Below, piece after piece: positions 1 to 41,321 of a stretch of DNA of 41,321 bases. Positions within the stretch are counted from its first letter, which is position 1, and every line of letters begins with the position of its first letter. The position numbers and the translations under genes were made by a program. This stretch comes from Nitrospinota bacterium (GTDB taxonomy: Bacteria; Nitrospinota_A; UBA7883; JACRGQ01). The DNA is taken from contig JACRGQ010000020.1 in assembly GCA_016217735.1 (NCBI GenBank), forward strand, positions 1 through 41,321. Reading direction: 5' to 3'. The notes beneath the pieces were generated by a model. It was not told the DNA's origin. It searched no databases and saw only the letters and a list, made by a program, of their open reading frames with translations.

Positions 1-119
1 CGGGAAAACCGAAAAAAGTGGCCCTTATCGCCGTCATGCGGAAACTGCTGCACATCGCCTACGGCATACTTAAAAACAAAACCGCCTTTAACCCGAAATT
101 GCACATGAAAACCGCTTGA
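1..119 (+). CDS. IS110-family transposase, C-terminal end (partial)
   Basis: The window opens inside a reading frame (codons in phase with base 3) that ends at the TGA at 117-119. The 38 visible residues begin GKPKKVALIAVMRKLLHIAY, which is the characteristic C-terminus of IS110/IS1111-family (DEDD) transposases. The catalytic RuvC-like and Tnp domains lie off the window to the left, so intactness cannot be judged. The bases after the stop (about 120-145, GCGCAAGACCGTATCTACC) resemble the short non-coding right end usual in this family. These elements lack typical terminal inverted repeats, so the exact end cannot be set. The assignment rests on the short C-terminal signature only. Confidence 0.75.
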   Translation, partial: GKPKKVALIAVMRKLLHIAYGILKNKTAFNPKLHMKTA

Positions 120-383
120 CGCGCAAGACCGTATCTACCAAAAAAACCGGGGGAAATAGCCAAATCCCCTTGAAGCGGACTTCCAGCCCGGTTTGGTCAT
201 TTCAATTCCGGACCTCAATTTTTATCAGGACAACGGCTATTACTTTAACCCCACCTCCCGCTATAGCGGGTTTCCGCAGCGGTTCGTGCTCGGCTGGCTC
301 CGCGATGCTTCGCCGCCGCATATTTATTCCGCCGCTCCCTCAATCCTCCCCTCAAATGAGGGGAGGAAGCTTCGGAATCCGGA
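120..383. other. Intergenic region: IS right end and hairpins
   Basis: No gene is seen here. The first ~25 bases are probably the IS110 right end. A 14-bp palindrome (CCCGCTATAGCGGG, 257-270) is followed by TTT on the plus strand. A second hairpin with a 10-bp stem lies at 345-366. The codon usage of the short frames here does not resemble that of the neighbouring genes. Confidence 0.5.
345..366 (-). terminator. Hairpin downstream of the histidine kinase gene
   Basis: A perfect inverted repeat CCTCCCCTCA-AA-TGAGGGGAGG starts 18 bases beyond the stop codon of the minus-strand kinase gene. There is no clear U-run after it on the minus strand, so it is either a weak terminator or a 3'-end stabilising hairpin. 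Confidence 0.4.
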
Positions 384-1499
384 TTAGCGCCCCAAGGGAA
401 GCGCGAAATGGAGGCTTGTCCCCCGCCCCGGCGCGCTTTCGGCCCATATCCGCCCGCCGTGCATCTCGATAATGTGCTTTGTGATGGAAAGCCCCAGGCC
501 GGATCCATGCTCCCCCGCCGTGGGCCGGGATGAAAGCTTGGCGAATTTCCCAAAAAGCTTCGGCAACTCTTCCGGGGGGATGCCGACGCCGCTGTCGGCC
601 ACGGTGACGATGCACTCCCCCGCTTCCGCCTTGCACGAGACCGCCACGGCGCCTCCCTTCGGGGTGAATTTTATGGCGTTGCCGGCGAGATTGGAGAGCA
701 CCCGCAAAATTTTCCCTTCGTCCGCCATCAGCGCCTCCGGACACCCTTTCGCGCATGAAAGGGCGATTTCCTTCTCCTTCGCGGTGTAGAGCATCGACTC
801 GCATGTCTCCGCCAGCAGGCTGTCCATCACCACCGGGGTTTTGCGCGGCTCGTCCTTGCCGGTTTCGATACGGGCGAGGTCCAAAAGGTCGTTCACCAGT
901 TTGAGCTGCCGCTTGCCGGCCCGCACGATAATATTCAGGTGATGTTTTTGGGTGTCGTTGAGCGGGCCGGTATCCTCACGCTGGAGCTCATCGGCGAACC
1001 CAAGAATGGCGGTGAGCGGTGTGCGGATGTCGTGCGAGGCGATATTCAGAAAATCGTCCTTGAGCGCCATCAGCCGCAGCAATTGTTCGTTCGCCTCGTG
1101 AAGCCCCTTTTCCAGCGCGCGCTGCCGCAGGGCGCTCCGGATGCGGGCCAACGCCTCCTCCATTTTCACCGGTTTGGTGATGTAGTCGTCGGCGCCGGCG
1201 TCCAGGCCCGCCTTGATGTCGCTTTGCCCGGACTTGGCGGTGACCATGATGACCGGGATAAGCCGCCCTTTGGCGGTGGCCTTTATCGCGGCGGCGGCTT
1301 CCACGCCGCTCATCCCCGGCATCATCCAGTCCATCAGAATCACGTCGATGTCGTTTTGCGCCGCCGCCGCCAGCGCCGCCGCGCCGCCGGAGGCCCCGAT
1401 CACGGTATAGCCCGCCTTGGCCAGCGGACGCTTAAAAACGATGATGTTGCTCTCTTCGTCGTCCACCACGAGGATCAGCGGTTTGTCTTCCAGCGTCAT
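384..1499 (-). CDS. Response regulator receiver / sensor histidine kinase hybrid
   Basis: A 371-aa cytoplasmic two-component protein with an N-terminal receiver and a C-terminal kinase. The receiver (about 8-125) has the acidic pair D14/D15 in VVDDEE, phospho-acceptor D57 in LMDWMMP and K110 in YITKPV. The HisKA domain carries H157 in the H-box ASHDIRTPL. The HATPase domain has the N-box NLAGNAIKF (271-279), the G1 box DSGVGIPP and the G2 box GSGLGL. All catalytic residues are present. There is no transmembrane segment or sensory domain, so input probably comes by phosphotransfer into the receiver or from a partner. It starts at ATG 1499 with GGGGGACG just upstream. It stands alone, divergent from hisA; its partner regulator is not in the window. 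Confidence 0.9.
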   Translation of the reverse strand: MTLEDKPLILVVDDEESNIIVFKRPLAKAGYTVIGASGGAAALAAAAQNDIDVILMDWMMPGMSGVEAAAAIKATAKGRLIPVIMVTAKSGQSDIKAGLDAGADDYITKPVKMEEALARIRSALRQRALEKGLHEANEQLLRLMALKDDFLNIASHDIRTPLTAILGFADELQREDTGPLNDTQKHHLNIIVRAGKRQLKLVNDLLDLARIETGKDEPRKTPVVMDSLLAETCESMLYTAKEKEIALSCAKGCPEALMADEGKILRVLSNLAGNAIKFTPKGGAVAVSCKAEAGECIVTVADSGVGIPPEELPKLFGKFAKLSSRPTAGEHGSGLGLSITKHIIEMHGGRIWAESAPGRGTSLHFALPLGR

Positions 1500-1609
1500 C
1501 GTCCCCCCGCCATAAAAATCCGTATCGCCATCGCCGAGTTGAAATATATTCTATGGGACGCATGAGAAAATGTGAATAAAAATAACCTTCAATGAAGTAA
1601 ACTTGAGCA

Positions 1610-2331
1610 ATGATAATCATTCCGGCCATCGACATCAAGGGGGGGCGCTGCGTCCGCCTGATCCAGGGGGAAATGGACAAAGAGACGGTGTACAACACCG
1701 ACCCGGTGGCCCAGGCAAAAATATGGGAAAACGCGGGAGCTTCGGTCATCCATCTCGTCGATCTTGACGGCGCAATTGAGGGAAAACCCAAGAACGGCCC
1801 GCTCATACGCCGCATCTGCGAAAGCGTGAAATGCCCCGTCCAGATCGGCGGCGGCATCCGCGGCCGCACCGCGGCCGACAACTATTTCGACGCGGGAGTG
1901 GAGCGGATCGTGCTCGGCACCCTGCTGCTGAAAGACCCCGTGGAATCCGAAAAAATCGCGCGCGCCCACCCGGGAAAAGTGCTGGCCGGCATCGACGCCA
2001 AGAACGGCATGGCCACCGGCGACGGCTGGACCTCCACCAGCGGCACCACCGCCCTGGAACTGGCGGAGCGGATGGAAATGTGGCCCATCGCCGGAATCGT
2101 TTTCACCGACATCGCGCGCGACGGCATGATGCAAGGGGCGAATATCGACGCCATCCGCGGGATGGCCCGCGCTTCGCGCCTGCCGCTCGTCGCCAGCGGC
2201 GGGGTCTCCTCCCGCGCCGATCTGGCGGCTCTCGCCGCCATTCCGGAAGTGTGGGGAGCGATCATCGGCAAGGCGCTCTACACCGGCGCCATAGACCTCG
2301 CCGCCGCCATACGGGAATTTGAAAAGGGAAT

Positions 2332-2335
<4 letters not shown>
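1610..2335 (+). CDS. hisA: ProFAR isomerase (HisA)
   Basis: 1-(5-phosphoribosyl)-5-[(5-phosphoribosylamino)methylideneamino]imidazole-4-carboxamide isomerase, the fourth step of histidine biosynthesis. The 241 residues match the usual family length for a (beta/alpha)8 barrel. The N-terminal IPAIDIKGG carries catalytic base D8, and D129 in GIDAKNG is the expected second catalytic aspartate. Two phosphate-binding loops are visible (QIGGGIR near 79-84, ASGGVSS near the C-terminus). The start is ATG 1610; the ribosome-binding site is weak. The stop overlaps the hisF start (ATGA at 2332-2335), implying translational coupling in hisA-hisF-hisIE. Confidence 0.97.
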
Positions 2336-3089
<754 letters not shown>

Positions 3090-3093
<4 letters not shown>

Positions 3094-3722
3094 GCGGTAT
3101 TGAACTGAAATTCGACGGGCGGGGGCTGATCCCCGCCATTGTGCGGGACGACGCCACCGGCGCGGTGTTGATGATGGCATGGATGAACGCCGAAACGCTG
3201 CGGCTGACGCGCGAGACCGGCTACACCCACTTCTGGTCCCGCTCGCGTGGCGAAATATGGAAAAAAGGGGATACCAGCGGCAACGTGCAAAAGGTGAAAA
3301 AAATCCTGTACGACTGCGATTTGGATACGCTTCTTGTCAGCGTCACGCCGGCCGGCCCCGCCTGCCACACCGGCGCGGTGAGCTGTTTCTTCACCGAATT
3401 GAAAAAGGACGATGCCGTCAAAGAACCGCCCCCCCCCGCCGACGAACGGATCATCGAGCGGCTGTACCAGATCATCCAACAGCGCAAAACGGAACGCCCC
3501 GAGGGGAGCTACGTGGCAAAGCTGTTCGACAAGGGGGAAAACACCATCCTCAAGAAGATCGGCGAAGAAGGGACGGAGTTCGTGATGGCCTGCCAAAAAA
3601 AAGACGCCAAAGAGGCGGTGTACGAGGCGGCCGACCTCTGGTTCCATATGCTGGTGGCGCTGGCGAATATCGGCGTGGCGCCGGACGCCGTGTTTGAAGA
3701 GTTGAAGCGGCGGTTCAAGTAA
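3090..3722 (+). CDS. hisIE: Bifunctional PRA-CH / PRA-PH (HisIE)
   Basis: A fusion of phosphoribosyl-AMP cyclohydrolase (HisI, about 1-115) and phosphoribosyl-ATP pyrophosphatase (HisE, about 122-210), the second and third steps of histidine biosynthesis. HisI shows [16 protein letters not shown], the metal-binding DCDLD and the zinc-binding CHTGAVSCF. HisE shows [12 protein letters not shown], then [13 protein letters not shown] and [12 protein letters not shown], the acidic helices of the MazG-like fold. The two are joined by a proline-rich linker (EPPPPADE). The ATG at 3090 overlaps the hisF stop (ATGA) and gives 210 aa, a normal HisIE length. It is the last gene of the his operon and is followed by a strong terminator. 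Confidence 0.96.
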
Positions 3723-3738
3723 CGCTCAAACGAAAAAA

Positions 3739-3769
3739 AAAAGCGGTTCGCCAAAGGCGAACCGCTTTT
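3739..3769. terminator. Bidirectional Rho-independent terminator
   Basis: A 14-bp stem (AAAAGCGGTTCGCC / GGCGAACCGCTTTT) with an AAA loop. It is preceded by an A-run and followed by a T-run, so it can terminate both the plus-strand his operon and the minus-strand lipoprotein gene converging on it. Confidence 0.93.
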
Positions 3770-3787
3770 TCTTTTTACGCGGGATAA

Positions 3788-4159
3788 TTAAATGGTGGTG
3801 GTATTGATATTTTCCTGGTTGCAGGCTTTGTCGTAGGAAAAATACCTGACCGTCTCACCGGCGGTGCCGGCGTAGGTGAGCCCGGCGACCCACGCGGCGC
3901 CATTGACGGAGTAGTAGGTGTTGCCACATCCGGAGGCGACGGTGGTGGCGCCTGAAATGACGGTGGCGGTGTCGGCACAGGTAAACGTGAGGGTTGTGCC
4001 GGATTTGGCCACGGAGGTGGCCGGCGCATTCATATCGCCGGTGCCGGCGGAAGGACAGTTGGACGGGCCGGCATCGCCTTTCGAACCGCAGGCCGCGGCC
4101 AAAGCTATGACGCCCGCTACAGCAAACATAAACATCCAGCTTTTCAGATTCCCCTTCAT
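3788..4159 (-). CDS. Small secreted lipoprotein, unknown function
   Basis: A 123-aa predicted lipoprotein. Starting at ATG 4159, the N-terminus is MKGNLKSWMFMFAVAGVIALAAACGSKG: a short basic region, a hydrophobic helix and a lipobox ending at the acylated Cys. An upstream in-frame ATG at 4180 exists, but GGAGG sits at the right distance from 4159, which decides the start. The mature part is Ser/Thr/Ala-rich with four further cysteines (NCPSAG, FTCADT, SGCGNT, KACNQ), probably disulphide-forming in the periplasm or outside the cell. No family was recognised. It converges on hisIE and shares its terminator. Confidence 0.75.
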   Translation of the reverse strand: MKGNLKSWMFMFAVAGVIALAAACGSKGDAGPSNCPSAGTGDMNAPATSVAKSGTTLTFTCADTATVISGATTVASGCGNTYYSVNGAAWVAGLTYAGTAGETVRYFSYDKACNQENINTTTI

Positions 4160-4310
4160 GCTCTCGCCTCCATCTTTCAAATATATTTATTTAGTAAAGC
4201 TTCGCTAACTCTACCATAGTATCCGGGCAGTTGAAAGGGGGCCGCGCGGGACACGGCGAATACGCCTCTCCGCTTTTGGCAAGAATCCGGAAACTGAAAT
4301 GAAACACTAC

Positions 4311-4337
4311 AAAATGCGAGGACGAAAATGCCGATAG
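4311..4337 (+). promoter_or_regulatory. Candidate sigma-28 (FliA-type) promoter for cheA
   Basis: GCCGATAG (4330-4337) matches 7 of 8 bases of the sigma-28 -10 consensus GCCGATAA. AAAATGCG lies 11 bases upstream, where TAAAGTTT is expected, and is only a partial match. Transcription would start near 4345, giving a leader of about 78 nt before the cheA ATG. FliA control is common for chemotaxis genes. Other features between 4160 and 4422 were not recognised. Confidence 0.45.
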
Positions 4338-4422
4338 TGTATACTTGTTTGTGGAGTTACGCGGAGAGCGGAAGATTTTCCCCGCTTCACTTGGATGGGC
4401 TTAATTACAAGCAGATAGAGTG

Positions 4423-6549
4423 ATGAAAGAAACAAGCGAGCAGGAAATTTTTAATAACTTCCTCGCCGAGGCCGCCGAGACGCTCCAAAGCCTCGAAAAG
4501 GACCTGCTCCGGCTGGAGCAGAATCCCGACGACCGGGAAACAATCGACAACATCTTCCGCGGCATGCACTCGCTCAAGGGCAACTGCTCCCTCTTCGGCA
4601 TCACCGGCATCAAGATGATGGCGCACTGCCTTGAAAGCCTCATGAGCCGCGTCCGCGACAAGGAGATGGAGGTGAATACCGAAATCACCAATATCGTGCT
4701 GCGCGGCATGGATCATCTGAAAGCGATGTTCGCGGCGCTGCACCGCACGCTGAAGGAAGAACAGCTCACGCCGAAACAGGAAGAATATATCACCGAGCTC
4801 AATGCACTTCTGGAATCCGGGGGCGAGGAGAGGGTAAACGAAAACCTCCGGATCGAGCTGCTGAAATTCCTCAACCGGCCGGAGGTCAAAGAACACCTGG
4901 AGGCCGATGAACCGATGCGCGAACTGCTTGGGGTGATACGGCGGACGGCTCCCAGGCTGTTGGCGGACCGGCGCACCAGCGTGGGGGATCCGCTATTGTG
5001 CGAAGGGATGGACGTATCACGCGAGTACTATAGCGTGCTGGGGATACTGGCCGATGTGGAAACCGGCAAAATGAGCGAAAACTACTCCGCCATAGTTTTC
5101 GGCGAATTGGAAACGCTGATCGCCAAGCACGGCGAACAGGGGCAGGCCGCGCCGCTTGAACTGCTGCAAAACCTGCGCGACGATCTGGAAATGCTGTACC
5201 ACGACGAAACGGGTTTCGACGACATCCTGGCCCAGATCACCAAAGAGGCATGGGCCAAGTACCGCGCCATGCTCACGCAGATCAAGCCGGAAGCGGCGGC
5301 GAAAGCCGCCGCGCATCCCCAAACCGGCGCGGCGGCCGAAACGGCGGAACACATCCGCGCACGCCAGATAAAGGTGGATCAGGGGGCGCTCGACAAGACC
5401 ATCGACATGGCGGGCGAATTGGTGACCATCTCGGAATTCTTCAACTATCTGCAAACCCAGTTCGCCGAAGGAAACAGGGCGCAGACGATGAACTCGCTTA
5501 AGGATGCCATCAGCTCCCTGCAGGAGCTTTCCGAAACGCTCTCGCGCGACCTGTACGACATCCGTAAAGTGCCCATTGGCGAAGCGCTCCAAAGCCTTCC
5601 CCGCATGGTGCGCGACACCCAGATGGCGCTGGGCAAGCGCGTCCGTCTCGTCATCGAGGGGGAAGACACGGCCGTGGACAAAAGTTTCGTGGCGAAACTG
5701 GAGACCGTGCTGGTTCACATGATCCGCAACAGCATCGACCACGGGCTTGAACCCCCCGATGAGCGCCTCAAAGCCGGCAAGCCGGAGGAGGGAACCATCC
5801 GGCTTATCGCCGCCCCCCAAGGTGGAATGCTTGCCATCACCCTTGTGGACGACGGCCGAGGAATCGACCCCGCGAAAATCCGCCGCATACTGGTGGCCAA
5901 AGGGCTCATGAATCAGGCCGAGGCGAACGCGCTGCCTGAAAAAGAACTGCTGGATAACATATTCGCCCCCGGATTCAGCAGCGCCGAACAGGTGACCGAG
6001 ACATCGGGCCGCGGCGTGGGAATGGACGTGGTGGTCTCGACAGTGCAGGACATGGGCGGAACCATAAAGCTGGACAACCAGCACGGCAAAGGGCTGACGG
6101 TGAAAATAACCATTCCCTTCACCCAGACCACCCTCATCCAAAAAGGGCTGGCCGTGGCTGTTGGAAAAAGCGTGTTCCTCATCCCGGTGGAATCGGTTCT
6201 TGAATCGTTCCGCCCCAATAAGGCGGACATCTATTCGGTTGAGAAAAACGCCGAGGTTATCAACCGGCGCGGCGAGATTGTGCGGCTGGTGCGGTTGCAC
6301 AACCTGTTCGGCATCAACGGCAAGGCTGAAAATCCCGAAGACGGGATTTTGGTGATGGTTCAGCGGAAAAAGACCAAAGCCTGCTTTTTGGTGGATTATG
6401 TAATCGGCCAACGGCAGATCATTTACAAGCCGCTCGGCGTGAGAACGCTGCGCCGTCCATCCCCCTTTGAAGGGGTTTCAGTATATGATGGCAGCAGGCT
6501 TGCCATGATCCTGAATATCCAAGGGGTCGTGGAACAATCCTCCAACTAG
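4423..6549 (+). CDS. cheA: Chemotaxis histidine kinase CheA
   Basis: A 708-aa CheA, the kinase that phosphorylates CheY and CheB in response to chemoreceptors. The order is: Hpt domain (about 1-105) with phospho-acceptor H49 in FRGMHSLKG; an atypical helical segment (about 130-285) where the P2 CheY-binding domain would normally be; a dimerisation domain (about 313-375, IKVDQGALDKTIDMAGELV); an HATPase domain with N-box HMIRNSIDHGLEPP (near 430), DDGRGID (near 476) and SGRGVGMDVV; and a C-terminal CheW-like domain (about 570-700). All catalytic motifs are intact. ATG 4423 is preferred over the adjacent GTG 4420; the ribosome-binding site is weak. It is followed after 16 bases by the cheD fusion. 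Confidence 0.95.
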   Translation: MKETSEQEIFNNFLAEAAETLQSLEKDLLRLEQNPDDRETIDNIFRGMHSLKGNCSLFGITGIKMMAHCLESLMSRVRDKEMEVNTEITNIVLRGMDHLKAMFAALHRTLKEEQLTPKQEEYITELNALLESGGEERVNENLRIELLKFLNRPEVKEHLEADEPMRELLGVIRRTAPRLLADRRTSVGDPLLCEGMDVSREYYSVLGILADVETGKMSENYSAIVFGELETLIAKHGEQGQAAPLELLQNLRDDLEMLYHDETGFDDILAQITKEAWAKYRAMLTQIKPEAAAKAAAHPQTGAAAETAEHIRARQIKVDQGALDKTIDMAGELVTISEFFNYLQTQFAEGNRAQTMNSLKDAISSLQELSETLSRDLYDIRKVPIGEALQSLPRMVRDTQMALGKRVRLVIEGEDTAVDKSFVAKLETVLVHMIRNSIDHGLEPPDERLKAGKPEEGTIRLIAAPQGGMLAITLVDDGRGIDPAKIRRILVAKGLMNQAEANALPEKELLDNIFAPGFSSAEQVTETSGRGVGMDVVVSTVQDMGGTIKLDNQHGKGLTVKITIPFTQTTLIQKGLAVAVGKSVFLIPVESVLESFRPNKADIYSVEKNAEVINRRGEIVRLVRLHNLFGINGKAENPEDGILVMVQRKKTKACFLVDYVIGQRQIIYKPLGVRTLRRPSPFEGVSVYDGSRLAMILNIQGVVEQSSN

Positions 6550-6565
6550 GAAAAGACGAAACGAT

Positions 6566-7507
6566 ATGGAAGAAAAACGGATATTTGTCCTTCCCGGTGA
6601 AATGGCGGTATCGCGCCAGCCGGCCGTCATCGCCACCCTGCTTGGGTCGTGCGTGGCCATATGCCTCTATAACACCAAGCTCAAAGCGGGCGGCATGAAC
6701 CACTATATGCTCCCCACCGGCCTGAAAACCGAGGAGATGAAGGGAAAATACGGCGACTACGCCATCGACAAGCTGGTGGAGATGATGCTGAGGCTCGACA
6801 CCGACAAAGGAAACCTCGCGGCCAAGGTGTACGGCGGCGGCGCGGTGGTGGGACACTTGAGCGCCGGCGTCGGCATTGGCGAGAAGAACATCGAGACCGC
6901 CCGCGCCATGCTGGCCAGCCACGGCATCAAGGTGCTCACGATGGACACGGGCGGCGTGAACGGCCGCAAAATATTCTTCAACACATCCACGGGCAACGTG
7001 GAGATGCGGCTCATCGAAAAATCCGAGATGACCAAGCAGCTGGAAGAAAAGAAAAAGGACATGATCGGGCGCAAGATCCGCGTCATGGTGGTGGACGATT
7101 CCCCCACCATCCGCCAAATCATCACCAAGGCGATTTCGGCCGACCCGGAAATCCACGTGGTGGGCGAAGCGGGCGATCCCTACGAAGCCCGCAGCCTGAT
7201 GCTGGAAATCAACCCGGACGTGCTGACGCTCGACATCATCATGCCGAAAATGGACGGCGTCACCTTCCTGAAAAAACTGATGCTGCACATGCCCCTGCCG
7301 GTCATCGTGGTCAGTTCCGTCGCGCAAAAAGGGAGCAATCAGCGGATGCGCGCGCAGGAGATCGGCGCATTCGACGTCATCGACAAAGAAGACCTGAAGA
7401 TGTACCAGGGATTGGCGACCGCCACCCAAATATTGACCAGCAAAATAAAACTGGCCGCCGTGGCCCACGTCAAAAAACGCACCGCCGGGGAAATCGGGCA
7501 TATTTAG
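6566..7507 (+). CDS. CheD deamidase fused to a CheB-like receiver domain
   Basis: A 313-aa fusion. Residues 1-158 are CheD, the chemoreceptor glutamine deamidase: nucleophile C29 in LLGSCVAICLYN, H46 in GGMNHYMLP, and the family signature GGVNGRKIFFNTSTGNV near 129-145. A charged linker (EEKKKDMIGRK) leads to a receiver (about 170-290) with acidic pair D177/D178 in MVVDDSPTIRQ, acceptor D223 in LTLDIIMPKMDG and PLPVIVVSS, all closest to CheB receivers. The protein then stops where CheB would enter its methylesterase domain; no GASTGG-type motif follows in any frame before the convergent gene. The receiver may let CheA phosphorylation control deamidation. It sits 16 nt after cheA with AGGAAAAG upstream. 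Confidence 0.9.
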   Translation: MEEKRIFVLPGEMAVSRQPAVIATLLGSCVAICLYNTKLKAGGMNHYMLPTGLKTEEMKGKYGDYAIDKLVEMMLRLDTDKGNLAAKVYGGGAVVGHLSAGVGIGEKNIETARAMLASHGIKVLTMDTGGVNGRKIFFNTSTGNVEMRLIEKSEMTKQLEEKKKDMIGRKIRVMVVDDSPTIRQIITKAISADPEIHVVGEAGDPYEARSLMLEINPDVLTLDIIMPKMDGVTFLKKLMLHMPLPVIVVSSVAQKGSNQRMRAQEIGAFDVIDKEDLKMYQGLATATQILTSKIKLAAVAHVKKRTAGEIGHI

Positions 7508-7581
7508 ATTGGAAATAACCGCCCTCCCCCGCAAATGCGCGGCCCGCCGGGCGAATATCCAGGCGGCACGGGGCAAACAGG

Positions 7582-9480
7582 CTATATAAACTCTTTCGCT
7601 TCCTGTTGTACGGTGAGCATGGAGCGGTTCACCAGGTCTATGGCCTCGGGGGATTTTAGGCCGAACGCCTTGGAGAAGTACGATTTCGATTTGTTAAGAA
7701 TGTAAAAAACGCTATGCGCCGGATTGCTGATCACTTTGTCGAGCGCGCTTTCACGCGCCGCTTTGGGCTCCAAGGTATCCACATAAAGGCCAAAAACGTC
7801 TTTCACCTCCGTGCCATCGCGCATTTTGACGGTGCGGCGGTACATCTCCCCCAAATCCACCTTGTCAAAAAAATCGACCGGCTTGGCCCCGTCACGCCCG
7901 TGCTTGCTCAACAGTGACGCGAATTCCCCGTATGCCTCGGACGGTATCACCACCACGCCCCCCAAGGCGTTAATGCTGATGAGCTGCTGTTCGCCGGTCA
8001 CCCACGCCTTGGCAAACTCGCGCTGCAACGGGAATAACACGCCCATCGCCACCACCTTGGGCCAGAGAAATTCCTTGACCAGTTCGTTGGGGGGGAGCTT
8101 GGCGATGCGGAGTTCATTTTCCCGTTCCGCCCGTTTTTGAGCCCGTTCGAATTCGATGTCCGCCTTGAAATCGCCGAACCGGAGCTGTACGCCGGGATGA
8201 ATGAGGCCGCAGACGGCGTTGAGGAATTTTTCGCGCACACCGTTGAACTGGGGCGGTATCTTCCCCTCGAACAGGTCGTGGATTTCCTCGTGGGTGATAT
8301 TCTGCGCGCGGCGGCCCATCATGTATTCGAACATCGCCAGGCGGAAATGCTCCTCGATCACCCCCTGTGTTTTTCGATCCTTGCCGCTGGATATTTCCTG
8401 CAACTCGTTTTGCACCCAGCGGGGAAGCATGGTTTTAGCGAGGCGGGGGTCTTCCTGCGCGATCTCGATCATCTCGTGGTCGCGCGGGATGTACTTGTTG
8501 AAGTAGTGGTGGGTGGTGGCCGGAGCCAGCTTCTGGATGAAAAATGTCTTCCTGCTGAAGGCGTCGAACCGGGCGTTAATGATGTTGGCCAGCGGGTGCT
8601 TCTCCGGAATCGCCTTGAAAGATGAAATCGGAACGGCGGTTTCGCGCGATGCGGTTTCGGCGGCCGCCTTGGTTTCGGCGGCGCGGCGGCGCGCGGCCAT
8701 CTCCTCCACGAAGATGTCGCGCAGGCGCGCCTGCTCTTCGAAGCTGATCAGGCGATTATCCTCAAAGAGATGCTTGACGGCGGGGCCAACCAGGTTTTCA
8801 AGGGGAGTTTCGCGCTGTTGCTGGTGCAGAAAGTGAATCGCGGCCCCCATCATGAGACGAATATCCTTCCCCTGGGCCTTGAGGACGCGAAACAACATCC
8901 CCTGCAGGCGTTGCATGTCCTGCGCGGTGGATATGTTCCCCCTGATGATCGGGATGTTCTCAACGATCGTGGCGGCCAGCACCGGCATAAACAGCGCGAT
9001 GAACTCCCGGCTTTCAACGAAGACGCGGATGTCCGGCGGCAGGAACTCCATCGCTAGGATCGGATACTCGTTAAAGCCGGACTCCTTCGCCCCCTTGCTT
9101 ATTGCCCCCTGCACCAGGTTTTGAAAAAACGAACGCCCCCGCGCCGCCAGCGAAGCGAGCTGTTGATGGCCGCTTTCGCTGATGGTGAAACCGTAGCAGT
9201 CGCCGTTCCAGGTGTTCATGATGACAACGGGAATTTTGGAGTTATTGAAAGAAAAGGCGACCGGTGTCAGTTTCCCCGATTGCGCGTTGCGAACCAGCAA
9301 GTCGAGCATCCGTTTCTGCTCTTCGCTTATCGGATCGGCAAGCCGGATCCCCGCCCCCGCCTCCGAAATGTCCATCAAAACGGTTTTGACCGGTTTCGGG
9401 TCGGGATGCAGGATAAGCTCTCCGGCAAGGCCAAGCCCCTCCAGCAATATGCGTTGATGTTTTCGATAGTGCTTCGTCAT
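7582..9480 (-). CDS. Large protein with N-terminal PilZ domain
   Basis: A 632-aa cytoplasmic protein with no signal peptide or membrane segment. Its first ~100 residues fit a PilZ c-di-GMP-binding domain: the RxxxR motif at 6-10 (RKHQR) and DxSxxG at 37-42 (DISEAG), with beta-strand-like sequence between. The remaining ~500 residues are mostly helical and not recognised; they include an Ala/Arg/Glu-rich charged stretch near 260-285 and a long charged helix around 455-470. The PilZ motifs support c-di-GMP binding; the effector role is unknown. The location next to chemotaxis genes suggests motility or surface behaviour. It starts at ATG 9480 with GCGGAGTT upstream, and it converges with the cheD fusion. 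Confidence 0.7.
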   Translation of the reverse strand: MTKHYRKHQRILLEGLGLAGELILHPDPKPVKTVLMDISEAGAGIRLADPISEEQKRMLDLLVRNAQSGKLTPVAFSFNNSKIPVVIMNTWNGDCYGFTISESGHQQLASLAARGRSFFQNLVQGAISKGAKESGFNEYPILAMEFLPPDIRVFVESREFIALFMPVLAATIVENIPIIRGNISTAQDMQRLQGMLFRVLKAQGKDIRLMMGAAIHFLHQQQRETPLENLVGPAVKHLFEDNRLISFEEQARLRDIFVEEMAARRRAAETKAAAETASRETAVPISSFKAIPEKHPLANIINARFDAFSRKTFFIQKLAPATTHHYFNKYIPRDHEMIEIAQEDPRLAKTMLPRWVQNELQEISSGKDRKTQGVIEEHFRLAMFEYMMGRRAQNITHEEIHDLFEGKIPPQFNGVREKFLNAVCGLIHPGVQLRFGDFKADIEFERAQKRAERENELRIAKLPPNELVKEFLWPKVVAMGVLFPLQREFAKAWVTGEQQLISINALGGVVVIPSEAYGEFASLLSKHGRDGAKPVDFFDKVDLGEMYRRTVKMRDGTEVKDVFGLYVDTLEPKAARESALDKVISNPAHSVFYILNKSKSYFSKAFGLKSPEAIDLVNRSMLTVQQEAKEFI

Positions 9481-9546
9481 AACTCCGCAAAAAAATTAAA
9501 TGGTATTTTATCGTTTCATATCAGGTATCGTTTCGACACGACCTTT

Positions 9547-9552
9547 ATTATA
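9547..9552 (-). promoter_or_regulatory. Candidate -10 element for the PilZ-protein gene
   Basis: Read on the minus strand, a perfect TATAAT lies 67 bases upstream of the start codon in an AT-rich stretch unlike the surrounding GC-rich coding DNA. The -35 region at the matching distance is poor. Confidence 0.35.
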
Positions 9553-9645
9553 TAACACTTATTGGTTATAAAAAGAACTGGTCCCGCGGATGGAGTGGCT
9601 TATTTTTCAACCATTATCATGAATAATCAATGTTATAATCACACA

Positions 9646-9894
9646 TTAGAGCTTTTTTACGGCGTGCCGTTTTTCGGTCTTTTTCAATTTTTTTATGCGG
9701 GCTTCAGCCTTGTGGGCATCGCTTTTCGACAGGGGCCGGCTTTTCGCCAGCAGACGCACCGGCAGGCGGGCGCGGGTGTATTTCGCCCCCATGCCGCCAT
9801 TGTGCGCGGCGAGCCGCTTTTTCACATCGGTGGTCACGCCGCAGTAGAAGGCGCCATCGGCGCATGTCAGCAGATAGACGTGCCAATCAGCCAT
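9646..9894 (-). CDS. GIY-YIG nuclease-family protein (YhbQ/UPF0213-like)
   Basis: An 82-aa single-domain GIY-YIG protein. The strand pair WHVYLLTCADGAFYCGVTTD replaces the canonical GIY...YIG with VYLL and YCG, and is followed by the catalytic-helix Arg in KKRLAAHN, then GAKYTRARLPVRLL. This layout is typical of the small stand-alone YhbQ/UPF0213 group, whose cellular role is not settled. It lies 16 nt downstream of the receiver-TPR gene and is probably the last gene of a three-gene minus-strand operon. The start is ATG 9894; no strong Shine-Dalgarno is visible. Confidence 0.85.
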   Translation of the reverse strand: MADWHVYLLTCADGAFYCGVTTDVKKRLAAHNGGMGAKYTRARLPVRLLAKSRPLSKSDAHKAEARIKKLKKTEKRHAVKKL

Positions 9895-9910
9895 ACCGCA
9901 TACCCGAGGG

Positions 9911-10942
9911 CTAGAATCCCATTTCTATGGCCTGGAGCATTTTCTTGGCTTCCGTGAAGCCGGGATTTTTCTCCAGCGCCCGCAGAAAGCTTTTTTTCGC
10001 CTCCTCGACGTTCTTGGCGTCCAGATAGGCCCGCCCCAGGTTGAAGAGAATGTTTTCGTCGTCCGGATCGACATCGATGGCCCGTTTATACAGATTGATC
10101 GCCTCGGTGTAGTTGTGGCGGCGGCGGTAGATAATGCCAAGCGAGTTGTAAATGTTGACCACCTGCGGGTTGATGCGAAGCACCTCCTTGAAAACCTCTT
10201 CCGCCTCGTCGTCCATATTGCGTTCGAGGAATATCTTGCCCGCTTTTTCGTAGCATTTTTCGGCCTCCGCCTGCTCATTCAGCTTGATGTACACCTGCCC
10301 CATCATCTTGTAGGCGCGGCCGTGGAAATTGTTTATCATCACCGCCTTGCGGAAGGCGATGATCGCCTCATCGTACTTCCCCTGCGCCGCCTTGATATAG
10401 CCGATGTTGTAGTAGACATCGGCGTCTTCCCCCATCGCCAGCACCTCTTTGTAGATGGCGAGCGCGGCGTCCAGATTGCCGGCGGCGACCAACTGCTTGG
10501 CCTTGGTGAAGAGGTCCTCGATCTTGGAGGTGGCGCTGTCCGGGGCGCTGGTGAGGATGGCGGCGATTTTCTGATCCAGCACGCCGGCTTTCAGCGGCTC
10601 CAGCATGATGGCGGTAACGCCGAATTTTCCCGCCTCCACCACCATGTCGCGGTTGATGGTGCCGCAGACCAGTATGAAGGGGATGCTGAACAGCTCCTCG
10701 TCCGCCGAGACCACCTTCAACAGCGTCATGCCGCTCATCTGCGGCATATCCCACGCCGCGATTATGAAGTTGATCGGCCGCCGCTTCAGGATGTGGAAGG
10801 CGGAGGCGCCGTCGGACGCCTGATCGAAGTGGGTATACTCCTGCGCCTTCAGCATCGCCACGATCGACTCCCGCTTGGCGCTGTCGGCGTCGGCGATCAG
10901 GAAATAAACCCTGCTTTTGTTCAGCATCTTTTCGGTGGTCAT
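9911..10942 (-). CDS. Degenerate receiver domain fused to TPR repeats
   Basis: A 343-aa protein. Residues 10-130 have receiver-domain architecture, but the key residues are changed. The position of the phospho-acceptor Asp is Ala63 (IIAAWDMPQMSG; the only Asp is two residues later), the acidic pair is reduced (IADAD), and the conserved Lys of the KP motif is Glu115 (MLEPL). Phosphorylation as in classical receivers is therefore unlikely. Residues ~142-343 contain about five or six TPR repeats (DVYYNIGYIKAAQGKYDEAI, VVNIYNSLGIIYRRRHNYTE and others) for protein-protein interaction. It follows the adenylate cyclase gene by 26 nt, so the two are probably co-transcribed. It may act as a scaffold; its partners are unknown. 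Confidence 0.82.
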   Translation of the reverse strand: MTTEKMLNKSRVYFLIADADSAKRESIVAMLKAQEYTHFDQASDGASAFHILKRRPINFIIAAWDMPQMSGMTLLKVVSADEELFSIPFILVCGTINRDMVVEAGKFGVTAIMLEPLKAGVLDQKIAAILTSAPDSATSKIEDLFTKAKQLVAAGNLDAALAIYKEVLAMGEDADVYYNIGYIKAAQGKYDEAIIAFRKAVMINNFHGRAYKMMGQVYIKLNEQAEAEKCYEKAGKIFLERNMDDEAEEVFKEVLRINPQVVNIYNSLGIIYRRRHNYTEAINLYKRAIDVDPDDENILFNLGRAYLDAKNVEEAKKSFLRALEKNPGFTEAKKMLQAIEMGF

Positions 10943-10968
10943 TACTGTTACAGATTACACCGGATACG

Positions 10969-12969
10969 CTAGTCTAAATCAAGCGTTGCTTTTCGAACAT
11001 GGGCAGTCTCATGTTCCATAGCCTCGCGGGTCTTGGCGAGTGAATACTCGAATTCATGCGCCAGACGGGGGTCGTTTTGGGAGGGAAGGGAAACCACTTT
11101 CAAATCGACCTTGTTCCCGGCCCGTTCGGCGGCGGACAGCATGGCGGCCATTTCCATCAGCGCCTGGTTGATGCCCATGCGAACGCGGCGGAATTCCCCC
11201 CAGGAATCGTGCAAAATCATGTCGACCCGCCGGATTTCCCCCGGCGATTCCACCAGCCCGAAGTTGGGAATGACGAACGCCCGGATAATGGTCCGTTCGC
11301 CAAGGTAATCGTCGCGCGATGATTCGTGCCGGTTATCGGTGAAATAGCCATGCAGATTGCGAAGCAGATATTCCACGTCCTCCACGGCATAGGGGATTCC
11401 CGGTTCATTGCGGAAGTAGAATTTTATTTTCGGCTTCCAGATGCCGTTGATAACCATCCAGGCCAGCATCTCCACCAGCGATTTGAGCCGGTTGAGCGGC
11501 TGGACGGTGGAGATCCCGGCGGTCACTTCCGAGGGGTTGCCGGTATAGAGTTCCCAACCCCGCTCCCCCCGCGCCGATTTTTCCAGCGCCAAAGTGAGTT
11601 TTTGCGCTTCGACGGGGATGGCCCGGTGGAGAAAGGCTATCTTGCCGGGCGCCTGCTCGAAATGGGTGAAGAGCTTGCGCCCCAGAACAGTCATGTCGTC
11701 CCGCGTTATATACGTCAGCTTGTCGCCATGCTCCTTCTTGTAATCCGAAAGGCGGATATAGGCGTCGATGAAATAGCGGTAGACCTTCCCGACGGAGCTT
11801 AAGCGCCGCTGGGGATCGCCCGTGAAAAGCTGCTGCAGGTCGTCCGCCTCGTCCCCCTGCCATCCCCACCGCTTCATGATGGCGGCCAGCACCTGTTCTT
11901 TGGACGAAAGCATCTCCGTGCGCGTCCGCAGCAATCGGCCGATGTCGTCCGGATCGATGCCGGTCTTAAGAATGAATGCCCATTTCACCAGCGCCAACTC
12001 CTTCATCATCCCGCGCTGCGCGTAATAGGCGTTGGCCCGCTCGAACATCATGATGTAGGGGTCGATCTCCTCCAGCGGGCCGGCCTGGCTGAGAACGCGC
12101 CGCTTCACTTCCTCGCACAACAGCCCCGCCAGCGGATTGAAAAGGTAGCTTTCCAGCAATCCCATTTTCAACACCGATTTGAAAGGGGAGCCGAGCGCCT
12201 TGTTGATCTGCCAAAGCGCCGCGCCGAAAAACTCCTCTTCCTCGGCGTGGATAAGGTGGCCGAGATCCATGTATTCGTCCAGGTCCTCCACCCCCCGCCG
12301 CTGGAGCGCGGCGTAGAGTCCCGCCGACTCCAGCTCCGGGTAATCGGGCGGGATGATCCACCAGAGCGGCTTGCGCCCCGCCACCCATATGGCGGTGCGG
12401 TAAAACTCGTCCTTGAAGAGTTTTCCCAACGCCGAGCCGACATTATCGCGGTCGGTCTGCCCGAAAAGATTCAGGCGGAACTCGCCAATGTCCTGCAAAA
12501 AAAAATGCGCTTCCACCCGGTGCCGCTGGTAAAGCCACTGTTCGATGGCGGCAAGCTTGCGCTTGAGCGAAAAAAGATCGGTCTGCGAAAACTCCCGCTT
12601 GTCGATGAAAAGGATGTAGTCGAAATCCGACTTGTGCGTCTGCGCCACCGTCCCCAGGCTGCCGATGAGCGCGAGCGACAGGATTTTGGGGTTGTGGGCC
12701 GGATGGCCCGCCGCGCCCGGGGCGATTTCCGCCAGCGCTTTGAGGTGCTGTTCACGCGGGGTGAACTTCTGGATTCCGGCGGGGGCGTCCAGCACGGGTT
12801 TCAGCCCCTCGATGCCGGTATAGTTTGCGTGGAGCAATAGGGGTACCGCCCCGAAGACGGTGTTTTCCGCCGGACTGAAAAGCGACACCGCCCCGTAAAT
12901 GCGCGCCACATTGAACATGTCGAAGCGGTACCGTTGCCGCTTGATCTGTTCAGGAGTGAGTGTCAACAT
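10969..12969 (-). CDS. Class I adenylate cyclase (CyaA-like)
   Basis: A 666-aa homologue of class I adenylate cyclases, which make cAMP from ATP in the cytoplasm. The N-terminal region shows the family layout: RYRFDMFN, then VPLLLHANY, then the nucleotidyltransferase signature GSLGTVAQTHKSDFDYILF (103-121) with G103-S104 and the metal-binding acidic pair D115/D117. VEAHFFLQDIGEFR and KDEFYRTAIWVAGRKPLWW follow, all in the order seen in enterobacterial CyaA. The C-terminal half (about 370-666) is less clear. The frame extends upstream to a TTG at 13056, but ATG 12969 gives a family-like N-terminus. It is divergent from the M16 peptidase gene. This enzyme class is best known from gammaproteobacteria. 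Confidence 0.85.
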   Translation of the reverse strand: MLTLTPEQIKRQRYRFDMFNVARIYGAVSLFSPAENTVFGAVPLLLHANYTGIEGLKPVLDAPAGIQKFTPREQHLKALAEIAPGAAGHPAHNPKILSLALIGSLGTVAQTHKSDFDYILFIDKREFSQTDLFSLKRKLAAIEQWLYQRHRVEAHFFLQDIGEFRLNLFGQTDRDNVGSALGKLFKDEFYRTAIWVAGRKPLWWIIPPDYPELESAGLYAALQRRGVEDLDEYMDLGHLIHAEEEEFFGAALWQINKALGSPFKSVLKMGLLESYLFNPLAGLLCEEVKRRVLSQAGPLEEIDPYIMMFERANAYYAQRGMMKELALVKWAFILKTGIDPDDIGRLLRTRTEMLSSKEQVLAAIMKRWGWQGDEADDLQQLFTGDPQRRLSSVGKVYRYFIDAYIRLSDYKKEHGDKLTYITRDDMTVLGRKLFTHFEQAPGKIAFLHRAIPVEAQKLTLALEKSARGERGWELYTGNPSEVTAGISTVQPLNRLKSLVEMLAWMVINGIWKPKIKFYFRNEPGIPYAVEDVEYLLRNLHGYFTDNRHESSRDDYLGERTIIRAFVIPNFGLVESPGEIRRVDMILHDSWGEFRRVRMGINQALMEMAAMLSAAERAGNKVDLKVVSLPSQNDPRLAHEFEYSLAKTREAMEHETAHVRKATLDLD

Positions 12970-13129
12970 CGTCGCGCCGCCATTCAGGGCTTTTCCCGTG
13001 CCGGGGGAAAATTCATCTGCCGTGGGAACATCATGGGGATATATTACCCTTAACAAGCCGTCTTTTCCCCAGGCACGGCGGAAAACGGGTCAAACCCGAT
13101 ATTTGCGCCTTGCCCGGCCCCCGTCCGGG

Positions 13130-13135
13130 TATAAT
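13130..13135 (+). promoter_or_regulatory. Candidate -10 box abutting the M16 peptidase start
   Basis: A perfect TATAAT ends six bases before the ATG at 13142. A transcript from it would begin at or next to the start codon. No Shine-Dalgarno lies between, which fits a leaderless mRNA, but the -35 spacing is poor (TTGCCC is only 14 bases upstream). Confidence 0.35.
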
Positions 13136-13141
13136 CGCACG

Positions 13142-14425
13142 ATGGAAACATTCGAACACAAGCTCACGATCCTTCCGGGAAAACTCCGCTGCCTCACCAT
13201 ACCGGTGCCGACCGCCCGCTCCATGACGCTGCTGGTGCTGGTGCGGGTGGGAAGCCGCCACGAAACAAGGGAAACCAACGGCATCTCGCACTTCATGGAA
13301 CACATGTTTTTCAAGGGGGCGAAAAAATACCCCGACACGATGGCGGTGGCCGGCGCCATCGACGGCGCGGGGGGGAGCTTTAACGCCTTCACCGGCGAGG
13401 AGATCGTCGGCTACTACGTCAAAATATCGGCCGGGCGCAAGGAAATCGCCTACGACGTGCTTTCGGACATGCTGCTGCACGCCAAATTCGACGCGGCGGA
13501 GATCGCCCGCGAGCGGGGAGTGGTCATCGAGGAAATCCGGATGCACCATGACGACCCGCAAAACCAGGTATATCAGGATTTCCACCGCCTTATCTTCGGC
13601 GACCAGCCGCTCGGCTGGGACATCGCCGGTACCGAGGAACTGGTGACGGCCATGACGCACGATCACTTCGCGGAACACCACCGCCGCTACTACTACGGCG
13701 CGAATACGGTGATCACCGCCGCCGGCGGCATCACGCCGGCCGAGCACGAGGCGCTGTGCGAAAAATATTTCCGCTTTGCCGCCGCGGGGGACGCCCCCGC
13801 CACGCCGCCCCTGTATGTGCGGCAGGCGGCGGACCGGATGTTCATCCGCGAGCGGGATACCGAGCAGGCCCACTTCGTTTTCGGCTTTCCCGCATGCGCG
13901 GCGGAAACCGAGGACGAAAAGGTGCTGAAAGTCGCCTCCGTGATTTTGGGCGGCTCGATGAGTTCCCGCCTTTTTTACCAGATACGCGAGCGGCGCGGGC
14001 TGGCCTATTACGTCAACGCGTCGTTCTCCTCCTACCAGGACACCGGCGTGTTCCAGATAAGCGCCGGGGTGAACCTGGACAAGATACAGGACGCCCTCAA
14101 ATACGCGCTGGAGGAGATGGACAAGCTCAAGCGGGAGCCGGTGACGGACGAAGAACTGGCGCGCTCCAAGGAAAACATCAAGGGCCATACCGATCTGGCG
14201 CTGGAGGACAGCCGCCGCATCGCCAGCCTCTACGGCGTACGCGAACTGCTGTACAACAACATCAAGACCCCGGAAATGCTGGCCGCCGAGGTGGATAGCG
14301 TGACGGCGGAGCAGATTCAGGCCGTGGCGCAACGCTATTTCACCGACGCGGACATGAAGCTCGCCGTCGTCGGCCCCTTAAAGCGGGACGACTCATGGGA
14401 AAAGGTTTTCCACCTCTTCGCCTGA
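13142..14425 (+). CDS. M16-family zinc peptidase
   Basis: A 427-aa M16 (pitrilysin/processing-peptidase-like) metallopeptidase. The inverted zinc motif HxxEH is present as H50-F-M-E53-H54 in GISHFMEHMFFKG. The third zinc ligand is the expected Glu about 76 residues on (E130 or E131 in RGVVIEEIRMHHDDP). The second, inactive-like M16 half includes LGGSMSSRLFYQIRERRGL, the R/Y substrate-binding signature. The ~430-aa length matches the bacterial YmxG/PqqL-core group. No signal peptide is visible, so it appears cytoplasmic. The frame is open upstream to 12899, overlapping the cyclase gene, but METFEHKLTI at 13142 is the sensible start. It appears monocistronic. Confidence 0.9.
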   Translation: METFEHKLTILPGKLRCLTIPVPTARSMTLLVLVRVGSRHETRETNGISHFMEHMFFKGAKKYPDTMAVAGAIDGAGGSFNAFTGEEIVGYYVKISAGRKEIAYDVLSDMLLHAKFDAAEIARERGVVIEEIRMHHDDPQNQVYQDFHRLIFGDQPLGWDIAGTEELVTAMTHDHFAEHHRRYYYGANTVITAAGGITPAEHEALCEKYFRFAAAGDAPATPPLYVRQAADRMFIRERDTEQAHFVFGFPACAAETEDEKVLKVASVILGGSMSSRLFYQIRERRGLAYYVNASFSSYQDTGVFQISAGVNLDKIQDALKYALEEMDKLKREPVTDEELARSKENIKGHTDLALEDSRRIASLYGVRELLYNNIKTPEMLAAEVDSVTAEQIQAVAQRYFTDADMKLAVVGPLKRDDSWEKVFHLFA

Positions 14426-14467
14426 GGCGCGGCGCCACCCAGCTTTATTCACGGTAAAGCGGCGCAG

Positions 14468-14549
14468 GTTGTCATCCTGAGCCAAGGGCGAAGGATCTCT
14501 TTCCGGAAAGGGATTCTTCACTGCGCTCAGAATGACAACAATAAAATGC
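14468..14549. repeat. Dispersed palindromic repeat (GTCATCCTGAGC type)
   Basis: The left arm GTTGTCATCCTGAGC (14468-14482) and right arm GCTCAGAATGACAAC (14535-14549) form a long imperfect inverted repeat around an inner GAAGGATCTC...GGATTCTTC part. This is the shape of a REP-like intergenic element found in multiple copies in many bacterial genomes. It lies between the M16 gene and the unknown minus-strand gene. Confidence 0.7.
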
Positions 14550-14636
14550 CGACCAAGAAAAATTCAAGCCAACGCGCAAGATTTCAAAAAATCGGCGTTT
14601 GCGTATTATTCATGGTTCCACCATGAATAATACGGG

Positions 14637-15371
14637 CTACTGCTTCGTTTTGAGGAACGCGCGGGCGATGATGTCGACCTCCTGCCCGGTCAGGTCGCGT
14701 TTCATCTCCCTGAATGAGTGCGAACGGGAAATGAGGTTGAGCAGCCACTTCCGCTGGTCCGGTTCGGCCTTCTTGTGCAGCAGCAGGCGAAACCGGGTGG
14801 TGATGTCCTTGACGAGCGTCTTGATATCGCCATCCGCCACGAAAGCGTTCACATCAACCAGGCGGGTCACTTCGTTGCGGTACATCTCTTTCTTTTTGGC
14901 GCAGATGTCTTCGTACTGGTGAACCAATTCGGTTCCGTGCGCCTGTTTCAACGCCATGACAAGCCCTTCGGCCACTTGGCGCGGCACAAAACCATCCACC
15001 GGCTCGAGCAGCAGCCGTTCGCCCGTCTCCTCGTCCCGCGGGAAATACTGTTCGATCTCGAACAGCAGCGCCCGCCCCAGATAGTCGTGGCGTATCTCTT
15101 CCCACTTCCGCCTTTGCAAATACTTTGCCACCCGCTCGGTGAACGCGCTGGTGGTGGCGGCCGCCACGCGCTGGATTTCCGGCATCATTTCAGCCAACGC
15201 TTTATTGAGCTGGTCGCGCGGCACGCCCGCCTTGAGCAGTTTTTGCACGAACGAGGTGAGAACCTCTTTGAACCCCTGCGAAAAATAGGGATTTGTCAGC
15301 GCTTTTGGGAGCGCCTCCTCCATCTCCGCCGGAGCGGCCACGGCAGAACCTTTCTCCATTTGTTCCATCAT
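14637..15371 (-). CDS. Conserved-looking hypothetical protein
   Basis: A 244-aa soluble protein not recognised as any family. It is mostly helical and charged, with no signal peptide or membrane span. A central part reads RKWEEIRHDYLGRALLFEIEQYF, and the C-terminus KRDLTGQEVDIIARAFLKTKQ is strongly amphipathic. The frame extends upstream to a TTG, but ATG 15371 (or the adjacent ATG 15368) is preferred because a good promoter ends just before it. There is no Shine-Dalgarno. It is divergent from the outer-membrane barrel gene. GC and codon use match the neighbours. Confidence 0.6.
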   Translation of the reverse strand: MMEQMEKGSAVAAPAEMEEALPKALTNPYFSQGFKEVLTSFVQKLLKAGVPRDQLNKALAEMMPEIQRVAAATTSAFTERVAKYLQRRKWEEIRHDYLGRALLFEIEQYFPRDEETGERLLLEPVDGFVPRQVAEGLVMALKQAHGTELVHQYEDICAKKKEMYRNEVTRLVDVNAFVADGDIKTLVKDITTRFRLLLHKKAEPDQRKWLLNLISRSHSFREMKRDLTGQEVDIIARAFLKTKQ

Positions 15372-15382
15372 ATTGATTATTA

Positions 15383-15410
15383 ATTGTACCGTAACTTCGC
15401 AAATATGCAA
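15383..15410 (-). promoter_or_regulatory. Sigma-70-type promoter for the hypothetical protein
   Basis: On the minus strand, TTGCAT (15405-15410), a 16-bp spacer and TACAAT (15383-15388). The start point falls near 15376, only ~5-8 bases before the ATG pair at 15371/15368. With no Shine-Dalgarno this predicts a leaderless or near-leaderless mRNA. Confidence 0.55.
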
Positions 15411-15511
15411 AAAATATGACGCTTTCCAAACGCGCGGGAGATAAAGGGGATTTTTTCAATGCGTTGGAAGTGGTATCATGTCCGCGATACCGGCAAGCAT
15501 TTTTTGGGGGG

Positions 15512-16684
15512 ATGGTGAAAAATCGGTTCCGCGTTCTTTTGACCGGGCTGGCGGCGATGCTCTGGCTTCCGGCGGCGGCACATGCGGCGGGCTACCCGCT
15601 GCAACTTGATAACGACACCTACGCCACGCTCAGCCTCCGGGTGCAGGCCGCCGCCATCATGGCGCAGAACCAGGCCGGCGCGGCGAACGGCGATGCCACG
15701 AAGGATGGCGGGGCGCATTACGATTTTTATGCGCGGCGCGTCCAACTGCTCGCCGCCGGGCAGGTGACCTCCGAGCTCTCCTTCATGCTGATGATGGAAC
15801 ACGCCGGTTATGGCAAAAACTATTCGCGCGGCACCGGCATGCAGACCGCCGACGCATGGGTGCAGTGGAACCTGTCCGACGCGATGCATCTGATCGCGGG
15901 GGCCTATCTCCCCCCGTTTTCGCGCAACCAGCTCACCCCCACCATCTACTTCATCGGGCCTGACCGCCCGATCACGGAAAATATGCTGTTGGAATCCCCC
16001 GGCATGTACGAAAAGCGGGACCGCGGCCTTTGTCTCTGGGGCAACTTCGGCGGCCTGCAATACCGCATCGCCGCCGGCAAAGGGGCAAAAAGCCAAGTGC
16101 TGGGCGATGAGACGCTCCGCACCACATGGCGCATACACTACGCGTTCATGGACGCCGAGCCGATTTACTACTACAAGGAAACTTACCTTGGAAAGCAAAG
16201 CCTGTTCACCATCGGCTTCGCCTACGACAAACAGGACAAGGTTTCGCTCAGCCCCTCCGGCAACCCGGCCCCCTATTCCGCCTGGACGGCTGACCTGCTG
16301 ATGGAGGGGGGGAACGAGGGGAGCGTCCTGACCATTCTTTATGCCTATTACAGCTATGACTGGGGAAACCCGGAACGAACCGGCGCGGACGGCTTTTTTT
16401 CGCAGGGGGACGGCTGGACGCTGACCACCGCTTATATGTCCGGCGGCGGCAAGGGCGCCGTGGCCGGTTCGCAGCCCTATTTCCGCTACACCGCGTGGAA
16501 CGCGCACAGCGGCGCCCCCGGCGCCAAGCAGAAACGCTGGGCGATAGGCATGAACTATTACCTGAAGGGACACGACGCGAAAATCACGCTGGAATACGAA
16601 AACGCCGGCTTCGAGAACGAAGGCCCCGCCTATGATACGAAGGGGCACGGCATCTACACGCTCCAGCTCCAAACCGCGTTCTGA
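15512..16684 (+). CDS. Outer-membrane beta-barrel (porin-like) protein
   Basis: A 390-aa predicted outer-membrane protein. From ATG 15512 it has a Sec signal (MVKNRFRVLLTGLAAMLWLP, then a cleavage site near AHAAG). Alternating aromatic/hydrophobic strands follow (YATLSLRVQAAAIM, FYARRVQLLAAGQV, LSFMLMMEHAGY, MHLIAGAYLPPFSR and so on). The protein ends LQLQTAF, with the C-terminal Phe expected for BAM-dependent insertion. The QLTPTIYFIGP-like plug region and strand pattern resemble phosphate-selective-porin/OprO-type barrels; that family assignment is tentative. The frame extends upstream to 15416, but the signal peptide fixes the start. G-rich sequence lies directly before the ATG. It appears monocistronic. 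Confidence 0.75.
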   Translation: MVKNRFRVLLTGLAAMLWLPAAAHAAGYPLQLDNDTYATLSLRVQAAAIMAQNQAGAANGDATKDGGAHYDFYARRVQLLAAGQVTSELSFMLMMEHAGYGKNYSRGTGMQTADAWVQWNLSDAMHLIAGAYLPPFSRNQLTPTIYFIGPDRPITENMLLESPGMYEKRDRGLCLWGNFGGLQYRIAAGKGAKSQVLGDETLRTTWRIHYAFMDAEPIYYYKETYLGKQSLFTIGFAYDKQDKVSLSPSGNPAPYSAWTADLLMEGGNEGSVLTILYAYYSYDWGNPERTGADGFFSQGDGWTLTTAYMSGGGKGAVAGSQPYFRYTAWNAHSGAPGAKQKRWAIGMNYYLKGHDAKITLEYENAGFENEGPAYDTKGHGIYTLQLQTAF

Positions 16685-16698
16685 CCCGCTTTTCTTTT

Positions 16699-16782
16699 TT
16701 GTCATCCCCGCGAAAGGGAGGGGCGGAATAAGAATGTCCTATCCGCCCCGGAATTCCTTGCAAGGACACGCGGGGACCCACA
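16699..16782. repeat. Dispersed repeat of the GTCATCCCCGCG type
   Basis: It begins GTCATCCCCGCGAAAGG and closes CACGCGGGGACCC, giving outer arms CCCCGCG/CGCGGGG around an inner GGGGCGGA...TCCGCCCC palindrome. The architecture is that of REP-like or non-autonomous intergenic elements. A related structure may occur near 38503-38608. Confidence 0.55.
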
Positions 16783-16812
16783 CATATTATCAAAGCTCTC
16801 CTTATTTTCCCC

Positions 16813-16904
16813 GGTGGGTACATGCTCTCCAGCATGTACATTGGCGCGCAGCGGCAACATGTCGGCCCGTTGGGCCGATGTACAGACTAAAGTCCGTACC
16901 CACC
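16813..16904. repeat. Compound inverted repeat GGTGGGTAC...GTACCCACC
   Basis: Outer arms GGTGGGTAC (16813-16821) and GTACCCACC (16896-16904) enclose inner hairpins: CATGCTCTCCAGCATG, GTCGGCCCGTTGGGCCGA and GTACAGACTAAAGTCCGTAC. The nesting of several short palindromes suggests a folded mobile repeat rather than a terminator. A degenerate relative may lie at 38897-38949. Confidence 0.6.
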
Positions 16905-16905
16905 T

Positions 16906-16940
16906 AAAAAAGAAAAGGAGCCTTTTTTCAAAGGCCCCCC
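16906..16940 (-). terminator. Rho-independent terminator of the lipoprotein gene
   Basis: On the minus strand GGGGCCTTT pairs with AAAGGCTCC (one G-U), and the stem is followed by TTTTCTTTTTT. It lies 15-50 bases after the stop codon of the gene ending at 16955. Confidence 0.85.
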
Positions 16941-16954
16941 GTCGTTGTGAAAGG

Positions 16955-18775
16955 TCAGCGTTTGCCGGGATATTTTGGCGCAAAGCCAAATGTGCCGCTG
17001 TGCCACGGCTCCAACGCAGTGTCGGGCGACAATACGTCCACCGTGCCATTGGCGTTCACCCGAACGTCGCGCACGCGGTACCATGCGCCCAAGGTGGTGC
17101 CATCAGCGGATGAGGCTGTATAAGAGGCGGTATACGGCCCGTACACATTGCTCCCCAACTGTATGGAAACCTCGTTGGTGGTATCGATGGGGCAACTGTA
17201 GTTGTTCATCGAGATGACGTAATAACCCGCCGGCAGCTTTTGCGCCACGAAGTGCTCCAGCCCGCCGGATTTGTCATCGGTCCAGCTGCCCTTGATGTCC
17301 AACCCCACGTCGCAGATGCTGTCGCCATCGACGTCCTTTCCCTGTTCAAAGGTAAACGTGGAGGGATTCGTGCATCCGGACACATGGTAGTCGACATACC
17401 ACGTCCCCGCGGTGGTCGCCGTCGGCGCGGTGCCGGTATACGTAGAACTGCCATAGAAGTTCACATGCAGGTCGGTATAGCAGGAAGTCAGCGAACCGGC
17501 CGTCGCACCCTCCTTTGACAGCGAGGTAACAGTCATCGTGGTGGCTGTCACGCCGGTGGTGGTGGTGCTGGTGGTCGCCGGCGGAGCCGCCGTGTCGGCG
17601 TTGGGCACCGCAAATGGGCATTCCTTGCCCATGTCGTATGAGCTGGCATAGGAGGTGCTGTTCGTGCCGTCGCTCACCGTCACCGTGCCATCAGCATTGA
17701 ACGTGACGCTGGTGGTGCTGTTGAGCGTAATCTTCCCGGCGATGGTTTTGCCGGAGGCGTTCACGTACTTGATCGGCGTAACCGTTGCCACCGTCACCGA
17801 CGTTACGCTGCACTTGGTGCTGGGGGTGTAAGCGATGGATACGGTGCCGCTGGGAGAGAGCGTTGTGTTGGTGAGGTCATCGGTCATATCCACCTTGAAA
17901 TTCGTGTAGGTCATGGTGACGGAGCTGGAAACGCCCGCATCGGTCCACGATTCGGCGAATTTGCCGCTGATGGTGGTGGAGAACGTGGTTCCGGTTCCGC
18001 TTACAACGACCGTGTTGCCGAAGCCGGTGAAGGTGATGGCATAGGTGTTGGTGGTGGAGTAGTCGGTGAGGTTCATGGTGCCGTCCGCCACCATCTCGTA
18101 GGTGTAAGCCGTGCTGGTGGCGCCGGGCGTATACGTGTTGACAATCGTCAGGTTCATCTCCATCTTCAACACCATAATGTCGTAGGTGCCGGAGAAAGAA
18201 GTGACCTTGAAGGTGGTGCTGTTATTACCCGCAAACGTCATGGTGATGGGGACGGAAGACCCCGTCACGGCGCCCAGCGTCATGGTCACCTTGCCATCGT
18301 ACATGTTGCCGCCGTCCTTGCAGTTGGTGAACGTTATGACAAAGCTGCTGGCGGTGGAACCGGCGGCGCCGGCGTAAGTGCCTCCATCGGTGCATGCGGC
18401 GCTGGTTACAGCCTTGGGGCCGGCTTTCGCCGCCATCTGGGCTTTTTCAACGGCGGCCTTCATGAGCGGGGAATCGCCCATTCTACCGGTAAGCAGGGCG
18501 GCGCTGTCCAAGCCCGCGTTGCCGCTGGGAACGGAGATTGACTTGAATTTCGGGGCTTGGCCAGCGCCCACCACCGATATCTTGGAAATATTCTGGAATG
18601 TGGTGGTGGTGCCGGTGCTGGCGCTAACGGCGCCTGTGCCGGCGGATGATGACTGAACCGCCGTGGTGGATGCTGGTGTGGTAGTTGTTGTGGTAGTAGC
18701 GGTGCCGCCGCCACCGCCGCCGCACGCCGCAAACAACAGCGCTGCCGCAAAAGCAGTAAACAATAACTTCTTCAT
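16955..18775 (-). CDS. Large Gly/Thr-rich surface lipoprotein
   Basis: A 606-aa predicted lipoprotein. MKKLLFTAFAAALLFAAC is a clear lipoprotein signal with the acylated Cys at 18. A Gly6 tract, a Thr-rich linker (TATTTTTTTPAS) and Ser/Thr-rich, beta-strand-like sequence follow. There are many short repeats of the style GTMNLTDYSTTNTYAITFTG and few charged residues. A later part contains DVDGDSICDVGLDIKG, an acidic loop that might bind Ca2+. No family was recognised. The N-terminal design and several internal stretches resemble the neighbouring lipoprotein at 19004-19882, suggesting paralogues. GGAGGTTAT precedes ATG 18775. Probably outer-leaflet or surface exposed. Confidence 0.8.
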   Translation of the reverse strand: MKKLLFTAFAAALLFAACGGGGGGTATTTTTTTPASTTAVQSSSAGTGAVSASTGTTTTFQNISKISVVGAGQAPKFKSISVPSGNAGLDSAALLTGRMGDSPLMKAAVEKAQMAAKAGPKAVTSAACTDGGTYAGAAGSTASSFVITFTNCKDGGNMYDGKVTMTLGAVTGSSVPITMTFAGNNSTTFKVTSFSGTYDIMVLKMEMNLTIVNTYTPGATSTAYTYEMVADGTMNLTDYSTTNTYAITFTGFGNTVVVSGTGTTFSTTISGKFAESWTDAGVSSSVTMTYTNFKVDMTDDLTNTTLSPSGTVSIAYTPSTKCSVTSVTVATVTPIKYVNASGKTIAGKITLNSTTSVTFNADGTVTVSDGTNSTSYASSYDMGKECPFAVPNADTAAPPATTSTTTTGVTATTMTVTSLSKEGATAGSLTSCYTDLHVNFYGSSTYTGTAPTATTAGTWYVDYHVSGCTNPSTFTFEQGKDVDGDSICDVGLDIKGSWTDDKSGGLEHFVAQKLPAGYYVISMNNYSCPIDTTNEVSIQLGSNVYGPYTASYTASSADGTTLGAWYRVRDVRVNANGTVDVLSPDTALEPWHSGTFGFAPKYPGKR

Positions 18776-18954
18776 ATAACCTCCACCATTATTGTCCTGT
18801 ATTGCTCTGACTACATTCTAACGCTTCTTTCCCGCTTTTGCGTGATTTTGCGCTGCTTGTGCCGGTACGGCGGTACAGGAAAATTATTCAGAAGCGGAGC
18901 GCCGCATCACTGGCGATTCGTTGAAATAGCGCTATTCCAAGCCGGAAAAATAAA

Positions 18955-18982
18955 AAGGGGCGGGATTTTCATCCCGCCCCTT
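18955..18982 (-). terminator. Rho-independent terminator
   Basis: A 12-bp stem AAGGGGCGGGAT / ATCCCGCCCCTT with a short loop, followed on the minus strand by a T-run. It ends the lipoprotein transcript whose coding region stops at 19004. Confidence 0.9.
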
Positions 18983-19003
18983 GCGTTGATCAGAAACAGC
19001 CGG

Positions 19004-19882
19004 TCAGATTGCGGTCCAACTGGTGCCGCCGTTGGTGGAGTACGAATAGGCGGCCACCCCATTGGTGTAAACCACCCGCGCGATCGTGCTGCCGCCGCCG
19101 GTCAGCCGCATTTCACCGCTTTTCGGCGAGCCGATATAACCTGTCGAATACGTGCCGGTGATCGCGGCCGGCGTCGTGATGTCGACATACCCGGTCGTGT
19201 TGTAGTAGAAGCGGCCGGTAACGGTTTCCGAATAGGTGGAGCCGCTGATCGTGAGGGTCATCTTGAAGTTTTCCATCTTGGCGTAATAGGTGGTTCCGCC
19301 GGACGTCGCGGTGACCGTCAGGGTCATGGTGAACGTATTGCTGGTCGCCGTCATCGCGGCGGTGAATGTGCCGTCCATGGAAACGGAGCTGCTGGAAGTC
19401 GAGACGGTCAGATTGGATATTGTTACCGTGGCGCTGGAGGAGGAGCCGGTTGCGGAGATCGTGCCGTTTATTGTCGTTCCGCCCGAACAATAGCTGGCAA
19501 ACACGAACGACGCGCTGGTGGCGCTGGTGGTATATGTAAGCGTCCCGCCGCAGGAACCGGTGTATGAACCGGTGGCCCGCGGCCCGTCGAGCGCCGCGAT
19601 GGCGTCGGCCAACGGCTTGCCAAATCCGTCGTCGTAGACCGGGGCGGCGGAACCCGGCTTGAAATACGGCTTTAGGTGATAGGCCACCGCTATGCTCTGC
19701 GCCATGTTCAAATTGGTGGTGGCGGACGATGTAATTGTTGACGCGTTGGAGGAACTGACCGTCGCTTGGCTGGTCGCGACCGTTGAGGTGGTCGTGGTCG
19801 TGGTTGCAGCCGTGCCGCTGCCACCGCCGCCACATGCCGCAAGAAATACCGCCAACGCAACCGTAATCAACAACTTTTTCAT
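19004..19882 (-). CDS. Gly/Thr-rich lipoprotein, paralogue of its neighbour
   Basis: A 292-aa predicted lipoprotein. ATG 19882 is chosen over an upstream in-frame start because GTGGAGAATTTA precedes it and it gives the signal MKKLLITVALAVFLAAC with the lipobox Cys at 17. A GGGGSG tract and a TTTTTTS linker follow, as in the 606-aa neighbour. The mature part is Ser/Thr-rich with regular beta-strand-like repeats (GTISATGSSSSATVTISNL, FTAAMTATSNTFTMTLT). The shared signal, linker and composition suggest gene duplication. The function is unknown and the product is probably surface-anchored. It has its own promoter and terminator. Confidence 0.78.
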   Translation of the reverse strand: MKKLLITVALAVFLAACGGGGSGTAATTTTTTSTVATSQATVSSSNASTITSSATTNLNMAQSIAVAYHLKPYFKPGSAAPVYDDGFGKPLADAIAALDGPRATGSYTGSCGGTLTYTTSATSASFVFASYCSGGTTINGTISATGSSSSATVTISNLTVSTSSSSVSMDGTFTAAMTATSNTFTMTLTVTATSGGTTYYAKMENFKMTLTISGSTYSETVTGRFYYNTTGYVDITTPAAITGTYSTGYIGSPKSGEMRLTGGGSTIARVVYTNGVAAYSYSTNGGTSWTAI

Positions 19883-19960
19883 TAAATTCTCCACAATTAG
19901 AAACACCCTTTTTCCCCACACCAGACGGAACAACTCTCCTGTTCTGAAGAGAATAGCCGC

Positions 19961-19988
19961 ATTATACCGTTGAGGTGGTTAAATGCAA
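19961..19988 (-). promoter_or_regulatory. Sigma-70 promoter of the lipoprotein gene
   Basis: On the minus strand, TTGCAT (19983-19988), a 16-bp spacer and a perfect TATAAT (19961-19966). It overlaps the last codons of thiDE and gives a leader of about 70 nt. The same -35 hexamer and spacer length occur in the promoter at 15383-15410. Confidence 0.7.
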
Positions 19989-21460
19989 CCTTGGCCGCCA
20001 AGCCGCTTAAGCCAGGCGCGGGCGCGGGCTTCGGGATCGGAATGTTGGGTAACGTCGGTGATGACGGAAACCATATCCGCTCCCGCATCCAGCACTACAC
20101 CGGCGCGCTCCAGCGTTATCCCCCCGATGGCGGCAAGCGGATAACCGAACAGCTTTTTCCAGAGTTTTAGCGTATCCGCCCCCTGCGGGGGAAAGGGCAT
20201 CGCCTTGATCTTCGTGGGATAGATGGGACCGAGCGCGATATAGCTGGGGCGCAGACCGTGCGCCACCGCCGCCTCGTGATAGCAATGCGTGCTGACGCCC
20301 AGCCGCAGCCCCGCCGCGCGGATGGCGGCGGTATCGGCGGTTACAATATCCTCCTGCCCCAGATGCACCCCATACGCGCCATGCCGCAGGGCAAGCCGCC
20401 AAAAATCGTTTATAAAAAGCCGGATGTTTTTTTCGCGGCATAACGCCACGCTCTTTTGTATCCCGTCTTCCAACGCGGCCCCTTCCAGATTTTTCACGCG
20501 GAGCTGGATGGTCTTCACGCCACACGCCGCCAGCCGCTTCACCCAATCAAACGAATCGACAATCGGATAGAAATCGGGCCACGGCCCCTCGATGACGGGA
20601 AACGGCGGCTGTCCGGAAACGGGATGCCGCGCCACCCACGGAAAATCCACCGGTTCGCAGGGAAACGGCGGCGGCTCCTCCACCCCGGCGCGGTAGGCCC
20701 GCTGCATGAAGCCGCGCGCCATGACAACCGCGTCGCGCATTTCAAGGCCGTGCGCCAAACCGGCCGCGATGGCGGCGGCAAGGTTGGCGATCATCCCTTT
20801 GTGTTCCGACACCCGTTGCGGCGGCAGCCTGTTGGTGGCGACCCAATAACGGTCCGTCCCATCGGTGAAATAATCAAAGACGGCGGTTCCCCCCGGCAGT
20901 TGCCCCCCTTTCAGCAGCACCGCCTTCGGCCCCATGCCCGCAATCTCTTCGGCGGCCAGCGCCATCTGTTCGTAACCGGTAATCGGCCGATTCAGCAACT
21001 GCTCGGCCTCGTCAATATCGGGGGTGAAAAGAGCGGTGACGGGAAAAACGTTCTTCTTGATAAACGCGGTGGTCTCGGCATCCAGATGGTTTTCCGAAAG
21101 CGATGCGAAAACATCGCCATCCAAAATAACGCGCGCCTCCGCCCCTTCCAGCGCGTGGAGCAGCACGGCGAGATGCCCTTCATCATGCACTGGCCCCACC
21201 TTCATGACCGGGCGCGCCCCCGCCTCGTCCAGCGCGGCATCGAGGTCATCAAGAAGATCGTCCGGGTGGGTGAGCGAAAGATGCACCGGCTCGCCGGGAA
21301 TCATTACCATGGACGACGTGATGGCGGGCCGCAACGCCATGTCGAGCGCATCGAGCGTCCGCTCGTCGCATTCGAGGCTGCCGGGCCGGTCGATACCATA
21401 CTCGCCGGCGGCGATGACGAAGGGGGACTTCCGTCCGTCCTTTACGTTGGGGTGGCGCAC
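19979..21460 (-). CDS. ThiD-like / thiamine-phosphate synthase fusion (ThiDE)
   Basis: A 493-aa fusion. The C-terminal ~200 residues (about 296-493) are thiamine-phosphate synthase ThiE, joining HMP-PP and the thiazole phosphate: IQLRVKN, FINDFWRLALRHGAYGVHLGQED, LGVSTH, IALGPIYPTKIK and AIGGI are all in place. The N-terminal ~260 residues resemble HMP-phosphate kinase ThiD (FTPDIDEAEQLL, AVLLKGG, AIAAGLAHG). They lack the GGAGIQAD substrate loop, and the GTGC-type catalytic motif is replaced by EHKGMIAN, so kinase activity is doubtful. Translation must begin at GTG 21460; an ATG at 21480 overlapping the thiG stop is out of frame (see findings). It is the last gene of the thi operon. Confidence 0.85.
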   Translation of the reverse strand: MRHPNVKDGRKSPFVIAAGEYGIDRPGSLECDERTLDALDMALRPAITSSMVMIPGEPVHLSLTHPDDLLDDLDAALDEAGARPVMKVGPVHDEGHLAVLLHALEGAEARVILDGDVFASLSENHLDAETTAFIKKNVFPVTALFTPDIDEAEQLLNRPITGYEQMALAAEEIAGMGPKAVLLKGGQLPGGTAVFDYFTDGTDRYWVATNRLPPQRVSEHKGMIANLAAAIAAGLAHGLEMRDAVVMARGFMQRAYRAGVEEPPPFPCEPVDFPWVARHPVSGQPPFPVIEGPWPDFYPIVDSFDWVKRLAACGVKTIQLRVKNLEGAALEDGIQKSVALCREKNIRLFINDFWRLALRHGAYGVHLGQEDIVTADTAAIRAAGLRLGVSTHCYHEAAVAHGLRPSYIALGPIYPTKIKAMPFPPQGADTLKLWKKLFGYPLAAIGGITLERAGVVLDAGADMVSVITDVTQHSDPEARARAWLKRLGGQGCI

Positions 21461-21479
21461 GTCGCGTTGGGATGCCGCA

Positions 21480-22268
21480 TTATTTTTTTTCTTGGTGCCA
21501 GAACGGCGTACCGACCACGGGGGTGGAGGGGGTGGCGAACTCGCGCTCCGGCATCATGCCGGACTGATATGCCTTGCGCCCCGCCTCTATCGCCATCGCG
21601 AAGGCGCGGGCCATCTCCACCGGATCCCGCGCCAGCGAAACGGCGGTGTTCAGCAGCACGCCGTCGAATCCCATCTCCATCACCGCCGCGGCGTGGCTCG
21701 GCTTTCCCAGCCCCGCGTCGATGATGCAGGGAACATCCTTGAACCGGCTGCGGAATGTCTTTAACGAATGGGGATTTGCCGGGCCGCGCCCGCTGCCGAT
21801 GGGGGCCGCCCACGGCATCAGCACTTTGCAGCCGGCGTCCAAAAGCCGCTCGGCGAAGACGAGGTCGTCCGTCATGTAGGGGAATACTTCAAAGCCTTCC
21901 TTGATGAGTATCTTGGCCGCTTCCACCGTGCCGAATGGATCGGGCTGGAGATTATAGTCGTCGCCGATGACCTCCAGCTTTATCCAATCGGTGTTGAACA
22001 CTTCGCGCGCCATCCGCGACACCGTCAGCGCGTCTTTCACGCTGTAGCATCCGGCGGTGTTCGGCAGGATGTTGAGCTTCATCTCCTTCAACAAATTCAG
22101 GAACGCGTTGCTATCCCACTTGCCGCTGCCGTACCGGCGGAGCGACACGGTGACCACTTGGGAGCCGGATGCCTCTATCGCCTGGCGCATCGCATCCGGC
22201 GAGGGGTAGCGCGCGGTGCCGATGAGAAACCTGCTGGATAAATCCTTGCCGCCCAAACGCAACATCAT
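21480..22268 (-). CDS. thiG: Thiazole synthase (ThiG)
   Basis: ThiG forms the thiazole phosphate of thiamine from DXP, dehydroglycine and ThiS-thiocarboxylate. The 262-aa TIM-barrel protein has the Schiff-base lysine K97 in [10 protein letters not shown], the phosphate-binding segments GSGRGP and [11 protein letters not shown], and the signature [13 protein letters not shown] 22268 overlaps the thiS stop (TGATG), with GGAGG just upstream; the adjacent ATG 22265 is also possible. The C-terminus is extended ([11 protein letters not shown]). The order thiO-thiS-thiG-thiDE supplies dehydroglycine, the sulfur carrier, the synthase and the coupling enzyme in one unit. Confidence 0.96.
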
Positions 22269-22468
22269 CAACCTCCGGGAAAGGGCGTGACGATCTCGAT
22301 ATCGTCCGATTCGCCCACTTTTGTTTTTTCATAATCACCACGGGGAACAAACTCGCCATTGAGCGCCACGGAACAAAACCGCATATCCCCCCCCAGCGAT
22401 GCAACAAGCTGAGCGACATTCTCCACGCCGTCGATTTCACGGGCTTCGCCGCTGATAACCAGCTTCAT
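22268..22468 (-). CDS. thiS: Sulfur carrier protein ThiS
   Basis: A 66-aa ubiquitin-fold sulfur carrier. It ends in the required PGG (VTPFPGG), whose C-terminal Gly is adenylated and converted to a thiocarboxylate for thiazole formation. The family-typical [20 protein letters not shown] is present. The ATG overlaps the thiO stop (ATGA) and the stop overlaps the thiG start, so translation is coupled. The activating enzyme ThiF and sulfur donor are not in this window. Confidence 0.93.
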
Positions 22469-23541
22469 AAATGCCCTTCGTACAGTTCCGCGAACGCCGC
22501 GTCGGGTGTTCCCCCTTCAATCAGGCTTATCACCAGTTCGGCAATTTTCGGGGAAAAGAGGTAGCCGTGCCGGTACAGGCCGTTCACGCGGATAAGCCTT
22601 CCCCCGTGGCGGATTCTTGGCAGGTTGTTGGAAAACGCGGGGCGGCACTGCGTCATGGTTTCGATAACGCGCCCCTCGGAAAATCCGCTGTGCATCGCAT
22701 AGGCGGCGGAGAGCAGCTCCAGCGTGCCGCGCACCGATATGGGGCTGAGATCCTCGTCATCGATGGCGGTGGCGCCAAGGATGAACTGCCCGCCGGGGCG
22801 CGGCACCACGTAGATGGGATAACGCGGATGCATCATCCGCACCGGGCGGTTCAGCCGAACCTCCGGCGCGTGCACCCACACCAGTTCGCCGCGTACGCCG
22901 CGCAAACCGGGAAGCTGCGTCTTGCCCTTCAGCCCGCGTGTATCAAGCACCATGTCAAATTCGAACGCCCCAATATCGGTCTCGATGCGGCCATCGTCCG
23001 CTGAGCGCACATGAACGCCCAAATTGAGCGTGGCGTATTTTTGCAGCCATTCGCCCAGCACCACGAGCAGTCTGCGCGAATCGATCTGCCCTTCCAACGG
23101 CAGATAAAGGCCGTCCATAAACGCGTCATCGAGGTCCGGTTCCAATTCGCGGAGTTCGGCCCCTTCCACGCGCTGCATAACCAGGTCGCCGGTATGTTCG
23201 TCCATCTTGCGCACCAGCCGCATCAATTCGGCGCGGTCCTGCGGGTGCGAGATAACCAAGCTGCCGGCCGCCTGGCAATAGACGTCCCCGCCAATTTGCG
23301 GCAGGAGCTTTTGCCACATGGCGAGCGACGGATTGCCAAGGCGCGCCACCACCGGCTCAGCGTACTCCAATTCGCAATAGGGGGCAATCATGCCCGCCGC
23401 CGCGTAACTGGTGCTGCCGGTGGCCGCCAGATCGCCGTCGTCAAACAGCGTTACGCGCCACCCCTTTTTGGCCAGCAAGTAGCCGGTCAGCCGTCCCATG
23501 ATGCCCGCGCCCGCGATGCCGCACGTATTTCCTTTACCCAT
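22465..23541 (-). CDS. thiO: Glycine oxidase ThiO
   Basis: A 358-aa FAD-dependent oxidase of the DAO family that oxidises glycine to iminoglycine (dehydroglycine) for ThiG under aerobic conditions. The N-terminal dinucleotide fold has GIAGAGIMGRLTGYLL (GxGxxG at 11-16) and the acidic end of strand 2 (FDDGD). The TSYAAAGMIAPYCELEYAEP segment is typical of ThiO, and the C-terminal NGLYRHGYLFSPKIAELV is the conserved FAD/substrate-binding end. Using ThiO rather than the radical-SAM enzyme ThiH suggests an oxygen-exposed lifestyle. It lies 42 nt after the aminotransferase gene and overlaps thiS. Confidence 0.93.
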   Translation of the reverse strand: MGKGNTCGIAGAGIMGRLTGYLLAKKGWRVTLFDDGDLAATGSTSYAAAGMIAPYCELEYAEPVVARLGNPSLAMWQKLLPQIGGDVYCQAAGSLVISHPQDRAELMRLVRKMDEHTGDLVMQRVEGAELRELEPDLDDAFMDGLYLPLEGQIDSRRLLVVLGEWLQKYATLNLGVHVRSADDGRIETDIGAFEFDMVLDTRGLKGKTQLPGLRGVRGELVWVHAPEVRLNRPVRMMHPRYPIYVVPRPGGQFILGATAIDDEDLSPISVRGTLELLSAAYAMHSGFSEGRVIETMTQCRPAFSNNLPRIRHGGRLIRVNGLYRHGYLFSPKIAELVISLIEGGTPDAAFAELYEGHL

Positions 23542-23583
23542 CTTCTTCCGCTTCTCCTGATTGCGCCAACAGATGGAACCCCT

Positions 23584-24780
23584 TTACGCCAGGCGTTCGC
23601 CGAAGGCTTTCAGGCGGCGCATCCCCTCTTCAATGCGGTCGGTGGCCAGCGCGTAACTGAAGCGCAGATAGCCTTCCGCGCCGAACGCCACGCCCGGCAC
23701 CGGCCCGACCCCCGCGTGGTCGATCAGCAGATTCGCCAATTGCGCCGAATCGCGGATGACCTCGCCTTCGAAGCTCTTGCCGAGCCAGCCGTTGAAATTG
23801 GGGAACGCGTAGAACGCCCCTTTCGGGACGACGCACGAAACGCCATCAATCGAATTGAGCGCGCCGACGATGATGTCGCGCCGCTTTTTGAATTCCGCCA
23901 TGCGCGGCACGAGGAACGACATATCCTTCAGCGCTTCCGCCGCCGCCAGCATCAGCGGCGTAACGGGGTTGCTGGTGGACTGGCTTTGCAGCTTCACCAT
24001 CGCCTTGATGATCGGCTCCGGCCCCAGCGCGTAGCCGAGCCGCCAGCCGGTCATGGAAAAGCTCTTGGACATGCCGTTCACCAGAATGGTGCGCTCCTTC
24101 ACGTCCGCCCCCAACTGCACGGGGGAGAGGTGCTTGTGGCCGTCATAGACGATGGCGTCGTATATCTCGTCCGATATGAGGTAGATGTCGTCATCCACGG
24201 CGATGTCGGCGATCTTGCGGATCGTTTCGTTGCTGTAAACCGCCCCGGTGGGGTTGCACGGCGAGTTGAGGATGATCGCCTTGGTGGCGGATGTGATCTT
24301 CGATTTCAGCTCGTCCATGTCGGGATTGAATCCGTTTTCGGGGCGGCAGTTCACAAAGACCGGCTTGGCCCCCGCCAGCAGCACCTGGCTGGGATAGGTA
24401 ACCCAGTAAGGGGAGAAGATGATGACTTCGTCCCACTCGTCGAACAGCACCTGCGAGATGTTGTAGAGCGAGTGTTTGGCCCCCATCGAGACGATGCACT
24501 GGCTCTTGGCGTAATCGACGTCAAGCTGGCGCCGGGTAAACTCGACGATGGCGGTCTTTATCTGGTCGTTGCCGGCGACGGGGGCGTATTTGTTTTTCCC
24601 TTCGCGTATCGCCTTGATGGCGGCTTCCTTTGCCGGTTCCGGCACGTCGAAATCCGGCTCGCCCGCGGCGAAGCTTATGATGTCCTTCCCCTTCGCGTTC
24701 AGCGCCGTTATCCGTCCCGCCACTTCCATCGTGGCCGATTCTTCGAATGAATCCATTCTCCGCGCGAGTTTCATATTCAT
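23584..24780 (-). CDS. Class I/II PLP aminotransferase (aspartate aminotransferase type)
   Basis: A 398-aa fold-type I PLP enzyme, probably aspartate aminotransferase of the Ib (thermophile/Rhizobium-like) group. The signatures are [19 protein letters not shown] (N175), D204 in SDEIYD, PLP lysine K239 in [16 protein letters not shown], and the C-terminal VRFSYA-like motif LRFSYA. The start may be ATG 24780 or ATG 24774 (MNMKL); 24780 overlaps the coaD end by 4 bases. It sits between coaD and thiO in a minus-strand run. The exact substrate (aspartate, prephenate or other) cannot be set from sequence alone. Confidence 0.88.
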
Positions 24781-25268
24781 TTCCTCCCCTTGACGCCCAG
24801 CTTGCGCCGCAGCGCATTGGCGACCGCGGGCGGCACGAGCGCCGACACGTCGCCCCCCAGCCCCGCCACCTCTTTAATGATCTTCGAGCTGATGAAGGTG
24901 TACTCCTCGCTCGGCATCATGAAGACCGCTTCCACCTTTTTGTTTATTTTCCGGTTCATCTGGCTCAATTGCAATTCGTATTCGAAATCCGAAACGGCGC
25001 GCAGGCCGCGCACCACCGTGTGAACGCCGCGCGACACGCAGAAATCGACCAACAGGTTGTCAAACGCCTCCACCAGTACGCGGCCTTTGTGCCCGGCGGT
25101 GGCCGTGCGGATGAGCCCCACCCGCTCCTTCACGGCGAAGAGCGGTTTCTTGGCCGGGTTCACCGCCACCGCCACGATAATGGAATCGAACACGGAGAGC
25201 GAGCGGGTGATGAGGTCGAGATGGCCGTTGGTGATCGGGTCGAACGTCCCCGGATATACCGCTTTCAT
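24777..25268 (-). CDS. coaD: Phosphopantetheine adenylyltransferase (CoaD)
   Basis: A 163-aa PPAT, the penultimate enzyme of coenzyme A synthesis (4'-phosphopantetheine + ATP to dephospho-CoA). It has the nucleotidyltransferase motif [10 protein letters not shown] with H16, then [22 protein letters not shown] and the C-terminal [27 protein letters not shown]. The length and all motifs are normal for bacterial CoaD. It lies 26 nt after the transketolase C-subunit and overlaps the aminotransferase start. Confidence 0.96.
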
Positions 25269-25294
25269 TCAGATCCCTCCGTGTTAAGCGGCAG

Positions 25295-26251
25295 TCAGCG
25301 GGAGGCCGCTTGTTTCTTCAATTGTACCGCGCGGCGGGCGGCATCGGCCAGCCCCGCGGCGGTGAACCCGCAGGCCTCCAGAAGCTCTTCGGGCGCGCCG
25401 GACGAAATGTAATCGTCCTGTATGCCCACGCGGATCACCGGCACCGGATTGTTTTCGGCCACCAATTCCGCCACGGCGCTCCCCAAGCCGCCGATGACGC
25501 TATGCTCTTCGGCGGCCACCAATGCGCCGCTTTCCGCCGCCGCCTGAAGAACGAGGCCGTGGTCAATCGGCTTGATGGAGGCCATGTTGACCACCCCCGC
25601 CGAAATCCCTTCCTTCCCAAGGAGCGCGGCGGCTTCCAGCGCGATGCTCGTCATCAGTCCGCAGGCGACGAAGGTAACATCCGTCCCCTTCTTCAATTGA
25701 TCCCCTTTGCCGGGGGCAAATGTTTTGGATTCGTTAAACACCACCGGAAACTTGTCGCGCGTGAGGCGGATGTAGACCGGCCCGATGTACGCCGCCGCCC
25801 AGCGGACCGCCGCCGCGGTTTCATGGGCGTCGGCCGGCATGATAACGGTCAGGCCGGGAATGGCGCGCATCAGCGCGATGTCCTCCCCCGCCTGGTGCGA
25901 GGGGCCGTCCGGCCCGACGGTGATGCCGCCGTGAGTGGCGATGATCTTGACATTCTGGTGCGGGTAGCCGACCGCCTGCCGCACCTGTTCCCACGCCCGC
26001 CCGGAGGCGAAAATGGCGAAGGTGGAAGCGAACGGTATCTTGCCGCCGGCGGCAAGCCCCGCGGCGGTGCCGATCATATCCTGCTCGGCGACGCCCATGT
26101 TGAAAAAGCGTTCCGGGAACGCTTTGGCAAACGTCGAGGTGCGGGTGCTGCCGGAAAGGTCGGCGTCCAGCACCACGATATCCTTGTTGGTTTTTCCCAG
26201 TTCGGCAACGGTCTTGCCGTAGTAATCGCGCAGCGCCAACATCTCGGCCAT
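25295..26251 (-). CDS. Transketolase C-terminal subunit
   Basis: A 318-aa protein corresponding to the pyrimidine-binding and C-terminal domains of transketolase, the second half of a split enzyme. It has the family segments MGVAEQDMIGTAAGLA (the glutamate that activates TPP), THGGITVGPDGPSHQAGEDIALMR, and the C-terminal transketolase_C domain EEHSVIGGLGSAVAELV. ATG 26251 follows the stop of the N-subunit gene by one base, so the two subunits are coupled and should form a heterotetramer. The frame upstream of 26251 overlaps the N-subunit gene and was not used. Confidence 0.92.
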   Translation of the reverse strand: MAEMLALRDYYGKTVAELGKTNKDIVVLDADLSGSTRTSTFAKAFPERFFNMGVAEQDMIGTAAGLAAGGKIPFASTFAIFASGRAWEQVRQAVGYPHQNVKIIATHGGITVGPDGPSHQAGEDIALMRAIPGLTVIMPADAHETAAAVRWAAAYIGPVYIRLTRDKFPVVFNESKTFAPGKGDQLKKGTDVTFVACGLMTSIALEAAALLGKEGISAGVVNMASIKPIDHGLVLQAAAESGALVAAEEHSVIGGLGSAVAELVAENNPVPVIRVGIQDDYISSGAPEELLEACGFTAAGLADAARRAVQLKKQAASR

Positions 26252-26252
26252 A

Positions 26253-27083
26253 TTACGCCTTCTCCCCAAGCTCGGCCAGCGCCTTGTTCAACTCGTCCGT
26301 GCTGGGGGCGGTGCCGTGCCACTTGGCCAACCGCTCCATAAACGAAACTCCTTTACCCTTCACCGTGTGCGCCCAAATGAGCGACGGCTTACCGGTCACT
26401 TTTTTGGCGTTGTCGATGGCGGCGAAAATCTGCCCGAAGTCGTGGCCGTCGATTTCCTGCACATGCCAGCCGAACGCCTCCCACTTCTTCCCTATCGGCT
26501 CGATGCCCATAATGTCACACACAAATCCGTCGATTTGCAGTTCGTTGTTGTCCAGAAACGCGATAAGGTTCCCCAGCTTGAAGTGGGCGGCGGACATGGC
26601 CGCTTCCCAAATCTGCCCCTCCTGCGTTTCGCCGTCCCCCATCATGGCGTAGACGAAGGTATCACGTCCGTCGAGCCGGTTCGCCAGCGCGAGGCCGTTG
26701 GCCTGCGAAAGCCCCTGCCCCAGCGAGCCGGTGGTGATCTCGACGCCGGGGGTGGAGGGGGCGTAGGGGTGGCCGCTCAAAATGCTTTCGTATTGACGCA
26801 GGGTCTTGAGATGCTCCCTGCCGAAGTAACCGCATTCGGCCAAGACGGCGTAAAGCGCCGGGGCGCCATGCCCCTTGGAAAGGACGAACTTGTCGCGCCG
26901 ATCGCTCTTTTTGCGGTCCGGACCGTGATCCATCGCGCCACAATAAAGGGCCACCAGCATATCGATGGCCGAGAGGGAACCGCCCGGGTGTCCGCTGCCG
27001 GCCGCATGGATCATGGTAAGGATATCGACGCGCATCCGGCGCGCAATTTCCTTAAGCTCTGTAACGTCGTTTATCCGTTTCAC
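26253..27083 (-). CDS. Transketolase N-terminal subunit
   Basis: A 276-aa TPP-binding half of a split transketolase. It contains the pyrophosphate-binding SGHPGGSLSAIDMLVALY, SKGHGAPALYAVLAECG, TGSLGQGLSQANGLALA and the GDGETQEGQIWEAAMSAAHFKLGNLIAFLDNN metal/TPP motif region (GDGE...DNN). The start is GTG 27083 (no better ATG), with a G-rich stretch upstream. It is probably the first gene of a long minus-strand operon with coaD, the aminotransferase and the thi genes. Split transketolases are common in anaerobes and in deltaproteobacterial-type genomes. Confidence 0.93.
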   Translation of the reverse strand: MKRINDVTELKEIARRMRVDILTMIHAAGSGHPGGSLSAIDMLVALYCGAMDHGPDRKKSDRRDKFVLSKGHGAPALYAVLAECGYFGREHLKTLRQYESILSGHPYAPSTPGVEITTGSLGQGLSQANGLALANRLDGRDTFVYAMMGDGETQEGQIWEAAMSAAHFKLGNLIAFLDNNELQIDGFVCDIMGIEPIGKKWEAFGWHVQEIDGHDFGQIFAAIDNAKKVTGKPSLIWAHTVKGKGVSFMERLAKWHGTAPSTDELNKALAELGEKA

Positions 27084-27356
27084 AAATAATTACCCCCAAA
27101 AACCGATTAAGGATAGCACACACCCCACAGGCAGGCAAACGGGGATACGGAAATTGTACCCGGTATTTGGCGTACGCGAAAAGCAACAATAAAAAGGGGC
27201 AAAATTTGGCGGCGGGTGTATGGAAAACCGTCCTTTTTGCCGGTCAATTGGGCGAAAAATGCACTGGAGCGCGGAAGATTTGTGAATCGTTGAAATGCGC
27301 CGCGGCGGCCTTTAACGCGCGCCGGCGTTATCAGAAAAACCCTAATCCGGCGCCAG
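27084..27356. other. Intergenic region upstream of the transketolase operon
   Basis: It holds the promoter at 27110-27138. No TPP-riboswitch core was seen in either orientation, although the downstream operon makes thiamine. GCGCCGG (27319-27325) and CCGGCGC (27347-27353) form an inverted repeat just beyond the end of the 66-aa ORF and may be part of its transcript end. Confidence 0.5.
27110..27138 (-). promoter_or_regulatory. Sigma-70 promoter of the transketolase-thiamine operon
   Basis: On the minus strand, TTGCCT (27133-27138), a 17-bp spacer and TATCCT (27110-27115). The start point near 27103 lies ~20 bases before the GTG at 27083. Confidence 0.6.
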
Positions 27357-27557
27357 TCAGTTGTTCTGGTAGTGATGAATCAGGGCGTTCATGTCGCGGT
27401 TCGCAAGCTGCTGGCCGCTGAGCACATAGTGGAGGATATAGCCCAGGGTAATGCCTATGGAATCAACCTCTTTATAGAGGATGGCATCCACCGCCCCCGC
27501 TTCGCCGGCGAACATCTTTACAACCTTGCGTTCCATCTCTTCAAATCCCTTTTTCAT
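27357..27557 (-). CDS. Small protein at the end of the flagellar operon
   Basis: A 66-aa protein not recognised as any family. It has a charged N-terminus (MKKGFEEMERKVVKMFAGE), a central region VDSIGITLGYILHYVLSG with moderate hydrophobicity, and a polar end (HHYQNN). It is too polar for a clear membrane span. The start at ATG 27557 has AGGCGGGCGA upstream; an in-frame Met lies at residue 8. It lies 131 bases after the MotE-like gene and may have its own sigma-54 promoter (27683-27699). A flagellar role is only inferred from position. Confidence 0.55.
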   Translation of the reverse strand: MKKGFEEMERKVVKMFAGEAGAVDAILYKEVDSIGITLGYILHYVLSGQQLANRDMNALIHHYQNN

Positions 27558-27682
27558 TTTTATCGCCCGCCTTTCCGCTTAGATGCCTTATCGGATTCTT
27601 CACTGCCGGGCTTAAGACGATCCCTAAACCCGTACCGGCGTCCCGGCATTATATGCGGGAGCTTCCGCTTATGAAAGGGCTA

Positions 27683-27699
27683 TTGCAACTACTGTTCCG
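27683..27699 (-). promoter_or_regulatory. Weak candidate sigma-54 site upstream of the 66-aa ORF
   Basis: On the minus strand, CGGAACAGTAGTTGCA keeps the GG-N10-GC spacing and the TTGCA -12 box but differs at three -24 positions. It overlaps the stop codon of the MotE-like gene. Confidence 0.3.
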
Positions 27700-28225
27700 T
27701 CCGCCGTTTCGCAAGCTGCTCGGTGATCTGCGCGGCGGTGGCGGCATCCAGGCTGCTTAAGATTTTTGAGGCGTTCTGGGCCTTCATGACCATGAGAATA
27801 CGCAACGCCGTGGCGCGGTCCATCGCTTTCAGGCGGGCGGCCGCGTCGGGCGCGGGCATGGTGGCATAGGCTTTGGCGAGGGTGGTGACGTTCTTCGCTT
27901 CAAGGTCGTCGCGCAGCTTCACCAGTTCCTCCAGCTTAAGCTGGGTAATCTTCAGTTCCTCGATCTTTTTCTGGATGTCGGCTTCCAGCGTCTTGAGTTG
28001 CCCTTCGCGCGCGTTCAACTCCTCTTCGCGGCGGCGCAGCTCCTCCTGTTTTTTTTGCAGGTCCTTGGCCATCTCCATCCTGATCTGATCCTGCGCGTCG
28101 GCGGGCGCCTTCGCGGCCGCTTCATTCTGGGCCAGCGCCTGCGGAATGCCCGCCACGCCGCTCCCCACCGCCACCAACGCGGCGGCGAAAAAGAGCGCCG
28201 TGAAAAATACAGCGTTCCTGCTCAT
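27689..28225 (-). CDS. MotE-like flagellar protein with MgtE-N domain
   Basis: A 178-aa protein with an N-terminal signal or membrane anchor (MSRNAVFFTALFFAAALVAVG), a long coiled coil (about 55-120, many K/E/L heptads such as KKQEELRRREEELNAREGQL) and a C-terminal MgtE-intracellular-N-like helical domain (MPAPDAAARLKAMDRATALRILMVMKAQNASKILSSLD). This matches the MotE/YlxF type proteins encoded after fliJ; in some bacteria MotE is a periplasmic chaperone of the stator protein MotB. ATG 28225 overlaps the fliJ stop (ATGA), which decides the start over an upstream in-frame start. Confidence 0.8.
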   Translation of the reverse strand: MSRNAVFFTALFFAAALVAVGSGVAGIPQALAQNEAAAKAPADAQDQIRMEMAKDLQKKQEELRRREEELNAREGQLKTLEADIQKKIEELKITQLKLEELVKLRDDLEAKNVTTLAKAYATMPAPDAAARLKAMDRATALRILMVMKAQNASKILSSLDAATAAQITEQLAKRRTEQ

Positions 28226-28665
28226 TGCGCCTGCTCCCTGAACCACATCATCTGCGCCACCTCGTCGGTGAATTTCACTTCGCGCTTTTTTTCCTCTTTT
28301 TCATAGGCCGCTTTCATCCGCTCGCGGTAAATCTCCAGCGTCTTGCGGCGGCGCAGATATTCCTGCAATTCAAGCTGCTTTGCCCGCAGCCGTTCGCCGA
28401 TCTGCTCCAGCTCGCGCGCCTTCCAGCGGATGTCGGCGTCGCGCCCCTGCAAAAAGTCGTCATACAGCCGCAACACCTTCGGGTCATGCGCGGTGCGGAG
28501 CAATGCGGTGAGGGCGGCGGCGTTTTCGGCGCGCCCCTGTTCCAGCGCGGCGAGGGCGCCCCGGGCATGAACCTGTTCGGCGTTCACCAACGCCAACTCG
28601 CGCTGCTTTTCCTCTTCCTGCCGATTCCGGTGGTCAAGGACGCTTTGCAGCCGGAATTTGAACAT
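28222..28665 (-). CDS. fliJ: Flagellar export protein FliJ
   Basis: A 147-aa, almost entirely coiled-coil protein with the FliJ opening FKFRLQSVLDHRNRQEEEKQRELA and C-terminal KAAYEKEEKKREVKFTDEVAQMMW. FliJ is the central stalk-like component of the FliH-FliI-FliJ ATPase complex in the flagellar type III export apparatus. The length matches the family. The ATG codon overlaps the last base of the fliI stop region, and its own stop overlaps the MotE-like start, so the three genes are tightly coupled. Confidence 0.92.
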   Translation of the reverse strand: MFKFRLQSVLDHRNRQEEEKQRELALVNAEQVHARGALAALEQGRAENAAALTALLRTAHDPKVLRLYDDFLQGRDADIRWKARELEQIGERLRAKQLELQEYLRRRKTLEIYRERMKAAYEKEEKKREVKFTDEVAQMMWFREQAQ

Positions 28666-29978
28666 CAGAAAATCTCCTTAAGCCGCCGCAGCGTGTCGGC
28701 CAAATCGGAGCGCTCGCCGATCCCCTGTTCGAGGAAGGCGTTGATCTGCGGATATTTTTGTATGGCGAAATCGATATCGGGGTTGCTCCCCTTCACATAC
28801 GCGCCGATGTTGATGAGGTCTTCCGCCTCTTTGTAGATGGCCAGCGTGCGGAACAGCGTTTTGGACAATTTCCGGTGCTCTTCGGAGGTCACGTCGATCA
28901 TCACCCGGCTGATGCTTCCCAGCACGTCGATGGCCGGGTAGTGGCCCCGCGACGCGAGCGCGCGGGAAAGGATGATATGGCCGTCCAGTATGGCGCGCGA
29001 CGCGTCCGAGACCGGTTCGCCCAAATCGTCCCCTTCCACCAGCACCGTGTAGATGCCGGTGATGCTCCCTTCGTTTTCGGCGCCCGCGCCGGCGCGTTCC
29101 AGCAGGCGCGGCAGCAGGGCGAACACGCTGGGGGTGTACCCTTTCGTGGCGGGAGGCTCGCCGATGGAAAGCCCGATCTCCCGCTGCGCCATCGCGAAAC
29201 GGGTGAGCGAATCTATCATCAGCAGCACGTCCTTCCCCCGCTTGCGGAAATATTCCGCGATGGCGGTGGCGGTATACGCGGCCCGCAGGCGGACCAAGGG
29301 GGTGTTATCGGAGGTGGCGGTCACCAGCACCGAGCGGCGCAAGCCGTCCTCCCCCAGATTTTTGTCGATAAATTCACGCACTTCCCTGCCGCGCTCGCCG
29401 ACGAACCCGATCACCGTCACGTCGGCGTCGGTCCTTTTTGACATCATTCCCATCAATACCGATTTACCCACGCCGGTGCCGGCCATGATGCCGCTGCGCT
29501 GGCCGCGGCCGCAGGTGAGCAGCCCGTTCACGGCGCGTACGCCGAGATCGAGCGGCTGGTGAATCCGCTTCCGGTTTACGGGGTTTATCGGGTCGGCGTA
29601 CAGCGGCATTTCATCCGCGCAACGCAACGGCCCTTTTCCATCAAGGGGATTGCCAAGGCCGTCCAGTACGCGCCCCAAGATGTTTTCGTCCACTTTCACC
29701 ACGGCGCGTCCGGCCAGCGCCTCGATGCGGCAGCGCGGGGATATCCCCTGCGGGGCGGCCAGCGGCATCATCAGTATCCGCCCGTCGCGGAACCCGACCA
29801 CTTCGGCGTCCACCACCGTTCCTTCGCCGCGCGGGTAAATGCGGCACATGGAGCCGACCGGCACGTCCGGCCCGTCGCCTTCGATGACGAGACCGATAAT
29901 GCGGGTAACTTGTCCCACCGGAACGATATTCGCGGCCTGCGTGAGCGCCTGCCGGTATTTCGCCAAATCGACGTTCAT
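28665..29978 (-). CDS. fliI: Flagellum-specific export ATPase FliI
   Basis: A 437-aa F1-beta-like ATPase that energises flagellar protein export with FliH and FliJ. The Walker A AGTGVGKS is at 166-173, the Walker B VLLMIDSLTRFAMAQREI follows, and the substrate-export segments GEPPATKGYTPSVFALLPRL and EGDDLGEPVSDASRAILDGH are typical. The N-terminal beta-barrel (about 20-90) contains VGQVTRIIGLVIEGDGPDVP. Length and motifs are complete. It starts at ATG 29978, 3 bases after fliH. Confidence 0.97.
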   Translation of the reverse strand: MNVDLAKYRQALTQAANIVPVGQVTRIIGLVIEGDGPDVPVGSMCRIYPRGEGTVVDAEVVGFRDGRILMMPLAAPQGISPRCRIEALAGRAVVKVDENILGRVLDGLGNPLDGKGPLRCADEMPLYADPINPVNRKRIHQPLDLGVRAVNGLLTCGRGQRSGIMAGTGVGKSVLMGMMSKRTDADVTVIGFVGERGREVREFIDKNLGEDGLRRSVLVTATSDNTPLVRLRAAYTATAIAEYFRKRGKDVLLMIDSLTRFAMAQREIGLSIGEPPATKGYTPSVFALLPRLLERAGAGAENEGSITGIYTVLVEGDDLGEPVSDASRAILDGHIILSRALASRGHYPAIDVLGSISRVMIDVTSEEHRKLSKTLFRTLAIYKEAEDLINIGAYVKGSNPDIDFAIQKYPQINAFLEQGIGERSDLADTLRRLKEIF

Positions 29979-29981
29979 CGC

Positions 29982-30761
29982 CTATTTCCCCATCTGTTCG
30001 CGCAACGCGCGGTGAATGTTCATCAGGCGGTTCTCCACAGTGGCGTCCAAACTCCCAATGTTGGTCTCTAAAATACAGCCGCCGGGGGTTATCGCCGGGT
30101 CGGCCTTGAATTCAATGCGTTCGATAACTTCCATTTCCTGTTGCAGGCTTTCCCGCATACCGCTCATCAATGCCACGTCATGCGGACTCAGCCGCACCAC
30201 GATGCTCTGTTTGGTCTCCAACTCCGCCACCGCCTTGCGCAACACTTCGGCCACGATGCCGGGATCCTGCGCCACTTCGCGGCGCACGATCTCGGCGGCG
30301 ACCAACAACGCCAAATCCAGCATTTCCTTTTCGGCCTTGCCGTAATAAACGCCGCGGGCGGCGTCCAGCTGTTTGAGGCCGTCGCGCAGGGTGTTCATGA
30401 GACCGGTCGCTTCGGCGAAGCCTTCCAGCTTTCCCCTCTCATTCCCCTCGCGATACCCCTTCTGATAGGCGTCCCGTTCAATTCCCTCAACGCGCGCGTG
30501 GGCATCGCGCAACATCGCTTCGATCTCATCGCTGGTCTTTTTAAGTATCTCGTCGCGGCGGTATCCCCCCTTGAACTCGAAGTCGAACCCGCCGAGGACG
30601 AACTCTCCCGCGCCGGTGGTCTCGGGCCGCTCGTGATCCGGCCTGAACTCAACAGTGGCGTCCTTGCGGCGTCCCGCGGCGGCAACCTCCGCCTCTTCCG
30701 TGAAATTCGCGAAGGTAAAGGGCTTGTGCCCTCCAGTGCCGCTGGTGTCAATATCAGACAA
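29982..30761 (-). CDS. fliH: Flagellar export ATPase regulator FliH
   Basis: A 259-aa FliH: a negative regulator and stator-like partner of FliI. It has a variable N-terminus, a central coiled coil with GxxxG-like spacing (KGYREGNERGKLEGFAEATG) and a C-terminal V-ATPase-E-like domain (LALLVAAEIVRREVAQDPGIV, then FKADPAITPGGCILETNIGSLDATVENRLMNI). The best start is TTG 30761, overlapping fliG by 8 bases; no ATG is available before residue ~90, which would remove the coiled coil. The weak start codon may limit FliH relative to its neighbours. Confidence 0.88.
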   Translation of the reverse strand: MSDIDTSGTGGHKPFTFANFTEEAEVAAAGRRKDATVEFRPDHERPETTGAGEFVLGGFDFEFKGGYRRDEILKKTSDEIEAMLRDAHARVEGIERDAYQKGYREGNERGKLEGFAEATGLMNTLRDGLKQLDAARGVYYGKAEKEMLDLALLVAAEIVRREVAQDPGIVAEVLRKAVAELETKQSIVVRLSPHDVALMSGMRESLQQEMEVIERIEFKADPAITPGGCILETNIGSLDATVENRLMNIHRALREQMGK

Positions 30762-31788
30762 GTTCTTCGCCTCCGCTTGCCAGCACCACCTTGCCGTCTT
30801 CTTCCAGTTTCTTCACGATGCGGATGATGTTCTGTTGGGCCTTTTCCACATCGGAAAGCTTCACCGGCCCCATCGCCGCGAGGTCTTCCTTCAACATTTC
30901 GCCGGCGCGTTTCGACATGTTGTGCAGTATCTTCTCCTTGAGCGGTTCCGACGCCGTCTTGAGCCCGAGGATAAGATCGTCGCGCCCAACCTCCTTGAGA
31001 ATAACCTGCATCCCCTTGTCGTCCACCGACAGGAGGTCTTCAAACACAAACATGAGCTGGCGGATGTTCTCGGCCAGTTCCGGGTTGAACGATTCGATTT
31101 CCGTTAAAATCCCGACCTCCATGTTGTGGTCGAGATTATTGACGATTTCGGCCACGGCCTCGACGCCCCCCAAGCGGCTCCCTTCCATCGCGCCGGCGCT
31201 CTGAAATTCGGAAGCCAGCGCGCGGTCCAGATCGGCGACCACGGTGGGATTCACCCGTTCAAGGGTGGCAATGCGGAAAACAATCTCCGCGCGGAAGCGG
31301 TCCGGCAGGTTTTTGAGTATTTCCCCCGCCTGTACGGCATCCAGGTGGGCCAGCACAATGGCGGCGGTTTGGGGATATTCGTTGCGCAGAAAGGTTGCCA
31401 CGGTTTTCGGGTCAAGATGGCGGATCGCTTCAAGACCGCCCCCCAACTCTTCGGTTTGGCCGGGCGCGGCGATTTTGGAAAGAATTTCAGCGACCTTCCC
31501 CGCGTCCATCGTTTTTTCCAGCATTTTCTTCAGGTACTCGCGGCCGCCGGAGAGCATCCCCCCTTCGCCCCCTTCCAGCGATTCGAAAAACTCGCGCGCC
31601 ACGGCGTCAATCTGCTCGTTGCTGACGTTCTCCATGAAGGACATGTAGTTGCCCACCGCCTGTATCTCTTTCTCGTTCATTTTGGCAAGGACTTTGGAGG
31701 CGATGGTTTCCCCCATCGAGATCATCAAAACGGCTACCTTTTCAGGGCCGCTTAACACCGTTACGCCGCCCGTTTTTCCGCGTGCCAT
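30754..31788 (-). CDS. fliG: Flagellar motor switch protein FliG
   Basis: A 344-aa FliG, the rotor protein that couples the MS ring (FliF) to the switch and contacts stators for torque. N-, middle and C-terminal armadillo-like domains are recognisable: GPEKVAVLMISMGETIASKVLAKM; the EHPQ-like motif here NEYPQTAAIVLAHL; and the C-terminal torque helix MFVFEDLLSVDDKGMQVILKEVGRDDLILGLKTAS with its conserved charged residues. The length is normal (about 340). It lies 26 bases after fliF. Confidence 0.96.
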   Translation of the reverse strand: MARGKTGGVTVLSGPEKVAVLMISMGETIASKVLAKMNEKEIQAVGNYMSFMENVSNEQIDAVAREFFESLEGGEGGMLSGGREYLKKMLEKTMDAGKVAEILSKIAAPGQTEELGGGLEAIRHLDPKTVATFLRNEYPQTAAIVLAHLDAVQAGEILKNLPDRFRAEIVFRIATLERVNPTVVADLDRALASEFQSAGAMEGSRLGGVEAVAEIVNNLDHNMEVGILTEIESFNPELAENIRQLMFVFEDLLSVDDKGMQVILKEVGRDDLILGLKTASEPLKEKILHNMSKRAGEMLKEDLAAMGPVKLSDVEKAQQNIIRIVKKLEEDGKVVLASGGEELV

Positions 31789-31814
31789 ACAATAACCCCT
31801 TCTTTATTTTTATT

Positions 31815-33425
31815 TTACGATGGTTTGGCCCGTTTAAGCCAACTGCGGAGCAGCTCGGCAGCCTGCTCCGGATTATTGGAGATGAGATCGGTCACCCGCT
31901 TGCGGTAATCGATTTTTTCATCCTTCGGGCTCATCAGGTTGTTAAGTTCCTGCTCCATCTGCGACACCGTCTGCGGGAAAGTGCGCAGGTCTTCCACTTC
32001 CTTGCTGGAAGAGGTCAGCCACCGCGTGATCGGCCGCAGGAGGAATATGAAGAGGATTACGCCGGCGATGGCGTATCCGGCGTACTTGACGCCGGTCATC
32101 ATTAACTCTTGCCGCGATTCGGCATCGAGCCGTTCGGCCTCGGCCATCAGCGCGGTTTCCTCGAACTGCATGCTTTCCACCGTCACAATGTCCTGCCGGT
32201 TTCCCTCAAAGCCGATGGCGGTGCGTACCAGGCCGGCGATGCGCTCTTTCTCCTCGTTGACCAGCGGCTGAAACTCGCGGGTGGTCTTGCCGTCGGCGGC
32301 TTTGGTTTCCTTGTATTTGCCGTCCACCATGACCGCCACGGAGAGTTTCTTCACCTGCATGGCCGGCTCCACCACCGTCTTCACCACCTTGTTGATCTCG
32401 TAGTTGACGGTTTCCTGCGTCTTGCTCGATTCGGCCGGTTTGCCGGTTATCTGGCCCGCTTCACCGGTTTCGGGGAGGTTGCTCGTCACGCCGGCCACTC
32501 CCATGGGCATCGCGGGGCCGGTGCTCTTTTCCTCGGTCCGGTGCTCGCTGCGGGCCACCTGGCTTTCGGGATCGTACAGCTCTTCGGTGCGCTGCTCCTG
32601 CTTGAAGTCGATAGCGGCGGTTACGCGGATGATCGCCTTGCCATTGCCCACCACATGCTCCAGCATGGTCCGCACCCGTTTTTCGATATCGGTCTCGTAG
32701 TTGCGGCGCATATCCATCTGCCGGTTGGAGAGCTTGGTCATTTCGTCCCCGTCTTCATCCGGAATGCTCAGGATGGCGCCGTGGCTGTCCACGATGGTAA
32801 CGTCGGCGGGATTAAGCCCCTCAATGGAAGCTGAGATCAGGTGGGCCATTCCCTCCACCTGCGATTTGTTCAGTTTCCCGTTCCCGCGCAGCTTCAGCAC
32901 CACCGAAGCGGTCGGCTTCTGCTTGTCCTCTTCAAAAATAGACTTGTTGGGGATGGAGATGTGTACGCGGGAACTCTGCACCGCCGCGATGGAATTGATG
33001 GTCCGCTGGAGTTCCCCCTGCAGGGCGCGGCGGTAATTGAGCTTCTGCACGAACTCGGTCATGCCGAACGTGGTCTTGTCGAACAGCTCAAACCCGACGC
33101 CGCCCCCCGAGGGGATGCCTTCGCCGGCCAGTTCAAGCCGGAGCTGATAGATGTCTTTCCCCGGCACGCTGATGGCCGTGCCGCCGTTTTCCAGTTTGTA
33201 CATGATCTTGCGGGTCTTCAGTTTTTCGGTGACGGCGAGCGCGTCTTCCTGCGAAAGATTGGCGTACAGCAGGCCGTAATCCACCCCGCTGGAAAGGTAG
33301 CTGGTGACCAATATGCCGGCGGCCAGCAGGATGCCGAACGCCACGAGGGCAACCCTCTTCCCCATCGGCAGTCCATTGAACATCGCGCCCAACTGCCCGA
33401 ACGCGTTTTTTAACTGGTCAATCAT
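31815..33425 (-). CDS. fliF: Flagellar MS-ring protein FliF
   Basis: A 536-aa FliF, the inner-membrane MS ring and assembly base. It has an N-terminal transmembrane segment (VALVAFGILLAAGILVTSYL), ring-building motifs (GLLYANLSQEDALAVTEKLK, FGMTEFVQKLNYRRALQGEL, VHISIPNKSIFEEDKQKPTASV), a large periplasmic loop and a C-terminal transmembrane helix (YAGYAIAGVILFIFLLRPI) followed by the FliG-binding tail. GGGAGGCGGGA precedes ATG 33425. FliE, usually encoded between flgC and fliF, is absent: the gap is only 38 bases. Confidence 0.96.
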   Translation of the reverse strand: MIDQLKNAFGQLGAMFNGLPMGKRVALVAFGILLAAGILVTSYLSSGVDYGLLYANLSQEDALAVTEKLKTRKIMYKLENGGTAISVPGKDIYQLRLELAGEGIPSGGGVGFELFDKTTFGMTEFVQKLNYRRALQGELQRTINSIAAVQSSRVHISIPNKSIFEEDKQKPTASVVLKLRGNGKLNKSQVEGMAHLISASIEGLNPADVTIVDSHGAILSIPDEDGDEMTKLSNRQMDMRRNYETDIEKRVRTMLEHVVGNGKAIIRVTAAIDFKQEQRTEELYDPESQVARSEHRTEEKSTGPAMPMGVAGVTSNLPETGEAGQITGKPAESSKTQETVNYEINKVVKTVVEPAMQVKKLSVAVMVDGKYKETKAADGKTTREFQPLVNEEKERIAGLVRTAIGFEGNRQDIVTVESMQFEETALMAEAERLDAESRQELMMTGVKYAGYAIAGVILFIFLLRPITRWLTSSSKEVEDLRTFPQTVSQMEQELNNLMSPKDEKIDYRKRVTDLISNNPEQAAELLRSWLKRAKPS

Positions 33426-33463
33426 TCCCGCCTCCCGTTACATTCACGTTACCATACCCCCGC

Positions 33464-33892
33464 TTAGCGGTTCCCTATATCAATAGCCTTCTGCGCCATC
33501 GTTTTCACCGTGTTAATCACCGCCGCGTTCGCCTCGTAAGCGCGCGTGGCGGAAAGCATATCCACCATTTCCTTCATTACGTTCACGTTGGGCATGCTCA
33601 CATACCCGCCCGCGTCCGCATCCGGGTGGCTGGGATCGTACACCTTCTGAAACTCCCCCTTGTCGTCCTGTATGGCGACCACGGTCGGCTGCGAAACCGA
33701 TTCCGCCAGCGCCTTCCCGAACCCGTGTTCAACCGGCGTGGCGGCCAGAATCACTTCCTTGCGGCGGTAGGGCCCCCCTTCCGGCGTGCGGGTGGTGTTC
33801 ACGTTGGCGAGGTTGCTGCTCACCACGTTCATCCGTGTGCGTTGCGCGCTCAGCCCCGCCGCCCCCACTTTCATTGCCGACATCAAATCCAT
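33464..33892 (-). CDS. flgC: Proximal rod protein FlgC
   Basis: A 142-aa rod protein of the flagellar axial family. The N-terminal LSAQRTRMNVVSSNLANVNTTRTPEGGPYRRKEV is diagnostic, and the C-terminal helix EMVDMLSATRAYEANAAVINTVKTM is the axial-family heptad end. Length is as expected. It follows flgB after 20 bases and precedes fliF by 38 bases. Confidence 0.96.
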   Translation of the reverse strand: MDLMSAMKVGAAGLSAQRTRMNVVSSNLANVNTTRTPEGGPYRRKEVILAATPVEHGFGKALAESVSQPTVVAIQDDKGEFQKVYDPSHPDADAGGYVSMPNVNVMKEMVDMLSATRAYEANAAVINTVKTMAQKAIDIGNR

Positions 33893-33912
33893 GGCGTCAC
33901 TCCTTCAATAAA

Positions 33913-34323
33913 TTACTGCGCGGAAAGCGAAATCGCGCTTTTTAAAAGACCCAATTGCTTGTTGGCGATTGTGGTATAGGCGGAGTAGCTGAGATTCATT
34001 TCCGCCACCCGGGTCACTTCCTGATCCAAATCCACCGTGTTGCCATCCAGCCGCGCGGAGGAATCACCTTCCGTCATCGCTGGCATTACTCTCTGAATAT
34101 CGGTTACCGGCAGGTGGCCGGGATGTGTCTTCGCCATTCCCCCCGTGGCCGGGGTTTTGAGCGCTTCGGCCATCGCCCCTTCAAAACTTACCTGTTGGGC
34201 TTTGTAGCCGGGGGTGGCGCTATTGGCGATGTTCGCCGCCGCCCGCGCCGCCGAGGCGGACACAAAGTCGAGCGAGCGGCCCGCCAGTTCCAGCCCGTTT
34301 GTCGTCAAACCAAAAATCTTCAT
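33913..34323 (-). CDS. flgB: Proximal rod protein FlgB
   Basis: A 136-aa rod protein. It contains the axial-protein segment ARAAANIANSATPGYKAQQVSFEGAM and the FlgB-typical GNTVDLDQEVTRVAEMNLSYSAYTTIANKQLGLLKSAI. It is the first gene of the basal-body operon. ATG 34323 lies about 34 bases downstream of the start predicted from the sigma-54 promoter at 34368-34383. Confidence 0.95.
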   Translation of the reverse strand: MKIFGLTTNGLELAGRSLDFVSASAARAAANIANSATPGYKAQQVSFEGAMAEALKTPATGGMAKTHPGHLPVTDIQRVMPAMTEGDSSARLDGNTVDLDQEVTRVAEMNLSYSAYTTIANKQLGLLKSAISLSAQ

Positions 34324-34367
34324 AGCGTCAAAATTCCCAACACATGGTTTTTGCCTAACCTACATAG

Positions 34368-34383
34368 AGCAAAGCCCGTGCCG
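34368..34383 (-). promoter_or_regulatory. Sigma-54 promoter of the flgB operon
   Basis: On the minus strand CGGCACGGGCTTTGCT matches the -24/-12 consensus TGGCACG-N4-TTGCW at all but one conserved base and keeps the GG-N10-GC spacing. The start point is predicted near 34357, ~34 bases before flgB. Confidence 0.85.
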
Positions 34384-34792
34384 TTACCGGCAACCTCTGG
34401 TTTTTCCTGGGTTTTTCTCCCACTCTCTGAAAAACGTCCGGCCAACATCACGCGAACGTCAAAAAACGTAATCCTCAAACATCACTAAGTAAAGGTAAAA
34501 GCAAACCGTGGGCCACAGAATATTGACGCAGTACCCACAGTTGCTGAATCTGCGCCGCCCTCCCAGTTGCTTGGATGAGAGCCCCCGCTCACGTCCCATG
34601 CCCCAGTTCCCACTAAAAACGGCTCATTTCGAAAATGAGAGGATGCGGGCACAGAAAAGATATCCCACCAGCTTTTTTCACCGGGTAAAACCGGGCAGTT
34701 TTTGCCGGATGGGGATGGAATGACCGGGAGTTTTATGCCCCGCAGTGCGGGCGCAAAACAACAACACGCTTACAATCAACACGATGCAACAG

Positions 34793-34808
34793 TGGCACAG
34801 CTCTTGTA
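34793..34808 (+). promoter_or_regulatory. Sigma-54-type promoter of the fliK-flgD-flgE operon
   Basis: TGGCACAGCTCTTGTA matches TGGCACG-N4-TTGCW except at two positions (the seventh base and C to T in the -12 box). The start point is expected near 34819, ~32 bases before the fliK ATG. Confidence 0.75.
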
Positions 34809-34850
34809 TTTTTGACTCGGTGAACAGGAAGAAAAACTTTAGAGGAAAAT

Positions 34851-36479
34851 ATGAAAGTTGAAGCGAAGAAGGCGATAGACACTGCCCAGGCAACGGGGAC
34901 TGGCGCGATGGCGGTTATGGCGGGAGCATTCGGACCGGTGAGCACCGGCGCGTTTGCCACCTTGCTCAACGCCTTCACCGCCAGCGACACGAAACAGGCC
35001 GCCCTGCGGCCTGCCGGTTCCACTTCCACACATAAGACGGTTACCGCGTCCTCCACCGCGTCAAACGCAAAAGCGCATGCGGCAAAAGAAGCCGCCCAGA
35101 AACCGGCCAATCCGCCGGCGAAGGCGGACACCGCCGCCGCGGCCGCGAAAGCGGCGGGCAACGAATCCCACGAATCGAATGAAAACGACGCCGACGCGGA
35201 CAACACCGCGCACACCGCCAAGCAGGCCGCCACGGCACAGCAGCCCAAGCAGGGAGCGGATAAAACGCAACAGCCGGTGAAGATGGAAGACGTCATTAAA
35301 TCGCTGAACCTCGACGACCAGCAGGTGCAACAGCTTGCCCAGGCGCTTAACATCAGCGTCAACGAACTTAAGCAGATGCAGGTATCCGTCACGGCGGATC
35401 AGGGTGGCGCGCCGCAACTGACGGCCCTCATGGCGGGCGGCAAGGAACAGAACCTCGCCACGATGCTCGGCATGAACGCCACCGGCGGCAACGCCGTTAC
35501 GGCGCAAGCGGTTATGGATAAAATCGCCGGCGTGCTGAAACTGGATAACAGTCAAAAACAGGATTTTTTCGCCCAACTCAATATTTCTTCCGTTTCTTTC
35601 AATGACGCCAAAACCTCCGATAACACCGCGGCGCCCAAAAACGCCAATATCGCCAAGCAGTCCGGCCAAACCCAGCCCAGCGGCTCCCCGGCCGCCGATA
35701 TGGGCAAGGCCGCCGTGCAGGATGCCGCGCAAAACCACGCGCAATCCGATAACGGCGGCAACAAAGGGAACTCCTTCAATGGTCAGGCAAATGCCCAGAT
35801 AACGGCCGCCGCGCAGCAAAACGAAACCGCGGCCGACGCGGCCCAAAAAACCGATTTCAACGCCGCGCTGGGCATGGCGGGCGAAACCGCCGGCGCCGCC
35901 GCGCAGGGAACGAAAACCGACGCGGCCCCAAAAGCCGACTTCAGCGCCGCGCCGGGCAAAGCGGGCGAAACCGCCGGCGCCAACGCCGCGCACGGAACGA
36001 AGGCCGAAGCGGCCCACGCCGCCGCGCAAACGCAGGCGGCGGAAACGGCAAAGCCCAACGCCAAGGTCATGAACCAGATCGTGGAAAAGGCGAGCATTCT
36101 CCAGTTCCCCAACTCCACGCAGACCAAAATCAGCCTGAACCCCAAAGAACTCGGCAACGTGGACATCAAGCTGACGATGCACGACTCATCCGTGACGGCG
36201 AGCATCCTGGTGGAAAACCACGCCGTCAAGCAGGTGGTGGAGCAGAACCTCGACCAGCTCAAGGACGTGCTGCGCCAACAGGGAATCACCGTGGACAAAA
36301 TGCAGGTCTCCGTCGATCAGCGGAACAGCGGCAATTCGCAAAACCCGAACCAGTCCCAATGGGAAGCGGCGGCAAAGACCCCCTTCACCGGCACCGCTCC
36401 GCGCGCGGCGGAACCGGCGGTAAACATCCCGTCCATGCGCCGCCCGGCCGGCGGTCACCGGATCAGCCTCACGGCATAG
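34851..36479 (+). CDS. fliK: Flagellar hook-length control protein FliK
   Basis: A 542-aa FliK, the secreted ruler that measures hook length and switches export specificity. The long N-terminal/middle region is Ala/Lys/Gln-rich and low in complexity, as usual for the ruler part. The C-terminal domain (about 405-500) has the conserved hook-length-control fold: TKISLNPKELGNVDIKLTMHDSSVTASILVENHAVKQVVEQNLDQLKDVLRQQGI in four short motifs (LNPKELG, VDIKL, LDQLKDVLRQQGI, VDKMQVSV). A tandem 28-29-aa repeat lies at 35835-36005. AGAGGA precedes ATG 34851. It is the first gene of the hook operon, 10 bases before flgD. Confidence 0.9.
   Translation: MKVEAKKAIDTAQATGTGAMAVMAGAFGPVSTGAFATLLNAFTASDTKQAALRPAGSTSTHKTVTASSTASNAKAHAAKEAAQKPANPPAKADTAAAAAKAAGNESHESNENDADADNTAHTAKQAATAQQPKQGADKTQQPVKMEDVIKSLNLDDQQVQQLAQALNISVNELKQMQVSVTADQGGAPQLTALMAGGKEQNLATMLGMNATGGNAVTAQAVMDKIAGVLKLDNSQKQDFFAQLNISSVSFNDAKTSDNTAAPKNANIAKQSGQTQPSGSPAADMGKAAVQDAAQNHAQSDNGGNKGNSFNGQANAQITAAAQQNETAADAAQKTDFNAALGMAGETAGAAAQGTKTDAAPKADFSAAPGKAGETAGANAAHGTKAEAAHAAAQTQAAETAKPNAKVMNQIVEKASILQFPNSTQTKISLNPKELGNVDIKLTMHDSSVTASILVENHAVKQVVEQNLDQLKDVLRQQGITVDKMQVSVDQRNSGNSQNPNQSQWEAAAKTPFTGTAPRAAEPAVNIPSMRRPAGGHRISLTA
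35835..36005 (+). repeat. Tandem repeat within fliK
   Basis: Two imperfect copies, 35835-35918 (84 nt) and 35919-36005 (87 nt), encode TDFNAALGMAGETAGAAAQG and ADFSAAPGKAGETAGANAAHG with flanking residues. They are in frame and lie in the low-complexity ruler part, so copy number could alter FliK length. Confidence 0.85.
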
Positions 36480-36489
36480 GAGAAAAACC

Positions 36490-37236
36490 ATGATAGTAAG
36501 TTCAAGCGCCGAAACCTCCGCAACCCCGCAAAAAGCGTCGAACGGAAGCCTGCTTCCGGGCGGTTCGGCGAACGGCGCCTCCGCCGGCACCTTAAGCAAA
36601 GACCAGTTCCTGAAGCTGCTCATCGAGCAGCTCAAGCACCAGGACCCGCTCTCGCCGATGCAGAACACGGAATTCACCTCGCAGATGGCGCAGTTCAGCC
36701 AGCTCGAACAGCTCTACAACGTGAACAGCAATCTGGGCATCATGACGCAGGCGAGCATCTCCGCGAACAACGCCCAGGCGCTCGGCCTGATCGGCAAAGA
36801 AGTGAAAGCGGCCGGCAACAGCGTCGACGTCTCTGGCGGTAAAGCGAGCGCGCTGACCTTCAGCCTGCCGGAAAACGCCTCGGATACCTCCATCTCGATC
36901 AGCGACGCGAAGGGCAACGTGGTCGCCACCATCGACGCCGGCGCGAAGGACAGCGGCGACAACTCGGTGACGTGGGACGGCCGCGACGCGGCGGGCGAAC
37001 CGGTGGCCTCGGGCACCTACACCTTCAGCGTGAACGCGCAGAACCTCACCGGCGACAACATCCCCGCCACCACGTTCATGCGGGGCATCGTGAAATCCGT
37101 GAGCATACAAAACGGCGTTTCATACCTGAACCTCGGCAACACCAAGATACAGTTAGGCGACGTCATGGAGGTAAGCCAGCCAGGCACGGCGGCAACCTCC
37201 CCGGCGGTAAAAAACAAGGGCATTTTTCTTAACTAA
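36490..37236 (+). CDS. flgD: Flagellar hook assembly scaffold FlgD
   Basis: A 248-aa FlgD, the hook cap that is needed for FlgE polymerisation and lost afterwards. The conserved N-terminal export/cap segment is LSKDQFLKLLIEQLKHQDPLSPMQNTEFTSQMAQFSQLEQL. The C-terminal half is a FlgD Ig/Tudor-like domain (DAKGNVVATIDAG, VTWDGRDAAGEPVASGTYTF). AGGAG precedes ATG 36490. It lies 10 bases after fliK and 15 bases before flgE. Confidence 0.95.
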   Translation: MIVSSSAETSATPQKASNGSLLPGGSANGASAGTLSKDQFLKLLIEQLKHQDPLSPMQNTEFTSQMAQFSQLEQLYNVNSNLGIMTQASISANNAQALGLIGKEVKAAGNSVDVSGGKASALTFSLPENASDTSISISDAKGNVVATIDAGAKDSGDNSVTWDGRDAAGEPVASGTYTFSVNAQNLTGDNIPATTFMRGIVKSVSIQNGVSYLNLGNTKIQLGDVMEVSQPGTAATSPAVKNKGIFLN

Positions 37237-37246
37237 ACAAGGAGGC
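37235..37246 (+). promoter_or_regulatory. Extended ribosome-binding site of flgE
   Basis: AAACAAGGAGGC contains a full AAGGAGG Shine-Dalgarno 6-8 bases before ATG 37252. It is noted because its exact reverse complement, GCCTCCTTGTTT, occurs twice downstream of flgE (38647-38658 and 38796-38807). Confidence 0.9.
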
Positions 37247-37251
37247 TGGTC

Positions 37252-38499
37252 ATGAGTTTAAACAGTGCAATGTATTCCGGGGTCAGCGGCATAATGACGC
37301 TCGGCAACGCGATGAACGTGACGGGCGACAACATCGCCAACGTCAACACCGTCGGCTACAAAGGGAGCCGCACGGTGTTTTCGGACATCCTCTCCAACTC
37401 GATTTCAAACGGATCCACCACCATGCAGATGGGGCGCGGCACATTCCTGTCCGGCGTCACCCCCTCCTGGGCGCAGGGATCCTTTGAAAGCACCGCCAAC
37501 GCCACCGACATGGCGATACAGGGCTCCGGCTTCTTCGTGGTGAAAGACCAGGCCAATAGCGCCTCATACTTCACCCGGGCCGGCCAGTTCTCCCTGAACA
37601 ACCAGGGGCAACTGGTGAACGGCAGCGACATGGTGGTGCAGGGCTACCAGGTGACCAGCACCCTCAACGGCGTGGTGAACACCACCGGCCAAATCAGCAA
37701 CATCAACATCGGCGGCGTGCAGTCGGTGCCCAAAGCCACCACGCAGTTCCGCATCGGCGCGAACCTCAACGCCTCCGCCAGCGCCGGCGCCACCTTCAGC
37801 ACCAGCTTCGACGTGTACAACAACCTCGGCGGCCGCGTGACGCTCACCTACAGCTTCACCAAGAGCGCCGTCACGCCGCTTTCCTGGGACTACACGGTCG
37901 CCGCCTCCTCCGGCACCATCAGCGCCGGCGGCACCGGCACCATGACGTTCGACTCCGCCGGGCAGATGGTAACACCGGCGGCCAACCCGGCCCTTTCGAT
38001 CAGCGGCTTCCCGACCGGCGCCGCGCCGCTTACGATGACCTGGGCGCTCTATAACCCGGCGACCACCGCGCTGTACGGCGACATCACCAGCTATAGCGCC
38101 GGATCAACGACCACATCGATAATCCAGGACGGCTATTCGACCGGCACACTGAAGGGGCTTTCGGTCGACGGCAAGGGGGTCATCAGCGGCCTCTTCTCCA
38201 ACGGCCAGACGCAGGCGCTCTACCAGTTGGCGATGGCCGACTTCCCCAGCCCCTGGGGCCTAAGCCGCCAGGGGGGCAGCCTCTACGCCGAAAGCATGCA
38301 GTCCGGCCAGCCGCTCTACGGCACCGCCGGCGCGGGCGGCCTGGGGACGATCCTCGGCAGTTCGCTGGAACTCTCCAACGTCGACCTCGCCAGCGAGTTC
38401 GTCAAGATGATCCAGAACCAGCGCGGCTACCAGGCAAACTCCCGCATCATCACCACGGTCGACGAAATGATGACGGAAGCGGTGAATCTGAAACGGTAA
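37252..38499 (+). CDS. flgE: Flagellar hook protein FlgE
   Basis: A 415-aa hook protein. The N-terminal axial motif is MYSGVSGIMTLGNAMNVTGDNIANVNTVGYKGSR; the FlgE-typical FFVVKDQ, YFTRAGQFSLNNQGQLVNGSD and VQGYQ follow. The hypervariable Gly/Ser/Thr-rich centre forms the exposed D2 region. The C-terminal end is ELSNVDLASEFVKMIQNQRGYQANSRIITTVDEMMTEAVNLKR. Length and ends are complete. It is the last recognised gene of the fliK-flgD-flgE operon, and its strong Shine-Dalgarno matches the high demand for hook subunits. Confidence 0.96.
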   Translation: MSLNSAMYSGVSGIMTLGNAMNVTGDNIANVNTVGYKGSRTVFSDILSNSISNGSTTMQMGRGTFLSGVTPSWAQGSFESTANATDMAIQGSGFFVVKDQANSASYFTRAGQFSLNNQGQLVNGSDMVVQGYQVTSTLNGVVNTTGQISNINIGGVQSVPKATTQFRIGANLNASASAGATFSTSFDVYNNLGGRVTLTYSFTKSAVTPLSWDYTVAASSGTISAGGTGTMTFDSAGQMVTPAANPALSISGFPTGAAPLTMTWALYNPATTALYGDITSYSAGSTTTSIIQDGYSTGTLKGLSVDGKGVISGLFSNGQTQALYQLAMADFPSPWGLSRQGGSLYAESMQSGQPLYGTAGAGGLGTILGSSLELSNVDLASEFVKMIQNQRGYQANSRIITTVDEMMTEAVNLKR

Positions 38500-38502
38500 G
38501 CG

Positions 38503-38608
38503 GATGACATGATTCCCGCCGGAACTCCGGCGGGGACATGAAGCAGGGGAAACCCGGAAAGTTTTAAGGAAAAAGCCTCTGGATGCCGGGTCAAGCCCGG
38601 CAATGACA
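38503..38608. repeat. REP-like paired hairpins
   Basis: The first hairpin is CCCGCCGGA-AC-TCCGGCGGG (38515-38534). The second is GCCGGGTCAAGCCCGGC, ending CAATGACA. Outer ends ATGACAT and ATGACA are of the type seen in dispersed intergenic GTCATTCCCGC/TGCCGGGTCAAGCCCGGCA elements of many genomes. The first hairpin may also serve as the flgE transcript end. Confidence 0.6.
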
Positions 38609-38630
38609 ATGCAAGTAAGGAGTGTTAGGA

Positions 38631-38722
38631 CGGTCAAACATTTTTCGCCTCCTTGTTTCGACCGACGCCTTTAAACACTGCGTCCTGTTCAACCCCCGCC
38701 GGGCCTAACCCCCCGGCGGGGG
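38631..38722 (+). ncRNA. Candidate structured RNA element, copy 1
   Basis: Three parts are visible. First, a hairpin with stem CGGTC (38631-38635) / GACCG (38660-38664) and a loop containing TTTTCGCCTCCTTGTTT (38642-38658), an anti-Shine-Dalgarno sequence. Second, GACGC/GCGTC arms around CTTTAAACACT, ending in ACTGCGTCC (38677-38685). Third, a 10-bp GC hairpin CCCCCGCCGG/CCGGCGGGGG (38693-38702 / 38713-38722) with GCCTAA in the loop. The same order recurs at copy 2 with different stem sequences. There is no U-run after the last stem, so it is not a standard terminator. The strand is inferred; no promoter was identified. Confidence 0.5.
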
Positions 38723-38785
38723 CATAAAATGAACGTGCGGAAATTTAGGGATACGAGTTTAGAAATTAGAAGTTAAAGAGGGGAA

Positions 38786-38868
38786 CGCCGTTTTCGCCTC
38801 CTTGTTTAGACGGCGCGTATCCTTTTGACTGCGTCCAAAAGCCCGGCCGGCCGCCTAACCGGCCGGGC
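38786..38868 (+). ncRNA. Candidate structured RNA element, copy 2
   Basis: Same design as copy 1, ~150 bases on. The stem CGCCGT (38786-38791) / ACGGCG (38810-38815) closes a loop with the identical CGCCTCCTTGTTT core (the 17-nt block TTTTCGCCTCCTTGTTT is 38791-38807). ACTGCGTCC follows at 38828-38836. A 10-bp hairpin GCCCGGCCGG/CCGGCCGGGC (38841-38850 / 38859-38868) has the loop CCGCCTAA. Loops and single-stranded motifs are kept while stem sequences differ, as expected for selected RNA structure. On the opposite strand the block would be a ribosome-binding site, but no start codon follows it here. Confidence 0.5.
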
Positions 38869-38896
38869 GCCCAAATCCCCCCTTCCCTTCCCTTTC

Positions 38897-38949
38897 CCGG
38901 CGGGTACGCACTCTCAGATACAAGTGTGTACATCATGCCGGAGGCATGA
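38897..38949. repeat. Palindromic repeat next to the transposase remnant
   Basis: CCCGGCGGGTAC leads into an imperfect GTACGCAC...GTGTGTAC inverted repeat and then a TCATGCC-GGA-GGCATGA hairpin (38933-38949). The GGGTAC start and nested hairpins recall the element at 16813-16904. Confidence 0.45.
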
Positions 38950-38970
38950 CTTCTCCCTTGTTGAGATAGC

Positions 38971-39330
38971 GCTTAAGTAGACGAATGGGGGCGGGTCATC
39001 GGCCCGGGGAACTCAAAGTACATCAAAAAGTACGATACGCCGGCCACCCCCTATCAGCGGTTGCCGGATTCTTCCCATGCCGCCGATGAGGCGAAGGAAA
39101 GGCTCCGGGCAGTTCATGCAACGCTGAATCCGTTCCATCTGAAAAAAGAGATTGAGAAAAAACTCCGGGGGTTCTTTAATGATTTACGGTTCACTGAATC
39201 TTTAGGCATCGATCAAAAATCCGCGCCTCCTTCGGTTGCCTTTTCCCATGAGGCAACGCGTCCGGCCAAGATCGTTCTCGGTTTTTTTACGGATCACAAG
39301 GTAAAGCAACTATCGACACCTCCGGCGTGA
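38971..39330 (+). pseudogene. Transposase/integrase C-terminal remnant
   Basis: An open frame from just after a TAA (38968-38970) to TGA at 39330, with no start codon in a plausible context. The translation contains YDTPATPYQRLPDSSHAADE followed by AKERLRAVHATLNPFHLKKE and IEKKLRGFF. This matches the C-terminal end of DDE (rve-type, IS481/ISNCY-like) integrases, where a TPYQRLL...ALNPFALK pattern follows the catalytic core. The catalytic domain is missing upstream, so this is a decayed 3' fragment. The last ~40 residues are not recognised. Confidence 0.7.
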
Positions 39331-39565
39331 ATAAGTGATTTTTTTCAACACCATCACCTCCGCAGGTGCTTCTTTATTTCCGCTCCCTCTATAAAATCCG
39401 TCCGCTTATCAGGGAAGCAAGGACTCGGATGAGGATATTGCTAAACTCATGCAACTTTTCACCCGTGATAATTGCTAGCATTATACATACGTTATATAAC
39501 CAACAATATACGGCATCACGAGTTTCGATATATCGCTGATGCGCCGCATAAACACGGCATGAAAA

Positions 39566-39608
39566 TGGTGCGCCCGGCGGGACTCGAACACGCGACCTAC
39601 GGATTAGA
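39566..39608 (-). other. tRNA 3'-end fragment, probable attachment (att) site
   Basis: The minus strand reads CTAATCCGTAGGTCGCG, then TGTTCGAGTCCCGC, then CGGGCGCACCA: the end of an anticodon arm, the variable loop, the T-arm with TTCGAGT, the acceptor 3' strand and the encoded CCA. Upstream bases do not complete the anticodon stem (CGGAT-like sequence is missing), and no D-arm or 5' acceptor strand is present, so this is not a functional tRNA. Such 3' halves are left when an integrative element inserts into a tRNA gene. The original tRNA could be tRNA-Arg(UCU)-like, but this is uncertain. Confidence 0.75.
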
Positions 39609-39694
39609 AAACTGGGTTGGGCTATTTTTATAACCGCCTGAAGATGCGCTGATTAGGCCGCTACCACGCTAAAATCAGCATGTTACGGGCTTTC

Positions 39695-39765
39695 TTCCAA
39701 TTCCGCCAATTCCGGCGATTTCCGCCAATTTCGCTCCAGTTGACTACAATTTGACTACAGTCGAA
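39695..39765. repeat. Direct repeats beside the att-like site
   Basis: Repeats of the form TTCCGCCAATT (three imperfect copies from about 39695 to 39732) are followed by TTGACTACAATTTGACTACAG, a double TTGACTACA. Such short direct repeats next to a tRNA 3' end are typical of tyrosine-integrase binding regions. No integrase gene lies within the window. Confidence 0.5.
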
Positions 39766-39781
39766 TGTCTCTCAAGGGTAC

Positions 39782-41321
39782 CTATCCCATTGAAGCATTA
39801 ATGATCTCTAACACGTGCTCTAAATACCGCCCCTCTGTAGCAGCGGTTGATTGCCTCAAATAGCCGGGGATACATTCAAGAAATTCAGATTTGCTTGTAG
39901 GTTTCTTCTCTAAAAACACATCCAGCATTGCTGGCCGAAGTAATCGTTGATTCTCGGGAGTATTTGGCAATTCTCTCTGAATGACCTCCCTATCATACTT
40001 AACTAACCTTTCCCGAAGCCCCTTATTTTCCGATATAAACTTTTCGATAGCGGACTCCTGCTGGTCAACCTCATCGACTATTTGTTTTATTTCCTTAGCT
40101 TCTGATTCATATTTCTGCTCAAATCCTTTTACGTTTTCCGTTCTTAGTGAGCTTAACTCCCGAATGATCGGCCTAAGCTCATCGTGTGGATTCCTAAACC
40201 AATCAGTCGACCATATCCGGCGTATCCGCCATCCGAGGCGCTCCAAGATTGTTTGCCGCAGTCGGTCACGATCGCGCGTTGATTTTGCCGAATGATAGGT
40301 GGCACCGTCGCACTCGATCCCCATTAAAAATCGCCCTGAATTGCCAGGGTCAACCACTGCTATATCTATAAAAAAGCCAGCTACACCAACCTGCGGGATG
40401 CATTCATACCCCTTATTGCGCAACGCTGCCATAACCGCAATTTCGAAATCACTGTCCGGCGCGCGCCCACTCTCTCGTTCTGTTCTATAAAGCATGCCCG
40501 TCTCGCAATAGGCTATAAAATCACGAAGTGCCTGTACGCCACGGTTAGCCGTCGAAGCGACAATAATGTCTTTTGATTCCATAGAGCTAAAAATATGCAT
40601 GCGCTTTTTCGATCGAGTAAATAATACGTTCAAGCGACGCCACCCAACTCCCGAATTAATTGGGCCAAAACGTTGGAAAACCTTTCCGCGAGGTTCTTGA
40701 GGGCCATAGGTCATTGAAATAAAGATCACATCACGTTCATCGCCTTGAACATTTTCAAGGTTCTTAATAAAAAGGGATTCATCTCTTTGAGAATCTTTTT
40801 CCAGGCTCGATTGAAATACCTCATCATCCTTCGCCAGCATTTCAATAGCACTTTCAATCTGAAGGCGCTGCTCAGCGTTCATTGCTACCACGCCCAAAGA
40901 CTCTTCCGGCCGATGCTTAAAATGCTCTCGAACAGCCTCTGAAATGATTTTAGCTTCTTCCATATTACGCCTGTTAATAAAGCAGCCGCGAGACACCCTT
41001 GTATATCTGATGCCATAGCTATCAGTTGCCTTATGGGGCGATGGAAATAGCACTAAATCACCCTCATAAAAAGAATGATTCGAAAACGCAATTAAGCTTT
41101 CGTGTTGCGATCGGTAATGCCAACGAAGCCGTCTAGCTGGGAACATGGGCAACGTAGTGTCCAGAATACTTTCAGATTCCTCAATAGTTGTTGGATCGGC
41201 GGCGTCACCATCAACAACGCGATCAAAAAAGCTTGTTGGCGGCAACTGCTTTGAATCACCGACAACCACCAACTGCTTGCCACGCGCAATCGCTCCTAAC
41301 GCGTCCTCTGGCTTGATCTGA
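39782..41321 (-). CDS. SF1 helicase with C-terminal Vsr/DUF559-like nuclease (partial)
   Basis: The C-terminal part (513 codons) of a large protein whose N-terminus lies beyond the right edge; the frame is open to base 41321. Helicase motifs in order: VVVGDSKQLPP (III), WHYRSQHESLI (IV), ENVQGDERDVIFIS (V) and RLNVLFTRSKKRM (VI). A PD-(D/E)XK nuclease of the Vsr/DUF559 type follows: FFIDIAVVDP, GIECDGATYH, then RDRLRQTILERLGWRIRRIWSTDW. A coiled coil and a helical tail end the protein. This layout is known from DUF4011-helicase-Vsr anti-phage proteins; the DUF4011 part cannot be seen here. Base composition is clearly more AT-rich than the rest of the window, consistent with transfer. Confidence 0.85.
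   Translation of the reverse strand, partial: QIKPEDALGAIARGKQLVVVGDSKQLPPTSFFDRVVDGDAADPTTIEESESILDTTLPMFPARRLRWHYRSQHESLIAFSNHSFYEGDLVLFPSPHKATDSYGIRYTRVSRGCFINRRNMEEAKIISEAVREHFKHRPEESLGVVAMNAEQRLQIESAIEMLAKDDEVFQSSLEKDSQRDESLFIKNLENVQGDERDVIFISMTYGPQEPRGKVFQRFGPINSGVGWRRLNVLFTRSKKRMHIFSSMESKDIIVASTANRGVQALRDFIAYCETGMLYRTERESGRAPDSDFEIAVMAALRNKGYECIPQVGVAGFFIDIAVVDPGNSGRFLMGIECDGATYHSAKSTRDRDRLRQTILERLGWRIRRIWSTDWFRNPHDELRPIIRELSSLRTENVKGFEQKYESEAKEIKQIVDEVDQQESAIEKFISENKGLRERLVKYDREVIQRELPNTPENQRLLRPAMLDVFLEKKPTSKSEFLECIPGYLRQSTAATEGRYLEHVLEIINASMG

Follow-up and report, generated by a model that had tools for sequence, protein, structure and literature searches.

Duplicated anti-Shine-Dalgarno hairpins behind the flagellar hook gene of Nitrospinota: a candidate RNA repressor of hook protein and flagellin synthesis

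The window considered here, the whole 41,321-nucleotide stretch of DNA that was analysed, comes from a Nitrospinota MAG and carries the flagellar hook gene flgE, whose product is 88% identical to the closest named FlgE, that of 'Nitrospinales bacterium nzgw266'. An original prediction, made from the letters alone, had placed two structured RNA-like elements 3' of flgE, and the upstream gene is indeed assigned to FlgE by both Pfam and NCBIfam. The features under discussion are as follows, R1 being the covariance model described below.

37235..37246, plus strand: Shine-Dalgarno (SD) region of flgE, AAACAAGGAGGC, predicted to pair with unit 1 over 12 nt and, when CT at 37233-37234 is included, with unit 2 over 14 nt
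37252..38499, plus strand: flgE, encoding the flagellar hook protein; it closes the series fliK-flgD-flgE and hosts the element
38629..38725, plus strand: unit 1, 97 nt, composed of anti-SD hairpin, linker and GC hairpin; R1 score 116 bits (training sequence)
38631..38664, plus strand: hairpin 1 of unit 1, stem CGGTC (38631-38635) with GACCG (38660-38664), loop containing CGCCTCCTTG
38677..38692, plus strand: linker of unit 1, ACTGCGTCCTGTTCAA
38693..38722, plus strand: GC hairpin of unit 1, 11 bp, CCCCCGCCGGG (38693-38703) with CCCGGCGGGGG (38712-38722); terminator-like, without a U tract
38784..38875, plus strand: unit 2, composed of anti-SD hairpin, linker and GC hairpin; R1 score 27.5 bits, E 0.003 in the whole genome
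38786..38815, plus strand: hairpin 1 of unit 2, stem CGCCGT (38786-38791) with ACGGCG (38810-38815), loop containing CGCCTCCTTGTTTAG
38828..38836, plus strand: linker of unit 2, ACTGCGTCC
38841..38868, plus strand: GC hairpin of unit 2, 10 bp, GCCCGGCCGG (38841-38850) with CCGGCCGGGC (38859-38868); without a U tract

The claimed arrangement of two units about 150 nt apart is confirmed: the 17-nt block TTTTCGCCTCCTTGTTT (38642-38658 and 38791-38807) recurs at an offset of 149 nt, ACTGCGTCC occurs in both units (38677-38685 and 38828-38836), and each unit runs from a hairpin with a CCUCCUU loop through a linker to a GC hairpin of 10-11 bp. The CCTGTTC of the unit 1 linker stands at the equivalent position in the related genomes G004, G006, G007 and G008. 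GCCTAA, on the other hand, which had been described as the loop shared by the GC hairpins, is not conserved, with GATTAA or GGGAAA taking its place in relatives, and an integron attC reading of GCCTAAC was likewise discarded, the boxes facing the wrong way on inspection. The interval between flgE and unit 1 contains an additional GC hairpin (38513-38535), which counts against the explanation that we favour below. So does a consensus scan of the region, which gave neither a sigma-70-like promoter nor a U-tailed terminator, and a sigma-54 promoter was dropped as a candidate after a strict GG-N10-GC pattern scan of 34300-38900 gave none. Near the contig end, a large open reading frame on the minus strand (39782-41272) encodes AAA_12 helicase and MTES_1575 nuclease domains, possibly a defence or DNA-repair protein.

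Folding of the plus strand gives z-scores of -5.5 for unit 1 and -3.0 for unit 2. The original prediction had also described the anti-SD loop as exposed, and its display is supported: in unit 1 CGCCUCCU has an unpaired probability near 1, providing the accessible seed that characterizes the anti-SD class of sRNAs, and the CCUCC core of unit 2 is mostly free of pairing apart from a weak inner GC pair. The exposure is narrower than had been drawn, since the predicted stem of unit 1 absorbs UUGUUU and leaves CGCCUCCU as the surely exposed part. Stems that differ but still pair had been taken as the product of selection on RNA structure, and the stems closing the C-rich loop do vary (CGGTC/GACCG, CGCCGT/ACGGCG, AGTCT/AGACT, TCTTC/GAAGA and AAGGTAAGGG/CCCTTACTTT), five divergent copies still enclosing the loop. 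On MAFFT alignments, however, RNAalifold detects no both-side changes in stem 1, as the stems of one genus cannot be aligned with those of another, and the covariation argument therefore rests on a shuffle test rather than on alignment. With the motif fixed and the flanks shuffled, the chance of a hairpin at least as stable was 0.037 for unit 1, 0.004 for unit 2, 0.12 for G007, 0.03 for G008 and 0.035 for G004, or about 1e-4 when the five values are combined by Fisher's method.

Conservation is concentrated in the units. Both sister genomes, G002 and G003, carry the pair, and identity to the window reaches 93-94% in unit 1 and 86-88% in unit 2, with flgE DNA at 87-88%, the inter-unit spacer at 41-63%, the stretch from the flgE stop to unit 1 at 38-42% and the 200 nt 3' of unit 2 at 31-39%. 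Outside the genus, a single unit is retained in G007 and G008, its linker reading AAACACTGCGTCCTGTTCA or AAACGCCGCGTCCTGTTCA; in G004 a C-rich-loop hairpin is followed by CCCTGTTCAA and a GC hairpin, and G006 retains CCCTGTTC and the GC hairpin behind a first hairpin that lacks an anti-SD loop. On the minus strand, AAGGAGGCGAAAAATG in unit 1 could be read as a ribosome-binding site and start codon. Its SD-ATG spacing is good within the window's genus, but the frame is not conserved (16 codons in the window's genome, 52 in G003 and 369 in G002, where it is antisense to flgE), no start exists in unit 2 or in G007, and antisense flgE lies downstream, making a minus-strand peptide very improbable.

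A covariance-model search of relatives and of Rfam had been suggested with the original prediction. R1 was built from five unit-1-type sequences, the flgE-linked copies of the window's genome (G000), G002, G003, G007 and G008, which represent three genera and score 57-117 bits, and was searched against 24 genomes from the class and phylum. The top independent matches were unit 2 of G000 (E 0.003), unit 2 of G003 (E 0.03) and a match in G004 (E 0.01), a fourth genus outside the training set, which starts 15 nt past the end of the flgE match. Further copies with altered stems that still enclose the loop are thus present in relatives, an outcome in favour of the original prediction, and R1 relatives occur in four genera of the family, always directly 3' of flgE, with one further genus retaining only part of the element. 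Strong matches were found only after flgE, and there was no other significant match in the 24 genomes; weaker ones away from flgE in G017, G019, G011, G010 and G013 (E 0.02-0.16), lying in or opposite coding DNA in those inspected, were taken as chance. When R1 was restricted to flgE loci, weak matches appeared just downstream of flgE in G011 and G006, hinting that the architecture extends more widely. In G005 and G010, strong hairpins whose loop region includes CCACCTCC or GCACCTCCTCCC stand 3' of flgE (loci L049 and L050) but were missed by the covariance model; anti-SD-like loops after flgE may be more widespread in the phylum.

These searches answer the doubt, raised with the original prediction, that two copies could represent a folded mobile or palindromic repeat. 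The tandem pair would fit a double insertion, but the genome has no further copies, no scattered copies turned up elsewhere, the element keeps the same syntenic site in several genera, and no ends or target duplications were seen; as there is no other significant match in the 24 genomes, we give a mobile repeat practically no weight. The element is a flgE-linked family rather than a scattered repeat, and the computational evidence supports a structured plus-strand RNA that displays an anti-SD loop and is conserved under selection behind flgE in four genera. The earlier remark that no described family was recognised also stands, as Rfam, searched at the gathering score and at E 10, gave nothing above threshold in the window.

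What this analysis newly brings, at the level of sequence, is the complementarity of the loops to the ribosome-binding sites of flgE, over 12-14 nt, and of one flagellin gene, over 11-13 nt. Candidate targets were ranked over 93 initiation regions together with whole-genome pattern searches. The window's genome contains seven copies of the loop complement AAACAAGGAGG, two of them in the units themselves (antisense), two at translation starts and three elsewhere, the two translation starts being those of flgE (37235) and of a flagellin on contig C32 with the SD CTAAACAAGGAGGATGTCATG. In G003 the translation starts with AAACAAGGAGG are likewise confined to flgE and a flagellin, and G002 has one convincing case, flgE; in the window's genome and a sister, an 11-nt match at a translation start is limited to flgE and one flagellin. 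The longest matches among the 93 initiation regions are 14 nt for flgE and 13 nt for the C32 flagellin (unit 2), the next being 10. Cofolding over the same regions puts the flagellin first by far for unit 2, at -25.8 vs -18.4 kcal/mol for the next, but in the window's genome flgE does not rank among the leading targets by this measure, its energies being -11.5 and, with unit 2, -12.8; in G003, against a small background, flgE and flagellin are the best two, at -20.3 and -19.9, with the next at -15.1.

Judged by inspection, the match in other genera shrinks to about 9 nt (G007), 7 nt (G004) and 6 nt (G008). This adds one to three bases to the SD core and hardly exceeds a generic SD, and the extended targets are therefore a feature of the window's genus. 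Within that genus, positions beyond the SD core show no visible covariation with the target, the genomes compared giving too few independent changes. Two other target candidates looked less promising: the complement of the conserved linker, GAACAGGACGC, is with one mismatch about as frequent as in the control and gave no lead, and flgM, considered by analogy with the Campylobacter sRNA CJnc230, has an initiation region (TGATGGAGGTGGCTTACCATG) with only a short, generic SD match.

Two rival explanations deserve mention. The loops could act in cis, as parts of a flgE 3'UTR that pair with the SD of their own mRNA, reducing the translation or the stability of flgE without a separate sRNA, much as in the icaR 3'UTR of Staphylococcus aureus, where a C-rich UCCCCUG motif base-pairs to the SD of its own transcript (PMC3868564), although that precedent for 3'-end autoregulation involves a single motif and an unrelated gene. 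It would account for flgE itself having the longest complementarity of the 93 initiation regions, but it leaves unexplained an equally specific flagellin SD match on another contig, in two species, and the flgE SD sits inside the operon; we consider a purely cis-acting 3'UTR unlikely. Next in order of probability, and itself unlikely, the units could be transcription terminators together with 3'UTR hairpins of a generic CU-rich kind, which would protect the flgE mRNA or set its end, the resemblance to an anti-SD having no regulatory meaning. GC hairpins do follow flgE in many Nitrospinota, and G006 keeps its linker and GC hairpin even with no anti-SD loop in hairpin 1. Against this, U tracts are absent, the most constant parts within the genus are the loop and linker and not the stems, two complete units are maintained, and among translation starts the 11-nt match picks only flagellar genes.

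We regard it as on balance probable that the tandem homologous units at the 3' end of the flgE transcript constitute one or more sRNAs, or an active 3'UTR, blocking translation of flgE and a flagellin. Each unit would fold into a hairpin displaying the anti-SD CGCCUCCUU, and the strong GC hairpin after the linker probably defines or protects the 3' end. We infer that the RNA is transcribed and processed, preferably being freed as one or two sRNAs or else acting within the flgE 3'UTR, and that in the cell it would most likely pair with the ribosome-binding sites of flgE and one flagellin and repress their translation, such that transcription of the hook gene would restrain the synthesis of both hook protein and flagellin. 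A search with Pfam PF17209 gave no Hfq homologue in the 11 family genomes G000-G010 but was positive in control genomes, and the proposed pairing would therefore be Hfq-independent or use another protein. Hfq-independent sRNAs exist.

The closest analogue is CJnc230/FlmE of Campylobacter jejuni, an RNA of 88-98 nt with two stem-loops that is found behind flgE in every species having it, is processed from the flgE mRNA, carries the putative anti-SD motif CCUU and, by a proven anti-SD mechanism, represses flgM and Cj1387c via their ribosome-binding sites (PMC11187230). Our element resembles it in lying directly 3' of flgE, in the size and two-stem-loop build of its units, in its anti-SD motif and in its predicted flagellar targets. 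It differs in that the anti-SD of CJnc230/FlmE is a single-stranded stretch between stem-loops, whereas here it occupies the loop of the first hairpin, with CUGCGUCC in the linker; CJnc230/FlmE is also single-copy while the Nitrospinota element is duplicated, its validated targets are flgM and Cj1387c rather than the flgE and flagellin predicted here (flgM having no notable match), and it belongs to a different phylum, with no evidence of homology.

Repeated hairpins with an anti-SD loop (CCUCCUCCC) on differing stems are also known from the alpha-r14/NfeR1 ('cuckoo') sRNAs of Rhizobiales (RF02344; PMC10746234), which similarly block ribosome-binding sites but have three motifs, belong to Alphaproteobacteria and nitrogen metabolism, and have no flgE linkage. 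RF02344 is the best Rfam match, yet its 21.4 bits (E 0.1 in 801 bases) stay far below the gathering score, 58.8, and short of membership, and instead of an identical CCUCCUCCC unpaired in each hairpin the motif here is CGCCUCCUUGUUU. A precedent for trans-autoregulation from a 3' end, in unrelated genes, is given by OppZ and CarZ of Vibrio cholerae, described as RNase E-processed sRNAs from operon 3' ends that pair with their own transcript and stop its translation, in a study with Hfq as a keyword (PMC7398697). The sigma-28-dependent, UTR-derived sRNAs MotR, FliX, FlgO and UhpU of Escherichia coli are reported to control flagellar synthesis, MotR and FliX pairing within coding sequences, with Hfq again a keyword and with no flgE linkage or anti-SD repeat in the abstract (PMC10578931). 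The element is not a member of any named family.

We tentatively propose, with somewhat less confidence than in the mechanism itself, an undescribed flgE-linked RNA family of Nitrospinota, of separate origin from CJnc230, whose duplicated anti-SD hairpins, derived from the hook-gene transcript, would repress hook protein and flagellin in genomes with no detectable Hfq. If this is true, two unrelated phyla, Campylobacterota and Nitrospinota, each gave rise to anti-SD RNAs behind the hook gene, the 3' end of that gene would be a recurrent site of flagellar-checkpoint RNAs in distant phyla, and a general post-transcriptional checkpoint in flagellar assembly would be indicated. The open-access papers searched included no sRNA study of Nitrospinota, and the element offers a specific regulatory-RNA candidate for the phylum with a directly testable prediction.

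The flagellin genes themselves are not uniform. The window's genome has at least three, on contigs C32, C40 and C59, and the extended site CTAAACAAGGAGG is present only in the C32 copy, the ribosome-binding sites of the C40 and C59 copies reading CAAGGAGGATACGATCATG. In addition, an exact 12-mer, GCCTCCTTGTTT, lies between ispD and another, convergent flagellin gene, just beyond the GC hairpin of the latter (G000 C59:23904-23917, locus L094; G001 C62:8885). In the direction of the flagellin gene it reads AAACAAGGAGGC, which is SD-like and complementary to the loops of the flgE element, and it is possibly a sponge, or a product of chance.
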